NCBI GenBank assembly: GCA_017549025.1
Contig: JAFYWB010000018.1
Coordinates: 1-64,000 of the forward strand
Length of the DNA: 64,000 nucleotides
Direction: 5' to 3'
Source of the DNA: Treponema sp.
Lineage (GTDB): Bacteria; Spirochaetota; Spirochaetia; Treponematales; Treponemataceae
Of this stretch, positions 1-64,000 are shown piece by piece. A program made the position numbers and the translations under genes. Under the pieces are notes generated by a model that worked only from the letters and a program-made list of their open reading frames with translations, did no database searches and was not told where the DNA came from. Numbering within the stretch: the stretch's first letter is position 1; every line of letters starts with the position of its first letter.

Positions 1-863
1 TATTGCTTTTTGAAGAATTCGTTTATTCCCTTCAGAAAGCCTTCCTTAAAGGCCGAAAGATGGGTTCCTCCGTCGGAGGTTTCCTGACCGTTTACAAATG
101 AAAAATAGGTTTCTCCATAAGCATTGGAGTGGGTGACGGCAAATTCCATCCGTTCCCCCTTGTAGTAGCCCAAGGGATAGAGAGAGGTTTCGTCCACCTC
201 GCTGTTAAGCAAATCTAAAAGTCCGTTATTGCTGACGTATTCTTGACCATTGCACACCAGCTTCAGGCCCGCATTCAAATAAGCGTAATTCCACAGCCGC
301 TTTTCCACAAACTCCATCTTAAACTGGTACTGACCAAAAATCTCTGTGTCAGGCTCAAACTCAATGTAGGTGCCGTCGGCCACCTCTGGCTTTGTCTTAC
401 CATTCCGCTGGGAAACAAGCTGCCCCCGCTGGAACACCGCCTCGGCACATTTTCCGCCCCGCACCGACAGCACTTTAAAATAAGAGGACAGGGCATTAAC
501 CGCCTTGGTACCAACGCCATTCAAGCCCACGGAAAACTGGAATACATCGTCATTGTACTTTGCTCCCGTGTTGATGACAGAAACACATTCCACCACCTTT
601 CCCAAGGGAATTCCACGGCCGTAGTCCCGCACCTTCACCCGATTGTCTGCAATATCTATGGCAATCTTATTTCCATTGCCCATAATGAATTCGTCAACGG
701 AATTGTCGATTACCTCTTTCAGCAGGATGTAAATACCATCGTTGCGATTGGAACCGTCTCCCAATCGCCCGATGTACATACCTGAACGGAGCCGAATATG
801 CTCCAGAGGACTCAATGTCTGGATTTTAGACTCATCATAGACGCTTTTTTTCTTCTCACCCAT
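1..863 (-). CDS. parE: DNA topoisomerase IV subunit B (partial, C-terminus beyond window)
   Basis: N-terminal 287 codons of a type IIA topoisomerase ATPase subunit, which hydrolyses ATP to drive strand passage and chromosome decatenation with a ParC partner. The GHKL fold is clear: N-box 'LLKEVIDNSVDEF', 'VRDYGRGIP', and the glycine-rich lid 'GLNGVGTKAVNAL'. The opening 'HIRLRSGMYIGRLGDGS' resembles the Bacteroidetes/spirochaete ParE group more than classical GyrB. The gene runs off the left edge, so the TOPRIM domain is not seen. There is no Shine-Dalgarno sequence; a promoter -10 box ends six bases before the ATG, suggesting a leaderless mRNA. GyrB is the alternative name; family confidence is high, ParE versus GyrB moderate. 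Confidence 0.88.
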   Translation of the reverse strand, partial: MGEKKKSVYDESKIQTLSPLEHIRLRSGMYIGRLGDGSNRNDGIYILLKEVIDNSVDEFIMGNGNKIAIDIADNRVKVRDYGRGIPLGKVVECVSVINTGAKYNDDVFQFSVGLNGVGTKAVNALSSYFKVLSVRGGKCAEAVFQRGQLVSQRNGKTKPEVADGTYIEFEPDTEIFGQYQFKMEFVEKRLWNYAYLNAGLKLVCNGQEYVSNNGLLDLLNSEVDETSLYPLGYYKGERMEFAVTHSNAYGETYFSFVNGQETSDGGTHLSAFKEGFLKGINEFFKKQ

Positions 864-869
864 ATCAGC

Positions 870-898
870 AGTATACCAAAAATCCTAGGTATCGCCAA
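870..898 (-). promoter_or_regulatory. parE promoter, predicted leaderless
   Basis: Minus-strand -35 TTGGCG (898-893), 17-bp spacer, -10 TATACT (875-870), then six bases to the ATG at 863. The expected transcription start falls on the start codon. Confidence 0.6.
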
Positions 899-918
899 GG
901 CAAGGTGAGAAATGAAGA

Positions 919-1374
919 TTACACACTTTTTTTTCTGTTCGGATCAAAGAAATACTTTGCAAATTCCTGATCGTCGTGGGCAATGTGAGAAATCACCCAT
1001 TCCCGCAGATGACTTGAAAATTCAAAGGCTGTCTGCATAGTAGCCCTGGGAAAGCTTTCCAAAGTAGCAGCCACCATGTCCACAAATTCCTGATGATACC
1101 GTTTGTGCTGCTGAAACTTAGGATAATCAATCTGCTGCATCATCCGTTCTTGAGCCACAAAATGGCCCTTTGTATATTTCACCGCACCCTTCAAGGCAAC
1201 ACCCAAGGCAACACGCCAGTCTGAGCCCTCTCCACGATTGCGTTTCATTATCTCTGCACGGAAGGTATTACACAAATCAACAAATTCCTTGTTCTGGCTA
1301 TCCAGCATGGAAATACCCATTTCATATTTTTTATCCCAAGGAACCCACTCAAGAGCAGGAGATTCATCACTCAT
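919..1374 (-). CDS. Bacteriohemerythrin-like protein with altered iron ligands
   Basis: A 151-residue single-domain hemerythrin homologue. Such proteins bind O2 at a di-iron site and serve in oxygen sensing, storage or scavenging. Family marks are 'HFVAQERMM', 'YPKFQQHKRYH' and 'SHIAHDD'. Against the seven-ligand pattern of DcrH-Hr, the ligands at H71, H90, H94, H130 and D135 are present, but the first histidine (Q-H-K motif) is N28 and the bridging glutamate is Q75. The iron-2 site should therefore be disabled while the iron-1 histidines remain. The ATG at 1374 is chosen because GAGG lies six bases upstream; a TTG at 1386 is in frame but has no such site. It has its own promoter and follows lptB on the same strand. 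Confidence 0.85.
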   Translation of the reverse strand: MSDESPALEWVPWDKKYEMGISMLDSQNKEFVDLCNTFRAEIMKRNRGEGSDWRVALGVALKGAVKYTKGHFVAQERMMQQIDYPKFQQHKRYHQEFVDMVAATLESFPRATMQTAFEFSSHLREWVISHIAHDDQEFAKYFFDPNRKKSV

Positions 1375-1428
1375 TGTTGACCTCAAAAACTTATTGCGTC
1401 CATCCTTTCATTAGATAGACTATTAGTA

Positions 1429-1457
1429 ATAATACCCGAAAACAAGGTTCCCGACAA
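1429..1457 (-). promoter_or_regulatory. Promoter of the hemerythrin gene
   Basis: -35 TTGTCG (1457-1452), 17-bp spacer, -10 TATTAT (1434-1429). It gives a leader of about 50 nt carrying GAGG before the ATG at 1374. Confidence 0.5.
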
Positions 1458-1474
1458 CTTATATTTGAAAAAAA

Positions 1475-2209
1475 TCACATTTTAAATTCTTCGCCCAGGT
1501 AGATTTTTCGTGCCACCTCTGACTGTAAAATTTCCTGCTGGGACCCCTGGGCCACAATCTGTCCTGAGCTGATGATAATAGCTCGGTTTGTAATTTCCAG
1601 TGTATCCCGCACATTATGGTCCGTAATCAGCACTCCAATTCCCCGCTGGGTCAATTTTCCCACCATAGTTTTAATGTCATTAACGGCAATGGGGTCAATT
1701 CCCGCAAAGGGCTCGTCCAAAAGCAGAAACTTTGGCTCAATGGCCAAGGAACGAGCGATTTCGGTACGGCGTCGTTCACCTCCAGACAGGGTGTAGGCTG
1801 GCTGTTTTCTGATTCTTCCAATGTCGAATTCATCAATCAGCTGCTCTAGCCGAAAGTTTTTTTCTTCTTTAGATAAATCTTTGCGGGTTTCCAACACTGC
1901 CCAAATATTTTGCTCCACTGTCAGCTTCTTGAACACGGAAGCCTCTTGGGGAAGATAGGAAATGCCCATACGAGCTCGCTTGTACATGGGAAAACGGGTA
2001 ATGCAGGTGTCGTTCAAAAAAACCTCACCCATGGTGGGCCGATAAAATCCCACAATCATGTAGAAGGTGGTAGTTTTTCCTGCACCGTTGGGGCCCAGCA
2101 AGCCCACCACCTCTCCCGTGGTCATGGAAAAATCCACCCCACGCACCACCTGCTTCTTTCCAAAGGATTTATACAAGCTGTTGATTTTCAACTGATACTG
2201 GTCGCTCAC
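1475..2209 (-). CDS. lptB: LPS-export ABC transporter ATPase LptB
   Basis: Cytoplasmic ABC ATPase of 244 residues that powers lipopolysaccharide or lipid extraction from the inner membrane with LptFG. Walker A '[13 protein letters not shown]', signature 'LSGGERRR', Walker B '[13 protein letters not shown]' and the switch histidine in '[10 protein letters not shown]' are all present, and '[12 protein letters not shown]' is typical of LptB. The GTG start overlaps the lptA stop by four bases (GTGA), implying translational coupling. It is the last gene of pyrG-lptC-lptA-lptB. T. pallidum lacks classical LPS, so the cargo here could be another glycolipid (inference). Confidence 0.93.
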
Positions 2210-2850
2210 TGCTTTTTCTCCCCTGTTTCCGTAACCTTACCCTTAACGCCACCCTCCAGCGTAATTTCCTCTGTATCCAGATTGAACACAATCTCCTGGG
2301 CCCGAAAGCTGTCGTTGCCTTGCACCACCTGAGGATTTCCCGTCATTTCTAAAAGCTTTTCATCCTTGCGGTACAGGGCAAAGGCACAGGTACAAAGGCT
2401 CTCATCCTTGGTAAGCTCCACCGCCACCTGCATAATGGCAATGGCAGAGAGCTCTCGGTATTCAATCCGTTGAGCCTTTGCCACCACCTCGTTTTCCTTG
2501 TCCTGTAAAACCACATTTCCGCTAAACAGAGCGATTTTTTCTTCCCGATCATATTCCATGGTGGTGCAGGAAAACTCCAGTCCTTCCTCCTGCTGCACAC
2601 CCCGTACCGAGCCTTCCGCCTTGATAAAACGAAAATCTGTGCCATACAGCTCAATGGTGTCTGCCTGAATTTCCATGGAAGCTGTTTTGATGGTGGCTCC
2701 ACCAGAAAGCGTGGTATAATCCTGATTCTGCTTCATGGAACCAGACATTTTTTTTGCGCTGAATTCAATGATTTCTTGGGATGCTTCTTGAGAAAAACTC
2801 GTCCACACAGGCAGGCAGACAAAAAGTAGCAACAAAAAGATTTTTTTCAT
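2206..2850 (-). CDS. lptA: LptA/OstA-family periplasmic transport protein
   Basis: A 214-residue secreted protein. Residues 1-20 form a signal peptide ('[20 protein letters not shown]'). The rest has the repeating short beta-strand pattern of the OstA/LptA beta-jellyroll ('[20 protein letters not shown]', '[19 protein letters not shown]', '[16 protein letters not shown]'), which forms the periplasmic bridge for LPS. It sits between lptC and lptB with four-base ATGA/GTGA overlaps on both sides. The fold call rests on pattern and context; individual residues are poorly conserved in this family. Confidence 0.82.
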
Positions 2851-3425
2851 GGAGCTTCACCTTTAGCGGTGGCAGTATAGATTTTACCAGAAACGGCACC
2901 AGTAAACTGAAAATTTCCTGTAACACCGCTGGCAGAAAATCCAGAGCCAGTGAGTTCAATGCTGGTGGAAGGAGCTGCGTCTTGGGCAGTACCTTTTTTT
3001 AACTCCAAGGTATCCTGAGCATCAGTAACCAACTGTTGGGTTTTGCCGTCCCAACTGAGAGATTGTGTATGAAGAATAAGATTTTCCTCAAAGGAAGTGA
3101 TTTCCACCTGTCCCAGCAAAGCATACCGCTCACTGGAGCTATCTGCAGAAATCAGCTGACAGCTTCCCTCCGCAGAAAGCTTTTCTTCATCATTGTAGGT
3201 GGAAAAATGCACCTGAGAGCCGTAGAGAGCACCATCCTTTTGATACTGCTCCAAAACGGCAGCCTCAAGCACCAGAGAAATCTTGCCCTCCTGATAACTC
3301 ACGTACCGAGCTTGGGAAAACACCAGCTCTGGCACATGAGCCACCTCCGGCTCCTGGGATTGATAAGTGAGAGAGCAGGAGCAAAGGAACAGCCCGCACA
3401 GGGCCAACAGGAATAACCGAGCCAT
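2847..3425 (-). CDS. lptC: LptC-like lipoprotein
   Basis: A 192-residue predicted lipoprotein. 'MARLFLLALCGLFLCSCS' is a type II signal peptide with a Cys in a lipobox-like setting. The beta-rich body ('VFSQARYVSYQEGKISLVLE', 'YGSQVHFSTYNDEEKLSAEG') matches LptC-type proteins that pass lipid from LptB2FG to LptA. Family LptC carries one N-terminal membrane helix; a lipid anchor would do the same job. The ATG shares one base with the pyrG stop (TAATG) and the stop overlaps lptA by ATGA. Assigned mainly from topology and operon position. Confidence 0.7.
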   Translation of the reverse strand: MARLFLLALCGLFLCSCSLTYQSQEPEVAHVPELVFSQARYVSYQEGKISLVLEAAVLEQYQKDGALYGSQVHFSTYNDEEKLSAEGSCQLISADSSSERYALLGQVEITSFEENLILHTQSLSWDGKTQQLVTDAQDTLELKKGTAQDAAPSTSIELTGSGFSASGVTGNFQFTGAVSGKIYTATAKGEAP

Positions 3426-5023
3426 TATTTGTTCAAGGCTGCCGCCACAAAGGATTTGAACAAGGGATGGGGCTTGGTGGGACGAGAGGTAAATTCTGGA
3501 TGGAACTGAACGCCAACACCCCAAGGATGATCCTTCCACTCAAAGGCTTCTACCAAGCCATCTTGAGCCTTAGCACTTATCTCTAGCCCACACTGAGCCA
3601 TATCCTGAGTGTAGCGTGGATCAAAAGCGTATTTGCTGCGATGGCGCTCAGAAATCTGGGTGGCGCCATTGTACACTTCAGCTAAGCGAGAACCAGACTG
3701 CAGGGCAATGGTAAAAGCTCCTAAACGCATCAGTCCTGCGGCAGACAACCCTGACTGCTCCTCTGGCAGGCTGATAACTGGGTGGCTGGTGCTCTGAACA
3801 AATTCTGTGGAATCAGCATCCTTCCAGCCCAAGATGTTACGAGCAGACTCAATGGCCATAAGCTGCATTCCAGAATTGATTCCCAAGAAGGGAATTTTAT
3901 GCTCACGAGCATACCGCACACCAGCCAGCATTCCCAAAAAGCCTCGCTGACCGTAGCTGTCGGGAATCAAAAGACCATCCAAGCCTTCAAAGAACTGGGC
4001 AATGTTATCAGTTGCTTCCAAGCTTTCTGCTTCAATTCTTCTGATTTCCAGCTCCACGTTGTGACCAGCCACCGCCGCATGGAAAATGGCTTCTCGCACA
4101 GACTTGTAGCAGTCGTCAGGGAAATTCTGCCGTCCCATAAGGCCAATAGTAACCTTGCCCTGGGGATTATTGTACTTGTGCAAGAAATTTTCCCAAGGAG
4201 TTAAATCTGCCTTTCTGTCGGACAAGCCAAGGCGAGAAAGAATCTTTGCATCCAAGCCCTGACGATGGAATTCCAGAGGCAGCTCGTACACGGTGCTATG
4301 GACATCCACTGAAGTGAACACAGCAGTAGGCTCCACGTTGCAGAACAGGGCAATCTTCTTCCGTAAATCTGCATCCAGAGGATTTTCTGAACGGCACAAA
4401 AGGATATCAGGCTGAATACCGATTTCCTGCATCTTTTTAACAGAATGTTGGGTGGGCTTTGTCTTCAGCTCGCCACCAAAAAGCATGGGCACCAGTGTCA
4501 GGTACAAGGACAGGGCGTTTCCCTTGCCCAGCTCACGAATTAGCTGACGAGCGGCCTCCAAGAAAGGAATCAGCTCAATATCTCCCACGGTTCCACCGAT
4601 TTCCACAATCACCACGTCGGCACCAGTGTGGTTTCCCACAGCCAGAATTCGTCGCTTGATTTCGTCGGTAATGTGGGGAATTACCTGCACAGTGCGGCCA
4701 TTGTAACGACCAGAGCGCTCGTTGCTAATAACCTCGTTGTACACCTTACCAGTGGTAACAGAATTCAGCTTGGTCAAAGATACATTTGTAAAGCGGGAAT
4801 AGGTTCCCAAGTCCAAGTCCGTTTCCGCACCATCTTCGGTAACATACACCTCACCGTGCTGATAAGGACTCATATTTCCTGCATCTACATTGATATAGGG
4901 ATCGCATTTCATCATGGCCACAGAGAGGCCACAGCACTCCAAAAGGCTTCCTACAGAAGAAGCCGCCACTCCCTTGCCAAGGCTGGAACAAACACCGCCA
5001 GTTACAATAATGTACTTACTCAT
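3425..5023 (-). CDS. pyrG: CTP synthase with a degenerate glutaminase site
   Basis: A 532-residue CTP synthase, which makes CTP from UTP, ATP and an ammonia donor. The N-terminal amidoligase domain is complete, with P-loop 'GGVCSSLGKG', 'KCDPYINVDAG', 'QHGEVYVTEDGAETDLDLG' and 'EIGGTVGDIE'. The C-terminal class I glutaminase domain keeps 'FHPEF' (H508, E510), but the nucleophile motif usually GICxGMQ reads 'GINSGMQ', putting Asn at 383 in place of Cys, and the oxyanion loop usually PGGFG reads 'PDSYG'. It should use free ammonia or a partner glutaminase. The start at 5023 gives the canonical 'MSKYIIVTGG'. First gene of the lpt operon; no Shine-Dalgarno, and a promoter lies seven bases upstream. 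Confidence 0.95.
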   Translation of the reverse strand: MSKYIIVTGGVCSSLGKGVAASSVGSLLECCGLSVAMMKCDPYINVDAGNMSPYQHGEVYVTEDGAETDLDLGTYSRFTNVSLTKLNSVTTGKVYNEVISNERSGRYNGRTVQVIPHITDEIKRRILAVGNHTGADVVIVEIGGTVGDIELIPFLEAARQLIRELGKGNALSLYLTLVPMLFGGELKTKPTQHSVKKMQEIGIQPDILLCRSENPLDADLRKKIALFCNVEPTAVFTSVDVHSTVYELPLEFHRQGLDAKILSRLGLSDRKADLTPWENFLHKYNNPQGKVTIGLMGRQNFPDDCYKSVREAIFHAAVAGHNVELEIRRIEAESLEATDNIAQFFEGLDGLLIPDSYGQRGFLGMLAGVRYAREHKIPFLGINSGMQLMAIESARNILGWKDADSTEFVQSTSHPVISLPEEQSGLSAAGLMRLGAFTIALQSGSRLAEVYNGATQISERHRSKYAFDPRYTQDMAQCGLEISAKAQDGLVEAFEWKDHPWGVGVQFHPEFTSRPTKPHPLFKSFVAAALNK

Positions 5024-5030
5024 GATGGCA

Positions 5031-5059
5031 ATTTTCCCGCTATTACCTTCTTTTGTCAA
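5031..5059 (-). promoter_or_regulatory. pyrG-lptCAB promoter, predicted leaderless
   Basis: Minus-strand -35 TTGACA (5059-5054), 17-bp spacer, -10 GAAAAT (5036-5031), seven bases to the ATG at 5023. Its -35 lies eight bases from that of the divergent promoter at 5068. Confidence 0.6.
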
Positions 5060-5067
5060 TGCCAAAC

Positions 5068-5096
5068 TTTACAGTTCCACTTTTTAGTGATAAAAT
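5068..5096 (+). promoter_or_regulatory. Promoter of the GGDEF/EAL gene
   Basis: -35 TTTACA (5068-5073), 17-bp spacer, -10 TAAAAT (5091-5096). The short leader contains CGAGG before the ATG at 5119. Confidence 0.55.
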
Positions 5097-5118
5097 AAAA
5101 GTAAGTTTCGAGGTTATA

Positions 5119-7428
5119 ATGTCTGAGGATAAATTTAAATTCCGTATTGATCATTCGGTTCTGTTCCTTAACATCCGCATTGCTCTTACAATAATTGTTT
5201 TTGTATCTGTTTCATCCATCATGATGTTCAACACAACCTATCTGAACAAGTTTATTTCCCAGCGAACACAGAAGTTTGCCCACGACCTTACCTATCAGCA
5301 TGCGGCCAACATCAACAAGGAATTCAACACCAGAATGCTCAACATGAACATGATTTCAGACTCCTTGCTCCAAACTGGTGTTACCGCCAACAGCCACCTG
5401 CTGGAGGAATTCTTAGACAGAAAGGCTGAGCTCAGCGTATTCAACGAGCTCTATTTTATCGGTATAGAAGACATTCCCAAGGATCTTCCCGACTCCCAAC
5501 TAAGCATTCCCTACCATAAAGTCTATCTTCCCCACCTGCACATGCTCCACGACAGAGAAAATCCAGAGCATTCCTGCATTACCTACGATGGCACGGGAAA
5601 CCTGTACTACACCCAGCAAGTTTACGATGGTCTGCGAATCCTCGGTCTTTTAATTGGAACACGTCACAAGAATACCCTCCAGGATTTGATACAGCTCAAT
5701 GCCTTGGACAACAGCACCATAAGCTGCATTATTGACAGCGGCACCAACGTGGTAGCCGCTCCCACCAACGACCATCTTCCTCACGACACCCAGCTGGACG
5801 ACTTTGTGCTTTTTGAGGATACAGCGAACAGCAATGACGCCTTGGCCTCACTACGAGAGGATATAGCCCAAGTACGAGCTGGAGTTTACACCCTCAAGAG
5901 TGCCAGTAAACAGGAGAAGATTGTCGTTAGCTATACCCCCTTGGACATCAACGATTGGGGCGTGCTGACCTTTATTCCAGAAAGCCTTATTGCAGTAGAC
6001 TCCCACAGATATGTGGTCATTACCTTTGCCATTTCCATTGTGGCTATTAGTGTATTTGCCATCATCACCATCACCGCCTTCCTGTCTTACAAAAGGAACA
6101 AGCGGGATATGGAAAAGCTGGCCTTTTACGACCCTGTTACCTACGGACTGAACAACAAGGGCTTTCAGCTACGCTACAAAGAAGTTGTGTCTCGAGCACG
6201 ACCAAACAACTATGCCGTAGTCCTCATCAATATGCGTCACTTTAAGCTCATTAACGAGCAGTACGGCATGGAGGATGGAAACCGAACCCTGCGGCACATC
6301 CACAACTCCATCACGAAAAACTTAAAGCATGCAGAATTTACCGGCCGAGACAATGCAGACCGCTTCTTTGTCTGTCTGCGAGAGCATCGCCTAGAAGCCA
6401 TAGAAGGACGACTGAGAGCCATTCACAACGAATTAAACTCCTTCAACAAGGAACGGGAAAATTCCCATATTCTGGACTTTAACTGTGGAATTAAAATTGT
6501 AGAGCATCCCCACAGAGAGGTTGGACTGATTCAAGACCACGCTCGATTGGCCTACGACCTAGCAGTGCAGGAAAACAAGTTCTGCGTCTTCTACAAAAAG
6601 GCTTTTACGGACAAGCTTTTGAAAGAACAGGAAATGGACCTGTTCTTTGAGTCCTCCCTTAAAAATGGAGACTTTAAGCTGTATCTACAGCCTAAGGTAC
6701 ATCTGGAATCTGGCATTGTGTGCGGGGCAGAAGCCTTGGTACGTTGGATTCATCCCAAGAAGGGCGTTATCTTTCCTTCAGATTTTATTCCCTTCTTTGA
6801 AAGCAACGGCAAGATTTGCCAGCTGGACTTGTACATGTTTGAAAAGGTATGCCAGATGATAAACCGCTGGCAGGAGCAGAATCGTCAGCTGATTCCCATT
6901 TCCGTAAACCTTTCTCGCCAACACTATTTCCACAACCCAGAATTCTTAAGTACCTTTGCTCAAATGGCAGAAGAGCACCACATTCCCGCTGGCATCATTG
7001 ACTTTGAGCTGACTGAATCCATCTTCTTTGACACAGACCGCTTTAAGTCCGTTAAAAAAAGCCTAGAGGAAATGCACCAGCTGGGCTTCCAGTGTTCCTT
7101 GGACGACTTTGGAGTGGGATTTTCATCTTTGGGTCTGCTGAAGGAATTCGACATCGACACTATTAAGTTTGATCGCCAATTCTTCCTTGATATATCCACA
7201 GAAAAATCCAAGACTATTTTGGAAAGCCTCATCGAAATGTCTGAAAAGCTGGGCATTAAGACGGTGGCAGAGGGCATTGAAACCCAGGAGCAGCTGAATT
7301 ATCTGGGACAAATCAACTGCGACATTATTCAAGGCTATATTTTCTCCATGCCTCTAGAGGTTTCTGAATTTGAACTGTGGCTTGATTCACTGAACAACAG
7401 AATGCCTGTGGCAAAGGAAAGTGTGTAG
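5119..7428 (+). CDS. Membrane GGDEF-EAL protein, likely c-di-GMP phosphodiesterase
   Basis: 769 residues. A helix near 20-40 and a second near 300-325 enclose an extracytoplasmic sensor of about 260 residues, probably Cache-like. Then come a GGDEF domain and an EAL domain. The GGDEF signature is replaced by 'GRDNADRFF', so cyclase activity is unlikely. The EAL domain looks intact: 'GAEALVRWIHP', 'SVNLSRQ', 'FELTESIFF', 'LDDFGVGFSSL', 'IKFDRQFF', 'VAEGIETQEQL' and 'IIQGYIFSMPL' hold the metal and base residues. It should hydrolyse c-di-GMP under control of an external signal, affecting motility or attachment. The start at 5119 has CGAGG five bases upstream; an earlier in-frame ATG at 5053 has none. 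Next to a chemoreceptor gene. Confidence 0.9.
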   Translation: MSEDKFKFRIDHSVLFLNIRIALTIIVFVSVSSIMMFNTTYLNKFISQRTQKFAHDLTYQHAANINKEFNTRMLNMNMISDSLLQTGVTANSHLLEEFLDRKAELSVFNELYFIGIEDIPKDLPDSQLSIPYHKVYLPHLHMLHDRENPEHSCITYDGTGNLYYTQQVYDGLRILGLLIGTRHKNTLQDLIQLNALDNSTISCIIDSGTNVVAAPTNDHLPHDTQLDDFVLFEDTANSNDALASLREDIAQVRAGVYTLKSASKQEKIVVSYTPLDINDWGVLTFIPESLIAVDSHRYVVITFAISIVAISVFAIITITAFLSYKRNKRDMEKLAFYDPVTYGLNNKGFQLRYKEVVSRARPNNYAVVLINMRHFKLINEQYGMEDGNRTLRHIHNSITKNLKHAEFTGRDNADRFFVCLREHRLEAIEGRLRAIHNELNSFNKERENSHILDFNCGIKIVEHPHREVGLIQDHARLAYDLAVQENKFCVFYKKAFTDKLLKEQEMDLFFESSLKNGDFKLYLQPKVHLESGIVCGAEALVRWIHPKKGVIFPSDFIPFFESNGKICQLDLYMFEKVCQMINRWQEQNRQLIPISVNLSRQHYFHNPEFLSTFAQMAEEHHIPAGIIDFELTESIFFDTDRFKSVKKSLEEMHQLGFQCSLDDFGVGFSSLGLLKEFDIDTIKFDRQFFLDISTEKSKTILESLIEMSEKLGIKTVAEGIETQEQLNYLGQINCDIIQGYIFSMPLEVSEFELWLDSLNNRMPVAKESV

Positions 7429-7508
7429 CTACCAGCTTCATTCCCCGAAGCTTCAGCATTCGGGAAGCCACTGCATTCCCCAGACACATAATTCTCCCTC
7501 ACATTTCC

Positions 7509-7537
7509 TTGCGATTTCACCTTCCATCTGTTATAAT
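7509..7537 (+). promoter_or_regulatory. Chemoreceptor gene promoter
   Basis: -35 TTGCGA (7509-7514), 17-bp spacer, perfect -10 TATAAT (7532-7537) preceded by TG one base upstream (extended -10). The ATG at 7568 has its own GGAGG. Confidence 0.6.
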
Positions 7538-7567
7538 TGAAAGGATTATTTTACACGGAGGTTTGTC

Positions 7568-9637
7568 ATGAAAAGTATTCGGTCAGTTATTCTGACTCTC
7601 GTACTCATTACAACATCATTGTTTTTTCTTACAATTTCGTTCATCAACTTTCGTTTCTCTCGGGTAATAATTCTTGATCAAACCCACACCCAGCTTATGA
7701 GCACCACAGAGCTTATTGCTCAGGAAACAGACAGCTGGCTGGCACAACGGGTGGCCGAGGTAGAAACTCTGGCACACACTCCCACCGTAAAAAGCTTGAA
7801 TCCCCAAGCCATCAACGACTATCTGATTCAAATGCTGGGTGTTAACGGACTTATGCCAGACTACAGTAGCTTCTGGGTCAGCGACTTGGATGGTAACTGG
7901 TATTCTCCTCTAGGCACCTCTGGAAGCATTGCAGACCGAGATTATTTTTGGGAAATCCTTTCTGTAAAGCGTACCGTTATTTCCAATCCTCTTATCGGAC
8001 GGGCCGACGGGCAGCTGGCCATTGTTGTGGCCGTTCCCATTGAGGTGGACGGACAGATGCAGGCCATCTTGGGTGCAAACGTAAAGGTTGCAGAGCTGGC
8101 AGAAAAAATCAATAGCATTACCATTGGAAAAAACGGCTCCACCCTCCTTCTGCAAAAGAATGGTCTTGTCATTGTAGACAAGGATCAGAATAAAATCTTG
8201 AACTACAATCCCTTTGAGGAACCCACCAGTACCTTGTATACTATCAAAGAGCAGATTGCCGCCAATCAGACTGGAATTGTGGATATACAAAGAGATTCTG
8301 GTATCATCTACGTGTCCTACATTCATTTGGAGAACACAAACTGGACCATGATTTCCTCTGTTCCCGCCAATGATTTCAAGGGGCCTTTGTACGAGCTGTC
8401 ATTTGTCACACTTATTAGCTTCCTACTGATGCTTATTCTGTCTGCCATCATCTATTCCTTCATTTTGAAATACGTACTGGTACGCCCCTTGCAGCAGCTC
8501 AGGGATACCGCCCAGGAATTTGTAAGTGGTGATACCGACTTAACCCACCGCCTCAAGATGAAGTCTCTACGAGAGATTACAGACCTTACCGATAGCTTCA
8601 ACAGTTTTACTGAAAAGGTTCAAAATATTATCGGTGGTATTCAGCTGTCAAAAACACGGCTAGAAAGTGTTGGAAATGAACTGAGAACCAGCTCCTTTGA
8701 AACCGCTTCCTCCATTACCCAGATTGCAGCAGACATTAAAAAGATTAACAGAGAAATTGCTCAGGGAACTCACAGTGTTTCTGAAACAGTTTCTGTTATC
8801 GGCAAGATGTCCTCCAATATCCAAGTATTGGAAGAAAAGATTCAATCCCAATCCCTCCAAGTAACAGAAGCTTCTGCCGCTATAGAAGAAATGCTGGCAA
8901 GTATTCACAATGTAAGTAGCTCCATGGACCACATGGTAGACTCCTTCCAGAGCCTCACTACCGACATTCAATCTGGAAACGAAAAGCAATACGATGTAAA
9001 CCAGCGTATTATGGAAATTGAGCGTCAGTCTCAAATGCTCCATGAAGCAAACATGGTTATTGCCTCCATTGCAGAACAGACAAATATGTTGGCTATGAAT
9101 GCAGCCATTGAAGCTGCCCACGCAGGAGATGCAGGAAAGGGCTTTAGCGTTGTTGCTGACGAAATCCGAAAGCTTTCAGAAACCTCCTCCGAGCAATCCC
9201 GCAACATCGGTAACCAGCTCACCAACATTCATAACTCCATTGAGGATGTGGTATCTGTTTCCGAAGAATCAAGCCAGGTCTTTGCTTCTGTATCCAGCCA
9301 GATTCAAGAAACAAATAATCTGGTGCTTCAGATGAAAAGTGCCATGGACGAGCAGGCTTCTGGTTCACAGCAAATTGGACAGGTGCTGAAGCTGCTAAAC
9401 GACAGTACCTTGGACGTACGAACTGCATCCCAAGAAATGACCGCTGAAAACAAGCAGATTCTGGCAGAAATCCAGACATTGCAATCTTCTACCTCAAGTA
9501 TTGCCTCCACCATGGAAGAGATGGATACTGATGCTCACCGCATTTCCGACAGAGGAAATATCTTGGCAGACATTTCAGAGAAGATGGGACTTACCATCGA
9601 CGATATTTCTGCCCGCTTGAACCAATTCAAAACTTGA
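7568..9637 (+). CDS. Methyl-accepting chemotaxis protein
   Basis: A 689-residue chemoreceptor. N-terminal membrane helix (about 7-28), periplasmic double-Cache-like sensor (about 35-275, with '[20 protein letters not shown]' and 'DRDYFWEIL' typical of dCACHE_1), second helix (about 278-305), HAMP segment beginning near '[15 protein letters not shown]', and a long cytoplasmic coiled coil. The signalling tip '[20 protein letters not shown]' followed by '[16 protein letters not shown]' is fully conserved for CheA/CheW binding. No ligand can be named, though dCACHE_1 receptors often bind amino acids. GGAGG precedes the ATG and a bidirectional terminator follows. Confidence 0.95.
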
Positions 9638-9662
9638 TGTATCTAACTTGACCTAAAAAAAC

Positions 9663-9699
9663 AAGGGCCATGGTTTGTTTTCCACAAGCCATGGCCCTT
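9663..9699. terminator. Bidirectional terminator between chemoreceptor and rubredoxin
   Basis: 16-bp inverted repeat (9663-9678 with 9684-9699, one mismatch) with core AAGGGCCATGG, lying between two convergent genes, with A- and T-rich flanks. Confidence 0.75.
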
Positions 9700-9703
9700 T
9701 ACT

Positions 9704-9868
9704 TTACTCTGTTACCACTTCAAAGTAGCTTTTTTTTACGCCACAGAGAGGACAAACCCAGTCATCTGGAATATCCTCAAAGGCAGTGTGTGCCTCAATC
9801 CTTCCGTCTGAATCACCTTCTTCTGGGTCATACACATAGCCACAAATCTTGCATACATACTTTTCCAT
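9704..9868 (-). CDS. Rubredoxin
   Basis: A 54-residue one-electron carrier. Both metal-binding loops are present, 'CKICGY' (C6, C9) and 'CPLCGV' (C39, C42), around the usual 'YDPEEGD' and '[11 protein letters not shown]'. In anaerobes rubredoxin commonly feeds electrons to superoxide reductase, rubrerythrin or flavodiiron proteins during oxygen stress; none of these is in the window, so the partner is unknown. GGGAGG sits four bases before the ATG. A 9-bp direct repeat lies 44-61 bases upstream of the start. Confidence 0.95.
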
Positions 9869-9911
9869 AAAACCTCCCAAAGACAGCTTCTTTAAAAATC
9901 TGCCTTCATAA

Positions 9912-9929
9912 GAATAATTAGAATAATTA
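9912..9929. repeat. Tandem 9-bp repeat upstream of rubredoxin
   Basis: GAATAATTA occurs twice head to tail (9912-9920, 9921-9929) in the rubredoxin promoter region. It could be an operator for a redox or metal regulator; on the other side it lies just past the stop of the TPR lipoprotein gene. Confidence 0.35.
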
Positions 9930-9937
9930 CAAAGCTG

Positions 9938-11668
9938 CTATTTCAGCAGTGCCTCTAATTCCGTGTTAAGACGCAGGATTTCCTGGTCGTTGGTGTTCAA
10001 TGCCACCACCTGCTTCAAGTAATACTGGGCCTTTCGATAATCCTTACGATCAAAGTAATACCGATACAGCTCAAACAGGGCATCTGTATTTCTGGGATTG
10101 GCCGTAAGACTTTGCCGTAGGTCTGCCAGCTTGTCCGTATCGTTGGTGGTAAGCAGACTCCGCTGGTAGTACAAAAAGCTTTTCAGCTGGGAAGATGCAC
10201 TGGGCAAAAGGCTTGCAATCAAGGAACGAACCTCCCCCTGATTTCCCGCCGCAGCTTGCACTCGAATATACAATTCCTTTACATCATCGGAATTAGGCTG
10301 CTCAAGATACAGCTGCTTCACTGCATCTTGAGCTTCTCCCACCCGATTTACTCCAAGACAGGCTTGAATATACAGGATTTTTTGGGCAAGGCTGACGTTA
10401 TCATTTTTCATCAGCTGGGAAACATTGGTATATGCCTTATTCCAGTCCTTGTGAGCTAGGGCATCCTTGGCTCGAATAAAAATTGCTTCTTGGTTGTTTG
10501 GCTCCCGTTGCAGGATTTCATCTGCCAATTCACCAGCAGTTTTGCCCCGCACGGTATTTCCAGTCACAGTGGCTAAGTTTGCTGCTGCCAAAATCACAGC
10601 AGAATCATTAGGATACAATTCCAACGCCTGCTCTACGGTGGCAGCAGCAGCAACAGGATTCTTGTTCCACTCATTCTGGATGCGAGACCGCAGCAACAGG
10701 TAATCCTTAGAAACCTTATCCACCCGAGCATAAATGTCCAGCAGGGAAACAGCCTTCACGTAGTTGCCCTGATCCATCAAAACCTCTACCCGCAGCAGCA
10801 GGAACTGGGAATTTTCAGGCTCCTGCTGTAGCACCTGGTTGATATAGCTTTCTGCCAGAGCATAGTTTCCCCGCTTAATAGCAACCTGAGAAAGGAGCTT
10901 CAAGAGCTTCAAATTTCCGGGGAAAATTGACAGCATTTCACTGGCAATATCTTGAGCTTTCTCGTAATTTCCCTGCAAATACAGCACGTTGGCAAAGGCA
11001 TAATTTACTTCGAGGCACTCTTCCGCCAACTCTGCAGCCTGTTCGTACATTCTGCGACTGGAATTTAAGTCCCCCATCCTTTGGTACAGGGTTCCCAAAA
11101 GATACTGTACCAAAACAGAATCAGGTTTAAGCTCCAGCGCTGCAGAAAGAGCTGCCTGAGATTGATTGTAATAGTCAGTTTGGCTGCTGGAAGAGGTCAG
11201 CAGTACCAAGGAAGGAAGCACCATGGTAAAAAAGTCAGTGTTTCCTGTGTTCACATCGTAGATTCCCATTTTGGCAGAATCGATTGCTCCAGTGTAGGCG
11301 TTTGCCTCGATATCCGTGGGAATGGAAATACCATTTTGCTCAGAAGGCCACACAATGGACATGAGGGATGAGGCCACTGCTAAGATGATTTTTTCGCTTT
11401 GGGTGGAAGGATTTCTGATTTTTGCTGCAGCCCGACGAATGGAGGCAGGAGAACCAAGCTCCATGTCCTGCATAATGCTTTTGTCAGAAAAGGCAAAAAA
11501 TCCCTGCTCTTGAATCTCTGGCACAAACAAAGGAGTTGCCACGGTGGTATCCACCACAGGCTCCTCCTCCACCGTGGGAGTGCTTCCACAGGACACCAGC
11601 AGGAGAAGCACCAAGAGAAAAATTCCAGATATACTGTACTGAAAAGAGATTCTGGTGAAGGGGTGCAT
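9938..11668 (-). CDS. TPR-repeat lipoprotein
   Basis: 576 residues. A type II signal peptide ends in 'LLLLVSCGSTPT' (lipobox VSC), followed by an acidic linker and a helical protein built of tetratricopeptide repeats, e.g. 'VQYLLGTLYQRMGDLNSSRR', 'FANVLYLQGNYEKAQDIASE', 'VAIKRGNYALAESYINQVLQ' and a last repeat 'YFDRKDYRKAQYYLKQVVAL'. It is probably a membrane-anchored scaffold for envelope assembly; no enzymatic motif is seen. The ATG shares one base with the stop of the upstream membrane-protein gene (TGATG), so the two are co-expressed. Confidence 0.8.
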   Translation of the reverse strand: MHPFTRISFQYSISGIFLLVLLLLVSCGSTPTVEEEPVVDTTVATPLFVPEIQEQGFFAFSDKSIMQDMELGSPASIRRAAAKIRNPSTQSEKIILAVASSLMSIVWPSEQNGISIPTDIEANAYTGAIDSAKMGIYDVNTGNTDFFTMVLPSLVLLTSSSSQTDYYNQSQAALSAALELKPDSVLVQYLLGTLYQRMGDLNSSRRMYEQAAELAEECLEVNYAFANVLYLQGNYEKAQDIASEMLSIFPGNLKLLKLLSQVAIKRGNYALAESYINQVLQQEPENSQFLLLRVEVLMDQGNYVKAVSLLDIYARVDKVSKDYLLLRSRIQNEWNKNPVAAAATVEQALELYPNDSAVILAAANLATVTGNTVRGKTAGELADEILQREPNNQEAIFIRAKDALAHKDWNKAYTNVSQLMKNDNVSLAQKILYIQACLGVNRVGEAQDAVKQLYLEQPNSDDVKELYIRVQAAAGNQGEVRSLIASLLPSASSQLKSFLYYQRSLLTTNDTDKLADLRQSLTANPRNTDALFELYRYYFDRKDYRKAQYYLKQVVALNTNDQEILRLNTELEALLK

Positions 11669-12276
11669 CAATTTATGTCATCCAAATCAGTGAAGTCATC
11701 CTCCACATCTTCCAGCTGAATCTTGTTGGCATTCCAGACAAAGAATAACACCACAAGACAAAATCCAGCGGCAATCAGCACCAAGGGCCACCAACGGCTG
11801 GCAAGCTGCCAAAAAGGCTCCTCTATAATATCCAGTGAAAACAGAAGACAGAACACACCCAACAACACTAAAGACACAGGAGGAACCAGTTGAGAGGTTC
11901 TAATACTCCGATCCACGTAAAAACCAGAAGCGAACAGGGCAAAGCCACCGATAATAACCGTTACTGGCCACAATGCGTCCAGAGAATAGGGAATGAATTT
12001 TGTATCGATACAAAAAAAGAGGATTCCATTCAGCAACAGGAAAAGGCCAGTAAAAATCAGGGACTTTCGCTGCAGCTTTACCAAAGAAACGAAAAGAAGG
12101 CCACCGCCCAAAATTGCCCAAATCAAATGACGGAAGGCAGTAAGCTTTAGCTCAATATCCACCGCCAGTGCCACCAATAGCACCAAGCCCAGCAACACAA
12201 AGGCAATACCAGTACCCAACAGCAGATTAAAGGAAGTCTTTTGCTTCTGTTTGTTCAGATTTTTTCGCTTGCTCAT
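11668..12276 (-). CDS. Multi-spanning membrane protein of unknown function
   Basis: 202 residues with a basic N-terminus ('MSKRKNLNKQKQK'), about six hydrophobic helices and an acidic C-terminal tail ('EDVEDDFTDLDD'). The spacing of paired helices recalls LiaI/LiaF-type or DUF5668 membrane domains, but I cannot assign a family firmly. The ATG at 12276 is chosen for its basic start and the AAGGGGGC upstream; an in-frame ATG at 12300 behind GGTGA would add eight residues. Coupled to the TPR lipoprotein gene by a one-base overlap. Its promoter shares its -35 bases with the divergent gene at 12369. Confidence 0.65.
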   Translation of the reverse strand: MSKRKNLNKQKQKTSFNLLLGTGIAFVLLGLVLLVALAVDIELKLTAFRHLIWAILGGGLLFVSLVKLQRKSLIFTGLFLLLNGILFFCIDTKFIPYSLDALWPVTVIIGGFALFASGFYVDRSIRTSQLVPPVSLVLLGVFCLLFSLDIIEEPFWQLASRWWPLVLIAAGFCLVVLFFVWNANKIQLEDVEDDFTDLDDIN

Positions 12277-12311
12277 ATCCTTCTGCCCCCTTGGATACAT
12301 AATTTCACCAT

Positions 12312-12340
12312 AGAATACACTATGATGGCCGTCTTGCCAA
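12312..12340 (-). promoter_or_regulatory. Minus-strand member of a shared -35 divergent promoter pair
   Basis: -35 TTGGCA (12340-12335), 17-bp spacer, -10 TATTCT (12317-12312). The -35 occupies the same bases as the plus-strand -35 at 12334-12339. Confidence 0.5.
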
Positions 12341-12362
12341 TAACCTATGACCATGATAGAAT
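12334..12362 (+). promoter_or_regulatory. Plus-strand member of the divergent pair, predicted leaderless
   Basis: -35 TTGCCA (12334-12339), 17-bp spacer, -10 TAGAAT (12357-12362), six A residues, then the ATG at 12369. Confidence 0.6.
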
Positions 12363-12368
12363 AAAAAA

Positions 12369-13412
12369 ATGTCACGAACTATTGTCCTGTTCACTGCAAA
12401 GATTTTACTCGGCATATTTGCAGTTTTTTGTATAGCTGGATGTGATTCAGCCACCTCGTTTTCTGAGACACAACAACAACTTTACGACATTTTAGAGCAG
12501 CAGGAGCTGCCTCCCGAAAGCAGATATACCATCATCAACCGCATTGCAAACAACCTTTTGGCAGCAGAGGAATACAACCAGCTTATCATCTTCCTTACCA
12601 GCTACGTGGAGGAAAATCCGGGAGATACCTACAATGCCTACTGGCTACTGATGACTGCCTACGTGTACATGCAGCTGGAAGCAAAGCCCATGGCAGAATA
12701 TTACTTTGACAGAATCATCAACACCTGCCAGGATTTAGAAGTACAAGGTCAGTCCATCCACTTTCTCTGTCTCCAAAACCTGATTCAAATCAGTCAGGAT
12801 TCCACCCACCGAATCAGCTACTTTACCGAAATAATCGATCGTTTTCCCCAGCTGGTAAACACCACGGAGCTGTACTATCGACTGGCGGTGGAATACGAAA
12901 ATGAAGGTGAATGGGACTTGGCACTAAAATCCTACACAGACTTTTTGGCCCAAGAGGATGCCTCCACCATCCAGATTACTGGAGAACCCACCGCCTATAC
13001 CAATGCCCAGCGCCTAGTAGACTTTAACGATTCTCCCAAAGACTGGACCTTTGAAAGCTTGGAAGCTTTGGAAAAAGCGGTAAAGCAGGCCATTACCAAC
13101 TACAACTACAAGTCCCTAGACAAGTACAAGTCTAAGGTAAACTTTTTTGCCATGTCTTGGCGTCAGGACATGTACGACACCAACAGCCAGGAAGACTTCT
13201 CCATGCAGGGCTTTATGCGTGGAAACAGAATCCGCTACAATGCAGAGCTAGATGAAGCCTCCAACCCCAACGAAGCCTATCTTCGTACCTGGGGCTGGAA
13301 CAACTACGTTTCCGTGTGGTACCTTTACTTCCGCAAGGTAAACTTTCCCATTGACCCAGAAATCCACGGTCGCTGGGAGTGGGCGGGCATCTACTATGGT
13401 GAAATGCTATGA
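12369..13412 (+). CDS. TPR-like lipoprotein, first gene of the envelope operon
   Basis: 347 residues with a lipoprotein signal 'FAVFCIAGCDSATS' (lipobox IAGC) and a mainly helical body with TPR-like pairs ('AYWLLMTAYVYMQLEAKPMA', 'LYYRLAVEYENEGEWDLALK'). The last 70 residues, with 'MRGNRIRYNAELDEA' and 'RTWGWNNYVSVWYLYFRKVN', are not repeat-like. No known enzymatic motif. It overlaps the transglycosylase gene by ATGA, and the OmpA-domain gene follows 10 bases later, so it may anchor or guide peptidoglycan remodelling (inference). The start lacks a Shine-Dalgarno sequence and lies six bases after a -10 box. Confidence 0.75.
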   Translation: MSRTIVLFTAKILLGIFAVFCIAGCDSATSFSETQQQLYDILEQQELPPESRYTIINRIANNLLAAEEYNQLIIFLTSYVEENPGDTYNAYWLLMTAYVYMQLEAKPMAEYYFDRIINTCQDLEVQGQSIHFLCLQNLIQISQDSTHRISYFTEIIDRFPQLVNTTELYYRLAVEYENEGEWDLALKSYTDFLAQEDASTIQITGEPTAYTNAQRLVDFNDSPKDWTFESLEALEKAVKQAITNYNYKSLDKYKSKVNFFAMSWRQDMYDTNSQEDFSMQGFMRGNRIRYNAELDEASNPNEAYLRTWGWNNYVSVWYLYFRKVNFPIDPEIHGRWEWAGIYYGEML

Positions 13413-14611
13413 CAAAGCTCCAGCAGAATATGACGGCTTTCTTGGTGGCTCTCTCCTTGGGTGCCACTCCCCTGTGGCCTCAGAAGGCTTCAGCAGCGGA
13501 GGATTCCCAGACCACACAAGAAGTCCCAGCTCCAGCACCCCAAGAAGAAGCTGCTGAAAGTTCAAACCAGAGCAAGGTACAAGAAGAAGCTGAGCCCCAA
13601 GAAGAAGTAGATTTGCCACAAGAGGCTCAAGAACAAGATGAAGAACAGCGACCTCCACGAAAGGAGCTGGACATTCACACCCCGGAGCATATCCACATTC
13701 AAAAATATTTGACAGAATACCAAAAGCCCTTTGGTACCCGCTGGCTTACCTCTGTACTGGAATCTGGCGCACCTTACCGCATGTATGCCCGCCAGCAGCT
13801 GGCCCTGAACAATATGCCTGCCAGCCTAGAATATCTGCCCGTGGTGGAGTCTGAATACAAGGTGTCCGCCAAGTCCAAGTCGGGAGCCTTGGGAATCTGG
13901 CAGTTTATGGAAAACAGCATTTACCCCTTTTTGGAAAAAAACCAATGGGTAGACGAGCGACTTGACCCTTGGAAATCCACCGATGCCGCCATCAAAAAGC
14001 TGCAGGACAACTACAACATGTTTGGAGACTGGGCCCTTGCCTTGGCAGCCTACAATTATGGAGCCGGTGGACTGCGACGTGTCATTAAATCTTCTGGCGG
14101 CGTGGACAACTTTTGGGACTTGGCCGACCAAGGTCGTCTCAGTAACCAAACTATTTTGTACGTGCCTAAGTTCCTAGCAGTGGCAGAAATCGTTACCAAT
14201 CAGGAGCATTACGGCTTGGAATTCCCCGAAGTTACCGAAGCAGACCTTATCCAATGGGATGAAGTAACCACAAAACGCTCCGTTCCCCTGCAAATGCTGG
14301 CAAAGGAGCTGAACATCGATGTGAGCATCCTGAAATTCCTCAATCCAGCCCTGATTCTAGGAAGAACGCCCCCTGCCATGGAATACACCATGCGAGTTCC
14401 CCTGGGAATGAAGGAAGAGGCAGAAAAGGCCATTAGCAACATGGTGCTTCCTACCTACGAGCATACCTACAAGGTTGTGAAGGGAGATACACTGTGGGGC
14501 ATTTCTCGCCGCTATGGACTGACGGTGGCAGACATTTGTGACGCAAATAACCTTGAAGAAAACGCAATTTTACCTATTGGGAAGACCTTGTATATACCGA
14601 TAATAGAATGA
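13409..14611 (+). CDS. MltD-like lytic transglycosylase with LysM domain
   Basis: 400 residues: a signal peptide (about 1-30, 'MTAFLVALSLGATPLWPQKA'), a long Glu/Gln/Pro-rich low-complexity linker (about 31-80), an SLT domain and one C-terminal LysM. The catalytic glutamate lies in 'YLPVVESEYKVSAKSKSGAL' with 'GIWQFM' following, as in MltD and Slt families. 'ALAAYNYGAGGLRRVI' is the SLT motif III. The LysM reads 'YKVVKGDTLWGISRRYGLTV'. It cleaves peptidoglycan glycan strands in the periplasm, probably for growth or flagellar passage. The start overlaps the upstream lipoprotein stop by four bases. Confidence 0.93.
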   Translation: MTKLQQNMTAFLVALSLGATPLWPQKASAAEDSQTTQEVPAPAPQEEAAESSNQSKVQEEAEPQEEVDLPQEAQEQDEEQRPPRKELDIHTPEHIHIQKYLTEYQKPFGTRWLTSVLESGAPYRMYARQQLALNNMPASLEYLPVVESEYKVSAKSKSGALGIWQFMENSIYPFLEKNQWVDERLDPWKSTDAAIKKLQDNYNMFGDWALALAAYNYGAGGLRRVIKSSGGVDNFWDLADQGRLSNQTILYVPKFLAVAEIVTNQEHYGLEFPEVTEADLIQWDEVTTKRSVPLQMLAKELNIDVSILKFLNPALILGRTPPAMEYTMRVPLGMKEEAEKAISNMVLPTYEHTYKVVKGDTLWGISRRYGLTVADICDANNLEENAILPIGKTLYIPIIE

Positions 14612-14621
14612 GGTGAAACTC

Positions 14622-16001
14622 GTGAAACGCTATTATTCAAGTATTGTACGCAGGCTTTTTATTGGCTGCCTTCTTTCTTTTAGTATAATTTTTTCTCTGT
14701 CGGCACAATCTGTTAGCTCCGAAAGCATGGTGGACTGGACAAACCGCACCTTTACCTCCACCTTGAATCTGGACATGAAGCAGGCAAACCTTTCTTTTCC
14801 CACAGGAAAAAACACTGCCACCAACAGAATGAACAGCCAACTGCCCCTTCTTATAAAGGATCCCTTGCTGTCACTGAAGGTAGATTCAAGCTACACCCTC
14901 AACGACATGATCGTAAACGATATGTTGTCCTTTGACAGCATTTCATCCATTATCGAAGCTGGCACAAAATCACCTGCCATTTTTAGCCAAACAGGGCTGG
15001 CCCTCAACATGAACCACCAGATGAATCTGGCTACTATCGGCATCCTCATGATAAAGCATCGGTATCCCTACAGTCCTAAGGAACCAATTCAGCAGGTGGC
15101 CAGCCGCCAGTATACTGGAATCATCATTGACGCACGAGGCAGCCTTCCAGTACAGGGTGAATTTGTGCAGGATCAAGTTGATCCCTGCTTTTTTCCCACA
15201 ATCTGGGACGACAACATGAACCTGCTCTACGAAAAAAACATGACCAATGCTGCCATTGCACAAAAGGAAGGCATTGTTCACTACGATTATTCTGATGATG
15301 AATCTCGTTATAGAGACCGAATTGGAAACGATCCCCTGCGCATCAGAGCACGAAAGGTCTACGGCGTCAACAGAACTGATCCTGTTATTTCTCGTAACGA
15401 TGCCCTCAAGATTTTGTCCATTCCCGAAAACATCCAGCTTTTGAACGAAGGGCGTGTGGTAATTCTTCTGGACGAGGAACGATTAATTCACCCTGTGGCC
15501 ACACCCAGCAAGGATGAAGCTTACTACGTTGTACTCCGTGAGCTGAAGAAATTCATCTACGATGACAAGGTGGAAGACGTGGAGATTCGTGATGATGCAC
15601 GAGGAATCCAGATTTCTGTTCAGAACCTGAAGTTTGTGGCAGATTCCTCCGAGCTTTTGGCAGAGGAAGAGCCTCGTTTGAATGAGCTGGCAGAAATGAT
15701 TCGTACCGTTATGGAATCTCAGGAATACACCGTTACAGTAGAAGGCCACACCGCCAGTGTTGGAAAACCCACTGGTGAGTTGAACCTGTCCATTGAACGA
15801 GCTCAGGCTATTATTCAGGCTATGGAAAAGCGTGGCATTGACACCTCTCAGTTCACCTATCGGGGATACGGTGGAACAGTGCCACTGGGAGACAACGATA
15901 CTGCTGAAGGTCGGGCCATGAACCGTCGTGTGGAAATTATGATTATTCCCAAGCAGACCTATATTCAGCGGAGTGTGGACAATCCTCCCACAATGCAATA
16001 A
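14622..16001 (+). CDS. OmpA-domain envelope protein
   Basis: 459 residues with signal peptide 'CLLSFSIIFSLSAQS', a treponeme-like N-terminal region of about 300 residues of unknown fold, and a C-terminal OmpA-like peptidoglycan-binding domain ('FVADSSELLAEEEPRLNELA', 'EGHTASVG', 'LNLSIERAQAIIQAMEKRGI', 'RAMNRRVEIMI'). The layout recalls T. pallidum Tp0624. The diaminopimelate-binding Asp of the GHTD motif is Ala here (A378), while the Arg of LSxxRA is kept (R393), so cell-wall binding may be altered. The GTG at 14622 has AGGTGA five bases upstream; a GTG at 14613 overlaps that site. Third gene of the envelope operon. Confidence 0.88.
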   Translation: MKRYYSSIVRRLFIGCLLSFSIIFSLSAQSVSSESMVDWTNRTFTSTLNLDMKQANLSFPTGKNTATNRMNSQLPLLIKDPLLSLKVDSSYTLNDMIVNDMLSFDSISSIIEAGTKSPAIFSQTGLALNMNHQMNLATIGILMIKHRYPYSPKEPIQQVASRQYTGIIIDARGSLPVQGEFVQDQVDPCFFPTIWDDNMNLLYEKNMTNAAIAQKEGIVHYDYSDDESRYRDRIGNDPLRIRARKVYGVNRTDPVISRNDALKILSIPENIQLLNEGRVVILLDEERLIHPVATPSKDEAYYVVLRELKKFIYDDKVEDVEIRDDARGIQISVQNLKFVADSSELLAEEEPRLNELAEMIRTVMESQEYTVTVEGHTASVGKPTGELNLSIERAQAIIQAMEKRGIDTSQFTYRGYGGTVPLGDNDTAEGRAMNRRVEIMIIPKQTYIQRSVDNPPTMQ

Positions 16002-16051
16002 CAGCTCTCAAGGCTGTCGGCAAAACAGCCGAACAAAAATGTGTATACGAC

Positions 16052-16092
16052 AGACTTATCTTGGCATGACACCTACTGAGTAAGTCTTTTTT
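16052..16092 (+). terminator. First of two tandem terminator hairpins after the OmpA operon
   Basis: AGACTTA (16052-16058) pairs with TAAGTCT (16081-16087), followed by a T-run. Confidence 0.5.
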
Positions 16093-16146
16093 GGGAAATG
16101 GTAGCCCAAGCCCCTTTCTTGGCCTGCCATTTCCTTATTTTTTTTC
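16093..16146 (+). terminator. Main intrinsic terminator of the OmpA operon
   Basis: Stem GGAAATGG-CCCAAG (16094-16110) with CTTGG-CCATTTCC (16118-16134), then TTATTTTTTTT. Confidence 0.8.
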
Positions 16147-16176
16147 AAAAAACGTCTTTTTTCTGTTGTTCATCCC

Positions 16177-16182
16177 TATAAT
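16177..16182 (+). promoter_or_regulatory. -10 box of the lipoprotein pair, predicted leaderless
   Basis: Perfect TATAAT ending six bases before the ATG at 16189. The -35 is weak (GTCTTT at 17 bp), unlike the other leaderless promoters here. Confidence 0.45.
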
Positions 16183-16188
16183 ATTTAT

Positions 16189-17097
16189 ATGAAGCATTAC
16201 ATTTTTAATTTTTTCCTCTCTGCAAAAATTTTCTGCAAGCTATTCCTTGTAGGTGCATTGATTTTGGCTGTCGTCTGTCTGGAAACAGGCTGTTCCCTTC
16301 CTTCTGGAAATTTTGAACCAGTGGAGCTCCTTCCTGGCTGGAAAAAAGAAACGGTAGAAATCACCCTTCCAGAGTATCCTGCCGAAACGCACCCACCTTT
16401 GGTTGGCTGGAAAATCCTCTATTGGAACCAGGACGGTGGTAGCACCCAGTATCTTTCTGCCAACCAACAGCAGCTGTCCATCACCATGGAAAAAAATATT
16501 CCCACCGCTATTCTATGTTATCCCCTTACTGCTGTGGCAGAAAGCACCGTAAGCTTTTTCCACCCAGCCGGCTGCATCTATCCCTACAGCCACCAAGCAA
16601 GCTGGGAAGAAGGCTTTACCGCAGAAACCTTTTTTCAACTGGCTCAATCAAAATCACTGGAAGATCTTCAGTCCTCTCCCCTGCTGCGATTCAACTGGAG
16701 TCGCCTTACCCAACAAATCACCAAGAAGTTTCAGCAAGCGCAGGAAAAAGGAACTATTTTTAGCCCTTGGTTTCTGCAGCAGGAGCTACTCAAGGCTCAC
16801 ATTCAGCAGGGAACTGCCTCCACGAGAAGCATCAAAACGGAGACACTTCAACAGTTGGAACAAACAGAGCTACAGGAACAGGCTCACCAACAAGAGGCTA
16901 CTCCTAAGCAGCTGTATTATCGCTATATTCCCTTGGCTACGGTACAGGAAACAATCTATTTTCCCCAAACTGAAGGCTATACAATTCATCAAGAAAATGC
17001 CTTTTTGTGTGAGGATGAGATTGTATCCTGTTTCACGAAAAAAAATCAGAAGCCAGTACTTGTCACAATAGGCATTGAAAGGTACACTGATAGGTAA
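16189..17097 (+). CDS. Lipoprotein of unknown function
   Basis: 302 residues. A hydrophobic signal ends at 'VVCLETGCSLPSG' (lipobox ETGC). The N-terminal third is beta-rich, including 'HPPLVGWKILYWNQDGGS', and resembles an Ig-like or carboxypeptidase-regulatory-like fold. A Gln/Glu-rich helical stretch lies near 215-240. I do not recognise a family. Its stop shares a base with the next ATG (TAATG), so the two lipoproteins are made together and may form a complex. No Shine-Dalgarno; TATAAT lies six bases upstream. Confidence 0.65.
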   Translation: MKHYIFNFFLSAKIFCKLFLVGALILAVVCLETGCSLPSGNFEPVELLPGWKKETVEITLPEYPAETHPPLVGWKILYWNQDGGSTQYLSANQQQLSITMEKNIPTAILCYPLTAVAESTVSFFHPAGCIYPYSHQASWEEGFTAETFFQLAQSKSLEDLQSSPLLRFNWSRLTQQITKKFQQAQEKGTIFSPWFLQQELLKAHIQQGTASTRSIKTETLQQLEQTELQEQAHQQEATPKQLYYRYIPLATVQETIYFPQTEGYTIHQENAFLCEDEIVSCFTKKNQKPVLVTIGIERYTDR

Positions 17098-18359
17098 TGA
17101 AACCTTTTACCCACAGCTTTTCAGCCAAAAGACAGCATCTTGTAACCATACTGATTTTAACCATTATGAGCTTGGTATTTTTTTCCTGCGGAAAATCAAC
17201 TCAAGCAAAGCCCCAGGAAATCACCAAGCTCAAGGCCCATCAGTGGTATTATTTTACCCACCGAGGATTTTATCCTGTTGTATTACCACAAGAAGCTCCC
17301 GAGGTGGCAGAAAAGCCCTGGACAGAGGCTGTTCGGATTTCTGCTGCTGGCAACAATATTTCTGACAACTGTGCCTTGGTAAACCGACTGGGTATTTTGG
17401 ACTTTACCAGCGGCCGGCCAGAGCTGTTCCGTGACGTAATGCTTTTTGATAATGTTACTGCCGACACATTGATTTTCACCAAGGGTGGGCCTGTATTCCA
17501 TCTGTATCAAAACACCCATTTTAACCAGCAAAGCAATGGCTATCTTTCCACCACCAGCACGGAAACAGAGGAAAGCTTTAACCGCCCCTTACTGGTACGT
17601 TACGACCGCACCCAAAAGCTGTGTACTCCAGTCTTATCCTACGGCAACATGAATCTTCCCCTAGAAGCCCAGCTTACCAGCATTATTCCACAGGAAGAAG
17701 CTTGGATTGGTGCAGTAAAAATCCAGAAAAAGGACGTGGTGAATTTTAAATACATTACCTTTGAGGCTCTAGACAAGGATGGTTCCATTCCAGATGCCTC
17801 CCGAAGAATCATTTCCACCACGGATATTGATGCAGACACCTTCCGTCAGGCTCAAAGACCTATTCCTTTAAAAGAAGCACCCCTCCTTTTGCAGCAGCTT
17901 TTTGCTCAGGTTCCCGAAAGCTTTGAGTTCTATATTTCCTGCCGAGAAGAAGGTAAGCTGGCACCAGTGCTCTACGACAACACAAAAAATCAATCTCCAG
18001 AAGGAGGCTACCTTGCCCAAGGCTGGGGCTATCTTTCACCAGCTGGTGCTTCTGCCCTGTTCCCTGACGGCACCGTGTATATCACCAAGTCCCTGCTTAC
18101 CGAGTCTAACGACCAAACAGAGGAAGGTGAAGCTTCTCAACAGCAAAACACAGGTGTACCAGTTTCCCCCAGCACCAGCGGTGTCATTGCATTCCGTCTT
18201 CCCAAGCTACCAGAAGGATTTTCTTACGGTGAGTTTACCATCCACGGCAATACCTTGTATGCAGGCTGGGAAGAAACTGATTTTTACAAAACTGCTCGCA
18301 GTGGCTTTATTTCCGTAGACTTAGCAGCCATCGGAAAACAACTGGAGCAAGACCACTAG
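17097..18359 (+). CDS. Lipoprotein of unknown function
   Basis: 420 residues with signal peptide 'LTIMSLVFFSCGKSTQAK' (lipobox FSC). The body looks like repeated beta strands ('VNRLGILDFTSGRPELFRDV', 'VFHLYQNTHFNQQSNGYLST', 'FRLPKLPEGFSYGEFTIHGN', 'TLYAGWEETDFYKTARSGF'), suggestive of a beta-propeller, but no enzyme motif is visible. It is translationally coupled to the preceding lipoprotein. Its stop codon overlaps the stop of the convergent gene by the four bases CTAG. Confidence 0.65.
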   Translation: MKPFTHSFSAKRQHLVTILILTIMSLVFFSCGKSTQAKPQEITKLKAHQWYYFTHRGFYPVVLPQEAPEVAEKPWTEAVRISAAGNNISDNCALVNRLGILDFTSGRPELFRDVMLFDNVTADTLIFTKGGPVFHLYQNTHFNQQSNGYLSTTSTETEESFNRPLLVRYDRTQKLCTPVLSYGNMNLPLEAQLTSIIPQEEAWIGAVKIQKKDVVNFKYITFEALDKDGSIPDASRRIISTTDIDADTFRQAQRPIPLKEAPLLLQQLFAQVPESFEFYISCREEGKLAPVLYDNTKNQSPEGGYLAQGWGYLSPAGASALFPDGTVYITKSLLTESNDQTEEGEASQQQNTGVPVSPSTSGVIAFRLPKLPEGFSYGEFTIHGNTLYAGWEETDFYKTARSGFISVDLAAIGKQLEQDH

Positions 18360-18874
18360 AAGCGGAATCCTCCACCCAGAATCAGTAAGGAACCTTCCAT
18401 ACCGACTCCTGTTTCCATCACAAAAAAGCCTTTCTTGATATCAAATTGTATTCCGAAAGGAGTGAGCTGTATGGCGGGACCAGGATAGATGTTATAAGTT
18501 CCAAATCCTACCCCAACGGAGCCATACATCCGAATCCCAGGACTTTGTTTGTAAGTAAAACGATATTTAAACATTGCTGAAGGGAGGATGAGAAAAAAGT
18601 TAACCGAAGCTCCAATTGCATGACGAGGAGTTAGATTGTAAAGGTATTCTCCACTGAAAGCTGGAATGGCGAGAAAGCCTAGAAGTTCTAAAGGGAAGGG
18701 ATCAGTGGTACTAAGAACATACACTCCTACAGCCAACGGAAGTGTGGGAGCTGGTCCCCATTTGAACTGTATCTCATGTTTATAGGCAGGAACGGGTTCA
18801 GTCACAGATGTAGAAAAAAGTGGAAGGCAATATATAATTCCAATTATTACAATTAAAAATCCTGTTCGTCTCAT
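18356..18874 (-). CDS. Probable outer-membrane beta-barrel protein
   Basis: 172 residues: signal peptide 'MRRTGFLIVIIGIIYCLPLF', then alternating hydrophobic/polar strands rich in Gly and aromatics ('GIRMYGSVGVGFGTYNIYPG', 'FFVMETGVGMEGSLLILGGG') and a terminal 'FRF', the aromatic C-terminus expected of outer-membrane barrels recognised by BamA. Length suits an eight-stranded barrel. No family recognised. The start at 18874 has AGGAA upstream and TATAAT at 18898-18893. It lies downstream of thrS, beyond that gene's terminator. Confidence 0.6.
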   Translation of the reverse strand: MRRTGFLIVIIGIIYCLPLFSTSVTEPVPAYKHEIQFKWGPAPTLPLAVGVYVLSTTDPFPLELLGFLAIPAFSGEYLYNLTPRHAIGASVNFFLILPSAMFKYRFTYKQSPGIRMYGSVGVGFGTYNIYPGPAIQLTPFGIQFDIKKGFFVMETGVGMEGSLLILGGGFRF

Positions 18875-18947
18875 AAATAATTCCTTTCCGAAATTATATC
18901 CCATAACAATTAAAATCACAATGAAAAAACTTCTTAACACAAAAAAA

Positions 18948-18984
18948 CACCCCGAAAAGCTGAACGAGTTCAACCTTCGGGGTG
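18948..18984 (-). terminator. thrS terminator
   Basis: CACCCCGAA (18948-18956) pairs with TTCGGGGTG (18976-18984). Read on the minus strand the hairpin is followed by a run of seven T. Confidence 0.8.
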
Positions 18985-19012
18985 CATTCTTACCGATTCA
19001 TCACATCAGCAA

Positions 19013-20785
19013 TTACAAGTCCACTGAGTGGCTAGAAACCTTTTCCTGCAGGTAGGCAGTGAAGTCAGCCAGACTCATCACCTGCTGCTGCCGTCCATCA
19101 CGGAATCGAACAGCAACGGCATTGTCTGCAGCTTCTTTTTCTCCCACCACCAGCATGTAGGGTGTTTTTTGTGTTTGAGCAAGACGAATCTTAGCATTCA
19201 TGCGGTCATTACCTAAGTCAGCCTGCACACGGAAGCCAGCATCCTCCAAGGAAGCGGCCACCTTCTGGGCATAGTCGTTAAAGGCAGGAGCCACAGGAAT
19301 TACCACCACCTGCTGATAGTGGAGCCAAGCGGGGAAGGCACCAGCAAAGTTTTCAATCAAAATACCGATGAATCGCTCCAAGGAACCAAGAACGGCACGG
19401 TGCAGCATAACAGGATTGTGCTTGGCGTTGTCGTCACCCACATACTCAGCGTTCAGGCGGTCAGGGGCAGGCAACTGGAAGTCAGCCTGAATGGTACCAC
19501 ACTGCCACTCACGGCCAAGGGCATCCACCAAGGTAAACTCCAGCTTAGGACCGTAGAAGGCACCTTCACCTGGCTGCAGGGTATACTCCAAGCCAGCCTG
19601 AGTACAAGCCTCTGCCAAGGCAGCCTCAGCTCTGTCCCAAGTGGCATCGTCACCAACACGCAATTCGGGGCGGGTGGAAAACTTAACGGAAATCTTGTCG
19701 TCAGTAAAGCCAAAGTCCTTGTAAATGTCCTTCAGCAGGTGGCAGAACTTCTTTACCTCAGAAGGAATCTGCTCTTCGGTACAGAAGATGTGGGCATCAT
19801 CCTGCACAAAGCCACGAACACGCATAATTCCGTGGAGGGCACCGGAAGCTTCATTACGGGTACAGGAACCGAACTCTGCCATACGCAGGGGTAAGTCCTT
19901 GTAGGAGCGAAGACGGCTCTTGAAAATCTCCACGTGACCAGGACAGTTCATGGGCTTAAGGGCAAACAGGCGCTTTTCACTTTCGGTGATGAACATATTC
20001 TCCTTGTATTTTGCCCAGTGACCAGAGCGTTCCCACAGGGAGCGAGGCATAACGAAGGGAGTGTTTACCTCCACATAGCCATCCTTGCGAATCTTTTCCC
20101 GCACGTAATCACGGATAATGGAATAAATCATCCAGCCGTTGGGATGCCAGAAAATCTCTCCTGGATTGTCCTCGTCAATGTGGAACAAGTCCATTTCACG
20201 GCCCAGCTTACGATGGTCACGACGCTCAGCCTCTGCCAGCATGTCCAAATAAGCCTTCAGGTCAGCGGGCTTTTCCCAAGCGGTACCGTAAATGCGGGTT
20301 AGCATGGGCCGACTTACATCACCACGCCAATACGCACCAGCTGTCTTCATCAGCTTGAAGGACTGGGCATTAATTTCCTTGGTGTTGCATACGTGGGGAC
20401 CACGGCACAGGTCGGTGAACTCACCCTGATTGTAAACGGAAATAGTGGCATCCTCAGGAAGACCATCAATCAGCTCCAACTTGTAGGGCTGGTCAGCAAA
20501 CATAGTCTTTGCTTCCGCTCTAGAAAGCTCCTTCCGCTGGAAATCCTTGTTGCTGGAAAGAATCTTTCGCATTTCTTTTTCGATAGCGGGCAAATCTTCC
20601 TGTGTGATGGGGCGGGTCAACTCAAAATCATAGTAAAAACCGTTCTCAACGGCAGGTCCAATGGCCACCTTGGAACCGGGAAACAATTTTAAAACAGCCT
20701 CCGCCATAACGTGGGAAGTGCTGTGGCGGATGGTCTCCAACCGCTCTTTCTGCTCAATGGTCATATCTTTCTGCATGATAGACAT
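19013..20785 (-). CDS. thrS: Threonyl-tRNA synthetase lacking the TGS domain
   Basis: 590 residues, charging tRNA-Thr. The protein begins almost at the editing (SAD) domain: '[20 protein letters not shown]' holds the HxxxH site. The catalytic core has '[14 protein letters not shown]', '[20 protein letters not shown]' (zinc Cys), '[20 protein letters not shown]' and 'QDDAHIFC', and the anticodon-binding domain '[20 protein letters not shown]' follows. E. coli ThrS has about 60 additional N-terminal residues (TGS); their absence resembles the shorter spirochaete enzymes. ATG 20785 is chosen because AGGGG precedes it by five bases. Divergent from efp. Confidence 0.96.
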
Positions 20786-20814
20786 AATCACCCCTTTTCT
20801 TAGTCTTCTTATAG

Positions 20815-20843
20815 AAGATATAAGTCTTAAGCAACAGTGTCAA
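20815..20843 (-). promoter_or_regulatory. thrS promoter
   Basis: -35 TTGACA (20843-20838), 17-bp spacer, -10 TATCTT (20820-20815). Confidence 0.55.
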
Positions 20844-20880
20844 GGGCGAAAAGGAAATCCTGCAGTCCCAGCGCTAATTA

Positions 20881-20909
20881 TTGCAACGACAGCTTATTTT
20901 CAGTATACT
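20881..20909 (+). promoter_or_regulatory. efp promoter
   Basis: -35 TTGCAA (20881-20886), 17-bp spacer, -10 TATACT (20904-20909), about 30-nt leader with GAGAGG before the ATG at 20945. Confidence 0.6.
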
Positions 20910-20944
20910 GAAGAAAATCAACTAAGTTTTAGAGAGGATGACCC

Positions 20945-21508
20945 ATGATTAGAGGCGGCGATATTGGAAAAGGAACCGTTCTGCTTATTAAGAATGCTCC
21001 CTACCTGGTAGTAGAGCGCGAATTTGTAAACCCCGGAAAAGGAACAGCCTTTGCCCGTGTTAAGATGAAGAACTTGAAAGACGGCTCCGTTCTTACCCAG
21101 ACCATTAAGACTCCTGATATGGTAGAAGATGCTGAAGTTGAAACCCGCACTTGTCAGTACCAGTACAACGATGGCGAAAATTTCGTCTTTATGGATGCCC
21201 AGAGCTTTGACACCATCAATGTGCCAGAAACCTTGAACGAAAACCTCAAGTACTACTTGAAGGAAGGCGAGGAATACCCCATCGTTATTTGGGAAGAAGA
21301 GCCCATTGACGTAAAGATTCCCCAGAAGATGGTTTTCATTGTAGCAGAAAGCGAAAACTATGTTCGTGGTGATACTGTTTCTGGTGCCACCAAGCCTGTT
21401 ATTACAGAAACTGGTCTTACCGTACGTGTTCCCTTGTTCATCAAGCAGGACGAAAAGATTTTGGTTAACACCGAAACAAACGAATACGTAGAACGCATCA
21501 ACAACTAA
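20945..21508 (+). CDS. efp: Elongation factor P
   Basis: 187 residues, normal EF-P length with three beta-barrel domains. EF-P enters the ribosome E site and rescues stalling at polyproline. The tip of domain I reads 'NPGKGTAFARVKMKNLKDGS', so the tip residue is K32, the lysine type modified by EpmA-like enzymes elsewhere; no epmA or epmB is in this window. 'GDTVSGATKPVITETGLTVR' and 'VPLFIKQDEKILVNTETNEY' mark domain III. Monocistronic, with promoter and strong terminator. Codon choice looks like that of a highly expressed gene. Confidence 0.97.
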   Translation: MIRGGDIGKGTVLLIKNAPYLVVEREFVNPGKGTAFARVKMKNLKDGSVLTQTIKTPDMVEDAEVETRTCQYQYNDGENFVFMDAQSFDTINVPETLNENLKYYLKEGEEYPIVIWEEEPIDVKIPQKMVFIVAESENYVRGDTVSGATKPVITETGLTVRVPLFIKQDEKILVNTETNEYVERINN

Positions 21509-21530
21509 TGTTTTCACGACACTAAAACGA

Positions 21531-21580
21531 AAGAACCGAAACCAAGGGTGCAAGCCTCAAGTTTCGGTTCTTTTTTTTGT
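21531..21580 (+). terminator. efp terminator
   Basis: AAGAACCGAAAC (21531-21542) pairs with GTTTCGGTTCTT (21561-21572), followed by a T-run. A-rich flanks suggest it could also serve the convergent chemoreceptor gene. Confidence 0.85.
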
Positions 21581-21603
21581 CGTAAATCCTATTAAAAACG
21601 ACT

Positions 21604-23448
21604 TTAGTCCACCTTAAAGCTGGAAATCAAGTGATGCACCTCACCTACCAATCGCACGTTTTCTTGGGACTCAAAGGAGGCAGATTGGGCAAAGTTTGAC
21701 ATCTGGGAAAGCTGACTAGAGGTGCTGCTACCACTGTCTAAAATCTCCTGGGCAGAGTCTCGTAGCTGACTGATTTTTTCAACAACAACCTGAGTTTCCT
21801 GCTTCATCTGCTGAGAGGATTCAGAAAGGGCAGATGCAACTGAATTCAAAACTCGCATCATGTCCATAATATCTTGAGCACCACGATTCTGCTCGTCCAT
21901 ACCAGCTCGAACCTCCTGCAAGGAGCTATCCAAAACGGTAATCTTTTCTCCTAGCTGGCTAAAGGACTGAGAGCTTCCCTTAGAAGCCTCTACAATTCCC
22001 ACAACCGCATTCTGAATGTCGGAAATCAAGGCCATAATTGCCTTTGTCTGCTCGGAGGAGGTTTCTGCCAAGGCACGAATCTCATCGGCAACAACGGAAA
22101 AGCCTTTACCAGCATCCCCTGCGTGGGCGGCTTCAATGGCTGCGTTCATAGCTAGCAGGTTTGTTTGCTCAGCAATGTGGGAAATCACCTCGTTGGCCTC
22201 AGCCAAGCCCACTGCCTGCCGCTGGATAATATCAATCTTAGTGGCCACATCATCCTGCTTTTCCCGTCCACGAGCGGTTTCTGCCACAATCTCCGTGTAT
22301 TCTTGAGCAATGCGGCCAATGCTATGGTCCACAGAAGCAATGTTTGCAGAAATCTCCTCTACAGCCCCAGAAGACTGAATAACCGCAGCAATCTGTTGGT
22401 CAATCTTGTCGTCTAGCTGGATTACCGCATGACGTACCCGCTCAATCTCTTGATTTACCGATTCTGTCAAGCTGTTCTGGGTTTCCGCTTTGGCATAAAT
22501 ATCGTGAACGGCTCTGTCTGCAGTTTCAATAAGCTCCAGTGTTTCCTGATTTTGGTCCGAAAGCTTGGTACTGTTGCCCGTGAGGGAAGAAAAGGAGCTT
22601 AACATGGTTTTTACCATTTCCTGTAGCTGCTCCATCATCTTGTTACAGGCTTCCGACAACACATCAAGCTCACTGGAGCCATGCACTGGAAGCCGAGCAG
22701 ACAAATCTCGTGCACCACCAGAAAGATTTTCCATGGCAGAGGTTACACCATTCAATCCCTTGAAAAAATGCATGATATACAGAAGCAGTAATAGAATACC
22801 TATAGAACCCACACCAAATGCTGCCAATCCCAAGGTAAGATAGGTTTTCTCCAAGCTGGCAGCAAGCTCCGTTACATCGTAGTCACAGGCCAAAAAACCG
22901 ATGGATGTGCCAGTTTTGTCCACCAAGGGATAATAAACGCTGGTATTCCAGCCCCAAATATCGTAATATCCCATGTCGGAGGTAACAAGCTTTTGTTCTT
23001 CCATACAAATAATGGGATATTCCCCGTAGCTGGTAATATCCTCCACATCACCGATGGGAGAATACTCATCATTGGGAACCAGCCGTCCATTGATGTTTTC
23101 TGCATTGCCGTCCAGAACATAGACAAAGTCATTTTTAGTTCCGGGCACGGGAACCATGGCGTAGATGTAGTTACATCCATGGGTTACCCGAACATCCCAC
23201 AGGGCGCCACAGGTTTCAATGTAATAGGGGTCTTGATCATCAAGGGTTACGGACAACTCCTTGATTTTTTCCACATCCATAAATTGTGCTGCCTGCTCCA
23301 TGGCAATCTGAGAGCGTTCATGGAATACTTCCATAGCATTCATTTCAATCAGCTGGATTGAAGCAAAGGCAATGACTAAAACCACTACAAAAATGAGGGC
23401 CACAACAGCAAGAATGAATTTAAACTTGTAAGAAGAAAATAATTTCAT
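21604..23448 (-). CDS. Methyl-accepting chemotaxis protein
   Basis: A 614-residue chemoreceptor. First helix about 8-30, periplasmic sensor about 31-195 (Cache-like, with '[20 protein letters not shown]', '[20 protein letters not shown]' and '[20 protein letters not shown]'), second helix about 200-222, HAMP and a cytoplasmic coiled coil. The tip is conserved: '[20 protein letters not shown]' and '[20 protein letters not shown]'. Its tip closely matches the receptor at 7568 but the sensor differs, so it probably detects another ligand. A weak AGGT precedes the ATG. Confidence 0.95.
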
Positions 23449-23555
23449 GACAATTACCTATTATTTCAATTTTATCACAGATTTCTTTTTTTACCAAATT
23501 TTTTAAATCATCACAAAAATCAAGCTTCCTTACAGCCCTTCCTTCGGGCGAAAAC

Positions 23556-23584
23556 TTGACTTTATAAGGAAGATAACCCATAAT
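23556..23584 (+). promoter_or_regulatory. Promoter, predicted leaderless
   Basis: -35 TTGACT (23556-23561), 17-bp spacer, -10 CATAAT (23579-23584), six bases to the ATG at 23591. Confidence 0.6.
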
Positions 23585-23590
23585 GTAAGA

Positions 23591-25228
23591 ATGAATGAAG
23601 AATTGGATCCAGAAATCGCTGCTTTATTAGCTAATGAAAGTTCAATGCCCACCAGAGCCGCATACGAAATAGACCATTTTGAGATGGATGAGCCTGCATC
23701 CAAGGGCAATGTAGCCGAAGTAGACTTAAGCAATCGAGCATTCAAGCCCATTACAGAATTTTTTTCATCAACACCCTCTGATGTTTTTGATGATACTACC
23801 TATTATAAAACTGCCCTTACTGGGGAAAATTCCTCTGCTCAGGGCTTGCATGCCTTGCTCACCAAATACCTTACCTGCCACGATCCTAAGGACCGCACCG
23901 TATACCGCCAGCAGATGGTAAACAAGTACTGGGAATTTATCCGCTCCATGGCTCCCAAAATGGGTGACTTGGGCTTACCAAAGTGCAAGCGAATGCTCAT
24001 GCGTTTTGGTGTGGTTTTACCTTCACTGTTTACCGACCAGCAGAAGGATTTGTTCTCCTCCGTTTTCTACGAGAACAGAACTGGTGAGCCTGTCTATTAT
24101 TTGGACGAGTGGTTTCAGGAAATTGCTTCTGGCCGAATCAAGATTTCTACCACAGATGAGGCTCGCCCAGCCCGCAAAACTGGTAACCCTGCAGAAGAAG
24201 CAGCTCACTTGATGCAGCTCAAAAGCAAGAACTCTGGAAAGCTGCAAAATGCAGAAAACCTGCTTTCTTCAAAGGAAAGCCAGCGTTCTATGGTGGAAGC
24301 AGAGCTTACCTCTCGTGTGGAGCAAATTTGCCGCCACGACGTGCTTATTGGATTGGGAAACCATCGGGCTCCCTACACCGACAGTCAAAAGAGAATGTTT
24401 GCTGAAATTACCGAGCGCTTGCGACTTCTTTCCAAGATTGACAAGGAAATCCGCGGATACTTGGCTGAATTCCAGGACGCCAAGGATATTTCAGACTCCT
24501 TGGATGTAAAGCTTTCCAATGGTCCAGTAAATATCGAAGTTAACACCTCTGAAATCAATACAGAGGTGGATACCGTTCGACAAATGGCAAAGATGACCGT
24601 TGGCCGTCAAGGAAACCACTTCCCCATCTTTACCAGAGAATACTACCACTGTACTCCACGAGGAACTGGTTTCCGAGAAAATGTAGTGGATGCCTTGGCT
24701 TGGATTGAATCCATTGATCCAGGGGCCTTCTGTCGTATCCACAAAAATGTTTCCAATCGAATTGTTCCCTTTGTCATCATGATTCCAACCTATGGTGACT
24801 ACGGCTTCTGTTGGGAGCCCTTTGACCGCTACAATCGTATTACTAGCCGTGGACGCATTGCCATTCCAATGTATCCCAAGGACTTAAAGATTGCACTGCT
24901 GACTGCGGTAGCTGATTTGCGCTGGCAGGTAGCAAAGGAAAAGGCATCCTACTACTGGATGGAAGAAGGCTTAACTGGTCAGTACTACCAGTGGATTGTG
25001 GCCCAAAAGCTCAAGGGTGACGTAAAGGACTTCTTCATTGACGACTACGTATTGTGGATGACAAAGGAAAGCGAGGGAGTTCAGCGTCTGGACAAGGAAG
25101 TTCGTGGAATTTTCTGGCGACACATGCCCTTTGCTCAGGATGTTAAGGAAAAGCTTAAAACAAGAAGCTTGGTATATCAGGAATTGTACCAGCGAGACTT
25201 GAACCGAGCTATGTCTGACGGATATTGA
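23591..25228 (+). CDS. Conserved-looking protein of unknown function
   Basis: 545 residues, cytoplasmic (no signal peptide or membrane helix). An acidic N-terminus, a helical region with a coiled-coil-like stretch (about 200-310), and a mixed C-terminal half rich in Trp/Tyr ('CTPRGTGFRENVVDALAWIE', 'IPTYGDYGFCWEPFDRYNRI', 'TSRGRIAIPMYPKDL', 'RWQVAKEKASYYWMEEGLTG', 'QYYQWIVAQ'). The C-terminal half looks like a folded enzyme or peptidase-like domain, but I see no catalytic signature I can name. Well-formed gene, codon use like its neighbours, single-gene transcript between its own promoter and a strong terminator. No Shine-Dalgarno. Confidence 0.7.
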   Translation: MNEELDPEIAALLANESSMPTRAAYEIDHFEMDEPASKGNVAEVDLSNRAFKPITEFFSSTPSDVFDDTTYYKTALTGENSSAQGLHALLTKYLTCHDPKDRTVYRQQMVNKYWEFIRSMAPKMGDLGLPKCKRMLMRFGVVLPSLFTDQQKDLFSSVFYENRTGEPVYYLDEWFQEIASGRIKISTTDEARPARKTGNPAEEAAHLMQLKSKNSGKLQNAENLLSSKESQRSMVEAELTSRVEQICRHDVLIGLGNHRAPYTDSQKRMFAEITERLRLLSKIDKEIRGYLAEFQDAKDISDSLDVKLSNGPVNIEVNTSEINTEVDTVRQMAKMTVGRQGNHFPIFTREYYHCTPRGTGFRENVVDALAWIESIDPGAFCRIHKNVSNRIVPFVIMIPTYGDYGFCWEPFDRYNRITSRGRIAIPMYPKDLKIALLTAVADLRWQVAKEKASYYWMEEGLTGQYYQWIVAQKLKGDVKDFFIDDYVLWMTKESEGVQRLDKEVRGIFWRHMPFAQDVKEKLKTRSLVYQELYQRDLNRAMSDGY

Positions 25229-25281
25229 TTCCAAAAATCTCCTGCGTGATGATTTTTGTAGCTTAGTTTTAGATGAAAATG

Positions 25282-25337
25282 AATAAGGGACTGTCTAAAC
25301 TGAACAAGGAGTTGTTCAGTTTAGACAGTCCCTTATT
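25282..25337. terminator. Bidirectional terminator with a 26-bp perfect stem
   Basis: 25282-25307 is perfectly complementary to 25312-25337 around the loop GGAG, with T-rich ends on both strands. It separates the unknown gene at 23591 from convergent lspA. Confidence 0.9.
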
Positions 25338-25351
25338 TTTATGAATTGGTT

Positions 25352-25963
25352 TTACGAGCGCTTTTGTTCCTTGCTTTCTTGAATCATGGCTCGGATAAAG
25401 CTGATAATCAGCAAGAAGCCACAGATTAAAACTGCTGCGTCGGCCACATTAAAGGTGGGCCAGCGTTCCAGTCCGAAAAGGCCGTAGAACTTTACATCGA
25501 TAAAATCCACCACTCCTTCTGGACGGAAAAACCTGTCGTAGATATTGCCCAAGCCACCACCAATAATGCCAGCAACGGCCCACCGCTGAAAGAAGGTAAA
25601 ATCATCGTTTCTAAAATAAATTGCTAAAACGATTATCAGCACAATCAAGGGAATAATGGCAAAAAGCAGGCCCCGCAAGGTATCTGGCAGACTATTACCC
25701 ATGCTAAAGGCAATTCCAGGATTGTACACATGGATGATCCGCAAAAAATCACCAAAGAAGGAAGCTCCAATGGTATAGGGAGGAATCATTTTTACAATCA
25801 AGAATTTTGTACCTTGATCCAGTACAAAAACCACCACAGTCAGCACTAAAGGCAACAGCTTATTCTTAAAAAAAAGGCCAGAAGCAGGGCTTTTCCCTGA
25901 ATGCAACTCATTTTCAGTGATATTTGTTTCAGTCGTTTTGTTAGAAGTATCAATCTCGCTCAT
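25352..25963 (-). CDS. lspA: Lipoprotein signal peptidase (signal peptidase II)
   Basis: 203 residues. It cleaves prolipoprotein signal peptides at the inner membrane, which fits the many lipoproteins nearby. Four membrane helices; the two catalytic aspartates lie in 'GVVDFIDVKFYGLF' and 'FNVADAAVLICGF', and 'HVYNPGIAFSMG' and 'GGGLGNIYDRFF' are the other family motifs. The N-terminus carries about 35 extra polar residues before the first helix, longer than in E. coli LspA. GGGAG precedes the ATG; a TGGACA/TAGTAT promoter with 17-bp spacing lies just upstream. Confidence 0.95.
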   Translation of the reverse strand: MSEIDTSNKTTETNITENELHSGKSPASGLFFKNKLLPLVLTVVVFVLDQGTKFLIVKMIPPYTIGASFFGDFLRIIHVYNPGIAFSMGNSLPDTLRGLLFAIIPLIVLIIVLAIYFRNDDFTFFQRWAVAGIIGGGLGNIYDRFFRPEGVVDFIDVKFYGLFGLERWPTFNVADAAVLICGFLLIISFIRAMIQESKEQKRS

Positions 25964-26071
25964 AGTTCTCCCTATACTATAAAATAGTCTCGCTCATGTC
26001 CAGAAGCTATATTTTGAAAGCTGCAACGTGACAGGTGCAGCCATAGATGTGACTTAAAGATAAAGCCTGTT

Positions 26072-26839
26072 CTACAGCCCTGTGGGAACCTGAATAAATA
26101 CGGTTTCCAGTCCCTTTTCCTTAGCAAGCTTTTCCATAACCAAGGAAACACCCACCGTTTCTGTCTGGTAGTGGCCTCCAGCAATCACGGTGATTCCAGC
26201 CTCCAAAGCCTGATGATACTGCTCGTGGCCAATTTCTCCAGTAATAAAGGCATCGTAGCCCTGCTCTATTGCTTGGCTCAATTCTCTAGCTGCACCACCA
26301 GACACAATGGCCACCCGCTTAATTTCTTCTGGGCCAAAGGGAAGCACGTGCAGAGGCTGCTCACCTGCGGGAAAAAGCTTCTGCACCACAGCTGCCACCG
26401 ACAAAGGCTGACTCAAGGTTCCCCCAACCCCAATGGTCATGCCATGCCAATCGCCAAAGGGCTCCAAGGACTGTAGCTCCAGCCGTTGAGCCAGCCCGTA
26501 ATTATTGCCCACCAAAGCATTGGCATCCAAGGGAATATGACAGGCATACAGGGCCATATCATGGTCCAAGAGGGTTCTGATTCGCTTGCCGTGGGCTCCT
26601 GTAATGGTCTGGCACTGTCCCCAGAAAAAGCCATGGTGAACAAACAAAAGCTGTGCCCCAGCTGCGGCTGCCCGTTCAATAGTTTCTTGACAAGCGTCCA
26701 CCGCAAAGGCCACCTTGGTAATTTCTGTGGCTGCAGGGTCACGATTTTCCACTTGGATTCCATTCAAAGAAGGATCCCCAGGATACTGCTCCAAATTCAA
26801 GAAGCTTCTAAAATATTCATCAAGTTGCTGTAATGTCAT
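26072..26839 (-). CDS. Nif3-like dinuclear metal-binding protein (GTP cyclohydrolase I type 2 family)
   Basis: 255 residues of the NIF3/YbgI/YqfO family, toroidal hexamers with a two-metal centre whose role is still unsettled. Signatures: 'PSLNGIQVENRD', 'LLFVHHGFFWGQ' (metal histidines), 'YACHIPLDAN', 'VSGGAARELSQAIEQGYDAF', 'ITGEIGHEQYHQALEAGITV' and 'GGHYQTETVGV'. ATG 26839 has AGGAGG upstream. The upstream membrane-protein gene ends one base before it, so the two form an operon. Short ORFs in the 25964-26071 gap have no support. Confidence 0.9.
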   Translation of the reverse strand: MTLQQLDEYFRSFLNLEQYPGDPSLNGIQVENRDPAATEITKVAFAVDACQETIERAAAAGAQLLFVHHGFFWGQCQTITGAHGKRIRTLLDHDMALYACHIPLDANALVGNNYGLAQRLELQSLEPFGDWHGMTIGVGGTLSQPLSVAAVVQKLFPAGEQPLHVLPFGPEEIKRVAIVSGGAARELSQAIEQGYDAFITGEIGHEQYHQALEAGITVIAGGHYQTETVGVSLVMEKLAKEKGLETVFIQVPTGL

Positions 26840-26840
26840 G

Positions 26841-27956
26841 CTACAATTCCTCCTTGGTAGCAAATATTGTGGAAAAAAACTGGTGGCTTTTATACGCAGC
26901 CGCAATGGAATAAAATCGTGTCTCATCTCGACTTTCTCGCAAAGACTTTTGCTTCAGCACAACGGGAATCCAAGGAGCAGTCTCCACTACAGGGCCAAAG
27001 CCATCGGTCCAGTCAGGAATGGCAGTGTGATTGCCCAAGGAATCTTCCCCGTTGATGATGAAAAAGCCTGCCACAAAGTCATGCAGTGCACTGGCAGCCT
27101 TTGCTCCTGCTCCCGTGTAGCCATCCGTCAGTAGCACAACTTTTCTGCCAGCCAAGCCTCGCTCTCCTCCAAAATAATCCATAAGGGCACTATACTGAAA
27201 GGTTGATTCCTGCTGCAGGGTTGCCTGCCGTTCTGTTATTTTATGAGGGAAGAATAGTCCTTGCACACGCAATACAGCGCTTTCAATTAGCTGGCGGTTA
27301 AAATCTGCCACCACCACCTCGTAGCCCAAGGAAGCCAATGTAGCGGCCACTGGTTCCACACGGTTCACAGAGCTTCGGCCATCAGTAACCCACAAAACCA
27401 AGGGTAAGCTAGGAAGTGCTTCTTGAAAGCCTGTAGGATTTTCCAGCCGAGCGCCACGTTCAGACCAAGGTGAGGTTTCCTGAGCAGGCTTGTATTGCAC
27501 CAGCATCACGTCGGCGGTGTCAAAAAAGCCTTTTCGTGGAGTCAAGCCAGAACGCACCGAGCCACTGAGGGCAACAGTTCGCTGGACAACATTCAAGTCA
27601 GGGGCCACCGGCAGAGGACGAAGGAGAAACACCAAAGCTCCCAAGCCCAGAATCAGCAGGATGTTTACAATGGAAACAAGCCACAACACAGGACTAAAAT
27701 AATCCACGTAAAGCTTGCTACAAAAACGCCACAAGCTATGAACATTCTCAGCAAAAACTAAAAACGCAAGAAGAAGAATCAATGCCTTGGGAAGGGACAA
27801 ATCCCAGGCAAACAAGCCCAACAAACAGATACACAAGGCCACAGGTGCAAGCAGCACTACCACATCCCGCTGACCTCTGGTCATAAAAAAAAGCCTGAAG
27901 TTCACTGCCAGCAAGAGGCTCAACACCAATAAGTCAATTATTACAGAATCGGTCAT
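26841..27956 (-). CDS. Membrane protein with an alpha/beta-hydrolase-like extracytoplasmic domain
   Basis: 371 residues: about four N-terminal membrane helices (5-115) followed by a roughly 250-residue soluble domain. 'LPLVLWVTDGRSSVNRVEPV' with 'ATLASLGYEVVVADFNR' resembles the start of an alpha/beta hydrolase core, and 'KVVLLTDGYTGAGAKAASAL' sits where the nucleophile elbow would be, but with G-Y-T-G-A rather than GxSxG. It may be a Thr-nucleophile or inactive relative. Function unknown. The ATG at 27956 is chosen because a -10 box ends six bases before it; another in-frame ATG is at 27962. Operon with the Nif3-like gene. Confidence 0.65.
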   Translation of the reverse strand: MTDSVIIDLLVLSLLLAVNFRLFFMTRGQRDVVVLLAPVALCICLLGLFAWDLSLPKALILLLAFLVFAENVHSLWRFCSKLYVDYFSPVLWLVSIVNILLILGLGALVFLLRPLPVAPDLNVVQRTVALSGSVRSGLTPRKGFFDTADVMLVQYKPAQETSPWSERGARLENPTGFQEALPSLPLVLWVTDGRSSVNRVEPVAATLASLGYEVVVADFNRQLIESAVLRVQGLFFPHKITERQATLQQESTFQYSALMDYFGGERGLAGRKVVLLTDGYTGAGAKAASALHDFVAGFFIINGEDSLGNHTAIPDWTDGFGPVVETAPWIPVVLKQKSLRESRDETRFYSIAAAYKSHQFFSTIFATKEEL

Positions 27957-27962
27957 GGTCAT

Positions 27963-27991
27963 ATCATAAAATAAATTAAAAACTAACTCAA
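27963..27991 (-). promoter_or_regulatory. Promoter, predicted leaderless
   Basis: -35 TTGAGT (27991-27986), 17-bp spacer, -10 TATGAT (27968-27963), six bases to the ATG at 27956. Confidence 0.55.
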
Positions 27992-28069
27992 CCTTTATTT
28001 TCATATAGCTTTTTTTGTGGTATGCTAGAACAGTAAAATTGTTAGCCGTTTAAAATAATTGGAGTGTAT

Positions 28070-29566
28070 GTGGAAGAATACTTAACCGAGCAAGAATTAC
28101 GATTATTGAATCCTCAAATCATTCAGGATATGATTCAAAAAGAAATTCCCATATCGGTAACAGTGTATCATCTTACCCCAGAAATGAAGCATTATCTTCA
28201 AAAGATTGTCATAACAGTGCTTCATCAGCTGCGCCAAGATGCCATGATTGACTATATTGTGTACTGCCTCGCAGAATTAATAGACAATAGTCAGCGAGCA
28301 AATGCAAAGCGGATTTATTTTCATGAACAGCAGCTGGATATATTCAATCCAAAAGATTACGATTGTGGCATGGTAACCTTTAAGACGGATTTCATCGCCA
28401 ACCAAGACCACTATCAAGGCTGTCAGGAAGAACACGGTTTGAGTATGACCATGACATTGCTGGTAAAGGATGAGTCCCTATACATGGAAGTGGCAAACAA
28501 TACCAAGCTGACGGTTTTTGAATACAAGCGGATGCACGACAGAATTACCCGTGCCATAGAATCCCAGAGTCCGGCACAAATCTTTTCCCACATCAATGAA
28601 CAGGAAGGAGCAGGACTGGGCTTTATCAGCATCACCCTTATGCTGCAGAAATTCGGCATTCCCGATGAAAACCTCCAGATTATTGCTCAGGAGGATGTTA
28701 CTGCCATTAGAATCAAGCTGCCGAAAAACATAGATGAATACAAATATATTTCCGCTATTTCCAAGGAAATTGCAGAAAACCTCCAGAATATTCCCCAGCT
28801 CCCTGAAAATATCAGCAAAATTAGCCGATTGCTAGACGATCCTACCTCGGAAATGGGAGAAATCATCGAATTGATTCAGCAGGATGTAACCCTTTCCACC
28901 GACTTGCTAAAGTTTGTGAACAGTGCTTCTTTCCGAATGAAACATTCTCCCTCCAACATCGAGGAATCAGTAAAGATGGTGGGTTTACGGGGAATTCGCA
29001 ACTTGATTTACGCCATCGGAAGCTTGCAGAATTTGACTCCTGTTACCAAAGGAAAGAAGATTTTGTGGAGCCATTCCCAAGATGTGGCCCATTATGCACT
29101 GGCACTGGCATATAAATTCTACGGTACCAACAAAAGAATCATCTCTGATGCCTACGTTTGTGGCTTGCTCCACGACATTGGAAAGATTCTTTTTGAGGCA
29201 GCTCACCCAGAAACCATCCAGAATCTTCTGGATTTTTGCCACACCAAGCACATTCCCCCATGGGTGTACGAAAAAATCATCGGTGGAGCAAACCATGCGG
29301 AAATTGGTGCCCTCATTACGACAAAATGGAATTTTCCAGAGGTGATTACCGCTGCCATTGAATTCCACCATTCACCTTCTTCTGCACCAGAATGTCACAG
29401 ACCCATTGTAGAAATTGTGTATTTGGCAAATTGCCTAAGCCATTATCAATACCAGCGGATGGATTTCCGTCTCTTGGATACAAACATTCTCAGTAGCTTT
29501 GGCATTACAGAAGAAAAACACTTTCAACAGCTTTTCAAGGAAATTGATACTCCAAAGGTTGATTAA
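28070..29566 (+). CDS. HDOD signalling protein with an N-terminal HATPase-like domain
   Basis: 498 residues. The N-terminal about 225 residues resemble a GHKL ATPase: N-box 'AELIDNSQRANAKRI' and glycine lid 'EGAGLGFISI', but no histidine phosphorylation domain. The C-terminal half is an HDOD domain ('LPENISKISRLLDDPTSEMG', 'LLKFVNSASFRMKHSPSNIE', 'ESVKMVGLRGIRNLIYAIGS'), with an HD pair kept in 'VCGLLHDIGKILFEAAH' and 'IEFHHSPSS'. HDOD proteins act in signalling without proven hydrolysis. The GTG at 28070 has GGAG five bases upstream. It is divergent from the membrane-protein gene and stands alone. Confidence 0.82.
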   Translation: MEEYLTEQELRLLNPQIIQDMIQKEIPISVTVYHLTPEMKHYLQKIVITVLHQLRQDAMIDYIVYCLAELIDNSQRANAKRIYFHEQQLDIFNPKDYDCGMVTFKTDFIANQDHYQGCQEEHGLSMTMTLLVKDESLYMEVANNTKLTVFEYKRMHDRITRAIESQSPAQIFSHINEQEGAGLGFISITLMLQKFGIPDENLQIIAQEDVTAIRIKLPKNIDEYKYISAISKEIAENLQNIPQLPENISKISRLLDDPTSEMGEIIELIQQDVTLSTDLLKFVNSASFRMKHSPSNIEESVKMVGLRGIRNLIYAIGSLQNLTPVTKGKKILWSHSQDVAHYALALAYKFYGTNKRIISDAYVCGLLHDIGKILFEAAHPETIQNLLDFCHTKHIPPWVYEKIIGGANHAEIGALITTKWNFPEVITAAIEFHHSPSSAPECHRPIVEIVYLANCLSHYQYQRMDFRLLDTNILSSFGITEEKHFQQLFKEIDTPKVD

Positions 29567-29628
29567 GATAGAACACGGATTTTTAACTTTAATCTGGAAT
29601 AGTATCCCAAGGATTTCATTCCCGGATA

Positions 29629-30432
29629 CTACTCCCTTGATGCTACCCAAGCCTGCATCAAGATTCCAAAGGCCACACCCACATTCAAGGAAGCCTTCAT
29701 GCCCTTCATGGGAATGGTGACTCTGCCGTAGGTAGCCCGAGCCAAAGCTTCTGGACTTACCCCCAGCTCCTCAGAACCAATAATTACCACACCTTGCTGG
29801 GGAAACTCAAATTCATCAATGGCAGTTCCCCCTGTTTCCAGTACAAAAACAGGCAAATCTTGGGGCAATTCATCCAAGGATAATCGCTGCCACGGCAATG
29901 CTTCAATACAGCCCATACCAGAGCGAATAGCTCTCGGATGTAAAGGATCACAGCAGCCAGGAGAAAGGAAAACACCTTGGGCACCCATGGCTTCTGCGGT
30001 CCTAAAAATTGACCCCAAATTGAAGGGAGAACGGATATCCTCTGCATACACGTAAAGACCTGGATAAAAGTCTCTGGCAACAGGAGCCTCGCTTCGGTGG
30101 GGAGCAATAATCAAATCCCATTCAGCGGGAAAGGTTCCAATAATAGCCAAAAGTGCATTGCGGGCACAATTACAAACACGACGCTCATCTATGGGATTGG
30201 CGGCCAGCAAAAGCTGGAGTTCCTTGGCAGTGGCCTCGGGAAGCTGGGGATCCTCCAATACAATGGAAGCCAGCTTTGCCACATACTCACTGCGAGACAA
30301 GGAAGGAAAGCTATAGCCACAGCCAACCTCCGCAATTCCTGCAATATCACGTTCCAAGGCACCAAAGCACAGAGCCAGCTTCCGTCGTTTTTGGCCGCCC
30401 CGTAGGTGGTTCAGTTTATCAGGAGCAATCAT
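29629..30432 (-). CDS. SpoU/TrmH-family RNA 2'-O-ribose methyltransferase
   Basis: 267 residues. SPOUT-class knot enzyme using SAM to methylate rRNA or tRNA ribose. The three motifs are present: 'SPFNLGSIFRTAEAMGAQGV', 'VVIIGSEELGVSPEALARAT' and 'IPMKGMKASLNVGVAFGILM'. An N-terminal extension of about 125 residues is not the usual RNA-binding domain. The target (e.g. 23S rRNA versus tRNA) cannot be read from sequence. It follows the Fe-ADH-like gene by 11 bases, so is likely co-transcribed; no clear Shine-Dalgarno. Confidence 0.88.
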   Translation of the reverse strand: MIAPDKLNHLRGGQKRRKLALCFGALERDIAGIAEVGCGYSFPSLSRSEYVAKLASIVLEDPQLPEATAKELQLLLAANPIDERRVCNCARNALLAIIGTFPAEWDLIIAPHRSEAPVARDFYPGLYVYAEDIRSPFNLGSIFRTAEAMGAQGVFLSPGCCDPLHPRAIRSGMGCIEALPWQRLSLDELPQDLPVFVLETGGTAIDEFEFPQQGVVIIGSEELGVSPEALARATYGRVTIPMKGMKASLNVGVAFGILMQAWVASRE

Positions 30433-30443
30433 AGCAGGCTGAA

Positions 30444-31595
30444 CTAAAAGGCCCGTTTCATCAGGTTGAACAAATCATCAGTTCCCATGGAACAGGGCAT
30501 ACCACTCATCAATTCCAGCTGACTGGCGTCTTCTGCGGCAATGGTAAATTGCTCCAAAGTCAAGGACAAATCCTTCAGGCGGGCTGGAAGGTTAGCAAGA
30601 GCAATCCAGTGACGAATCCGTTCTGCCAGCAAAGCCACTACCTTATCCTTGTCAGTGGAGCTATCTTCTTGAATCCCCAAAATCTGAGCTACACGAACAA
30701 TCTTATCCCGCTTGAAGCCAGCCACATCCTCCAGCATGTAAGGAAAGAGGATAGAAGCAGGCAAGGAACGAGAGATTTTGTATCGGGCACAAACGGCCAG
30801 TCCCATCAAGGTGGCAGGCCCCACAGAGCTGGAGGTTATGGCCAGGGAAGCAAGACAGCCTCCGTTAGACAGCAATACTTCAGGAGAACAGGAAGAAGCC
30901 TCACCTTCTGAGGCATTCATGTAGCTTCCCAAAAGCTCTATGGCTTTTTCAGCAAACATATCGGAAAAGAAATTGGCCTTTTGAGAAAGATATGCCTCCA
31001 CCGCAATTCCTAAGGTTTCCAAGGCAATGGCCTTCATCTGATTATGGGAAAGGGAAACGTGGAGATTAGGATCAAAGAGAGCAAGCTTACACAGAGTATT
31101 TTGTACCTTCAGCACACGTAGCTGACGACTGCGAGCGTCGATAATGGGAACATATTCGGTAAAGAGGAAGGGGCTTCTAATGGTGGAAGGAACTGCAATC
31201 AGAGGCAAGGGCTCTGCAGATATAATTTCTCCATCAAAAAAGTCGTAGATGACCCGAGTTTCATTAAACAAGGCACAAACAGTCCGTGCAATGCTTAAAA
31301 TAGCAGAACCACCAATGGCGATAATTCCCTGAACGTGGGCATCCCGTGCCAGTACCAAGGCTCGTCTTACTGTCTCGGAATCGGAGGAAAAATCAACCTC
31401 ATCAAAGGTAAAGTAATTGATATATCGAGTGGAAAGGGAATCGTAGAGGGTGTCCATATTCCGCACTTCCTTCAGCACGGGATCTACAATCACCATGTAT
31501 CGTTCGCCCCATTCCTTGGCATACAGCCCCAAACGAGATGAAATATATGTTCCCAGCACAATATTGGGTGATACTTTAAACTGCAAATCAGCCAT
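30444..31595 (-). CDS. Iron-alcohol-dehydrogenase fold protein, catalytically degenerate
   Basis: 383 residues with the length and layout of group III Fe-ADHs, but the signatures have decayed. NAD motif GGGSxxD reads 'IGGSAIL', and PTTxGTGSE reads 'PSTIRSPFLFTE'. The four metal ligands (Asp, His, His, His) align with E193, I197, T262 and R276 in 'LETLGIAVEAY', 'GPATLMGLA' and 'ISRSLPASILFP'. Metal-dependent alcohol oxidation is therefore unlikely; it may bind a nucleotide or act as a structural or regulatory protein. The reading frame is intact with AGGAG before the ATG, so it is not a pseudogene. Linked to the TrmH-family gene. Confidence 0.78.
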   Translation of the reverse strand: MADLQFKVSPNIVLGTYISSRLGLYAKEWGERYMVIVDPVLKEVRNMDTLYDSLSTRYINYFTFDEVDFSSDSETVRRALVLARDAHVQGIIAIGGSAILSIARTVCALFNETRVIYDFFDGEIISAEPLPLIAVPSTIRSPFLFTEYVPIIDARSRQLRVLKVQNTLCKLALFDPNLHVSLSHNQMKAIALETLGIAVEAYLSQKANFFSDMFAEKAIELLGSYMNASEGEASSCSPEVLLSNGGCLASLAITSSSVGPATLMGLAVCARYKISRSLPASILFPYMLEDVAGFKRDKIVRVAQILGIQEDSSTDKDKVVALLAERIRHWIALANLPARLKDLSLTLEQFTIAAEDASQLELMSGMPCSMGTDDLFNLMKRAF

Positions 31596-31620
31596 AGCAA
31601 CTCCTTTCGTAGTACAAAAA

Positions 31621-31669
31621 AAAGACTGCCCCAGAAAGCATTAATTTACTTTCGAGACAGCCCTTTTTA
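31621..31669 (-). terminator. Terminator of the rsmI-flgM operon
   Basis: Read on the minus strand, an AAGGGCTGTCTCGAAAG arm pairs (with G-U pairs and one bulge) with CTTTCTGGGGCAGTCTT, followed by a T-run. Confidence 0.7.
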
Positions 31670-31688
31670 TAATCCCTGTTGAAAGGGA

Positions 31689-31979
31689 TTAGGCTCCAAA
31701 GTAGGATGCCAAGATTTTGTCTACTGTAGAATCAATAGTGGCACCGCTCAAATACATTGGATCTTGAATTTTAATTCTAATCTGTTCTACCAAATCACTG
31801 CGAACATCAGGTGTTTCGGCTGCAACCTCAGAAAGGTAATATGCTTCAGCCATCTCCTGAGCCTCACGAGATACGGAGATAGAATCCTCTCCCATAAAAA
31901 CAGAGGATCTTGCAGAGACACGCTGGGACCCCTGCACGTTGCTCAGAGGATTGATTCCTCCAATTTTATCAATAATCAC
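31689..31979 (-). CDS. flgM: Anti-sigma factor FlgM (spirochaete type)
   Basis: 96 residues. FlgM binds and silences the flagellar sigma factor until the hook-basal body is complete. 'DKIGGINPL' at the N-terminus and the helical C-terminal sigma-binding region 'VSREAQEMAEAYYLSEVAAE' and 'TPDVRSDLVEQIRIKIQDPM' match spirochaete FlgM proteins. The GTG start overlaps the rsmI stop by GTGA. In spirochaetes flagella are periplasmic, so FlgM export may differ from that in enterics. No other flagellar gene is in the window. Confidence 0.85.
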   Translation of the reverse strand: MIIDKIGGINPLSNVQGSQRVSARSSVFMGEDSISVSREAQEMAEAYYLSEVAAETPDVRSDLVEQIRIKIQDPMYLSGATIDSTVDKILASYFGA

Positions 31980-32704
31980 TTTGACCTGCCTCTACCGACT
32001 CCTTCGGTATCTTCATCTAGAAATTGGGCATCTTTACTGCCCGAAACAAACACAGCAAATTCTCCCAGTATTTTGCTGCGTCCGGCAAAGTCCTCAAGAA
32101 CTTCTGCCGCGGTCCCCTCCACAATTTCTTCGTGCAACTTCGTAAGCTCTCGGCCCACTACAATGCGACGTTCACATTGAATATCGGCAATATCGGCCAA
32201 AAGTTTAACGATTCTGAAGGGAGATTCGTATAAAACGAATGCAAATCCTGTAGCCATCAGCTCCCGTAATCGAGAACGTCTTCGTCCTGGCTTTGGAGAC
32301 AAAAAGCCTTCAAAAAGCAGGCTTTTTCCACCAGAACCAGCAGCACTGGCCAGAGACACAAAGGCACAAGCTCCAGGGATTGGAACGATGGTATGGCCTG
32401 CAGCCCGAGCTACATCCACCAGCACCGCCCCAGGATCACTGATTCCCGGAGTGCCTGCATCACTGGCATAGGCCACATTCTGCCCTTCATCCAATAAATG
32501 CACTATTTTTTGAGCAGCAGTCTGCTCGTTTTGAGCCCTACAAGAAATCAAGGGCTTTTTAATCTCAAAATGATTCAACAGCTGCAAGGTGTGACGTGTA
32601 TCCTCACAAGCGATAACATCCACTGTTTTGAATGTTTCCAAAGCTCGATACGTAATATCACCAAGATTGCCTATGGGGGTACCCACTATATATAGAGTTG
32701 CCAC
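31976..32704 (-). CDS. rsmI: 16S rRNA (cytidine-1402-2'-O)-methyltransferase RsmI
   Basis: 242 residues. SAM-dependent tetrapyrrole-methylase-fold enzyme acting on C1402 of 16S rRNA. Signatures: 'YIVGTPIGNLGDITYRALET', 'VIACEDTRHT', 'YASDAGTPGISDPGAVLVDV', 'IPIPGACAFVSLASAAG' and 'FVLYESPFRI'. The C-terminus is a little shorter than E. coli RsmI. The GTG start has no Shine-Dalgarno; a TAGAAT box ends six bases upstream. Coupled to flgM. Confidence 0.95.
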   Translation of the reverse strand: MATLYIVGTPIGNLGDITYRALETFKTVDVIACEDTRHTLQLLNHFEIKKPLISCRAQNEQTAAQKIVHLLDEGQNVAYASDAGTPGISDPGAVLVDVARAAGHTIVPIPGACAFVSLASAAGSGGKSLLFEGFLSPKPGRRRSRLRELMATGFAFVLYESPFRIVKLLADIADIQCERRIVVGRELTKLHEEIVEGTAAEVLEDFAGRSKILGEFAVFVSGSKDAQFLDEDTEGVGRGRSK

Positions 32705-32710
32705 GCTATA

Positions 32711-32739
32711 ATTCTATCATAAATCAATAAATAGCACAA
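32711..32739 (-). promoter_or_regulatory. rsmI-flgM promoter, predicted leaderless (GTG start)
   Basis: -35 TTGTGC (32739-32734), 17-bp spacer, -10 TAGAAT (32716-32711), six bases to the GTG at 32704. Confidence 0.55.
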
Positions 32740-32815
32740 GAAAAATACATCCTGTAACGGCAATCTTGCATGAGAAAGAAAAAGATTTTATACTGATTTA
32801 AGTTTGGAGGCTTTT

Positions 32816-33364
32816 ATGAAGGTACAACTGCAATTGTTTTTGTGCTTCTTCAAGTTGGGCTTTATTGCCTTTGGTGGTGGCTACTCCATGATTCCACTGG
32901 TGGAACGGGAGATTGTGGGAAAGCTACAGCTGATGGATCAGCAAACCTTTACCGACATTGTATCCATTTCTGGAGGATTGCCGGGAGCCGTGGGATTGAA
33001 TGTAGCAATTTTTATTGGCTACACGGCAGGAGGAATTCTGGGAGCCTTTGTGGGAGCCATAGCCAGCGTTCTACCCTGTCTTATTATCATCTTTACCCTT
33101 ATGACCTTATTTTCCAACATCAGCGACCTGCCAGCAGTGCAAAAAGCCATGGATGGCATTCGACCTGTGGTAGTAGCTCTCATTGCCTACGCTTCCTTCC
33201 GCATTGGAAAAACAGCCTACGAGGCACCGCCCTACCTGATTCTTACCGCCATAAGCCTTGCTCTATGTCTCTTTCTGCCTGCATTACCGCTGCCAGCAGT
33301 GGTGGCTCTGGGAATTGTAACTGGATTGATTATTACCTTTGCACGGAGACGACGATGGCACTAA
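32816..33364 (+). CDS. chrA: Chromate transporter family subunit, N-type half
   Basis: 182 residues, half the size of full-length ChrA. About six helices; 'FFKLGFIAFGGGYSMIPLVE' and 'VSISGGLPGAVGLNVAIFIG' are the CHR-domain motifs. Two half-size CHR proteins from adjacent genes usually work together. Chromate export is proven for some members; the natural substrate here is unknown. TTGGAGG lies five bases before the ATG. Overlaps the next gene by 10 bases in another frame. Confidence 0.9.
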   Translation: MKVQLQLFLCFFKLGFIAFGGGYSMIPLVEREIVGKLQLMDQQTFTDIVSISGGLPGAVGLNVAIFIGYTAGGILGAFVGAIASVLPCLIIIFTLMTLFSNISDLPAVQKAMDGIRPVVVALIAYASFRIGKTAYEAPPYLILTAISLALCLFLPALPLPAVVALGIVTGLIITFARRRRWH

Positions 33365-33891
33365 CCTTGTTCTTGATTTTCTTTAAGCTGGGCTTCTTTT
33401 CCTTTGGCGGTGGCTACACCATGATTCCCTTGGTGGAGCAGGAGCTTTTGGCTCGTGGATTTGAGCTGCCACCTCAGGTTATTGCCAACACTGCAGCCAT
33501 TGCAGGAGTTGCACCTGGTCCCGTGGGCATTAACCTTGCTATTGCCTTTGGTCATGAATTAGCTGGCCTTCCTGGTGTGCTGGCCGCAGCCTTGGGAGTT
33601 ATGCTTCCCAGCTTGATTTTGGTATTGATTGTGGCCTTCTTCTTTAAGGCTGTGGCAAAATCAGTATATTTCCGTGGCATGATGACAGGACTAAAGCCCT
33701 TTGTGGTGGGAATCACTCTGTATGCCGCTTTGAATATGGCCTTGAAAAACGGAATGCTTTCAACAGAGTGGGCTCGAAGCCTACCGAGCCTTGCCATTGC
33801 AGCGGTATCCTTCGTGTTGCTGCTAAAAACAAAGCTCCACCCCATTGTCTTAATTGCAGGTGGAGCTGTGGTGGGATTGCTAATATTCTAG
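33355..33891 (+). CDS. chrA: Chromate transporter family subunit, C-type half
   Basis: 178 residues, the partner half of the split CHR transporter, with 'FFKLGFFSFGGGYTMIPLVE' and 'ANTAAIAGVAPGPVGINLAI'. The repeated N-terminal motif in both halves shows an internal duplication. The ATG lies inside the end of the first half's frame, so translation is probably coupled. The reading frame can be traced back upstream, but that part is only a shifted reading of the first gene. Confidence 0.9.
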   Translation: MALTLFLIFFKLGFFSFGGGYTMIPLVEQELLARGFELPPQVIANTAAIAGVAPGPVGINLAIAFGHELAGLPGVLAAALGVMLPSLILVLIVAFFFKAVAKSVYFRGMMTGLKPFVVGITLYAALNMALKNGMLSTEWARSLPSLAIAAVSFVLLLKTKLHPIVLIAGGAVVGLLIF

Positions 33892-33912
33892 TAACCACCT
33901 TCAACCTAATAT

Positions 33913-33941
33913 TTGCATGGGAACAGTAAGCACACTACATT
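33913..33941 (+). promoter_or_regulatory. MATE gene promoter, predicted leaderless
   Basis: -35 TTGCAT (33913-33918), 17-bp spacer, -10 TACATT (33936-33941), six bases to the ATG at 33948. Confidence 0.55.
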
Positions 33942-33947
33942 TAAAGC

Positions 33948-35312
33948 ATGAGTGCATCTTCCCCTGCTTCAGCTCAGGATCTTTCCTACATGCTGACAAT
34001 GCCTATTCCTCGGCTTGTGGCAAAAATGGCCATTCCCACCGTTATCACCATGCTGGTTACCTCCGTGTACGGCATTGCAGATATGTTCTTTGTGTCTGAG
34101 CTAGGAACCAGTGCCAGTGCAGCGGTGGGAATCGTTTTTTCCATCATGACCACCATTCAGGCTCTGGGATTTATGCTGGGAATGGGTGCGGGAAGCCTCA
34201 TCTCTCGCAAGCTGGGAGAAGGAAAGGTTCAAGAAGCAGAAAGCCTTGCTACAGTGGCCTTTTTTTCCTCACTGGTGGGTGGGCTCATTCTTTTGGTTGT
34301 GGGTCTGCAACTGAAAACTGAATTGATGAAGGTGTTGGGAGCCACTGCCACTATTCTGCCCCTTGCAGAAGAATTTTCCCACTATATTTTGATTGCAGCC
34401 CCAGTGATGTGTGGAGCCTTTGTACTGAACATTCTGTTGCGTTCCCAAGGAAAGGCAAAGCTGTCCATGATTGGCTTATCCACTGGGGGTATTTTGAACA
34501 TTATTCTAGAGCCGATTTTTATTTTCAAGCTGAAGATGGGAATTGGTGGAGCTGCGGTGGCAACCTGTATCAGTCAAGCAGTAAGCTTTCTACTGCTGCT
34601 TTCCATCTATCTTGCCCACAAGGAGCTTGCAAAAATCAGTCTGCGGTTGTTGCCCAGCGCCCTACCACGATTTTTTCCAAAGATTTGTGCCAGTGGGGGA
34701 GCTTCCTTGTTGCGACAAAGCCTAGTGGTGGTGGCCAACGTGCTGCTGAACATTCACGCCAGTGCTTACGGTGATGCGGCAGTGGCAGGAATTTCTATTA
34801 CTAGCCGAGTGTTTTTAGTTGTTATTTCCGTGATGTTTGGGATTGGACAGGGTTTTCAGCCAGTGGCGGGCTTTTGCTTTGGCGCAAAGCAATTTGATCG
34901 AGTCCGAAAGTCCTATTATTTTACGCTGTTCATAAGCACCGTGATTCAGCTGATTTTTGCCCTACTGTTATTTTTCTTTGCCCGCCACACTGTCCAGCTC
35001 TTTCAAAAGGCTCAGGAGGTGGTACAGGTGGGCACTAAGGCTATTCGATTTTATGCCCTGTCCCTGCCCTTTCTGCCGCTATCGGTAGTAACCAACATGC
35101 TGCTACAAGTTACAGGAAAAAACAAGGAAAGCCTCTTTCTTTCCAGCTGTAGACAGGGCATTTTCTTCTTGCCCTTAATTTTTATCCTGCCTCGTTTTTT
35201 TGGCATTACCGGACTGGAGCTGAGCCAGCCTTTGGCAAATCTCCTTTCCGGCCTCATTGCCATTCCCTTTTTGGTACAGGCAGGATTTACTTACCAAGAC
35301 AAAACTTGCTGA
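33948..35312 (+). CDS. MATE-family efflux transporter
   Basis: 454 residues, twelve predicted helices in two homologous halves. 'MPIPRLVAKMAIPTVITMLV', 'SVYGIADMFFVSELG' and 'LGMGAGSLISRKLGEGKVQE' mark the N-half; 'GIGQGFQPVAGFCFGAKQFD' is the matching C-half motif. These Na+ or H+ antiporters export drugs or metabolites; no substrate can be assigned. No Shine-Dalgarno before the ATG. Its last 26 bases overlap the end of convergent mnmE, so the two transcripts are partly antisense. Confidence 0.92.
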   Translation: MSASSPASAQDLSYMLTMPIPRLVAKMAIPTVITMLVTSVYGIADMFFVSELGTSASAAVGIVFSIMTTIQALGFMLGMGAGSLISRKLGEGKVQEAESLATVAFFSSLVGGLILLVVGLQLKTELMKVLGATATILPLAEEFSHYILIAAPVMCGAFVLNILLRSQGKAKLSMIGLSTGGILNIILEPIFIFKLKMGIGGAAVATCISQAVSFLLLLSIYLAHKELAKISLRLLPSALPRFFPKICASGGASLLRQSLVVVANVLLNIHASAYGDAAVAGISITSRVFLVVISVMFGIGQGFQPVAGFCFGAKQFDRVRKSYYFTLFISTVIQLIFALLLFFFARHTVQLFQKAQEVVQVGTKAIRFYALSLPFLPLSVVTNMLLQVTGKNKESLFLSSCRQGIFFLPLIFILPRFFGITGLELSQPLANLLSGLIAIPFLVQAGFTYQDKTC

Positions 35313-36750
35313 ACACCGTGTCCAGAATATCCTCGGTGGTGACTTCTCCGGTAATTTCACCCAAGGCAGCTAGGGCTTCCTCCACATCCTGCACCACAGC
35401 ATCCAAGGTGTACCCATCCTGAGCCACCTCTAGTCCATGGATAACGGCTTCCAAAGCCTCTTGAGCACAGATTTTTTGTCGCTCTGTTCCCAAGCCCACC
35501 TGACCAGAACCATTGGAGCTGCAATCACGGGAAATCACATCCTTTACTGCCTCCACCAGCTGAGCTGTCCCTGCACCAGTTTTAGCACTGAGACGAATGA
35601 TTCCATCCAGTGGAAGCTGCTGCAATTCAAGCTCAAGCTTGAGGTCAAGCTCAGGGGGATTTGTGTCTGCCACCTTATCCCATTTGTTCAGAACCAGCAG
35701 CAAGGGAGGCCGAGTTGCGGGTTCACTTTGACTCCACTTTGACAAAAACGCCTTGTCCTCTTCCACCAATCCCAGAGAAGCATCCACCAGATAGAGAATC
35801 AGCTGGGCTTCTGCAGTCAAATCCTGAGTTCGCTGGATTCCATGACGTTCCACCTCGTCGTCACTTTCACGCAAGCCTGCAGTGTCAAAAAGCCGAGCGG
35901 GAATGCCAGCAAAGGAAACCCAGCTTTCAATCCAGTCACGGGTTGTACCGTGAATATCGGAAACGATGGAACGATCCTCCTTCAACAATGTGTTGAACAA
36001 GCTTGATTTTCCCGCATTGGTTCGGCCACACAGCACCACCCGCACTCCATCTTGATAGAGCTTTTCGCTGGCCCAGGAATTACACAGGGATTCCAAGCGG
36101 CGACGAGCTTCTTCCAGCTGGCGGCTGTCAAAGGCATCGGCAATGGCTTCCTCATCTTCGGGATATTCGATTTCAGCTTCAAGCGCCGCCAGGGTTTCAC
36201 GAAGGAGCTGCTTGATGGCGTCCAACTCTTGAAACAAGCCACCTGCCAGCCGACCTGCAGCACGACTGCGGCTTGTGTCGGTTTTGGCGGCAATAATTTC
36301 GTGAACTGCCTCGGAGCGGGTTAAATCGGCCTTACCATTGATAAATGAACGAAAGGTGAATTCTCCTGGCAGAGCGGCTCTAAAACCATGGCTTGTAAGC
36401 AGGCGAAAGATTTCTGTCACCATGCCAGGCCCACCGTGACAGCTGATTTCCACCATGTCTTCCCCAGTAAAACTTCTCGGATTGCGGAACACAGATACTA
36501 GCACTTGGTCAATGGAACGGCAGGCTGTTTTCCCAGCTGCTTCCTCAGCTCCATCAACAGGCTCCACCATCCAGCCATATACGATGGTGTTTCCTGCCGC
36601 CGACAGCAGGGCTTGGGGTCGAGAAAATACCTTGGCTAAAAGCTCTATGACACCAGTTCCAGTACAGCGGACAATGCCCAGGGCGGCAGGAGCCAAAGCC
36701 GTAGCAATGGCTGCAATTGGTTCTTCTGGGGTGTAGGCGGCGGCGTTCAC
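35287..36750 (-). CDS. mnmE: tRNA modification GTPase MnmE
   Basis: 487 residues. With MnmG it makes the cmnm5U34 modification of tRNA wobble uridines. N-terminal tetrahydrofolate-binding domain ('YTPEEPIAAIATALAPAALG'), helical domain, and an inserted G domain: P-loop 'CGRTNAGKSSLF', 'DIHGTTRDW', 'DTAGLRE', 'NKWD'. The C-terminal catalytic 'CLGK' ends the protein as expected. The GTG at 36750 is chosen because it overlaps the PAP2 stop by GTGA and has AGGAG seven bases upstream; a TTG at 36756 is too close to that site. Confidence 0.96.
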   Translation of the reverse strand: MNAAAYTPEEPIAAIATALAPAALGIVRCTGTGVIELLAKVFSRPQALLSAAGNTIVYGWMVEPVDGAEEAAGKTACRSIDQVLVSVFRNPRSFTGEDMVEISCHGGPGMVTEIFRLLTSHGFRAALPGEFTFRSFINGKADLTRSEAVHEIIAAKTDTSRSRAAGRLAGGLFQELDAIKQLLRETLAALEAEIEYPEDEEAIADAFDSRQLEEARRRLESLCNSWASEKLYQDGVRVVLCGRTNAGKSSLFNTLLKEDRSIVSDIHGTTRDWIESWVSFAGIPARLFDTAGLRESDDEVERHGIQRTQDLTAEAQLILYLVDASLGLVEEDKAFLSKWSQSEPATRPPLLLVLNKWDKVADTNPPELDLKLELELQQLPLDGIIRLSAKTGAGTAQLVEAVKDVISRDCSSNGSGQVGLGTERQKICAQEALEAVIHGLEVAQDGYTLDAVVQDVEEALAALGEITGEVTTEDILDTVFSKFCLGK

Positions 36751-37784
36751 TGGCAATCTCCTGGAGGACAGGTTTTACGTTCAGCTTCTTTTTCAGCTTC
36801 TGTTGAAGCCTGCACCATTGCAAGCCCCAAGCGAATGAAAAGCACGGGACAAAGATACATCACCACAAAACCTCCAGCAGCAAACTGGATGAATTTCAAC
36901 AGCAGCTGTAACTCCACACTGAAGGCTACCTGCTCTGCAAGATTTTTTACCAACTCAAAAAATCCAAAGGCCACACCAGTTACCGCTAATCCCAAGGGAA
37001 GACGAAGGAGCCGTTGCACAGGAGTTCCTGCGGCATCCCAAAATAGCTCTTTTTTATTCCAGAAAATTCTTCCCAGAAGAAAACCGAATAAGGCACCGTT
37101 CAAGGAGGTGTGCGTTCCAGAAAACTGGTTCAACAGAAAAACTATCACTGCCACCAAAAGCAGCTGCAAGCTTGCTCTCCAATGTGAAACAAGCTTGGCC
37201 ACAGGCTTCCAGAACAGAATAATTCCCACAGAGGTTAAAAATCCCAAGATAAGGCCAAAAAGCACATCGCTGGGATAGTGCACGCCCAGGTAAATGCGGC
37301 TGAATCCAATCAGCAGAGGAAGTCCTACTGCCACACAAAGCCGAACCAACACGCATAAAGGTAGCTTTCGTCGTCCACCACATTTTCCGCCCAGCTTGCA
37401 ATGACCACATTTTCTCGCCCCTAAAACGAATTTTGCAAACAGGGGATACAAGGTAGCCGAGCCTTGAGAGTGGCCAGAGGGAGTGGAAAAACCAGATTCC
37501 TCCACCATAAAAACCCCGCTATCACGAATAAATGGACGAGGCACTTGAAGCACCTCCTTGATGGCGGTATTCAATGCACCAGAAAAAATAATGGCCACTC
37601 CCAGCTTATATCCAGCACGGCTATCGAGGCACCAGTATAATAGAAGAACAAGACCAAAATAAAAGGCTGGAGCGCTCAAAAACGAAATGACCTGCATTAT
37701 CAGGGTGAGGAAGGGAGACTGAAACTGCTGTACCCAGCGAATGATCTCCAATCCCCACTTATACATGGCTTCCAGATTCATCAT
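36747..37784 (-). CDS. PAP2-family membrane phosphatase with a cysteine-rich insertion
   Basis: 345 residues, about eight helices. PAP2 motifs: 'KEVLQVPRP', 'TPSGHSQGS' and 'SRIYLGVHYPSDVLFG', the active site of lipid- or undecaprenyl-diphosphate phosphatases. Between motifs 2 and 3 is the loop 'GARKCGHCKLGGKCGGRRK' (C126, C129, C135), which looks like a metal-binding or redox patch unusual for the family. The C-terminal four or so helices extend beyond the PAP2 core. Overlaps both neighbours (ATGA with the hydrolase gene, GTGA with mnmE), so the three form an operon. Confidence 0.88.
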   Translation of the reverse strand: MMNLEAMYKWGLEIIRWVQQFQSPFLTLIMQVISFLSAPAFYFGLVLLLYWCLDSRAGYKLGVAIIFSGALNTAIKEVLQVPRPFIRDSGVFMVEESGFSTPSGHSQGSATLYPLFAKFVLGARKCGHCKLGGKCGGRRKLPLCVLVRLCVAVGLPLLIGFSRIYLGVHYPSDVLFGLILGFLTSVGIILFWKPVAKLVSHWRASLQLLLVAVIVFLLNQFSGTHTSLNGALFGFLLGRIFWNKKELFWDAAGTPVQRLLRLPLGLAVTGVAFGFFELVKNLAEQVAFSVELQLLLKFIQFAAGGFVVMYLCPVLFIRLGLAMVQASTEAEKEAERKTCPPGDCQ

Positions 37785-40069
37785 TGATTCTGAACTCCCG
37801 TTAAGGCGGGCTTTCTAAACTTGGTGTCTGCCTCAGCAGCATCCCAAGGATACGGCTCTGAATCAGCTACATCTGGGCGAATATCTTCATAGCGGCCAAT
37901 ATTATTCCAGTACATGTAGCCGTGGTTTGCCGCATCCCGCACACCAAAAATCTGTCGCTGCACATAATCCGCATCGTAGTATTTTTTGTCGTAGGAAACT
38001 CCAAGATAAAAGGCTTGTGCCCAGGGCCGAATCACACTCTTATTGCGTGCAATAACAGAGTTTCGATAGGTTCCATAAAAATAGATGCGGTAGGGTCGTT
38101 CTGCAGCGGGAGCGTGTGCCAAAAATGGCTGCTCAAAGTGGCTGGGATAAAACATGGGGCAAATAACATCCACATACTCAGACAAAAGCTCCACGTCCTG
38201 TCCGGTACGGGCTCCACTACGATACCAACCATTGGCACCGTAAATGTCAATTCCGATGGGAGCTTCAATATTTTTCCGTGCGTAAGACAGGAAGGAAATC
38301 AGGGCACTTTCCTTGTCCATGCCCTTATCCTGCCAACGATAGGATGCTTGCCACAGGTTTGTTCCATCGGTGGGGAAGCGGATATAGTCAAACTGAATTT
38401 CATCAAAGCCACGGCGAATCAGCTCCTGAGCCACCGCCACGTTGTATTCCCACACTTCATGGCAATAGGGATCAACCCAGTGCTCATCGTAATACAAGGT
38501 TTCAGTTCCCGTAACATTTCCTTCCTCGTCAGTTACTTCTTCCTTGCCCTTTACGCCAATCCAGCGGCTTTTCGTGGAATTATTCCAAACGGCATATTTT
38601 CCACCATCATACTGTGCAAGGTGCTTGTCCTTAAACACCACGATTCGTGCAATAAGATAAATATCCTCACTTTTGAATCGCTCCACAAACTGATCCAGAT
38701 CCACTGCATACTGGCTTACATAGCCCTTTTCTTTTACCAAGGGATCTTCGGTATTGTACCGCAGCAAGCCGTAGTCGTCCTTCATGTCGATAACGATGCT
38801 GTTCAGGTTGTTGGCCTTCAGGGTTTTGATAATTTCATCCTGACCAGATTTTGTCCGGCCTTGGTTTGCAGGCAAATACAGGGATTTTATCTGGGTCAAC
38901 TCTTCACTGGCGTAGGGAGCGTACACCTTTTCTGGCTTCAAGAGCCACAGCTCATTCAACACCAAGCTAGTGCTAAAGCCGCTGCGATTTTTGGGAATGT
39001 AGGCGGTGTACACAGGCTCTGGAACCTTTGCCAAAGCTATCTGCCAAGAAGAATAATCTGAAGGAATACCCACATTTTTGCCAGAGGCCACATTGAACAA
39101 AGAAACCTTTCCAGGACTGGTATAAATCAAGTTGGAGCCCGTCCAGCCCAATCCGTCAATAGTGTCAGCAGGCTCCCCGCCGGCATAAATCTTGATGGCT
39201 TGCTTTTTCTCCCAGTCCAGCTGAAAAATGTTGGGCAAAAAGGTTTGGGAAACATAGATTTCTGTTACAGGGTAGCCAGCCTCGTCCATCTTTACCACTG
39301 GCAGAATATCAGCTAGCTCATCAGGGTGACCTTGGGTAGGCAGAGCGGTAAAGCCCTTGACCAAGTCTGTCCAGGTAGGCTTAGCTCGGTCTGGATGAAT
39401 ATAGGACAAGCCGTAAATAGGATGAGACAAAAATACGGTCAATTCCTGAGCGGGACTTCCGTCTGCATTCTTTTTGCCAGGAATCCGCATATCTGCCACG
39501 GCCACCGCCTTAGCTCCAGCAGTTTTTGCGCTGAGTCCAAGGTTCTTCCAGCTTTTTCCGTGATCCTTACTCAAATACACCGCATTGTCGGTGGTGGCCA
39601 CCAAAATGTCGTGATTCTGGGGATGTACCGCCAAATCCTTTATTTCCTTGGCCTTTTGTACCAGGCTTACCTGGCCGTCCACATATTCCTTCACCGTCAG
39701 CATGGGTAATCCTGCCATGGAACCAATGAGGGTAAAGTTTTTCAAATCATCACTGCGCAGCAGCCCCTGGCCTGTTACAAAAAACCACACCTGCTGACCG
39801 TCTACCACGGTTTCCACAATCTGGGTTACACGACTTTCATTCCATAAAGGTTCTGGAGTATCATTACCGATAATTTTATACAAGCCACTTTCTGTACCAG
39901 CAAGAATATTTTGCAGAATATGAGCTTCATCTGGTTTAGGAAGATTTTCAGGCAACTGATACAGTTTCTTTATTTTGGCTTCATCAGAAACATCTGAATT
40001 CTGGGCAGTCTGTGCCCCAAGGGCAAGGGCCAAGAACAGAGATATTGTAATAAGAAAAAATTTACGCAT
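37781..40069 (-). CDS. Secreted glycoside-hydrolase-like protein (DUF4015/GHL type)
   Basis: 762 residues with signal peptide 'FFLITISLFLALALGAQTAQ'. The N-terminal about 370 residues look like a beta-propeller ('VTGQGLLRSDDLKNFTLIGS', 'TDNAVYLSKDHGKSWKNLGL' are BNR-like). The C-terminal about 380 residues are a TIM-barrel of the putative glycoside hydrolase family DUF4015: 'LKANNLNSIVIDMKDDYGLL', 'YLIARIVVFKDKHLA', 'WVDPYCHEVWEYNVAVAQEL', 'FDEIQFDYIRFPTDG', 'VDVICPMFYPSHF'. Substrate unknown; likely an envelope or exopolysaccharide glycan. The ATG at 40069 is chosen because a GATAAT box lies six bases before it. Confidence 0.82.
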   Translation of the reverse strand: MRKFFLITISLFLALALGAQTAQNSDVSDEAKIKKLYQLPENLPKPDEAHILQNILAGTESGLYKIIGNDTPEPLWNESRVTQIVETVVDGQQVWFFVTGQGLLRSDDLKNFTLIGSMAGLPMLTVKEYVDGQVSLVQKAKEIKDLAVHPQNHDILVATTDNAVYLSKDHGKSWKNLGLSAKTAGAKAVAVADMRIPGKKNADGSPAQELTVFLSHPIYGLSYIHPDRAKPTWTDLVKGFTALPTQGHPDELADILPVVKMDEAGYPVTEIYVSQTFLPNIFQLDWEKKQAIKIYAGGEPADTIDGLGWTGSNLIYTSPGKVSLFNVASGKNVGIPSDYSSWQIALAKVPEPVYTAYIPKNRSGFSTSLVLNELWLLKPEKVYAPYASEELTQIKSLYLPANQGRTKSGQDEIIKTLKANNLNSIVIDMKDDYGLLRYNTEDPLVKEKGYVSQYAVDLDQFVERFKSEDIYLIARIVVFKDKHLAQYDGGKYAVWNNSTKSRWIGVKGKEEVTDEEGNVTGTETLYYDEHWVDPYCHEVWEYNVAVAQELIRRGFDEIQFDYIRFPTDGTNLWQASYRWQDKGMDKESALISFLSYARKNIEAPIGIDIYGANGWYRSGARTGQDVELLSEYVDVICPMFYPSHFEQPFLAHAPAAERPYRIYFYGTYRNSVIARNKSVIRPWAQAFYLGVSYDKKYYDADYVQRQIFGVRDAANHGYMYWNNIGRYEDIRPDVADSEPYPWDAAEADTKFRKPALTGVQNQ

Positions 40070-40075
40070 AGTTAT

Positions 40076-40104
40076 ATTATCGACCATTTTAAAAACTTGC
40101 ACAA
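40076..40104 (-). promoter_or_regulatory. Promoter of the hydrolase-PAP2-mnmE operon, predicted leaderless
   Basis: -35 TTGTGC (40104-40099), 17-bp spacer, -10 GATAAT (40081-40076), six bases to the ATG at 40069. Confidence 0.6.
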
Positions 40105-40190
40105 GGTTCTACGCATTTTCTTTATAAAATGTGCAGAAAAAATCACCTGAATTAAAACTAATACAAAATTAAAATTATTATAAATTTTTA

Positions 40191-40218
40191 TTGACATATT
40201 TTAATTTTGATGTAAAAT
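40191..40218 (+). promoter_or_regulatory. Promoter of the tri-haem peroxidase
   Basis: -35 TTGACA (40191-40196), 16-bp spacer, -10 TAAAAT (40213-40218). A leader of about 85 nt carries a small hairpin (ATGGGC/GCCCAT at 40272-40285) and GGAGGAG. Confidence 0.6.
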
Positions 40219-40310
40219 GGACTAAATATATTTACGTTTTTGCCTGATTTTTTCTTAAAATTGCACATAAGATGGGCTTGCCCATTTAACATATTGGAAT
40301 GGAGGAGTTA

Positions 40311-41756
40311 ATGATGAAAAAAAAGAATATTCTTATCATCATTCCTGTCGCGCTGGTAGCACTTATCGCTGTGTATGCTGGCATCATGCTGAGTGGTAGA
40401 GGAATCACCGCCACTGAGCTTGACGCACAGTTTGTACAAGTGGTAGAGAACAACGGCTGTCTGCAATGTCACGCCGCTGATCCCGAGCCTTTCTGGTATC
40501 AGAAGCTACCTGGATTTACTGGACTGTTTGAAGCTGACATGACCAACGGATATCGTTCAATCGATCTCGAAAAGGTTATCAGCCAGATCAACAGTGGCGA
40601 AACTGTAAATATCGCCGATGTAGCCAAGTTGGAGCAGGCAACATTGAACAATGACATGCCTGTAATTCAGTACACCGTTGTTCACTGGGGTTCAGACCTG
40701 AACTCAAAGGAACAGCAGATTGTATATGACTGGGTTCGTGAAAAGAGAACTGCTCATGTTCAGGCTTTTGCAAAAGAGTACAACATGACCATGAACGACG
40801 CTTTCGTAGCTGAGCCTGTTATGCCTCTGCCTGATCCTACCAAGTTTGACGTAAACAACGAAAAGGCTATGTTGGGTCTTGATATGTATCACGACACTCG
40901 CCTTTCCATCGACAGCACCGTTTCCTGTGCATCCTGCCACGCTTTGGACAGTGCAGGACAGGATAACTCACGCTTTGCTCGTGGTGTTGGAAGCCAGTTT
41001 GGTGGAATCAGTGCTCCTTCCGTTTACAATGCCGTATTCAATGTACAGCAGTTCTGGAACGGACGTGCTCCCGACCTGCAGGGTCAGGCTGGTGGACCTC
41101 CCGCCAACCCCATCGAAATGGGATACGAAAACTGGGATGACATCGTTGCTTACCTGAGAACACAGCCCGACTTGGTAGCTCGCTTTGAGGCTATCTACGG
41201 AGCAGAAGGAATCACTCAGAACACTGTAACAGACGCCATCGCTGAGTTCGAGCGCCTCTTGGTTACACCTAACAGCCCCTTCGACAAGTACCTGTTGGGA
41301 GACAAGACTGCTCTTACTTCTGAAGAAGTTCAGGGATATGAGCTGTTCAAGAAGAACTACTGTGCAACTTGTCACGTTGGTGCCAGCATGGGTGGACAGA
41401 GCTTTGAAAAGCTGGGAACTGTATTGGATGCAGCTGTTTACTATGAAGAGCGTGGAACAGAGCAGAACGGAGATGACCAGGGACTCTTTGGATTCACTGG
41501 AATCGAAGAAGACCGCTACAAGTTCAAGGTACCTAACCTGAGAAACGTAGCTAAGACTGCTCCTTACATGCACGACGGTACTCATGTAACACTTGAGGAT
41601 GCTGTTCGCACTATGTTCCGCTTCAATACTCCTACCGCAGAGCCTAGCGACGATACAGTAAACAAGATTGTATTGTTCTTGAACACTCTCAACGGTGAAA
41701 ACGAGTACTTGGATTACAAGAACGCACCTACTAACGTGGACATGCTCCGCAAGTAA
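40311..41756 (+). CDS. Membrane-anchored tri-haem cytochrome c peroxidase
   Basis: 481 residues. An N-terminal membrane anchor (about 4-28) leads to an extra mono-haem domain with 'CLQCH' (50-54), then a classic di-haem peroxidase with 'CASCH' (206-210) and 'CATCH' (351-355). 'GRAPDLQGQAGGPPANPIEM' and 'FKVPNLRNVAKTAPYMHDGT' are CcpA/MauG-family motifs; the Met in 'APYMHDG' is a plausible axial ligand. Three haems plus an anchor match E. coli YhjA (Ccp), a quinol-linked peroxidase that uses H2O2 as electron acceptor. Next to haem-c maturation and quinone genes. GGAGGAG precedes the ATG; codon use suggests high expression. Confidence 0.93.
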   Translation: MMKKKNILIIIPVALVALIAVYAGIMLSGRGITATELDAQFVQVVENNGCLQCHAADPEPFWYQKLPGFTGLFEADMTNGYRSIDLEKVISQINSGETVNIADVAKLEQATLNNDMPVIQYTVVHWGSDLNSKEQQIVYDWVREKRTAHVQAFAKEYNMTMNDAFVAEPVMPLPDPTKFDVNNEKAMLGLDMYHDTRLSIDSTVSCASCHALDSAGQDNSRFARGVGSQFGGISAPSVYNAVFNVQQFWNGRAPDLQGQAGGPPANPIEMGYENWDDIVAYLRTQPDLVARFEAIYGAEGITQNTVTDAIAEFERLLVTPNSPFDKYLLGDKTALTSEEVQGYELFKKNYCATCHVGASMGGQSFEKLGTVLDAAVYYEERGTEQNGDDQGLFGFTGIEEDRYKFKVPNLRNVAKTAPYMHDGTHVTLEDAVRTMFRFNTPTAEPSDDTVNKIVLFLNTLNGENEYLDYKNAPTNVDMLRK

Positions 41757-41784
41757 CAATAACTTTTAGGAGTTATTTGGTAGA

Positions 41785-41829
41785 GAGGCAGACCATGATG
41801 ATGACAATCCTCATGGTCCGCCTCATTTT
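41785..41829 (+). terminator. Hairpin after the peroxidase gene
   Basis: GAGGCAGACCATGA (41785-41798) pairs with TCATGGTCCGCCTC (41811-41824), followed by ATTTT. Probably a partial terminator that lowers expression of resB onward. Confidence 0.65.
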
Positions 41830-41841
41830 CCATAACGCAAT

Positions 41842-42903
41842 ATGACTAAGAATAAGTTTTACCGATTTATATCATCAGTTCGTTTGGCAATTATCTTACT
41901 GGTAATTATTGCCATCTTTTGTGTAATCGCTACCTTAATCCCTCAGAATCTTGACAAAACCCATTATACAAATCTCTTTGGTTCCGTTGGTGCTTCCATT
42001 GTTACCTTTTTGGGATTCCACAATGTGTTCAAATCCCCCTTGTTTTGTTTTTTTGGCATCGCCTTTGCCATTAACCTTTTTGTCTGTACTTGGGGACGCA
42101 TTTCTGTAGCAATCAAAATCTCCCGAAAGAAATTTTCTCTGGGAGCTTGGGGTTCTCCCCTACTTCACGTGGGCTTGTGTATTATTTTGATAGGAATTAC
42201 CCTCAGTAGTATTTCCAAACACGAAATTTATTATGAGATTCCCGTAGGAGAAACCGTAACTGTTGCAGGAAAAAGCGGAGGCTTTACCCTCACAGTAGAT
42301 GAGTTTTCAGTAGACTACTACGAGGATTCCATCTCTCCCAAGCAATATAGAAGCTCAGTTACCATCCAAAAGCCAAAGCAGGAACCACTTCCCATGGAGA
42401 TTCAAGTAAATTCTCCTGGAAAATACAACGGAGTTTCCATCTTACAGCAATCCTACGGCTGGGAGATTATCGTTACCCTCAGCACCGGTCAGGCAAGTCG
42501 CCAGTTAAGCATCAAGGATGAAGACTGGATTGTTTTGGGAGAAGGTCCCAAGGGAAACACCACTCTGGGTATTGCCTTTTATCCCGACTACGATGAAGCT
42601 CAAGGAATTGCTCAGATGAAAAGCCACAAGGATAACAATCCTCGTGTTATCTGGGTGCTGCAAGAAGGAGATGAACCCATTGCCATCGACACTTTGGCCA
42701 TTGGTGAAACCAGCACCATTCAAGAGCCCCTTACCATCACCTTCGACGGCTATCGCTATTACAGCGGTCTCCAGATGAAGTATGATCCAGGAATTGCGGT
42801 GATTTTCTGCGGCTTCCTGCTGCTGTGTCTGGGATTGGCGCTATTGTACCTGCTGGGTAAAAAACGGCCTCAAGCTTCCGATACTAATTCAGTACATAAA
42901 TAA
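41842..42903 (+). CDS. resB: ResB-like cytochrome c biogenesis protein
   Basis: 353 residues, a short ResB/Ccs1 protein of cytochrome c maturation System II. Helices near 15-35, 60-80 and 100-120, a large extracytoplasmic domain, and a last helix near 315-340. 'SSVRLAIILLVIIAIFCVIA' with 'TLIPQN' and 'WGSPLLHVGLCIILIGITLS' are ResB motifs. It works with CcsA to attach haem to CxxCH motifs, here presumably of the tri-haem peroxidase just upstream. I see no ribosome binding site and no convincing promoter. Confidence 0.85.
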   Translation: MTKNKFYRFISSVRLAIILLVIIAIFCVIATLIPQNLDKTHYTNLFGSVGASIVTFLGFHNVFKSPLFCFFGIAFAINLFVCTWGRISVAIKISRKKFSLGAWGSPLLHVGLCIILIGITLSSISKHEIYYEIPVGETVTVAGKSGGFTLTVDEFSVDYYEDSISPKQYRSSVTIQKPKQEPLPMEIQVNSPGKYNGVSILQQSYGWEIIVTLSTGQASRQLSIKDEDWIVLGEGPKGNTTLGIAFYPDYDEAQGIAQMKSHKDNNPRVIWVLQEGDEPIAIDTLAIGETSTIQEPLTITFDGYRYYSGLQMKYDPGIAVIFCGFLLLCLGLALLYLLGKKRPQASDTNSVHK

Positions 42904-42946
42904 TTGTATTTTATAGATATATTTGACTTTCCAAAGGAGAGATTAT

Positions 42947-43765
42947 ATGATAACATTAGTTGACAATGTAGGTTATTTTGCATTTTCACTGGCGATTATG
43001 GCTACAACTGCCGTAATATTGAATACATGGCTCAAAAAGAATTGGCTGCATAAAGTTACCATCGCCCTCACAAGCGGTTCAACAGCACTTATGCTGGTGC
43101 AGCTCATCATCAGAACAAGTCAAACAGGTAGACTTCCTGTAAACAGTGTATACGAGTTCCTGTTGCTTTTTTCCTTTGTTCTGCTGGCCTTTTCTGTATT
43201 CTGGCTAATTAAGATTAAGCTGAACGTTGTTGCTTCCTTTATTTTGGCTGTGGCAACAGTGCTTCTCGGTGTAAGCTTTGCATTGTCCGATGCCGCAGCC
43301 CCTCTTATGCCAGCATTGCAGAGCCGATGGCGTGTTATCCACGTGTTGACCGCCATTATAGCCTATGCAGCCTTTGCTGTTGAATTTGGTTTGGCAATCT
43401 TCTACGTGATTACCATTCCTCGCAAGATTCCAGCAGCTGGCCTTTCCCCAGAAAAGGCTGAACGAGCAGCATTTCTGGAAAAACTGATGTTCAATTCAGT
43501 GGTGGTAGGATTCATCTTCCTGACACTGCTCATTGTTACTGGTTCAATCTGGGCAGAGGATGCCTGGGGAGCATGGTGGAGCTGGGATCCCAAGGAAACC
43601 TGGGCCCTCATCACCTGGATTATTTATGCAGTCTACATGCACTTGTACTCCAAGCCAGCTTGGAGAGGTCATAAGGGTTGCTACTTGTCAATCATTGGGT
43701 TTGCCTGCGTCTTGTTTACACTTCTTGGAGTGTCATTTTTGATGGGTGGCTTACACAGTTATTGA
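42947..43765 (+). CDS. ccsA: CcsA/ResC-type cytochrome c haem lyase
   Basis: 272 residues, about eight helices. The haem-handling WWD motif is clear: 'AWGAWWSWDPKETWALITWI', with conserved histidines in 'VIHVLTAIIAYAAFA' and 'MHLYSKPAWRGHKG'. It exports or presents haem and forms the System II synthase with ResB. AGGAGA precedes the ATG at 42947. It follows resB by 43 bases and precedes fixC by 59, suggesting one transcript. Confidence 0.93.
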   Translation: MITLVDNVGYFAFSLAIMATTAVILNTWLKKNWLHKVTIALTSGSTALMLVQLIIRTSQTGRLPVNSVYEFLLLFSFVLLAFSVFWLIKIKLNVVASFILAVATVLLGVSFALSDAAAPLMPALQSRWRVIHVLTAIIAYAAFAVEFGLAIFYVITIPRKIPAAGLSPEKAERAAFLEKLMFNSVVVGFIFLTLLIVTGSIWAEDAWGAWWSWDPKETWALITWIIYAVYMHLYSKPAWRGHKGCYLSIIGFACVLFTLLGVSFLMGGLHSY

Positions 43766-43824
43766 TACTGCGATATATTACAATTTAGTCGTGTTAGAGA
43801 AATGATAACACAAAGGAAGGAATC

Positions 43825-45108
43825 ATGAGCGATTTTGACGTTATCGTGGTTGGTGCTGGTCTTGCAGGTAATACAGCAGCATACCTGCTGGCAAAAGCCG
43901 GCCTGGGAGTTCTGGTCATCGAACGAAGTGAGACCATCGGCGGAAAGAACGTTACTGGTGGACGTATGTATAGTCACAGCTTGGAAAAAATTTTCCCTGA
44001 CTTTGCAAAGGAAGCTCCACTGGGACGCCGCATTACAAAAGAACGCATCTCCATGCTGACAGCCGACAGCGCCACAACAGTTGAATACGCTGCAGAAAAG
44101 CTGGGAGAGCAGGGAAAGGCAACTTATGCAGTTTTGCGTGCTGAATTTGACCCTTGGTTGGCAGGTAAGGCAGAAGAAGCTGGTGCAGAATACGTAACAG
44201 GTATCCGTGTAGACGAAGTTCTGGTAAAGGACGGAAAGGTTTGCGGTGTTATTGCCGGTGGTGACGAAATGACTGCCGACGTAGTACTTTTGGCAGACGG
44301 TGTAAACTCCCTGTTGGCACAGCAGCTGGGCATGAAGAAAGAACTGGAGCCTTCACAGGTTGCCGTTGGTGTTAAGGAAGTTATCAAGCTGGGCAAGCAG
44401 AAGATTAACGACCGCTTCGGAGTATCCGACGAGGACGGTATGGCTTGGCTCTTTGCTGGTGACACAACTGGCGGAAGCATTGGTGGTGGATTCCTTTACA
44501 CAAACCAGGACAGCGTATCCTTGGGTATCGTAACAACTATCTCAGAAATCGGACGCAACGACATTGCTCCTCGTGACATGATTGAACGCCTGAAGAATCA
44601 CCCTGTTGTACAGCCCATTATCAAAGATGGCGAGGTTGTTGAGTACTCCGCTCACTTGGTAACAGAGGGTGGATACGATATGATTCCTACCCTGTATCGT
44701 GACAATGTATTGGTTGCTGGTGATGCAGCAGCTTTGGTAATGAACCTGGGATTCACCATTCGTGGTATGGACCTTTGTATTGAATCTGGTCGTTTGGCTG
44801 CTGAAACAATCATCAAGGCCAAGGAAGCTGGTGACTTTAGCTCCAAGACCTTGTCTCAGTACAAGACCGCATTGGACAACAGCTTCGTAATGAAGGATAT
44901 GCTGCACTTCCGCAAGATGCCTAAGTTCATCGAAAACCACCGCATCTTCACACAGTATCCTGCTATGGCAGACAAGATTATGAGCGACTTGTTCATTATG
45001 TATGGACAGGAGCCTGTTAAGTTCAAGAAGAAGGCTTTGGCAGCAGTTAAGGATGTAGGTTTGATGAACCTTCTCAAAGATGGAATGAGCGCAATGGGGG
45101 CAATGTAA
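43825..45108 (+). CDS. fixC: FixC-like ETF:quinone oxidoreductase flavoprotein
   Basis: 427 residues. FAD-binding N-terminus 'DVIVVGAGLAGNTAAYLLAK' with 'VIERSETIGGKNVTGG', and 'NVLVAGDAAALVMNLGFTIR' with 'GMDLCIESGRLAAETI' in the second FAD motif. FixC/ETF-QO passes electrons from reduced ETF to the quinone pool. It lacks its own iron-sulfur domain, supplied by FixX in the next gene (TAATG overlap). The likely partner EtfAB is encoded convergently 3.6 kb away. AAGGAAGG before the ATG; codon use suggests strong expression. Confidence 0.92.
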   Translation: MSDFDVIVVGAGLAGNTAAYLLAKAGLGVLVIERSETIGGKNVTGGRMYSHSLEKIFPDFAKEAPLGRRITKERISMLTADSATTVEYAAEKLGEQGKATYAVLRAEFDPWLAGKAEEAGAEYVTGIRVDEVLVKDGKVCGVIAGGDEMTADVVLLADGVNSLLAQQLGMKKELEPSQVAVGVKEVIKLGKQKINDRFGVSDEDGMAWLFAGDTTGGSIGGGFLYTNQDSVSLGIVTTISEIGRNDIAPRDMIERLKNHPVVQPIIKDGEVVEYSAHLVTEGGYDMIPTLYRDNVLVAGDAAALVMNLGFTIRGMDLCIESGRLAAETIIKAKEAGDFSSKTLSQYKTALDNSFVMKDMLHFRKMPKFIENHRIFTQYPAMADKIMSDLFIMYGQEPVKFKKKALAAVKDVGLMNLLKDGMSAMGAM

Positions 45109-45392
45109 TGGCAATGTCAATCGATGATAAGCTGGGTCTCAACAAGTTCAATGCTGACTTGAATTGGAGTCACATTGATGTAGACAAGGAATATGCAGAC
45201 AAGAGCGAAGTTCGCAAGGTTGTATTGGCTTGCCCTGCACACCTGTATCGCCTTGACGAAGATGGATCACTGAAGTTCAACCACGAAGGATGCTTGGAAT
45301 GCGGTACCTGCCGTGTTGCAAGTGGCGGAAAGGTTGTAAAGAGCTGGGAGCACCCACAGGGTGGTAGAGGAGTCCAGTTCCGAAAGGGTTAA
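45108..45392 (+). CDS. fixX: FixX-like ferredoxin subunit
   Basis: 94 residues. One [4Fe-4S] cluster from C42 ('LACPAHLY') and 'GCLECGTCR' (C62, C65, C68), the FixX/ETF-QO pattern. With FixC it rebuilds the two-part ETF:quinone oxidoreductase. Start overlaps the fixC stop by one base; menA begins two bases after its stop. Confidence 0.93.
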   Translation: MAMSIDDKLGLNKFNADLNWSHIDVDKEYADKSEVRKVVLACPAHLYRLDEDGSLKFNHEGCLECGTCRVASGGKVVKSWEHPQGGRGVQFRKG

Positions 45393-45393
45393 T

Positions 45394-46350
45394 ATGAACA
45401 AGAAGCAGCAGGTTGCAGCAGGAAAGATTACTCTTTCCATGTTGATAGACATATCTACACCAGGTGCAATATTTCTTTCAGCCATTGCGCCTGCTGTTTT
45501 TGGTTTTATCCTCGCCTTAGAGACAGGGGAACCAATTTCGGTGCCCCTGCTCATTACTCTTTTGCTAATTCCAACACTATTTAATGCCAGTATCAATTTA
45601 ATAAACGACTATTTTGATTACGTACGTGGAAACGACACCCACGAAAATATCTTTGGAGAAACAGACTCTCCCCTTGCCTTCAATCGAGTAAAAAATCCCA
45701 AGCCTGTATTCTGGATTGGCTTACTTTGCCTTCTGTTAGGCGGACTTTTAGGTATTTACGTTATCTACAAGGCAGGATACGTTCCCTTAATTATCGGTGT
45801 TATTGGAGCCATCGCAGTGCTCACCTATTCAGGTGGTAAATTTTCAGTTTCACACCTTCCCATTGGTGAACCTGTAGCAGGCTTTGTTATGGGTGGACTA
45901 ATTCCCCTCGGTGTATTCACCAGCCTTACGGGCATTTTAGATTGTACGGTGCTGATTAAATCCATCCCCATGATGCTCATCGTTTCACAATTTATGTTGG
46001 TAAACAACACCTGCGACATTGAGCGAGATAAAATTGCAGGCCGAAGAACACTTCCCATCGTTTTGGGTCGGGAAAAAATTCATGGAGTTGCTGCCGGTTT
46101 TACAGCACTTTGGGTTTTATCCATGGTTTTTTCAGCATTTTTTTGGTATCCTCTAGCCAGCCCCATCATTCTCATTATGATTTTTATACTCAGAAAACGG
46201 CTTAAAACAATTTACACTGGCCCCCGACTGAGTTCAACAAAAATACAAGATGTTTGGAATATGGTTGTTGTTGCAACAGCTATTGGTATATGGTATCCTA
46301 TTGCTGTTCTTATCCATATTCTCATAATCAAACTGCTATCAGTGCAATAA
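45394..46350 (+). CDS. menA: MenA-like prenyltransferase (UbiA family)
   Basis: 318 residues, eight or nine helices. The two Asp-rich motifs of UbiA enzymes are 'INLINDYFDYVRGNDTHEN' (near 69-83) and 'NTCDIERDKIAGRRTLPIVL'. MenA joins a polyprenyl chain to 1,4-dihydroxy-2-naphthoate, giving demethylmenaquinone. No men genes for making dihydroxynaphthoate are in the window. The downstream gene makes the polyprenyl donor, so the pair resembles DmkA/DmkB of Listeria and similar DHNA-using pairs. Substrate inferred from family and neighbours. Confidence 0.85.
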   Translation: MNKKQQVAAGKITLSMLIDISTPGAIFLSAIAPAVFGFILALETGEPISVPLLITLLLIPTLFNASINLINDYFDYVRGNDTHENIFGETDSPLAFNRVKNPKPVFWIGLLCLLLGGLLGIYVIYKAGYVPLIIGVIGAIAVLTYSGGKFSVSHLPIGEPVAGFVMGGLIPLGVFTSLTGILDCTVLIKSIPMMLIVSQFMLVNNTCDIERDKIAGRRTLPIVLGREKIHGVAAGFTALWVLSMVFSAFFWYPLASPIILIMIFILRKRLKTIYTGPRLSSTKIQDVWNMVVVATAIGIWYPIAVLIHILIIKLLSVQ

Positions 46351-46365
46351 CGGAGTTTTCATTAC

Positions 46366-47370
46366 ATGTTCTTTACAGCCTTACCTGAATTAAAAACCGA
46401 ACTATCCCATGTTTCTGCAGATATGGAAGCAATGCTGCCAGCGGACTGGAAAAAAGGCACTGTGGGAGAGATTATTGATGATGTAATGAACAGTCGTGGC
46501 AAGGGCGTACGCCCCAGTCTTTTGCTGTTGATGGCACGACTTGGCCCCAATTACCAGCAAAACCAGAAGCGACTCTTTCGTCTTGCCTCCCTTGCAGAAT
46601 TCGTTCACATGGCTTCACTTATCCACGACGATATCGTTGACGACTCCGTTCTCCGCCGAGGAAATCCCACTATTCAAGCAAAATACGGCAAAGATATGGC
46701 GGTTTATGCCGGCGACTTAATTTTAAGCCAAACCCTTTCTATAATCCTACAAGAAAATCTTCGTGATTCAGGTCTCCTGTTAGCTCAAACAATCCAAGAC
46801 ATGTGTAAGGGAGAAATCAACCAAGCAGCCTGTAGATACAAGTTTTCTGTTACTCAAGAGGAATACTACCAAAATATTTTCGGTAAAACTGCCTCTATGT
46901 TTGTCACCGTTTGTAAAATCGGAGGCATGGAAAGTGGTTGTTCTCAGCAGGTTATTGAACTTATGGGAAACATTGGGCTTCACCTTGGCTACTTGTTCCA
47001 AATCCGTGATGATCTTCTTGACTTTAGCCTCCAAGACATGGGTGATGCAAAATCCATGCGCCTTGATTTCCAAGAAGGAGTTCTTACCCTCCCCGTCATC
47101 TTTACACTAGAAGATTCTCAGTGTCAGACTGCCATGAAGGAGCTTATAGAAAAGGCTCGTTCAGGAATCCTTTCTGACCAAGATTTATACACTCTTGATC
47201 ATTTAATTATGAAGGCCCAGGGCTTTGAAAAAACTGTAAAAAAAGCTGAAGAACACAGAGATTTAGTACTTTCTATGCTAGAACAGCTTCCTCAAACCGA
47301 AAAAAAAGCTATTAGCTTGATTAGCAATCTGCTTTCCAAGTTAACTTTGCCCAAACCACCAAAAAATTAA
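46366..47370 (+). CDS. Trans polyprenyl diphosphate synthase
   Basis: 334 residues. Extends allylic diphosphates with isopentenyl diphosphate. First Asp-rich motif 'LIHDDIVDDSVLRRGNPTIQ', second 'IRDDLLDFSLQDMGD', and 'GKGVRPSLLLLMARLG' binding diphosphate. The residues before the first motif ('EFVHMASLIHDD') are small, consistent with a long C35-C45 product for a quinone tail. GGAG nine bases upstream; 15 bases after menA. Last gene of the plus-strand respiratory cluster, ending at a bidirectional terminator. Confidence 0.93.
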   Translation: MFFTALPELKTELSHVSADMEAMLPADWKKGTVGEIIDDVMNSRGKGVRPSLLLLMARLGPNYQQNQKRLFRLASLAEFVHMASLIHDDIVDDSVLRRGNPTIQAKYGKDMAVYAGDLILSQTLSIILQENLRDSGLLLAQTIQDMCKGEINQAACRYKFSVTQEEYYQNIFGKTASMFVTVCKIGGMESGCSQQVIELMGNIGLHLGYLFQIRDDLLDFSLQDMGDAKSMRLDFQEGVLTLPVIFTLEDSQCQTAMKELIEKARSGILSDQDLYTLDHLIMKAQGFEKTVKKAEEHRDLVLSMLEQLPQTEKKAISLISNLLSKLTLPKPPKN

Positions 47371-47440
47371 TTCACTATTTCTGATTATTTTAATTCACCG
47401 TTCTAGATTTTTTTCTATACTTTCACTTTTTCATAAAAAA

Positions 47441-47462
47441 CACCCTGCCAAACGGCAGGGTG
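47441..47462. terminator. Bidirectional terminator between the quinone and acyl-CoA dehydrogenase operons
   Basis: CACCCTGCC (47441-47449) pairs with GGCAGGGTG (47454-47462), with AAAAAA on the left (T-run for the minus strand) and T-rich sequence on the right. Confidence 0.8.
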
Positions 47463-47498
47463 AATTATTAAGATGTTATCTTAACTTCATGGTATAAA

Positions 47499-48647
47499 TT
47501 AGTTGATTCCCATCTTTGCAGAAATAACAATCTTCTGTACTTCTGAAGTTCCTTCGTAGATCTCAGTGATCTTAGCATCACGCATAAAGCGCTCGAAGGG
47601 GAACTCACGGGTATAACCCATACCACCAACCAACTGCAAGCAGCGGCGAGTTACATCGCTAGCAACTTCGGAAGCGAAGAGCTTAGCCTGTGCAGAGTAG
47701 AATCCGTAATCTGCATCGCCATCTTCCTTACCCTGAGCTGCCTTGTACAACAGGAAGCGAGCAGCGTTAACCTTGGTCTGCATATCTGCCAATTCGAACT
47801 GTGTGTTCTGGAACTGGCTAATGCGCTTACCAAACTGTACGCGCTCCTTAACATACTTGATACACTCGTTGATGGCACCCTGTGCAATACCAAGAGCCTG
47901 AGCACCGATACTTACACGTCCACCGTCCAAGGTCTTCATAGCAATCTTGAATCCTTCTCCAACTTCACCCAGCAAGCGATCCTTGGGGATTTTGCAGTCT
48001 TCGAAGAACAACTGGCAAGTAGAAGAACCACGGATACCCATCTTCTTCTCGTGAGCACCTACAGTGAAACCAGCATCGCTTCTCTCTACGATGAAAGCAG
48101 TGATTCCACCACGTGTTCCCTTGGACTTGTCAGTAGCAGCAAATACAACGAAAATATCAGCATAACCAGCGTTGGTGATGAAGATCTTGGAACCATTCAG
48201 CAACCAGTGATCTCCCTTATCAACAGCAGTAGTCTCTGTTCCACCAGCGTCAGAACCAGCGTTAGGCTCGGTCAAACCGAAAGCACCCAAGCTCTCTCCA
48301 GAAGCCAACTTGGACAGGTACTTCATCTTCTGCTCTTCTGTTCCGAAGTAGCTGATAGGCCATGCACACAAAGAAGTATGAGCAGCAACCATAACAGATG
48401 TTGTTCCACAAACCTCAGCAAGCTTTTCACATACAACTACGTATGTCAAGAAGGTCATTCCACCACCGTTGTACTTCTCATCGAAGGGGATACCGAACAT
48501 ACCCATGTCGGCCAATTCCTTCCATGTGTCAACAGGGAATTCTTCCTTCTCATCTACCTCTGCAGCACGAGGGGCAACCTTCTCTGCAGCGTACTTGGTG
48601 ATCATTTCAACAACACTCTGCTCATCTTCGCTGAACTTAAAATCCAT
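47499..48647 (-). CDS. Short-chain acyl-CoA dehydrogenase (butyryl-CoA dehydrogenase-like)
   Basis: 382 residues. FAD enzyme oxidising or reducing acyl-CoA at C2-C3, exchanging electrons with ETF. 'GAFGLTEPNAGSDAGGTETT', 'WLLNGSKIFITNAGYADIFV', 'GIRGSSTCQLFFEDCKIP', 'QLVGGMGYTREFPFERFMRD' and the catalytic Glu in 'KITEIYEGTSEVQ' are typical of butyryl-CoA dehydrogenases. Genes for thiolase, crotonase or hydroxyacyl-CoA dehydrogenase are not here. Downstream of etfB-etfA on one transcript, with AAGGAGG before the ATG. Confidence 0.95.
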   Translation of the reverse strand: MDFKFSEDEQSVVEMITKYAAEKVAPRAAEVDEKEEFPVDTWKELADMGMFGIPFDEKYNGGGMTFLTYVVVCEKLAEVCGTTSVMVAAHTSLCAWPISYFGTEEQKMKYLSKLASGESLGAFGLTEPNAGSDAGGTETTAVDKGDHWLLNGSKIFITNAGYADIFVVFAATDKSKGTRGGITAFIVERSDAGFTVGAHEKKMGIRGSSTCQLFFEDCKIPKDRLLGEVGEGFKIAMKTLDGGRVSIGAQALGIAQGAINECIKYVKERVQFGKRISQFQNTQFELADMQTKVNAARFLLYKAAQGKEDGDADYGFYSAQAKLFASEVASDVTRRCLQLVGGMGYTREFPFERFMRDAKITEIYEGTSEVQKIVISAKMGIN

Positions 48648-48711
48648 TTCATTCCTCCTTATGGAATTTCTATTTTATTCCCCTCTCAATGAGAGGGGAA
48701 CTATGTACTGA

Positions 48712-49725
48712 TTAACCACGAGCCTTCTTGATTTCTGCAATCAATACGGGCAATACATCAAAGAGATTTCCTACAACACCGTAGTCAGCACGGTTGAAGA
48801 TAGGAGCCTCAGGATCCTTGTTGATAGCAACAACGCAGTCTGCACCGCTGATACCAGCCAAGTGCTGAATAGCACCAGAGATACCACAAGCAATGTAGAG
48901 CTTGGGAGAAACAGTCTTACCTGTCTGTCCGACCTGGTGAGCATAAGGAATCCATCCAGCATCAACAGCTGCACGAGAAGAACCAACCTCGGCCTTCAGT
49001 TCCTTTGCCAACTCACGGATAATGTTGAATCCGTCAGGTCCACCAACACCACGTCCACCAGAAACGATGATTTCAGCACCTTCCAAGTCAACCTTATCAG
49101 CAGACATATCGGCCAAAACTTCCAAAACCTGAGTACGAATCTGATCAGCAGAAACCTTTACTTCCTCACGGATAATTTCAGCATTTCCACCAACAGCTTC
49201 CTTCTTGAATACACCAGGGCGAACAGTTCCCATCTGAGGAGTGTGGTCAGGACACTTAATGGTAGCCATCAAGTTTCCACCGAAAGCGGGGCGTGTCCAA
49301 GCTACGATGGAAGTTCCATCTTCGTTAACGTCAACGTCCAGTGCAGTACAGTCAGCAACAAGACCTGTGTCCAAACGAGCGTTAACACGGGGTCCCAGGT
49401 CACGACCATTGTTTGTTGCACCCAACATGGCGCTCAAAGGAGCATACTTCTTCATCAGCTCACAAACAGCAATTGTGTAAGCGTCAGTAGTGTACTGCTT
49501 GTATACTTCATCATCAACTACGATAATCTGGTCGGCACCATGCTCCTGAGCAGCCTTAACAGCAGCATCAACATTGTAACCGATAACCAAGGCAACCAGC
49601 TTTCCGCCCTGCTTCTGAGCCATCATTCTACCGGGAGTCAACAACTCCAAGCCCACATTCTTTGCGGAACCGTCCTCGTTTGTCTCAACAATTACCCAAA
49701 GATCGTTAGTTTTATTGCATTTCAT
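48712..49725 (-). CDS. etfA: Electron transfer flavoprotein alpha subunit
   Basis: 337 residues. N-terminal domain and C-terminal FAD domain with 'IIVSGGRGVGGPDGFNIIRE', 'GSSRAAVDAGWIPYAHQVGQ', 'TGKTVSPKLYIACGISGAIQ' and 'VAINKDPEAPIFNRADYGVV'. Makes a heterodimer with EtfB, carrying electrons between the acyl-CoA dehydrogenase and FixCX. No extra ferredoxin domain. Strong Shine-Dalgarno; 18 bases after etfB. Confidence 0.96.
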   Translation of the reverse strand: MKCNKTNDLWVIVETNEDGSAKNVGLELLTPGRMMAQKQGGKLVALVIGYNVDAAVKAAQEHGADQIIVVDDEVYKQYTTDAYTIAVCELMKKYAPLSAMLGATNNGRDLGPRVNARLDTGLVADCTALDVDVNEDGTSIVAWTRPAFGGNLMATIKCPDHTPQMGTVRPGVFKKEAVGGNAEIIREEVKVSADQIRTQVLEVLADMSADKVDLEGAEIIVSGGRGVGGPDGFNIIRELAKELKAEVGSSRAAVDAGWIPYAHQVGQTGKTVSPKLYIACGISGAIQHLAGISGADCVVAINKDPEAPIFNRADYGVVGNLFDVLPVLIAEIKKARG

Positions 49726-49743
49726 AATCTATTCTCCCCTTCC

Positions 49744-50547
49744 TTAGATAATGCTGGCATCGTTCAACATCTTGAACAGCTTCTTTGCACCTTCTTCTGG
49801 TGTTTCTTCTTCAATCTTGATTCCGCCTTCCCGCTTGGGAGGAACAAAGCTCTTCTTAACCTTTGTAGGAGAACCATTCAATCCGAGACGAACCTCTTCA
49901 ACATCAGTCAAATCAGCTACAGTAATCTGTGGGATTTCAGCCTTGTTTGCAGCCAGCTTTCTCTTGATGTTAGGATAGCGAACTTCCCATGCGGGCTGTG
50001 TATAGGTGATAAGACAGGGCATCTTGATTCCGATGATCTGGAATCCATCATCAGTCTGCTTCTTTGCCTTCAAGCTATCGCCAGCAACTTCAACTTCCCA
50101 ACAGTTTGTTACCTGGGGAAGACCGAGCCACTCAGCCAACTCAGGACCAACCTGTCCTGTGTCACCATCGATAGCCTGCTTTCCGCAGAAAATTGCATCA
50201 AACTTTCCTTCCAAGGTCTCCAGCTTTTCTACAGTCTTGCGGAGAACATAGCTTGTTGCCAAGGTATCGGAACCACCGAAAGCACGGTCTGTAACCAAGT
50301 AAGCCTTGTCAGCAGCAATAGCAAGACACTCTCTCAGAGCCTTTTCTGCCTGAGGGGGACCCATTGTAACAACTACAATCTTAGCATCAGGATTGTTATC
50401 CTTAATGCGTGCGGCAGACTCAAGAGCATATGTGTCGAAAGGGTTCACAATGCTGGGTACACCATCACGGATAAGGGTGTTTTTTACCGGATCGATTTTA
50501 ATTTCAGTTGTGTCCGGAACTTGTTTGATACAAACAAGAATATTCAT
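49744..50547 (-). CDS. etfB: Electron transfer flavoprotein beta subunit
   Basis: 267 residues, first gene of etfB-etfA-acyl-CoA dehydrogenase. 'MNILVCIKQVPDTTEIKID', 'NPFDTYALESAARIKD', 'VVTMGPPQAEKALRECLAIA', 'DRAFGGSDTLATSYVLRKTV' and 'IFCGKQAIDGDTGQVGPELA' are close to bifurcating Bcd-Etf complexes of clostridia; bifurcation itself cannot be proved here. GGAGG precedes the ATG. A 14-bp palindrome lies 108 bases upstream. Codon use suggests high expression. Confidence 0.96.
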   Translation of the reverse strand: MNILVCIKQVPDTTEIKIDPVKNTLIRDGVPSIVNPFDTYALESAARIKDNNPDAKIVVVTMGPPQAEKALRECLAIAADKAYLVTDRAFGGSDTLATSYVLRKTVEKLETLEGKFDAIFCGKQAIDGDTGQVGPELAEWLGLPQVTNCWEVEVAGDSLKAKKQTDDGFQIIGIKMPCLITYTQPAWEVRYPNIKRKLAANKAEIPQITVADLTDVEEVRLGLNGSPTKVKKSFVPPKREGGIKIEEETPEEGAKKLFKMLNDASII

Positions 50548-50654
50548 ATCTTCTTACCTCCTATATTTGCGATTCGCTCGAAATATCCACGAAGAAATAA
50601 TAATTATATCTTTTCCTAGTCTATCACTGGTTGTTCAAAAATGCAAGAAAAAAA

Positions 50655-50668
50655 TGAAAATATTTTCA
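50655..50668. promoter_or_regulatory. 14-bp perfect palindrome upstream of etfB
   Basis: TGAAAATATTTTCA in the 216-base gap between etfB and the flavin reductase gene, a candidate operator for the etf operon. AT-rich context makes chance occurrence possible. Confidence 0.35.
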
Positions 50669-50734
50669 AATCTGTAATCAATCAAATTTAATTAGTAGTG
50701 ACTTACATCCAAGTTTTGAGAACGAAGTAAAGAT

Positions 50735-50756
50735 AGAGGGGACAAACAGCCCCTCT
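50735..50756 (-). terminator. Short GC hairpin after the flavin reductase gene
   Basis: AGAGGGG (50735-50741) pairs with CCCCTCT (50750-50756); on the minus strand a modest T-rich stretch follows. Confidence 0.5.
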
Positions 50757-50763
50757 TCCGGAA

Positions 50764-51312
50764 CTATGGCTGCATCAGCATAATCTTTTCTACCTCACAC
50801 ACGTACATAACGTGGTAATCCTTGTTGGGATACACCTTTGGTTCAATGTCTTTGTCTACAAAGCAGGCAGGATCAAGCTGCTGGGCAAAAAGCTTTCGGC
50901 AAACTAGCACCATCTTGGACTGGTCAAAATAAGGCACACCATCTTCATGACAAACGGTGAGTCCCGCTTTTTCTATCTTGGCTTCATCACGGCCAGAAAC
51001 GGTCCCAAGATAGGTTAACTCCTTGCGGAAGCCCTCATCCAGCACACAAAGGGAAAGATGGGAAGAAGCATCCACAAATTCCTTTGTGTACCGCTGAGGC
51101 CGAATAAAGATGTAGGCAACATTTTTATTCCACAGCACCCCAAGGCCACCCCAGGAAGCAGTCATAGTATTTACCTTGCCGTCAACCTCGGCAGTAATGA
51201 GCATCCAATCCTTTCCAATAGTAGAAAAGGTATTTGCAGAAAACTCTTCTGGTGTAATTGTTTTGAATGTGTTCATGGATGTTTTCATAGATGTGTTCAT
51301 AGATGTCTTCAT
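50764..51312 (-). CDS. Flavin reductase-like FMN-binding protein
   Basis: 182 residues of the split-barrel flavin reductase/flavoredoxin family. 'WMLITAEVDGKVNTMTASWG', 'VAYIFIRPQRYTKEFVDASS' and 'HLSLCVLDEGFRKELTYLGT' with 'VSGRD' are family motifs for FMN binding. Such proteins shuttle electrons from NAD(P)H or ferredoxin to acceptors. The N-terminus is 'MKTSMNTSMKTSMNTF', encoded by four imperfect 12-base repeats each with an in-frame ATG, so the true start is uncertain; AAGGAG lies 12 bases before the first. LarA-like gene 37 bases upstream on the same strand. Confidence 0.88.
   Translation of the reverse strand: MKTSMNTSMKTSMNTFKTITPEEFSANTFSTIGKDWMLITAEVDGKVNTMTASWGGLGVLWNKNVAYIFIRPQRYTKEFVDASSHLSLCVLDEGFRKELTYLGTVSGRDEAKIEKAGLTVCHEDGVPYFDQSKMVLVCRKLFAQQLDPACFVDKDIEPKVYPNKDYHVMYVCEVEKIMLMQP
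51265..51312 (-). repeat. Four 12-base tandem repeats with in-frame ATGs
   Basis: Copies of ATGAAGACATCT-like sequence begin at 51312, 51300, 51288 and 51276 on the minus strand, each starting with ATG in the flavin reductase frame. The last copy has diverged. Confidence 0.8.
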
Positions 51313-51349
51313 ACTATAACAATACTCCTTGGGGCGCTTTACTGCAATA

Positions 51350-52831
51350 CTAACCGCAGCAAGGATGATTGGGCAGTGAAATTGCTTCGGGAGTTCCGTT
51401 CTTCATGCACAAGTGGACTGCCGCAGTTTTGAAGGCTCTAGGCAAGGCCAAAATATTGGGATTGTCTCCCACGTATTTTTTCTTGGCATCTTCCAGGGCC
51501 TCTTCAAAGGTGGCACGAGTTTTCAGTCCCATACCTCTGGCAATTCCAGGCTCCTGGGCACCGACGATGTAGATGGCAGAAGTATTCATCTCCGCAATAT
51601 GACCGCAGGAAATCATGGAAAATCCGTGGAAGGGGTGGAAGGCATTACAGTAGCGATACTGACGAATGTATTCCTCGTTGGTGGCAAAATACTCACCATA
51701 GCGATTCATATCTGGCAGGGTGTTCATGTAGTCCTTTTGGAACATGTCGTACATCTGGCGGGTGTAGGGCCACAGTTCATCGTGGAAGTAACCGTTGCAG
51801 ATGGAGGAACAAATGATAACGCAGCGGTCACTCATAATGCGCTTGTGACGGATAACCTGGGCAGAAAGGGCCTGCATCAGCATAATGGGATTGGTGCCCA
51901 TTCCCTCGCCGTAGTGGAAGAACTGAGGCATACCAAACACCAGAACGTCGTATTTTTTCTCTGCAAAGTGAACATAGGTTCGCTTGTCGGCAACCTTCCA
52001 GGAAAGAGCCTGCATCTCACCAGCATAACCAGAGAAAATTTCAATCTGGCGGGACTTGGTGTCCAGCACTGCATCACAGCAGAAGAATTTTTTACCCATG
52101 GCCTTTTCCATGTGCTGACCAATTTCATCAAACTTGGTGCGCATGAGAGAAGTACTGCTCACGGGAGTAAAATCCTTGCGGTGCATGACGCTGGGAACGT
52201 GGTGGGAGGCAATGGAGCGCCAGTGGGTAATTCCTGTGGCACAATGCTTGTAACCACCAGAATAGCCACCATAGGGATTACCCTGAACATGTCCAATCAA
52301 AACGGCCACGTCGCTTTCATATACATACTTGTTCATGAGAACAGGGTCTCCACGTTCGGTAGTTCCCAAATCCACCAAATGCTCGTAATCTTCGCTGTCG
52401 TGATTGATGATTTGGCCACAATGCCAGAACTCATCAAAAAGCTCTCGTCCCAGCACACCAAGAATCTCTTGTTCAGTATTTTTGCGGTGAAGGCCGTTGG
52501 AGCAAATCAGCAGGATGTCCTTTTTTTCCACACCAGCGGCATACAATTCCTGCAGCACCAGCTTGATGGAGATTTTTCTGTGGGAAGTGGCCTGCTCACC
52601 ACCCTTTACTCGGTCTGGGAATACAATAGTAACCTTGGAGCCTTTTTTTGCCAGCTTGGAAAGGGGCTCCATACCGATGGGATTCCGCAGGGACTGAAGG
52701 GTTCGCTCCTCCAATTCAGCTTCTGGAATGCAAGGAGGATCTGCCACTGTTTCACCAGGAATAAAAATATCGGTATTGTCGGGCAGCTGAGCATCCATCA
52801 TACCATGACCATATTCAAAAGAAAGTTTCAT
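51350..52831 (-). CDS. LarA-family (lactate racemase-like) protein
   Basis: 493 residues, about 70 longer than L. plantarum LarA, a nickel-pincer enzyme that racemises lactate. 'CSNGLHRKNTEQEILGVLG' keeps the first active His (H115), and 'GGYSGGYKHCATG' keeps the cofactor-anchoring Lys (K195) with a His 16 residues later (H211). The second acid-base His, expected ten residues before the Lys, is N185 in 'VQGNPYGGYSGG'. Substrate is therefore uncertain; other LarA homologues racemise different 2-hydroxy acids. Ends in 'HPCCG'. No larB, larC or larE in the window. GGAG precedes the ATG at 52831. Confidence 0.82.
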   Translation of the reverse strand: MKLSFEYGHGMMDAQLPDNTDIFIPGETVADPPCIPEAELEERTLQSLRNPIGMEPLSKLAKKGSKVTIVFPDRVKGGEQATSHRKISIKLVLQELYAAGVEKKDILLICSNGLHRKNTEQEILGVLGRELFDEFWHCGQIINHDSEDYEHLVDLGTTERGDPVLMNKYVYESDVAVLIGHVQGNPYGGYSGGYKHCATGITHWRSIASHHVPSVMHRKDFTPVSSTSLMRTKFDEIGQHMEKAMGKKFFCCDAVLDTKSRQIEIFSGYAGEMQALSWKVADKRTYVHFAEKKYDVLVFGMPQFFHYGEGMGTNPIMLMQALSAQVIRHKRIMSDRCVIICSSICNGYFHDELWPYTRQMYDMFQKDYMNTLPDMNRYGEYFATNEEYIRQYRYCNAFHPFHGFSMISCGHIAEMNTSAIYIVGAQEPGIARGMGLKTRATFEEALEDAKKKYVGDNPNILALPRAFKTAAVHLCMKNGTPEAISLPNHPCCG

Positions 52832-52900
52832 ATACGTACACTCCAAATAAATTTTCTTTACAAAATGTTGTACAAACTCACTGAGAATTCTACAAAAGAA

Positions 52901-53791
52901 TTAACAACCAGTGGCACCCTTCACATAGGTGGACACAATCTCCAGGTATTCCTGGGGATAAAAGCCAATGTCACCAGTAAAGCGGGTCAGAGCAATAAGC
53001 CCACCATCTAGCTCCTTGATGTTGCCAATAGATTCAGCATTTTCCTTTTTCAAGCCGCCACCGTACACTACAGGACAGGGACACAGGGATTTTACCTCTG
53101 CCGTTACCTGAGCAATCTGCTCTGCAGTGGGAGGAGTTTTTCCCGGACCAATGGCCCACAAAGGCTCGTAGCCAAGCACCACATTAGCGGTATCTACCCC
53201 AGCCAAGCCTTCTTCCAGCTGACGCTGCAGCACTTCACGGCGGCGGGGCAAATCCTCTGCAGATTCACCAATACAATAGAGTACCTTTAATCCAGCCTTT
53301 TGAGCACAGAGAATCTCCTTATTCAAAAGCTGATGCTGTACGGAAATGATTTTATCTGGATCAGCACCAGCCAAGGTCATGACGCTGGCCTTAGCCCGCC
53401 GCTCCTCGCTGTGTCCGATGATAACCCACTGGCAGTTCAGCTGCTTCATGGCAGAAGCGGTACGAAGGGAGGTGAAGGCTCCAAAATTGCCACCAACCTC
53501 CACGTCCTGACTATAAATGCTTTGGCAACCAAGCTGAAGGCGGGCCGTAGCTGGAGTGGTAGCCTTTGCTTCCAAGGCTTTGCCTGCAGGAATCAAGTGG
53601 GCTTCTGGAAAAAATACAGGAAACTGATAATCCTCAAGCTTCAGCCCCTCTTTTGCTACCAAAGAACCAAGTCCTTCCTCCAGCTCACCTGCAATATAGC
53701 TTCCCCATTCAGCAGGTGAAACCAAGGCATTCACACCACCAAAATTCCGCTGAATGTCAAAGCGCTTCAGATTCAGGAAAATATACTTCAT
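52901..53791 (-). CDS. Divergent triosephosphate isomerase-family protein
   Basis: 296 residues, about 45 longer than ordinary TIM. Catalytic residues are kept: N7 and K9 in 'LNLKRF', H127 in 'IIGHSEERR', E209 in 'GYEPLWAIGPGKT'. Insertions follow 'HSEERR' and the N-terminus, and the phosphate-gripping loops differ: 'YGGG' (243-246) instead of YGGS, and 'GLIALTRFTGDIGF' instead of GxLVGGASL. It may act on another sugar phosphate (for example an erythrulose phosphate) rather than be the glycolytic enzyme. AAGGAG seven bases upstream; 69 bases before the LarA gene. Confidence 0.85.
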   Translation of the reverse strand: MKYIFLNLKRFDIQRNFGGVNALVSPAEWGSYIAGELEEGLGSLVAKEGLKLEDYQFPVFFPEAHLIPAGKALEAKATTPATARLQLGCQSIYSQDVEVGGNFGAFTSLRTASAMKQLNCQWVIIGHSEERRAKASVMTLAGADPDKIISVQHQLLNKEILCAQKAGLKVLYCIGESAEDLPRRREVLQRQLEEGLAGVDTANVVLGYEPLWAIGPGKTPPTAEQIAQVTAEVKSLCPCPVVYGGGLKKENAESIGNIKELDGGLIALTRFTGDIGFYPQEYLEIVSTYVKGATGC

Positions 53792-53808
53792 AGACGCTCC
53801 TTATATAA

Positions 53809-53850
53809 TAGCTGAAAAATTTGCATACTTTATGCAAAAATTTTCAGCTA
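53809..53850. promoter_or_regulatory. Long inverted repeat upstream of the TIM-like gene
   Basis: TAGCTGAAAAATTTGCATA faces TATGCAAAAATTTTCAGCTA across CTT, with one gap and minor mismatches. It overlaps the expected promoter of the TIM-like gene; candidate operator or attenuator. Confidence 0.45.
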
Positions 53851-53907
53851 TTTTTCACGTAAAATCTATCATTTTCAGTTTATACTGTGATATTTCCTTT
53901 GTAAAGA

Positions 53908-53925
53908 AAAAATTTGCAAATTTTT
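53908..53925. promoter_or_regulatory. 18-bp perfect palindrome in the ABC/TIM divergent region
   Basis: AAAAATTTGCAAATTTTT shares its ATTTGCA core with the inverted repeat at 53809, so one regulator may bind both. Confidence 0.35.
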
Positions 53926-53948
53926 GAGTTTTTTTTCTCATTTTTTCC

Positions 53949-53977
53949 TTTACAAAAACAAATTCTGGGGTGATAAT
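53949..53977 (+). promoter_or_regulatory. ABC transporter promoter
   Basis: -35 TTTACA (53949-53954), 17-bp spacer, -10 GATAAT (53972-53977); leader about 70 nt with GGAGG. Confidence 0.5.
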
Positions 53978-54055
53978 CAAATTAATGAAGGGGTAAACTT
54001 CATCAACACTTGAAAAGAAATATCCCATAAAATTGATGGTTGGAGGCTTATTGAA

Positions 54056-54865
54056 ATGGAAAAGACAAGTGCACCCGCACCAAAAAAAATGCGGAAACTA
54101 AAGGACTTTAGCGACGGCAACAAGAAAACTAGGCTTATTCTGATGACAATTTCCATTATTGGTGGATTCCTTTTGTGGTATCTTATTACCTTGATTCCCA
54201 CCATCAACACCTTCTTGGCCAGTCCCAAGCAGGTTTGGCGAGCAATGCTTTCTGAAATTGCAGCAGATGGACGGTACTTTAAGGATATTACTATTTCACT
54301 GCAGCGTGTTCTCATTGGATTTGGACTGGCCTTCGTTTGTTCTATTCCAGTGGCATTCTTGATGGGTTGGTATCCCAAGGTACGCAACTTGGTGGAGCCT
54401 TGGATTCAGTTTTTCCGCACCATTCCACCTATTGCCTTGATTCCTCTGGTAATTTTGGCCATGGGCTTGGGTGAAGCACCAAAGTACACCATCATCTTTA
54501 TTGCAGCATTCCTTATCATGGTAGTAACCATCTATCAGGGAATTAAAGAAGTAGATAAAACCTTGGTAAAGGCAGCCTATACCTTTGGTGCCACCGACAA
54601 GGATCTCTTTTTGGACATAATGATTCCTGCATCCTTCCCCTTTATTCTGGTTGGAGCCCGACAGGGAATTGCAGCTTCATTGACCACCCTGATTGCAGCA
54701 GAATTGACTGGTACAATCTTTGGACTGGGAGCACGAATCCAAGGTGCCCAGCAGTTTATGGATACAGCCATCGTTCTTTTGGGAATCATTACTATTGGTA
54801 TCATCGGTTTTGTGTTGGACAAGATTCTTCTTTTCATTGAAAAGAAGCTTACCAAGTGGAAGTAA
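54056..54865 (+). CDS. ABC transporter permease (SsuC/TauC type)
   Basis: 269 residues, six helices. 'PWIQFFRTIPPIALIPLVIL' with 'AMGLGEAPKYTIIF' is the BPD_transp_1 loop of nitrate/sulfonate/taurine-type permeases; 'AYTFGATDKDLFLDIMIPAS' is the EAA coupling loop that docks the ATPase. Imports a small organic anion or similar compound together with the next two genes. GGAGG upstream. Confidence 0.93.
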   Translation: MEKTSAPAPKKMRKLKDFSDGNKKTRLILMTISIIGGFLLWYLITLIPTINTFLASPKQVWRAMLSEIAADGRYFKDITISLQRVLIGFGLAFVCSIPVAFLMGWYPKVRNLVEPWIQFFRTIPPIALIPLVILAMGLGEAPKYTIIFIAAFLIMVVTIYQGIKEVDKTLVKAAYTFGATDKDLFLDIMIPASFPFILVGARQGIAASLTTLIAAELTGTIFGLGARIQGAQQFMDTAIVLLGIITIGIIGFVLDKILLFIEKKLTKWK

Positions 54866-54906
54866 TAAAAAATCCCTACCGTTGAACCACATTTAGGAGG
54901 AAAAAC

Positions 54907-55707
54907 ATGGCAGAAACATTGATTAAGATAGATGGAGTACGAAAGGAATACAAGGTAGACGCTGGCCCAAACGTAGTAGCTTTGAACGGTGTTAATCTGG
55001 ATATAAAAGAAAACGAGTTCATTTGTGTTGTTGGGCCTTCTGGCTGCGGAAAAACCACCCTGCTGAACATTATTGCAGGACTTGAGCCCTTTGATTCTGG
55101 CTCTGTTACCATCCACGGCGAAGATATTATTGGACCAGGCCCTGACCGAGGCGTTATTTTCCAGCAGTACGCCCTCTTCCCTTGGATGACCGTACGCAAG
55201 AACATTGAATACGGATTGAAATTCCAGAAAAAGAAGGACGGAACAACCTATACTCCAGAAGAAAAACGAGAGTTGGCAGAACGCTACATCAAGATGGTTA
55301 ATTTGACAGGCTTTGAAGACAGCTATCCCAAGGCTCTGTCTGGAGGAATGAAGCAGCGTGTAGCCATTGCTCGTGGGTATGCATTGAATCCAGAAGTACT
55401 GCTGATGGACGAGCCCTTTGGAGCCTTGGATGCCCAAACTCGTGCCCAGCTGCAGGAAGATTTGCTGCAAACCTGGCAAAATGAAAAGAAAACAGCCTTC
55501 TTCATTACCCACGACGTTGATGAAGCTGTTCTTTTGGCCACCCGTGTTGTTATCATGAGTGCACGACCAGGACAAATCAAGGAGATTATCGATATTGATT
55601 TGCCTTATCCCCGCACACAGGCTTCAAAGATGGATCCTGAGTTTATTCGTCTGAAGAATTACATTTGGGATACCGTTTACAAGATGTATCTGGAGATTCC
55701 TAAATAA
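54907..55707 (+). CDS. ABC transporter ATPase (SsuB/TauB type)
   Basis: 266 residues. Walker A 'VVGPSGCGKTTLLNII', Q-loop 'VIFQQYALFPWMTVRKNIEY', signature 'LSGGMKQRVAIARGYALNPE', Walker B 'VLLMDEPFGALDAQTRAQLQ', switch 'FFITHDVDEAVLLATRVVIM'. Energises the neighbouring permease. Preceded by AGGAGG 42 bases after the permease stop. Confidence 0.95.
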   Translation: MAETLIKIDGVRKEYKVDAGPNVVALNGVNLDIKENEFICVVGPSGCGKTTLLNIIAGLEPFDSGSVTIHGEDIIGPGPDRGVIFQQYALFPWMTVRKNIEYGLKFQKKKDGTTYTPEEKRELAERYIKMVNLTGFEDSYPKALSGGMKQRVAIARGYALNPEVLLMDEPFGALDAQTRAQLQEDLLQTWQNEKKTAFFITHDVDEAVLLATRVVIMSARPGQIKEIIDIDLPYPRTQASKMDPEFIRLKNYIWDTVYKMYLEIPK

Positions 55708-55794
55708 GGTGCATTAACAAATTTTATGAAAAACTTGCTTTTGTAACCAAGTTGTCATAGAATTGATATAATGAATATATGCAAGGAGGAGTAA

Positions 55795-56931
55795 ATGAAA
55801 AGATTTACCTTGGTAGCACTGGCTTTGCTTTGTGCTGTTTCAGTAGTTTTTGCTGGTGGTGGAAAAGATAGCGGAACAACTTCTTTGACAAAGGTTCGCA
55901 TCGGTATCCACGGAAATGAAGGTGGAGCCCCTCTGGCCGCAGTTGCCAAGGAGCAGGGTATCTTCGCTAAGTACGGAATTGACCCCATTTTCACTATCGT
56001 AGAAAGTGGTCCTGCAGAAATGACTGCTATGCGTGCTGATAACCGCACACTTGATGTTGGTTATATTGGTGCAGGTGTTGCTTGGAACCCCATCGATGGA
56101 GCAGGAAACTCCCTGTCCTTCGTTTTCCTTGATGTTTTGAGTAATGCTGAAATGCTTTTGGCAAAGAAAGGCATTTTCAATGATGCAAACAAGAACGGCA
56201 AGTACGACAACAACGAGATTTTTGATGGTCTGAAGGGTCGCACTGTATACATCGAAGTTGGTACAACTCCTGGTGGTTGGTTCAAGAACCTAATCGACTT
56301 GGTAAACGAAGGAAAGGCTGATGCTGACAAGCTGTGGATTTCCAGCGAAACTTCTTCTTACCTTGCTGGTTACACCGCTCCCAACTCCAATCCTGCCAAC
56401 AAGGTTGACGTAATCAATACATTGAACTCCAACCTTCCTGCTGGTATGGCCACTGGACAGATGGACATTATTGCAGCCTATTCTCCTGCAACAGTAACTA
56501 TCTTGAATACTAACAAGAACGTAGAAAAGGTTGCTACAACTGTTGGAAACTTCCCTCCCCACCTGTCCTTCCCCTCAACTTGGGTAGCCAGCGACAAGTG
56601 GATTGCTGAGAATCCTGCTGTTGCGCAGAACTTCATCAACGCTTTGTATGAAGCAGCTATTTGGCGTGCCAATAACTTGGACGAAGCCATGAGAGCTGGT
56701 GAAAGACTGTCCCAGAAGCCCTCTGGAACATTCGACCCCACCAACTTGGTTGCTCCTACCAAGGCTGAATATCAGGAATGGTTCGGTGCAAAGACTGGTC
56801 GTGGATACCAGTACATGAAGGCCCTGTACGATGCCAAGACTGGAAACGTACCAGAAGGCAATCCTGTAAAGCCCTTTGAAAAGGCTTTCAATGACACCTT
56901 GATTACAACTGCAATCAAGACTGTAAAATAA
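55795..56931 (+). CDS. ABC transporter substrate-binding protein (SsuA/TauA-like)
   Basis: 378 residues with signal peptide 'LVALALLCAVSVVFAGGGKD', cut probably after VFA; no lipobox Cys. The mature protein follows the NMT1/SsuA-like pattern ('GIDPIFTIVESGPAEMTAMR', 'TLDVGYIGAGVAWNPIDGAG', 'LPAGMATGQMDIIAAYSPAT', 'HLSFPSTWVASDKWIAENPA'). An insertion near 'DANKNGKYDNNEIFDG' looks like a calcium-binding EF-hand-type or dockerin-like loop. Ligand unknown. A TATAAT at 55767 and strong AAGGAGG suggest extra expression over the first two genes. Confidence 0.9.
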   Translation: MKRFTLVALALLCAVSVVFAGGGKDSGTTSLTKVRIGIHGNEGGAPLAAVAKEQGIFAKYGIDPIFTIVESGPAEMTAMRADNRTLDVGYIGAGVAWNPIDGAGNSLSFVFLDVLSNAEMLLAKKGIFNDANKNGKYDNNEIFDGLKGRTVYIEVGTTPGGWFKNLIDLVNEGKADADKLWISSETSSYLAGYTAPNSNPANKVDVINTLNSNLPAGMATGQMDIIAAYSPATVTILNTNKNVEKVATTVGNFPPHLSFPSTWVASDKWIAENPAVAQNFINALYEAAIWRANNLDEAMRAGERLSQKPSGTFDPTNLVAPTKAEYQEWFGAKTGRGYQYMKALYDAKTGNVPEGNPVKPFEKAFNDTLITTAIKTVK

Positions 56932-56956
56932 GTTCCGTCAATCGGAGTGAAAAAAT

Positions 56957-57008
56957 GGGATGTTCTTCAAGTCCTGAAGGTTTCAGTGGCTTGGAACATC
57001 CCTTTTTT
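56957..57008 (+). terminator. ABC transporter operon terminator
   Basis: GGGATGTTC (56957-56965) pairs with GAACATCCC (56994-57002), followed by TTTTTT. Confidence 0.85.
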
Positions 57009-57038
57009 ATAACTATTTTGTAACAAGAAGGATTTGGG

Positions 57039-58319
57039 ATGCTTGAACTAAGAACAGACGCTTTACCACTTTCCTCAGAAGAAATTCAGAGTGAAATCAA
57101 CAAAAGAAAAGAAGACATTCTCCAGGTACAGCAGGGAAAAATCGGAGACACCAACAGGCTCGGTTGGTTTACCCTACCTAGCCAGCTGGAGGAGTATCTA
57201 GCTCCCATACTTGCTGCAGCAGAAAAAATCAAAACCATAGCCACCCATTTGATTGTTGTGGGCATTGGAGGCTCTAATCGAGGCTCCATGGCAGCGATTC
57301 AAGCTTTGAGCCATCAGATTTCCTCACCAGTGACCATCAGCTATGCTGGAGATAGCTTGAGTCAAATGCATTTGCAAGAAGCCTTGGAATTAGTGGAAAA
57401 AGAAAATGTGGCCATCAACGTTATTGCCAAGGATTTTAACACCTTGGAGCCAGGCATTACCTTTCGGCTTTTACGCACTGCCCTAGAAAAAAAATACGGT
57501 GCTGAATACCACAAGAGAGTCTTTGTCACAGGTAGCAGAGGACCAGGTCAGCTGTATGATGTGGCTACTGACCATGGCTATCACTTCTTGGATTTTCCCG
57601 ATAGCTTTGGCGGCCGTTTTTCCGTGTTGTCGGCAGTGGGACTGCTGCCCATGGCTGTAGCAGGAGTGGACCTGTATCGACTTTTTCACGGAGCCCAAGC
57701 AGCGGAACACTATCTAAAATCAACAGAGCCAGAGAAAAATCAGGGTGTAATCTACGCTGTCACACGAAATCTGCTCTTTCAAAAAAACTTTACCTTGGAA
57801 AGCTTAGTACTTTTTGAACCAGACCTGCTGCATTTGGGGCGCTGGTGGGTACAGCTTTTTGCAGAATCAGAAGGAAAGACTGAAAAAGCAATTTTTCCCG
57901 TGAGCTTTATGTATTCAGATGACTTGCATGCCGTAGGACAATATGTTCAAGAAGGACGACGCTGCATTGCAGAAACCTATCTCAAGCTTTTTCATCCCAA
58001 CAAACCACTGGTAATTCCAGAGTCTCCCGTAGTTGCAGATGGATTTAACTATCTTTCTGGCAAGGAATTCCAGTTCTTGAATGAAACTGTATATCAGGCT
58101 GCACTGGAGGCCCATAAAAACGACGGCATTCCCTGCACCCAATTCATTTCGGAAACCACAATTTGTCCAGAAATAATCGGCTATTTCTTCTATTACTCTT
58201 TCTTTGTCTGCTATCTTTCCTGTGTATTGCTTGAAGTAAATCCCTTTGACCAAGAAGGTGTAGAAGGATACAAGCGGAACATGTACGCATTGCTGGGAAA
58301 ATATACGCAGGAAAGCTAA
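57039..58319 (+). CDS. pgi: Glucose-6-phosphate isomerase
   Basis: 426 residues, a short bacterial Pgi interconverting glucose-6-P and fructose-6-P. 'IVVGIGGSNRGSMAAIQAL', 'FPDSFGGRFSVLSAVGLLPM', 'WWVQLFAESEGKTEKAIFPV', 'SDDLHAVGQYVQEG' and 'EVNPFDQEGVEGYKRNMY' are the sugar-phosphate and catalytic motifs. The usual GIGGSYLG reads GIGGSNRG. It leads the pgi-lacI-nagA-pfk cluster; AGAAGGA precedes the ATG. Confidence 0.94.
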   Translation: MLELRTDALPLSSEEIQSEINKRKEDILQVQQGKIGDTNRLGWFTLPSQLEEYLAPILAAAEKIKTIATHLIVVGIGGSNRGSMAAIQALSHQISSPVTISYAGDSLSQMHLQEALELVEKENVAINVIAKDFNTLEPGITFRLLRTALEKKYGAEYHKRVFVTGSRGPGQLYDVATDHGYHFLDFPDSFGGRFSVLSAVGLLPMAVAGVDLYRLFHGAQAAEHYLKSTEPEKNQGVIYAVTRNLLFQKNFTLESLVLFEPDLLHLGRWWVQLFAESEGKTEKAIFPVSFMYSDDLHAVGQYVQEGRRCIAETYLKLFHPNKPLVIPESPVVADGFNYLSGKEFQFLNETVYQAALEAHKNDGIPCTQFISETTICPEIIGYFFYYSFFVCYLSCVLLEVNPFDQEGVEGYKRNMYALLGKYTQES

Positions 58320-58320
58320 T

Positions 58321-59355
58321 ATGAAGGTACGACTGAAGGATATTGCTCAGGAAACAGGGGTCTCCATTTCCACCGTGTCCCGGATTTTAAGTGGTAACGG
58401 TTATCGCAAGGAAGGAGACAAAAATGCCCAGCTGGTGATTGACGCTGCCAAACGTATGGGTTTTTTTGCCAAGGATTCTGGACACAGAATGATTGTGCAG
58501 GGGGATAAGATTCAGCAGAATTATTCCATTGGCTGTATTCTTACCTCTGCCCATGAAACCTTTGTGTCGCCCTTCTTTTCTTCCATGCTGGCAGCCATTC
58601 AGCAGGAATTAAGCCACTGGCAAGACCTTATTCAGTACAACCTCATTGTTACCAGCCTGACAGATCCAGGGTTTTCTCACATTTTGGAATCAGAAAACCT
58701 TGATTGTGCCATTATTCTTGGACGCACCAGCCAAGAAAATATTGTGCGACTGAAGGAAACAATTCCTCACCTAGTGTACGCTGGGGCAAATAAAATGAGC
58801 TGCTCCATTGACGAAGTAATTTGCGACGGCTACGCAGGTGTTCAGCGGGCGGTGGAATATTTTGTGGGCTTGGGTCACCGGAACATCGGGTTTATTGGAC
58901 CAGTGAATCAACAGCCCCAGCTTTTTAACGAGCATCGTTTTACTGGCTTTACGGACGCACTGGCTCGTTCGGGCCTTTCGGTACAGCCAGCCCACGTGGT
59001 GGATGCAATCCTTACCTCCACCGCTGGCTATGAGGCTGCAGAAAAAATGCTCCAAACAGGTAACTTACCTACGGCCATCTTCTGTGCCAACGACACCGTG
59101 GCACTGGGAGCCATGCGGGCCTTTGAGGATGCAGGCCTTCACATTCCCGATGATATTTCCATTATGGGATTCGATAATATTGATATGGCACAGTTTGTAA
59201 AGCCCGCATTAACTACAATTTCCGTGCCTACCTGGGAATTGGGTCGCTTGGCGGTAAAGGTGCTTATGGACAGGATTGAAACCGGACGGTGTTATCCCTT
59301 GCAGGTAACGCTACCCTTCCAGCTAATAGAACGAGAAAGCTGCAAATCACTGTAG
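58321..59355 (+). CDS. LacI-family transcriptional regulator
   Basis: 344 residues. N-terminal helix-turn-helix 'LKDIAQETGVSISTVSRILS' and hinge 'NAQLVIDAAKRMGF', then a sugar-binding type I fold ('HRNIGFIGPVNQQPQLFNEH', 'PTAIFCANDTVALGAMRAFE', 'PDDISIMGFDNIDMAQFVKP'). The start is one base after the pgi stop. It probably senses an amino sugar or sugar phosphate and controls this cluster; I could not spot a convincing LacI operator. Confidence 0.93.
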   Translation: MKVRLKDIAQETGVSISTVSRILSGNGYRKEGDKNAQLVIDAAKRMGFFAKDSGHRMIVQGDKIQQNYSIGCILTSAHETFVSPFFSSMLAAIQQELSHWQDLIQYNLIVTSLTDPGFSHILESENLDCAIILGRTSQENIVRLKETIPHLVYAGANKMSCSIDEVICDGYAGVQRAVEYFVGLGHRNIGFIGPVNQQPQLFNEHRFTGFTDALARSGLSVQPAHVVDAILTSTAGYEAAEKMLQTGNLPTAIFCANDTVALGAMRAFEDAGLHIPDDISIMGFDNIDMAQFVKPALTTISVPTWELGRLAVKVLMDRIETGRCYPLQVTLPFQLIERESCKSL

Positions 59356-59370
59356 ATTTTAGGAGGATAT

Positions 59371-60528
59371 ATGAAACGAACAATTATTAAGGATGCCAAC
59401 ATCCTCACTCCCCAGGGCTTCCAGCGGGGAAATCTGATTATTGAAAACGGAAAAATTCTGGAGGTGGCATCTCCTTTAATGCCAGAAAATTCCCAGATTA
59501 TTCAGGGAAAGGGACGAAAAATCGTTCCTGGCTTTGTTGACATTCATACCCACGGTGCAGTGGGAGTAGATTTTAACCACGCAGAGGCTGAAGATGTGGT
59601 AAAGGTAGCAGATTTTTTTGCCTCACAAGGTGTCACCAGCTTTTATCCTGCAGTGTTAACCGATGAAATCCCAGTGATGTGCCAGCGACTGGCAGCCGTA
59701 GCAAAGGCAAAGAATGAGCTGGGTTGTTCTGCTGTGGCAGGCATTCATCTGGAAGGCCCCTTCCTTTCACCTGCCTACAAGGGGGCAATGCCAGAGCATT
59801 TGTTGCAAAAGCCCGACTACAATCTGTTCTGTCAATTCCAAGAGGCTGCCCAGGGCCTTATCAAGGTTATTACCATTGCCCCTGAGCTGGAGGGAGCCGT
59901 GGAGCTGATTCAACGGCTAAGCCAGGAGGGAGTGCGGGTATCCTTGGGCCACAGCGGAGCCAGCTACGAGCAGGCCATAAGAGCCATTCAAGCGGGAGCC
60001 GCCAGCACCACTCACACCATGAACGGCATGAAGCTTCTGCACATGCACGACCCTGCCATCCTTACTGCAGTGCTGGAATCTGACGTATACTGCGAAATGA
60101 TTTGTGACGGCTTCCACCTCCATCCACCCATCGTTCGGCTCTTGCTAAAGATAAAGGGACTGAATCGCATGGTTCCCGTTACCGACAGTATTATGGCTGC
60201 GGGCTGTCCTGATGGAGAATATGTGCTGGGAGTAAATCCTGTAATTGTGGAAGGTGGAGACGCAAAGCTTAAAACTACAGGCGTTCGGGCAGGCAGCACC
60301 CTCACCATGAAGCGAGCCTTAGACAATCTGCGCCAGTTCACCACCCTACCAGAGGAGGATTTGTACCGTCTTGTTTCTGAAAATGCAGCCCGCCTTATGG
60401 GAATTTTCGATTACACAGGCTCCATTCAGCAGGGCAAGCAGGCAGATTTGGTGCTTTTGAACCAGAACAACGAAATTGACCTGGTATTTACCCAGGGTCA
60501 AATCACATATTATTCACAAGAAAACTAG
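59371..60528 (+). CDS. nagA: N-acetylglucosamine-6-phosphate deacetylase
   Basis: 385 residues, amidohydrolase-fold enzyme releasing acetate from GlcNAc-6-P. 'VPGFVDIHTHGAVGVDF', 'AGIHLEGPFLSPAYKGAMPE' (metal Glu), 'VSLGHSGASYEQAIRAIQAG', 'STTHTMNGMKLLHMHDP' (metal His) and 'MVPVTDSIMAAGCPDGEY' (catalytic Asp) are all in place. AGGAGG seven bases upstream. The product glucosamine-6-P needs NagB, which is not in this window. Confidence 0.94.
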   Translation: MKRTIIKDANILTPQGFQRGNLIIENGKILEVASPLMPENSQIIQGKGRKIVPGFVDIHTHGAVGVDFNHAEAEDVVKVADFFASQGVTSFYPAVLTDEIPVMCQRLAAVAKAKNELGCSAVAGIHLEGPFLSPAYKGAMPEHLLQKPDYNLFCQFQEAAQGLIKVITIAPELEGAVELIQRLSQEGVRVSLGHSGASYEQAIRAIQAGAASTTHTMNGMKLLHMHDPAILTAVLESDVYCEMICDGFHLHPPIVRLLLKIKGLNRMVPVTDSIMAAGCPDGEYVLGVNPVIVEGGDAKLKTTGVRAGSTLTMKRALDNLRQFTTLPEEDLYRLVSENAARLMGIFDYTGSIQQGKQADLVLLNQNNEIDLVFTQGQITYYSQEN

Positions 60529-60538
60529 GAGAACCAAC

Positions 60539-61711
60539 ATGAAGGGAAATGTTCTTATTGTTCACGGTGGAGCCCCCACAGCCGTTATTAACGCCTCTCT
60601 TTACGGGGCCATTACCGAGGCAAAAAAATATCCAGAGGTAGACAAAATCTACGGAGCACGAGGTGGCAGTGGAGCCATTGCATCTGGAGACTTTATCGAT
60701 TTAACTCATATTCCCCAGGAACAGCTGGAACGTCTGCCCTTTACCCCTGGTTCTGCCATTGGGACTTCTCGCACTCCCTTGGTGGAGGCTGACTACAAGG
60801 CCATTGCAGAATCCCTCAAAAAGCACAACATCAAGTGGTTGCTGTTTAACGGTGGCAATGGTTCCATGGATGCCTGCGGAAAGGTGGCGGCACAGGTAAA
60901 GGGCACGGATATTCGTGTGGTGGGTATTCCCAAGACCATCGATAACGACATCGCCATTACCGACCATGCCCCAGGCTTTGGTAGTGCCGCCCGTTATCTT
61001 GCAGCTTCTGTTCGTGAATTGTGCTACGACGTGGCAAGCCTTCCCATTCACGTGGCGGTGATAGAAGCCATGGGGCGAAACGCTGGCTGGCTCACTGCCG
61101 CCGCAGCTCTGGCAGGAAAGGCAGAAGATGGCGGCCCCCACCTGATTTACGTGCCAGAAAAACCCTTTAACCAAGAGGAGTTTTTGGATAAGGCCAGCAC
61201 CCTCTACAAAAAGCACGGCGGCGTAGTAGTTGTTGCCAGTGAAGGCTTGAAGGATGCCACAGGAACTCCCATTGTTCCCCCCATTTTCCAAGTGGGTCGG
61301 GCCGTCTACTACGGTGATGTTTCAGCCCATTTGGCAAATCTTGTTATTCAAAAGCTGGGAATCAAGGCCCGCAGCGAAAAGCCTGGCATCCTTGGCCGCA
61401 CTTCCACCGCCTGGCAGTCAGAGATAGACCGACAAGAAGCTATTGTGGCTGGACAAGAAGCCATGCGGGCTGCTCTAGCAGGTGAAACAGCTGTTATGGT
61501 GGGATTCCGTCGCCTTTCTGCCAGCACTCCCCTTCAGCAGGGATACAACTGCGAAACCTTTTTGATTCCTGTGGAAGAAGTTATGCTCAAAGAGCGGACA
61601 CTGGAGGAGCGATACATCAATCCTGCTGCTGACGGCATTACCCAAGAATTTGTTCAGTGGTGCAGCCCCTTGATTGGTGGCCCCTTGCCAGAGTTCCCCC
61701 GCTTCAGCTAA
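60539..61711 (+). CDS. 6-phosphofructokinase, probably pyrophosphate-dependent
   Basis: 390 residues. 'NVLIVHGGAPTAVINASLYG', 'LLFNGGNGSMDACGKVAAQV', 'VVGIPKTIDNDIAITDHAPG' and 'VIEAMGRNAGWLTAAAALAG' define the PFK family; PKTIDND with Lys and MGRNAGW favour the PPi-using group. The donor-site GGDG is GGNG, again unlike ATP-PFK. Commits fructose-6-P from the pgi/nagA steps to glycolysis, saving ATP by using PPi (inference). AGGAG upstream; 10 bases after nagA. Confidence 0.9.
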   Translation: MKGNVLIVHGGAPTAVINASLYGAITEAKKYPEVDKIYGARGGSGAIASGDFIDLTHIPQEQLERLPFTPGSAIGTSRTPLVEADYKAIAESLKKHNIKWLLFNGGNGSMDACGKVAAQVKGTDIRVVGIPKTIDNDIAITDHAPGFGSAARYLAASVRELCYDVASLPIHVAVIEAMGRNAGWLTAAAALAGKAEDGGPHLIYVPEKPFNQEEFLDKASTLYKKHGGVVVVASEGLKDATGTPIVPPIFQVGRAVYYGDVSAHLANLVIQKLGIKARSEKPGILGRTSTAWQSEIDRQEAIVAGQEAMRAALAGETAVMVGFRRLSASTPLQQGYNCETFLIPVEEVMLKERTLEERYINPAADGITQEFVQWCSPLIGGPLPEFPRFS

Positions 61712-61736
61712 TCGGAGGATAATTCTTACGCCACGT

Positions 61737-61775
61737 CCCAATCCTCATATTTTTTTTAAGATTTTGGGGATTGGG
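61737..61775. terminator. Hairpin between pfk and ahpC
   Basis: CCCAATCC (61737-61744) pairs with GGATTGGG (61768-61775) with an AT-rich loop. The plus side is followed by A, not T, so it is a weak or alternative terminator. Confidence 0.4.
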
Positions 61776-61786
61776 AAAAAAATCAA

Positions 61787-61815
61787 TTGACATAATGATT
61801 ACAAATTTGTATTAT
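61787..61815 (+). promoter_or_regulatory. ahpC promoter with an operator-like palindrome
   Basis: -35 TTGACA (61787-61792), 17-bp spacer, -10 TATTAT (61810-61815). The perfect palindrome TACAAATTTGTA (61800-61811) fills the spacer and touches the -10, so a bound repressor would block RNA polymerase. Confidence 0.65.
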
Positions 61816-61871
61816 ATACAAAGTAATTGCATGAGGCTAACTCATACTATAGATTTTTAGGAGTATATATT

Positions 61872-62435
61872 ATGTCATTGATTAACAAAGAAATTGCTGA
61901 TTTTACTGTAGAAGCATACCAGAGTGGTGCTTTCAAGACTGTTTCCAAGAAGGACGTTTTGGGAAAGTGGTCTGTATTCTTCTTCTATCCTGCTGACTTC
62001 ACCTTTGTATGTCCTACAGAGTTGGAAGACTTGCAGAACAAGTATGCTGAGTTCCAGAAGATTGGTTGCGAAGTTTACTCTGTTTCTACAGATACTCACT
62101 TCGTACACAAGGCTTGGGCTGATACTTCCAAGACAATCAAGGCTCTGCAGTACACCATGCTTGCTGACCCCACCCACGTTTTGTCCAAGGACTTTGAAGT
62201 TTACATCGATGGAAACGGTTTGGCAGAGCGCGGAACCTTCGTATTGAATCCTGAGGGAAAGATTGTTGCTTACGAAGTAAACGCTGGTAACGTAGGACGC
62301 AACGCAGAAGAGTTGCTCCGCAAGGTACAGGCTAGCCAGTTCGTAGCAAAGAACGGTGACCAGGTTTGTCCTGCAAAGTGGCAGCCAGGTGCTGAGACTC
62401 TCAAGCCCAGCTTGGACTTGGTAGGAGCCCTGTAA
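61872..62435 (+). CDS. ahpC: Peroxiredoxin AhpC
   Basis: 187 residues, typical 2-Cys peroxiredoxin reducing H2O2 and organic peroxides. Peroxidatic Cys in 'FYPADFTFVCPTELEDLQ', resolving Cys in 'GDQVCPAKWQPGAETLKPS'. 'TDTHFVHKAWADTS' and 'LADPTHVLSKDFEVYI' are conserved. The reductase gene begins two bases after its stop. AGGAG eight bases upstream; codon use suggests very high expression. Confidence 0.97.
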   Translation: MSLINKEIADFTVEAYQSGAFKTVSKKDVLGKWSVFFFYPADFTFVCPTELEDLQNKYAEFQKIGCEVYSVSTDTHFVHKAWADTSKTIKALQYTMLADPTHVLSKDFEVYIDGNGLAERGTFVLNPEGKIVAYEVNAGNVGRNAEELLRKVQASQFVAKNGDQVCPAKWQPGAETLKPSLDLVGAL

Positions 62436-62437
62436 TA

Positions 62438-64000
62438 ATGAGTGACCGCAACGATACTATCTACGATGTAGTTGTTATCGGTGGCGGTCCTGCTGGTCTC
62501 ACAACAGCCCTGTATTTGGCCCGTGCCAAGTACAGGGTTCTTGTTATTGAGAAGGACAACTTTGGCGGGCAGATTACCATCACATCCGAAGTGGTAAACT
62601 ACCCCGGAGTGGAACATACCAGCGGTGCTGCCCTTACTGAAACAATGAGAAAACAGGCCCAGAATTTTGGTGCCGAATTTATGCTAGCCGAAGTAGAACG
62701 GATTTCTGTGGAGGGAGACGTAAAGAGCGTATTCACTTCACGAGGAGAGCTCAAGTGCTTCGGTATTCTTTTGGCCACTGGTGCCCGCCCCCGCATGATT
62801 GGATTCAAGGGGGAAGCTGAATTCAAGGGACACGGTGTAGCCTACTGCGCCACCTGTGACGGCGAATTCTTTACTGGAAAGGAAGTGTTCGTTATTGGCG
62901 GTGGCTTTGCTGCTGCAGAAGAAAGTGTATTCCTGACAAAATATGCACGCCACGTAAACATCCTTATCCGCAAGGACGACTTTGGTTGTGCAAAATCTGC
63001 TGCCGACGAGGCAAAACATCACGAAAAGATTACTATTCTCACCAATACCGAAGTGGAAGAGGTTATGGGAGATTCCGTTCTCCGTGCCATCCGCTACCGC
63101 AACAATAAAACTGGTGAAGTAACCGAATACAAGGCTGATGCTGGCGACAATATCGGTGTCTTTGTATTTGCTGGATACGAGCCTGCCACAGAACTGGTAA
63201 AGGGTATTGTAGATTTGAACGAGCAGGGATACATCATCACTGACGAAAACATGCAGACCAATGTAGCAGGTCTTTATGCAGCAGGTGACGTTCGTATCAA
63301 GAATCTGCGTCAGGTGGTAACAGCTGTAGGCGACGGAGCCTTGGCAGCCACTGAGTTGGAAAAATACGCCGCAGCCATGCAGCGAAAAACAGGAATTAAG
63401 CCAGAGCAGCCTCAAGCTGCCACACCAAGCCACAGCGCTCCAGCCGCAGCAACAGAAGCTGAAGAAGCAGAAGTCAGTGGCCACAAAAGCGACCTATTCA
63501 CTCCAGAAATGTTGACCCAGCTGAACACCGTGTTCTCCCGCATGGAAAATAACCTGATTCTGGAGCTGCACTTAGACGATAAGCCTGTTTCTGATGAGCT
63601 GGAAAATTACATGGAGGAGCTGGCAAAGCTCACTCCCAAGCTTGAAGTACGCACCGCTTCCAGTGACCTGCAGCACAAGCCCTGTGTTCGCATTTGTCGT
63701 GGAGACGGTTCTTGGACAGGACTTGCCTTCCATGGAGTTCCCGGTGGCCACGAGTTCACCTCCTTTGTGTTGGGCTTGTACAATGCCGCTGGTCCTGGAC
63801 AGCAGCTAGATGCCGACGTTATGACCGAAGCAAAGGCCATTGCAAAGCCAGTGGACATTAAGATTCTTATCTCCCTGTCTTGCACCATGTGTCCTGACTT
63901 GGTAACAGCAGCTCAGCGCTTGGCCACCCTGAACGACAATATTTCAGCGGAAATCTACGATCTGAACCACTTCCCCGACCTTCGGGACAAGTACCAGGTT
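62438..64000 (+). CDS. AhpF-like peroxiredoxin reductase with domains in swapped order (partial)
   Basis: 521 codons before the window ends. Residues 1-315 form a thioredoxin-reductase-like FAD/NAD(P)H module: 'VVVIGGGPAGLTTALYLARA', redox pair C137/C140 in 'YCATCDG', 'VFVIGGGFAAAEESVFLTKY', 'GLYAAGDVRIKNLRQVVTAV'. An Ala/Glu-rich linker (320-350) leads to a tandem-thioredoxin-fold region like the AhpF N-terminal domain, with 'SLSCTMCPDLVTAAQRLATL' (C482/C485). E. coli AhpF has that domain at the N-terminus, so the order is reversed. Adjacent to ahpC, which it most likely reduces. Confidence 0.9.
   Translation, partial: MSDRNDTIYDVVVIGGGPAGLTTALYLARAKYRVLVIEKDNFGGQITITSEVVNYPGVEHTSGAALTETMRKQAQNFGAEFMLAEVERISVEGDVKSVFTSRGELKCFGILLATGARPRMIGFKGEAEFKGHGVAYCATCDGEFFTGKEVFVIGGGFAAAEESVFLTKYARHVNILIRKDDFGCAKSAADEAKHHEKITILTNTEVEEVMGDSVLRAIRYRNNKTGEVTEYKADAGDNIGVFVFAGYEPATELVKGIVDLNEQGYIITDENMQTNVAGLYAAGDVRIKNLRQVVTAVGDGALAATELEKYAAAMQRKTGIKPEQPQAATPSHSAPAAATEAEEAEVSGHKSDLFTPEMLTQLNTVFSRMENNLILELHLDDKPVSDELENYMEELAKLTPKLEVRTASSDLQHKPCVRICRGDGSWTGLAFHGVPGGHEFTSFVLGLYNAAGPGQQLDADVMTEAKAIAKPVDIKILISLSCTMCPDLVTAAQRLATLNDNISAEIYDLNHFPDLRDKYQV

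Follow-up and report, generated by a model that had tools for sequence, protein, structure and literature searches.

A conserved Treponema CTP synthase that has lost its glutaminase nucleophile, a probable ammonia-dependent isozyme encoded beside canonical PyrG

CTP synthase (PyrG) is treated as uniformly glutamine-dependent. In bacteria an ammonia-only and a glutamine-using enzyme for one product can coexist, as with AsnA and AsnB, which are unrelated in sequence, whereas the two Treponema enzymes considered here are both PyrG. A contrast between the AS-A and AS-B asparagine synthetases is drawn in PMC3854871. CTP synthase itself accepts exogenous NH3, and the E. coli variant G352P has no glutamine-dependent activity and is almost fully active with NH4Cl (PMC9138612); the GTP cleft is the presumed point of entry for NH3 supplied from outside (PMC8325340). 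A natural parallel is another class I amidotransferase, vertebrate carbamoyl phosphate synthetase I (CPS1), which lost its catalytic Cys (Ser in the human enzyme), keeps the inactive glutaminase domain and runs on free ammonia (PMC7657897, PMC4655335). Our literature search on Treponema CTP synthase or Cys-less CTP synthases returned nothing on point.

The window analysed here is the whole 64,000-nucleotide stretch of Treponema sp. DNA (contig JAFYWB010000018.1 of assembly GCA_017549025.1), in which a Cys-less pyrG shares an operon with lpt genes. Its features, with residues numbered by alignment to E. coli PyrG unless stated, are as follows.

3425..5023, minus strand: Cys-less CTP synthase paralog (operon PyrG), 532 aa, from the open-reading frame, PyrG equivalog models, alignment and an AF2 model with E. 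coli CTP synthase as top Foldseek match
4223..5017, minus strand: amidoligase (synthase) domain, PF06418, from the domain match and aligned residues
3443..4114, minus strand: class I glutaminase (GATase) domain, PF00117, predicted from its residues to be catalytically dead, from the domain match and aligned residues
3950..3964, minus strand: PDSYG instead of the PGGFG oxyanion loop (G351D, G352S, F353Y), from codons and alignment
3875..3877, minus strand: AAT (coding strand), Asn383 of the protein at the E. coli C379 position, nucleophile lost, from the codon read
3500..3502, minus strand: catalytic-dyad His kept (FHPEF; E. coli H515), Glu517 kept as well, from the codon read and alignment
2847..3425, minus strand: LptC-like lipoprotein gene, from its translation, the start codon overlapping the pyrG stop by one base
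2206..2850, minus strand: LptA-like gene, conserved neighbour
1475..2209, minus strand: LptB-like ABC ATPase gene, conserved neighbour, 60–70% identity in other spirochaete families

The minus-strand open-reading frame (5023..3425) runs uninterrupted from ATG to TAA, and over its full length the protein scores well above the curated cut-offs of the PyrG equivalog models NF003792 and TIGR00337 (EC 6.3.4.2), at 696 vs. 308 and 657 vs. 462.75 bits. The AF2 model has a mean pLDDT of 82.6, and its top Foldseek matches are all CTP synthases, the best solved structure being E. coli CTP synthase 5tkv (TM 0.87). Residues 45–73 and 422–430 are poorly modelled; the tunnel region lies within such a stretch, and we therefore make no tunnel claim from the model. 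Residue roles follow established knowledge of the CTP synthases. The earlier note on this DNA had read a GINSGMQ elbow with AAT at 3875–3877, a PDSYG loop and an intact His-x-Glu dyad, and each of these details was right when the codons and the alignment were read; the elbow thus departs from the GIC(L/Y)G of glutamine hydrolysis. Its statement that the amidoligase domain is intact likewise stood, the window protein retaining K18, K40, D72, E140, D147, E149, E155, K187, K189, Q192, R211 and K223, all of the synthase active-site residues. A sequencing error or frameshift can be excluded, because at least two base changes separate AAT from every Cys codon, and the GINSGMQ elbow recurs in the near relatives L020–L022.

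The protein resembles known PyrG in its two-domain full length, fold, synthase active site, tunnel residues and His-x-Glu dyad, and differs in that Cys, Gly352, His469 and Arg470 are replaced, L109 is Asn, and every near-complete genome that carries it also has a canonical paralog. It resembles CPS1 in having lost the catalytic Cys whilst keeping the inactive glutaminase domain, with the use of free ammonia proven for CPS1 (PMC4655335, PMC7657897) and predicted for the Cys-less PyrG, though the enzyme and pathway are different and the Cys became Ser in human CPS1 and mostly Asp here. The position altered in E. coli G352P is altered here as well; G352P and other glutaminase-dead variants are laboratory mutants, in contrast to a naturally conserved clade.

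The Cys-less form is widespread in the genus. A scan with one genome per species found ~65 Treponema orthologs of the window gene, none with the Cys, in carriers whose sources include the gut of yak and deer and the rumen, among them the named species T. lecithinolyticum, T. parvum, T. socranskii, T. saccharophilum and T. brennaborense. In an alignment with E. coli PyrG, 70 distinct Treponema orthologs carry Asp (60), Asn (9) or Gly (1) at position 379 and Cys in none, whilst Cys occupies it in 37 of 37 canonical Treponema copies and 14 of 14 other bacteria. The Cys is also kept in all 40 operon orthologs fetched from other spirochaete families, the two rows that lacked a motif match reading GICLGMH. 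A highly diverged same-genus member, in genome G008, has Glu at 379. Searched as a degenerate DNA pattern in 10 genomes of the order, the GI[DN]xGMQ elbow gave mostly chance-like matches.

Within the clade the changes cluster at the glutaminase site (379, 352, 353, 469, 470 and 472). Synthase residues K18, K40, E140, D147, E149, E155, Q192, R211 and K223 are invariant (70/70) and D72 is kept in 68 of 70; P54 and V60 of the tunnel are likewise invariant, with H57 in 62 of 70. In the glutaminase domain, G352 has become Asn (59), Ser (10) or Val (1), R470 is Lys in 69 and Arg in one, H469 is Ser or Asn, and the oxyanion loop mostly reads PGNYG rather than PGGFG. Other glutaminase residues are retained: H515, E517, Q383, the glutamine-contact residue E403 and, in lid L11, R356 and G357 each occur in all 70. 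At 23 sites the Cys-less clade has replaced a residue that the operon orthologs conserve; 17 of these sites fall in the GATase domain, where the clade-defining changes include 298, 352, 353, 379, 469, 470 and 472. The notable change in the synthase domain is L109 to Asn (70/70), in the 105–110 loop, which abuts GTP bound at the neighbouring subunit (PMC9138612). With nucleophile, oxyanion Gly352, Arg470 and His469 all replaced and the synthase site intact, the residue pattern indicates that glutaminase chemistry has almost certainly been lost.

The genome of the window (2.48 Mb, 99.99% complete) encodes a second PyrG on another contig (G000:C48), which shares 47% identity with the window protein and reads GICLGMQ, VPGGFG and FHPEF. 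This rules out an organism with no glutamine-type CTP synthase. The earlier note had proposed that the enzyme should depend on NH3 or on a separate glutaminase; for the enzyme this fits the lost glutaminase residues and intact synthase site, but with the canonical PyrG also in its genome the organism need not rely on ammonia to make CTP. Among 134 Treponemataceae genomes at least 90% complete, a window-type copy (at least 61% identity) is present in 53, and all 53 have at least one further PyrG match; every second copy for which a sequence was retrieved is canonical. There are two uncertain exceptions: G591 (84% complete), in which only an Asp-type copy was seen, and a 1.7 Mb assembly with a single PyrG (L083) carrying C379S and H515Q. 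Treponemataceae of T. pallidum size, and others with a single copy, lack the Cys-less gene, which is therefore dispensable. Side by side with this pattern, G008 has three PyrG genes (L010/L163, L019/L165 and L018/L164), two of them highly diverged at the motifs though uninterrupted by stop codons; the third is canonical, and its nearest kin lie in a different Treponema PyrG clade. Five Treponemataceae genomes (G013, G015, G047, G051 and G067; 95–99% complete) have no PyrG detectable by the family model, and presumably rely on cytidine salvage or are auxotrophic. In two otherwise near-complete genomes pyrG is in two pieces (L226/L230 in G032, L227/L229 in G028), possibly through frameshifts.

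The two Treponema copies have different histories. Other families of the order and class have as a rule a single PyrG, mostly 54–62% identical to the window protein, whilst the canonical Treponema copies share 44–48% identity with it. In a maximum-likelihood tree (quick method, with SH-aLRT values as support in place of bootstrap) the Cys-less clade is supported at 100 on a stem of 0.68 and is sister to the Cys-containing operon PyrGs of other families (together 99); the canonical Treponema copies, including that of a 1.1 Mb, T. pallidum-sized genome, form a separate clade (99). The gene order pyrG-lptC-lptA-lptB is common to the Cys-less loci, at which clusters of LptC, LptA and LptB were found at 59, 58 and 61 loci with LptC conserved downstream, and to the Cys-type loci of other families, most of the 40 fetched PyrGs lying directly upstream of lptC, lptA and lptB homologues. 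The fetched canonical Treponema copies lie outside the lpt operon. From the tree and the shared operon order, the Cys-less gene is the ancestral, vertically inherited spirochaete operon copy, in which the glutaminase was lost once; the mapping of Cys loss across spirochaete PyrGs that the earlier note had suggested, made on this tree, gives a single loss at the base of a Treponemataceae clade. The canonical Treponema copy is either a separate acquisition or an ancient paralog. A recent duplication inside Treponema is ruled out by the low identity of the paralogs and their separate supported clades, and we dropped the lpt operon as evidence of a new envelope role, since the operon predates the loss of Cys.

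Both domains remain under strong purifying selection. By the Nei–Gojobori method, ignoring pairs with saturated dS and with many others near saturation, the Cys-less gene shows, between close relatives, a dN/dS of about 0.02 and no higher than about 0.03 in the synthase domain and 0.04–0.11 in the GATase domain, compared with 0.008–0.026 and 0.03–0.11 in the canonical copies. Mean identities tell the same story (synthase and GATase 0.757 and 0.654 in the Cys-less clade, 0.774 and 0.658 in the operon orthologs). Because dN/dS is low and similar to that of the canonical copies, neither domain is decaying and the dead GATase domain is maintained; the same values rule out a pseudogene.

We consider it rather probable that the Cys-less PyrG is a conserved ammonia-dependent CTP synthase isozyme beside canonical PyrG. 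The glutaminase loss is strongly supported by the alignment; from it we infer the NH3-dependent activity, and further a physiological division of labour between the two PyrGs. The ancestral operon PyrG would have permanently lost glutamine hydrolysis in a Treponemataceae lineage that also held canonical PyrG. Its synthase domain, in which the residues are all present, would phosphorylate UTP at O4 using ATP and Mg2+, whilst cytosolic NH3 would enter either by the vestibule at the GTP cleft or by the inactive glutaminase pocket and pass down the tunnel, whose residues are retained and which would serve as the route, to yield CTP. The inactive glutaminase domain, kept under purifying selection, would act as a structural or regulatory part, and glutamine-dependent CTP would come from the canonical PyrG. 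A search of the genome for an Amt-type ammonium transporter, which would have supported ammonia use, returned none, though NH3 also diffuses. Two further counterpoints apply: the canonical paralog could make all CTP, so that NH3 activity may not be the selected trait, and the constraint on the GATase domain equals that of active enzymes, for which a plain NH3-dependent enzyme has no obvious need.

A more specific and tentative proposal, which we regard as unlikely, is that the pocket has been rebuilt as well as broken. A single retained carboxylate, Glu403, His515, Glu517 and the new Lys470 may together bind ammonium, from which NH3 would be passed to the tunnel, or else an allosteric ligand; the result would be an ammonium-port CTP synthase beside a glutamine-type one. 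Positions 379/351 combine as D/G (57), N/D (7), G/D (1), D/A (2), N/A (2) and D/N (1), and 70 of 72 sequences have exactly one acid across the two positions, Asp351 taking over where 379 is Asn or Gly. On the tree the two positions each change five times, and three of the four independent pairs agree with a swap (p 0.25 by sign test), so we rejected the charge swap as statistically proven covariation and treat it as suggestive only. The single acid, the near fixation of Asp379 without drift and the invariance of His515, Glu517, Glu403 and Gln383 (70/70) would also fit a new catalytic site, in which Asp or Asn and the rebuilt oxyanion loop deaminate glutamine or another amide donor; we judge this very improbable, as the window protein itself has Asn, the oxyanion Gly352 and glutamine-binding Arg470 are replaced, and we know of no class I GATase with an Asp nucleophile.

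The copy could instead be a pseudo-glutaminase partner, joining canonical PyrG in mixed tetramers or filaments and tuning it through UTP, CTP or ATP binding, with its own NH3 turnover secondary. In favour are the co-occurrence of the canonical copy in 53 of 53 near-complete genomes, a GATase domain whose conservation matches that of active enzymes, and G008, where high divergence at the motifs affects the Cys-less and the old canonical copy alike and a third PyrG is intact. However, the synthase catalytic residues are all kept, beyond the needs of binding, and between paralogs only 44–48% identical and in separate clades mixed interfaces are not assured; we see perhaps a minor chance that this reading is correct. 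That the retained GATase fold and tunnel residues receive ammonia made in trans, by a stand-alone amidase or the glutaminase domain of the paralog, would leave the pathway glutamine-dependent, and is improbable given that a class I search of the genome found five GATase domains (two PyrGs, GuaA, CarA and HisH) with no obvious spare partner. A change of substrate, to another nucleotide or another amine, would be possible with an unoccupied pocket and a spare gene copy, but the UTP/CTP and ATP residues are the same as in canonical enzymes and we give this almost no weight. Equally slight is the case for a decaying relic kept only for translational coupling, the stop codon overlapping the start of lptC by one base in an operon of conserved order: a synthase dN/dS of about 0.02 and catalytic residues invariant across ~70 sequences are incompatible with coding filler, the gene has been lost in other Treponemataceae, and the selection data largely refute it. 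The ammonia-dependent isozyme remains the reading we prefer.

Damage to glutaminase sites extends beyond PyrG in these organisms. CarA of the window genome (L234, G000:C30:80954–82186) reads GIGLGHQ and VQFYPK against the Cys elbow and VQFHPE of the family, so that Cys, His and Glu are all gone, a loss common to G003 and G006 of the same genus subclade (L268, L269; VQFYPK/VQFFPK); VQFHPE, the motif compared here, is kept in CarA of G001 and G008 and in the remaining ordinary Treponemataceae copies that were read. GuaA, the only GuaA-type GATase found in the window genome, adjoins canonical pyrG (L127:4777–6708, minus strand) and has GIGYGHQ, with Gly at the nucleophile, as well as TLYSDNRSYLD where others read TLYPDIIESGG; it may have lost both glutaminase and XMP site and could be inactive, whereas GuaA of G001 and G002 is canonical. 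HisH of the window genome is canonical. In a sister family (f3), one genus and near kin have single-copy operon PyrGs with scattered glutaminase damage and an intact synthase site (L083, L291, L299, L203, L289, L294): C379S and H515Q in L083, G351C, Q383H and H515Q in L291 (94% complete), G352S and E403A in L299 (99% complete), and Q383H, H469C and E472G in L203, all of them putative point mutations, read in mostly fragmented assemblies. These single-copy enzymes suggest that glutamine-independent CTP synthesis may be tolerated in some treponemes, and together with the CarA and GuaA losses they lend indirect support to the ammonia-rich niche that the earlier note had put forward. As separate observations, several genomes of genus g7 (L280, L282–L284) have a second CarA paralog below the cut-off that yielded no match to the usual VQFHPE motif, and the sole glutamine synthetase match in the window genome (L288, G000:C65:34717–35199) is partial and low-scoring, at 79 bits, inside a 698-codon frame similar in size to a type III enzyme.

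A natural clade with a dead yet maintained CTP synthase glutaminase domain is undescribed as far as we searched the literature. As an experiment of nature, it bears on the reasons for which class I amidotransferases retain a glutaminase domain, on how NH3 enters CTP synthase without glutamine, and on whether CTP synthase isozymes divide labour by nitrogen source, in the manner of CPS I/III or AsnA/AsnB. With the further CarA and GuaA losses in the genus subclade, treponemes of the host gut would serve as a model of how nucleotide synthesis evolves away from dependence on glutamine.
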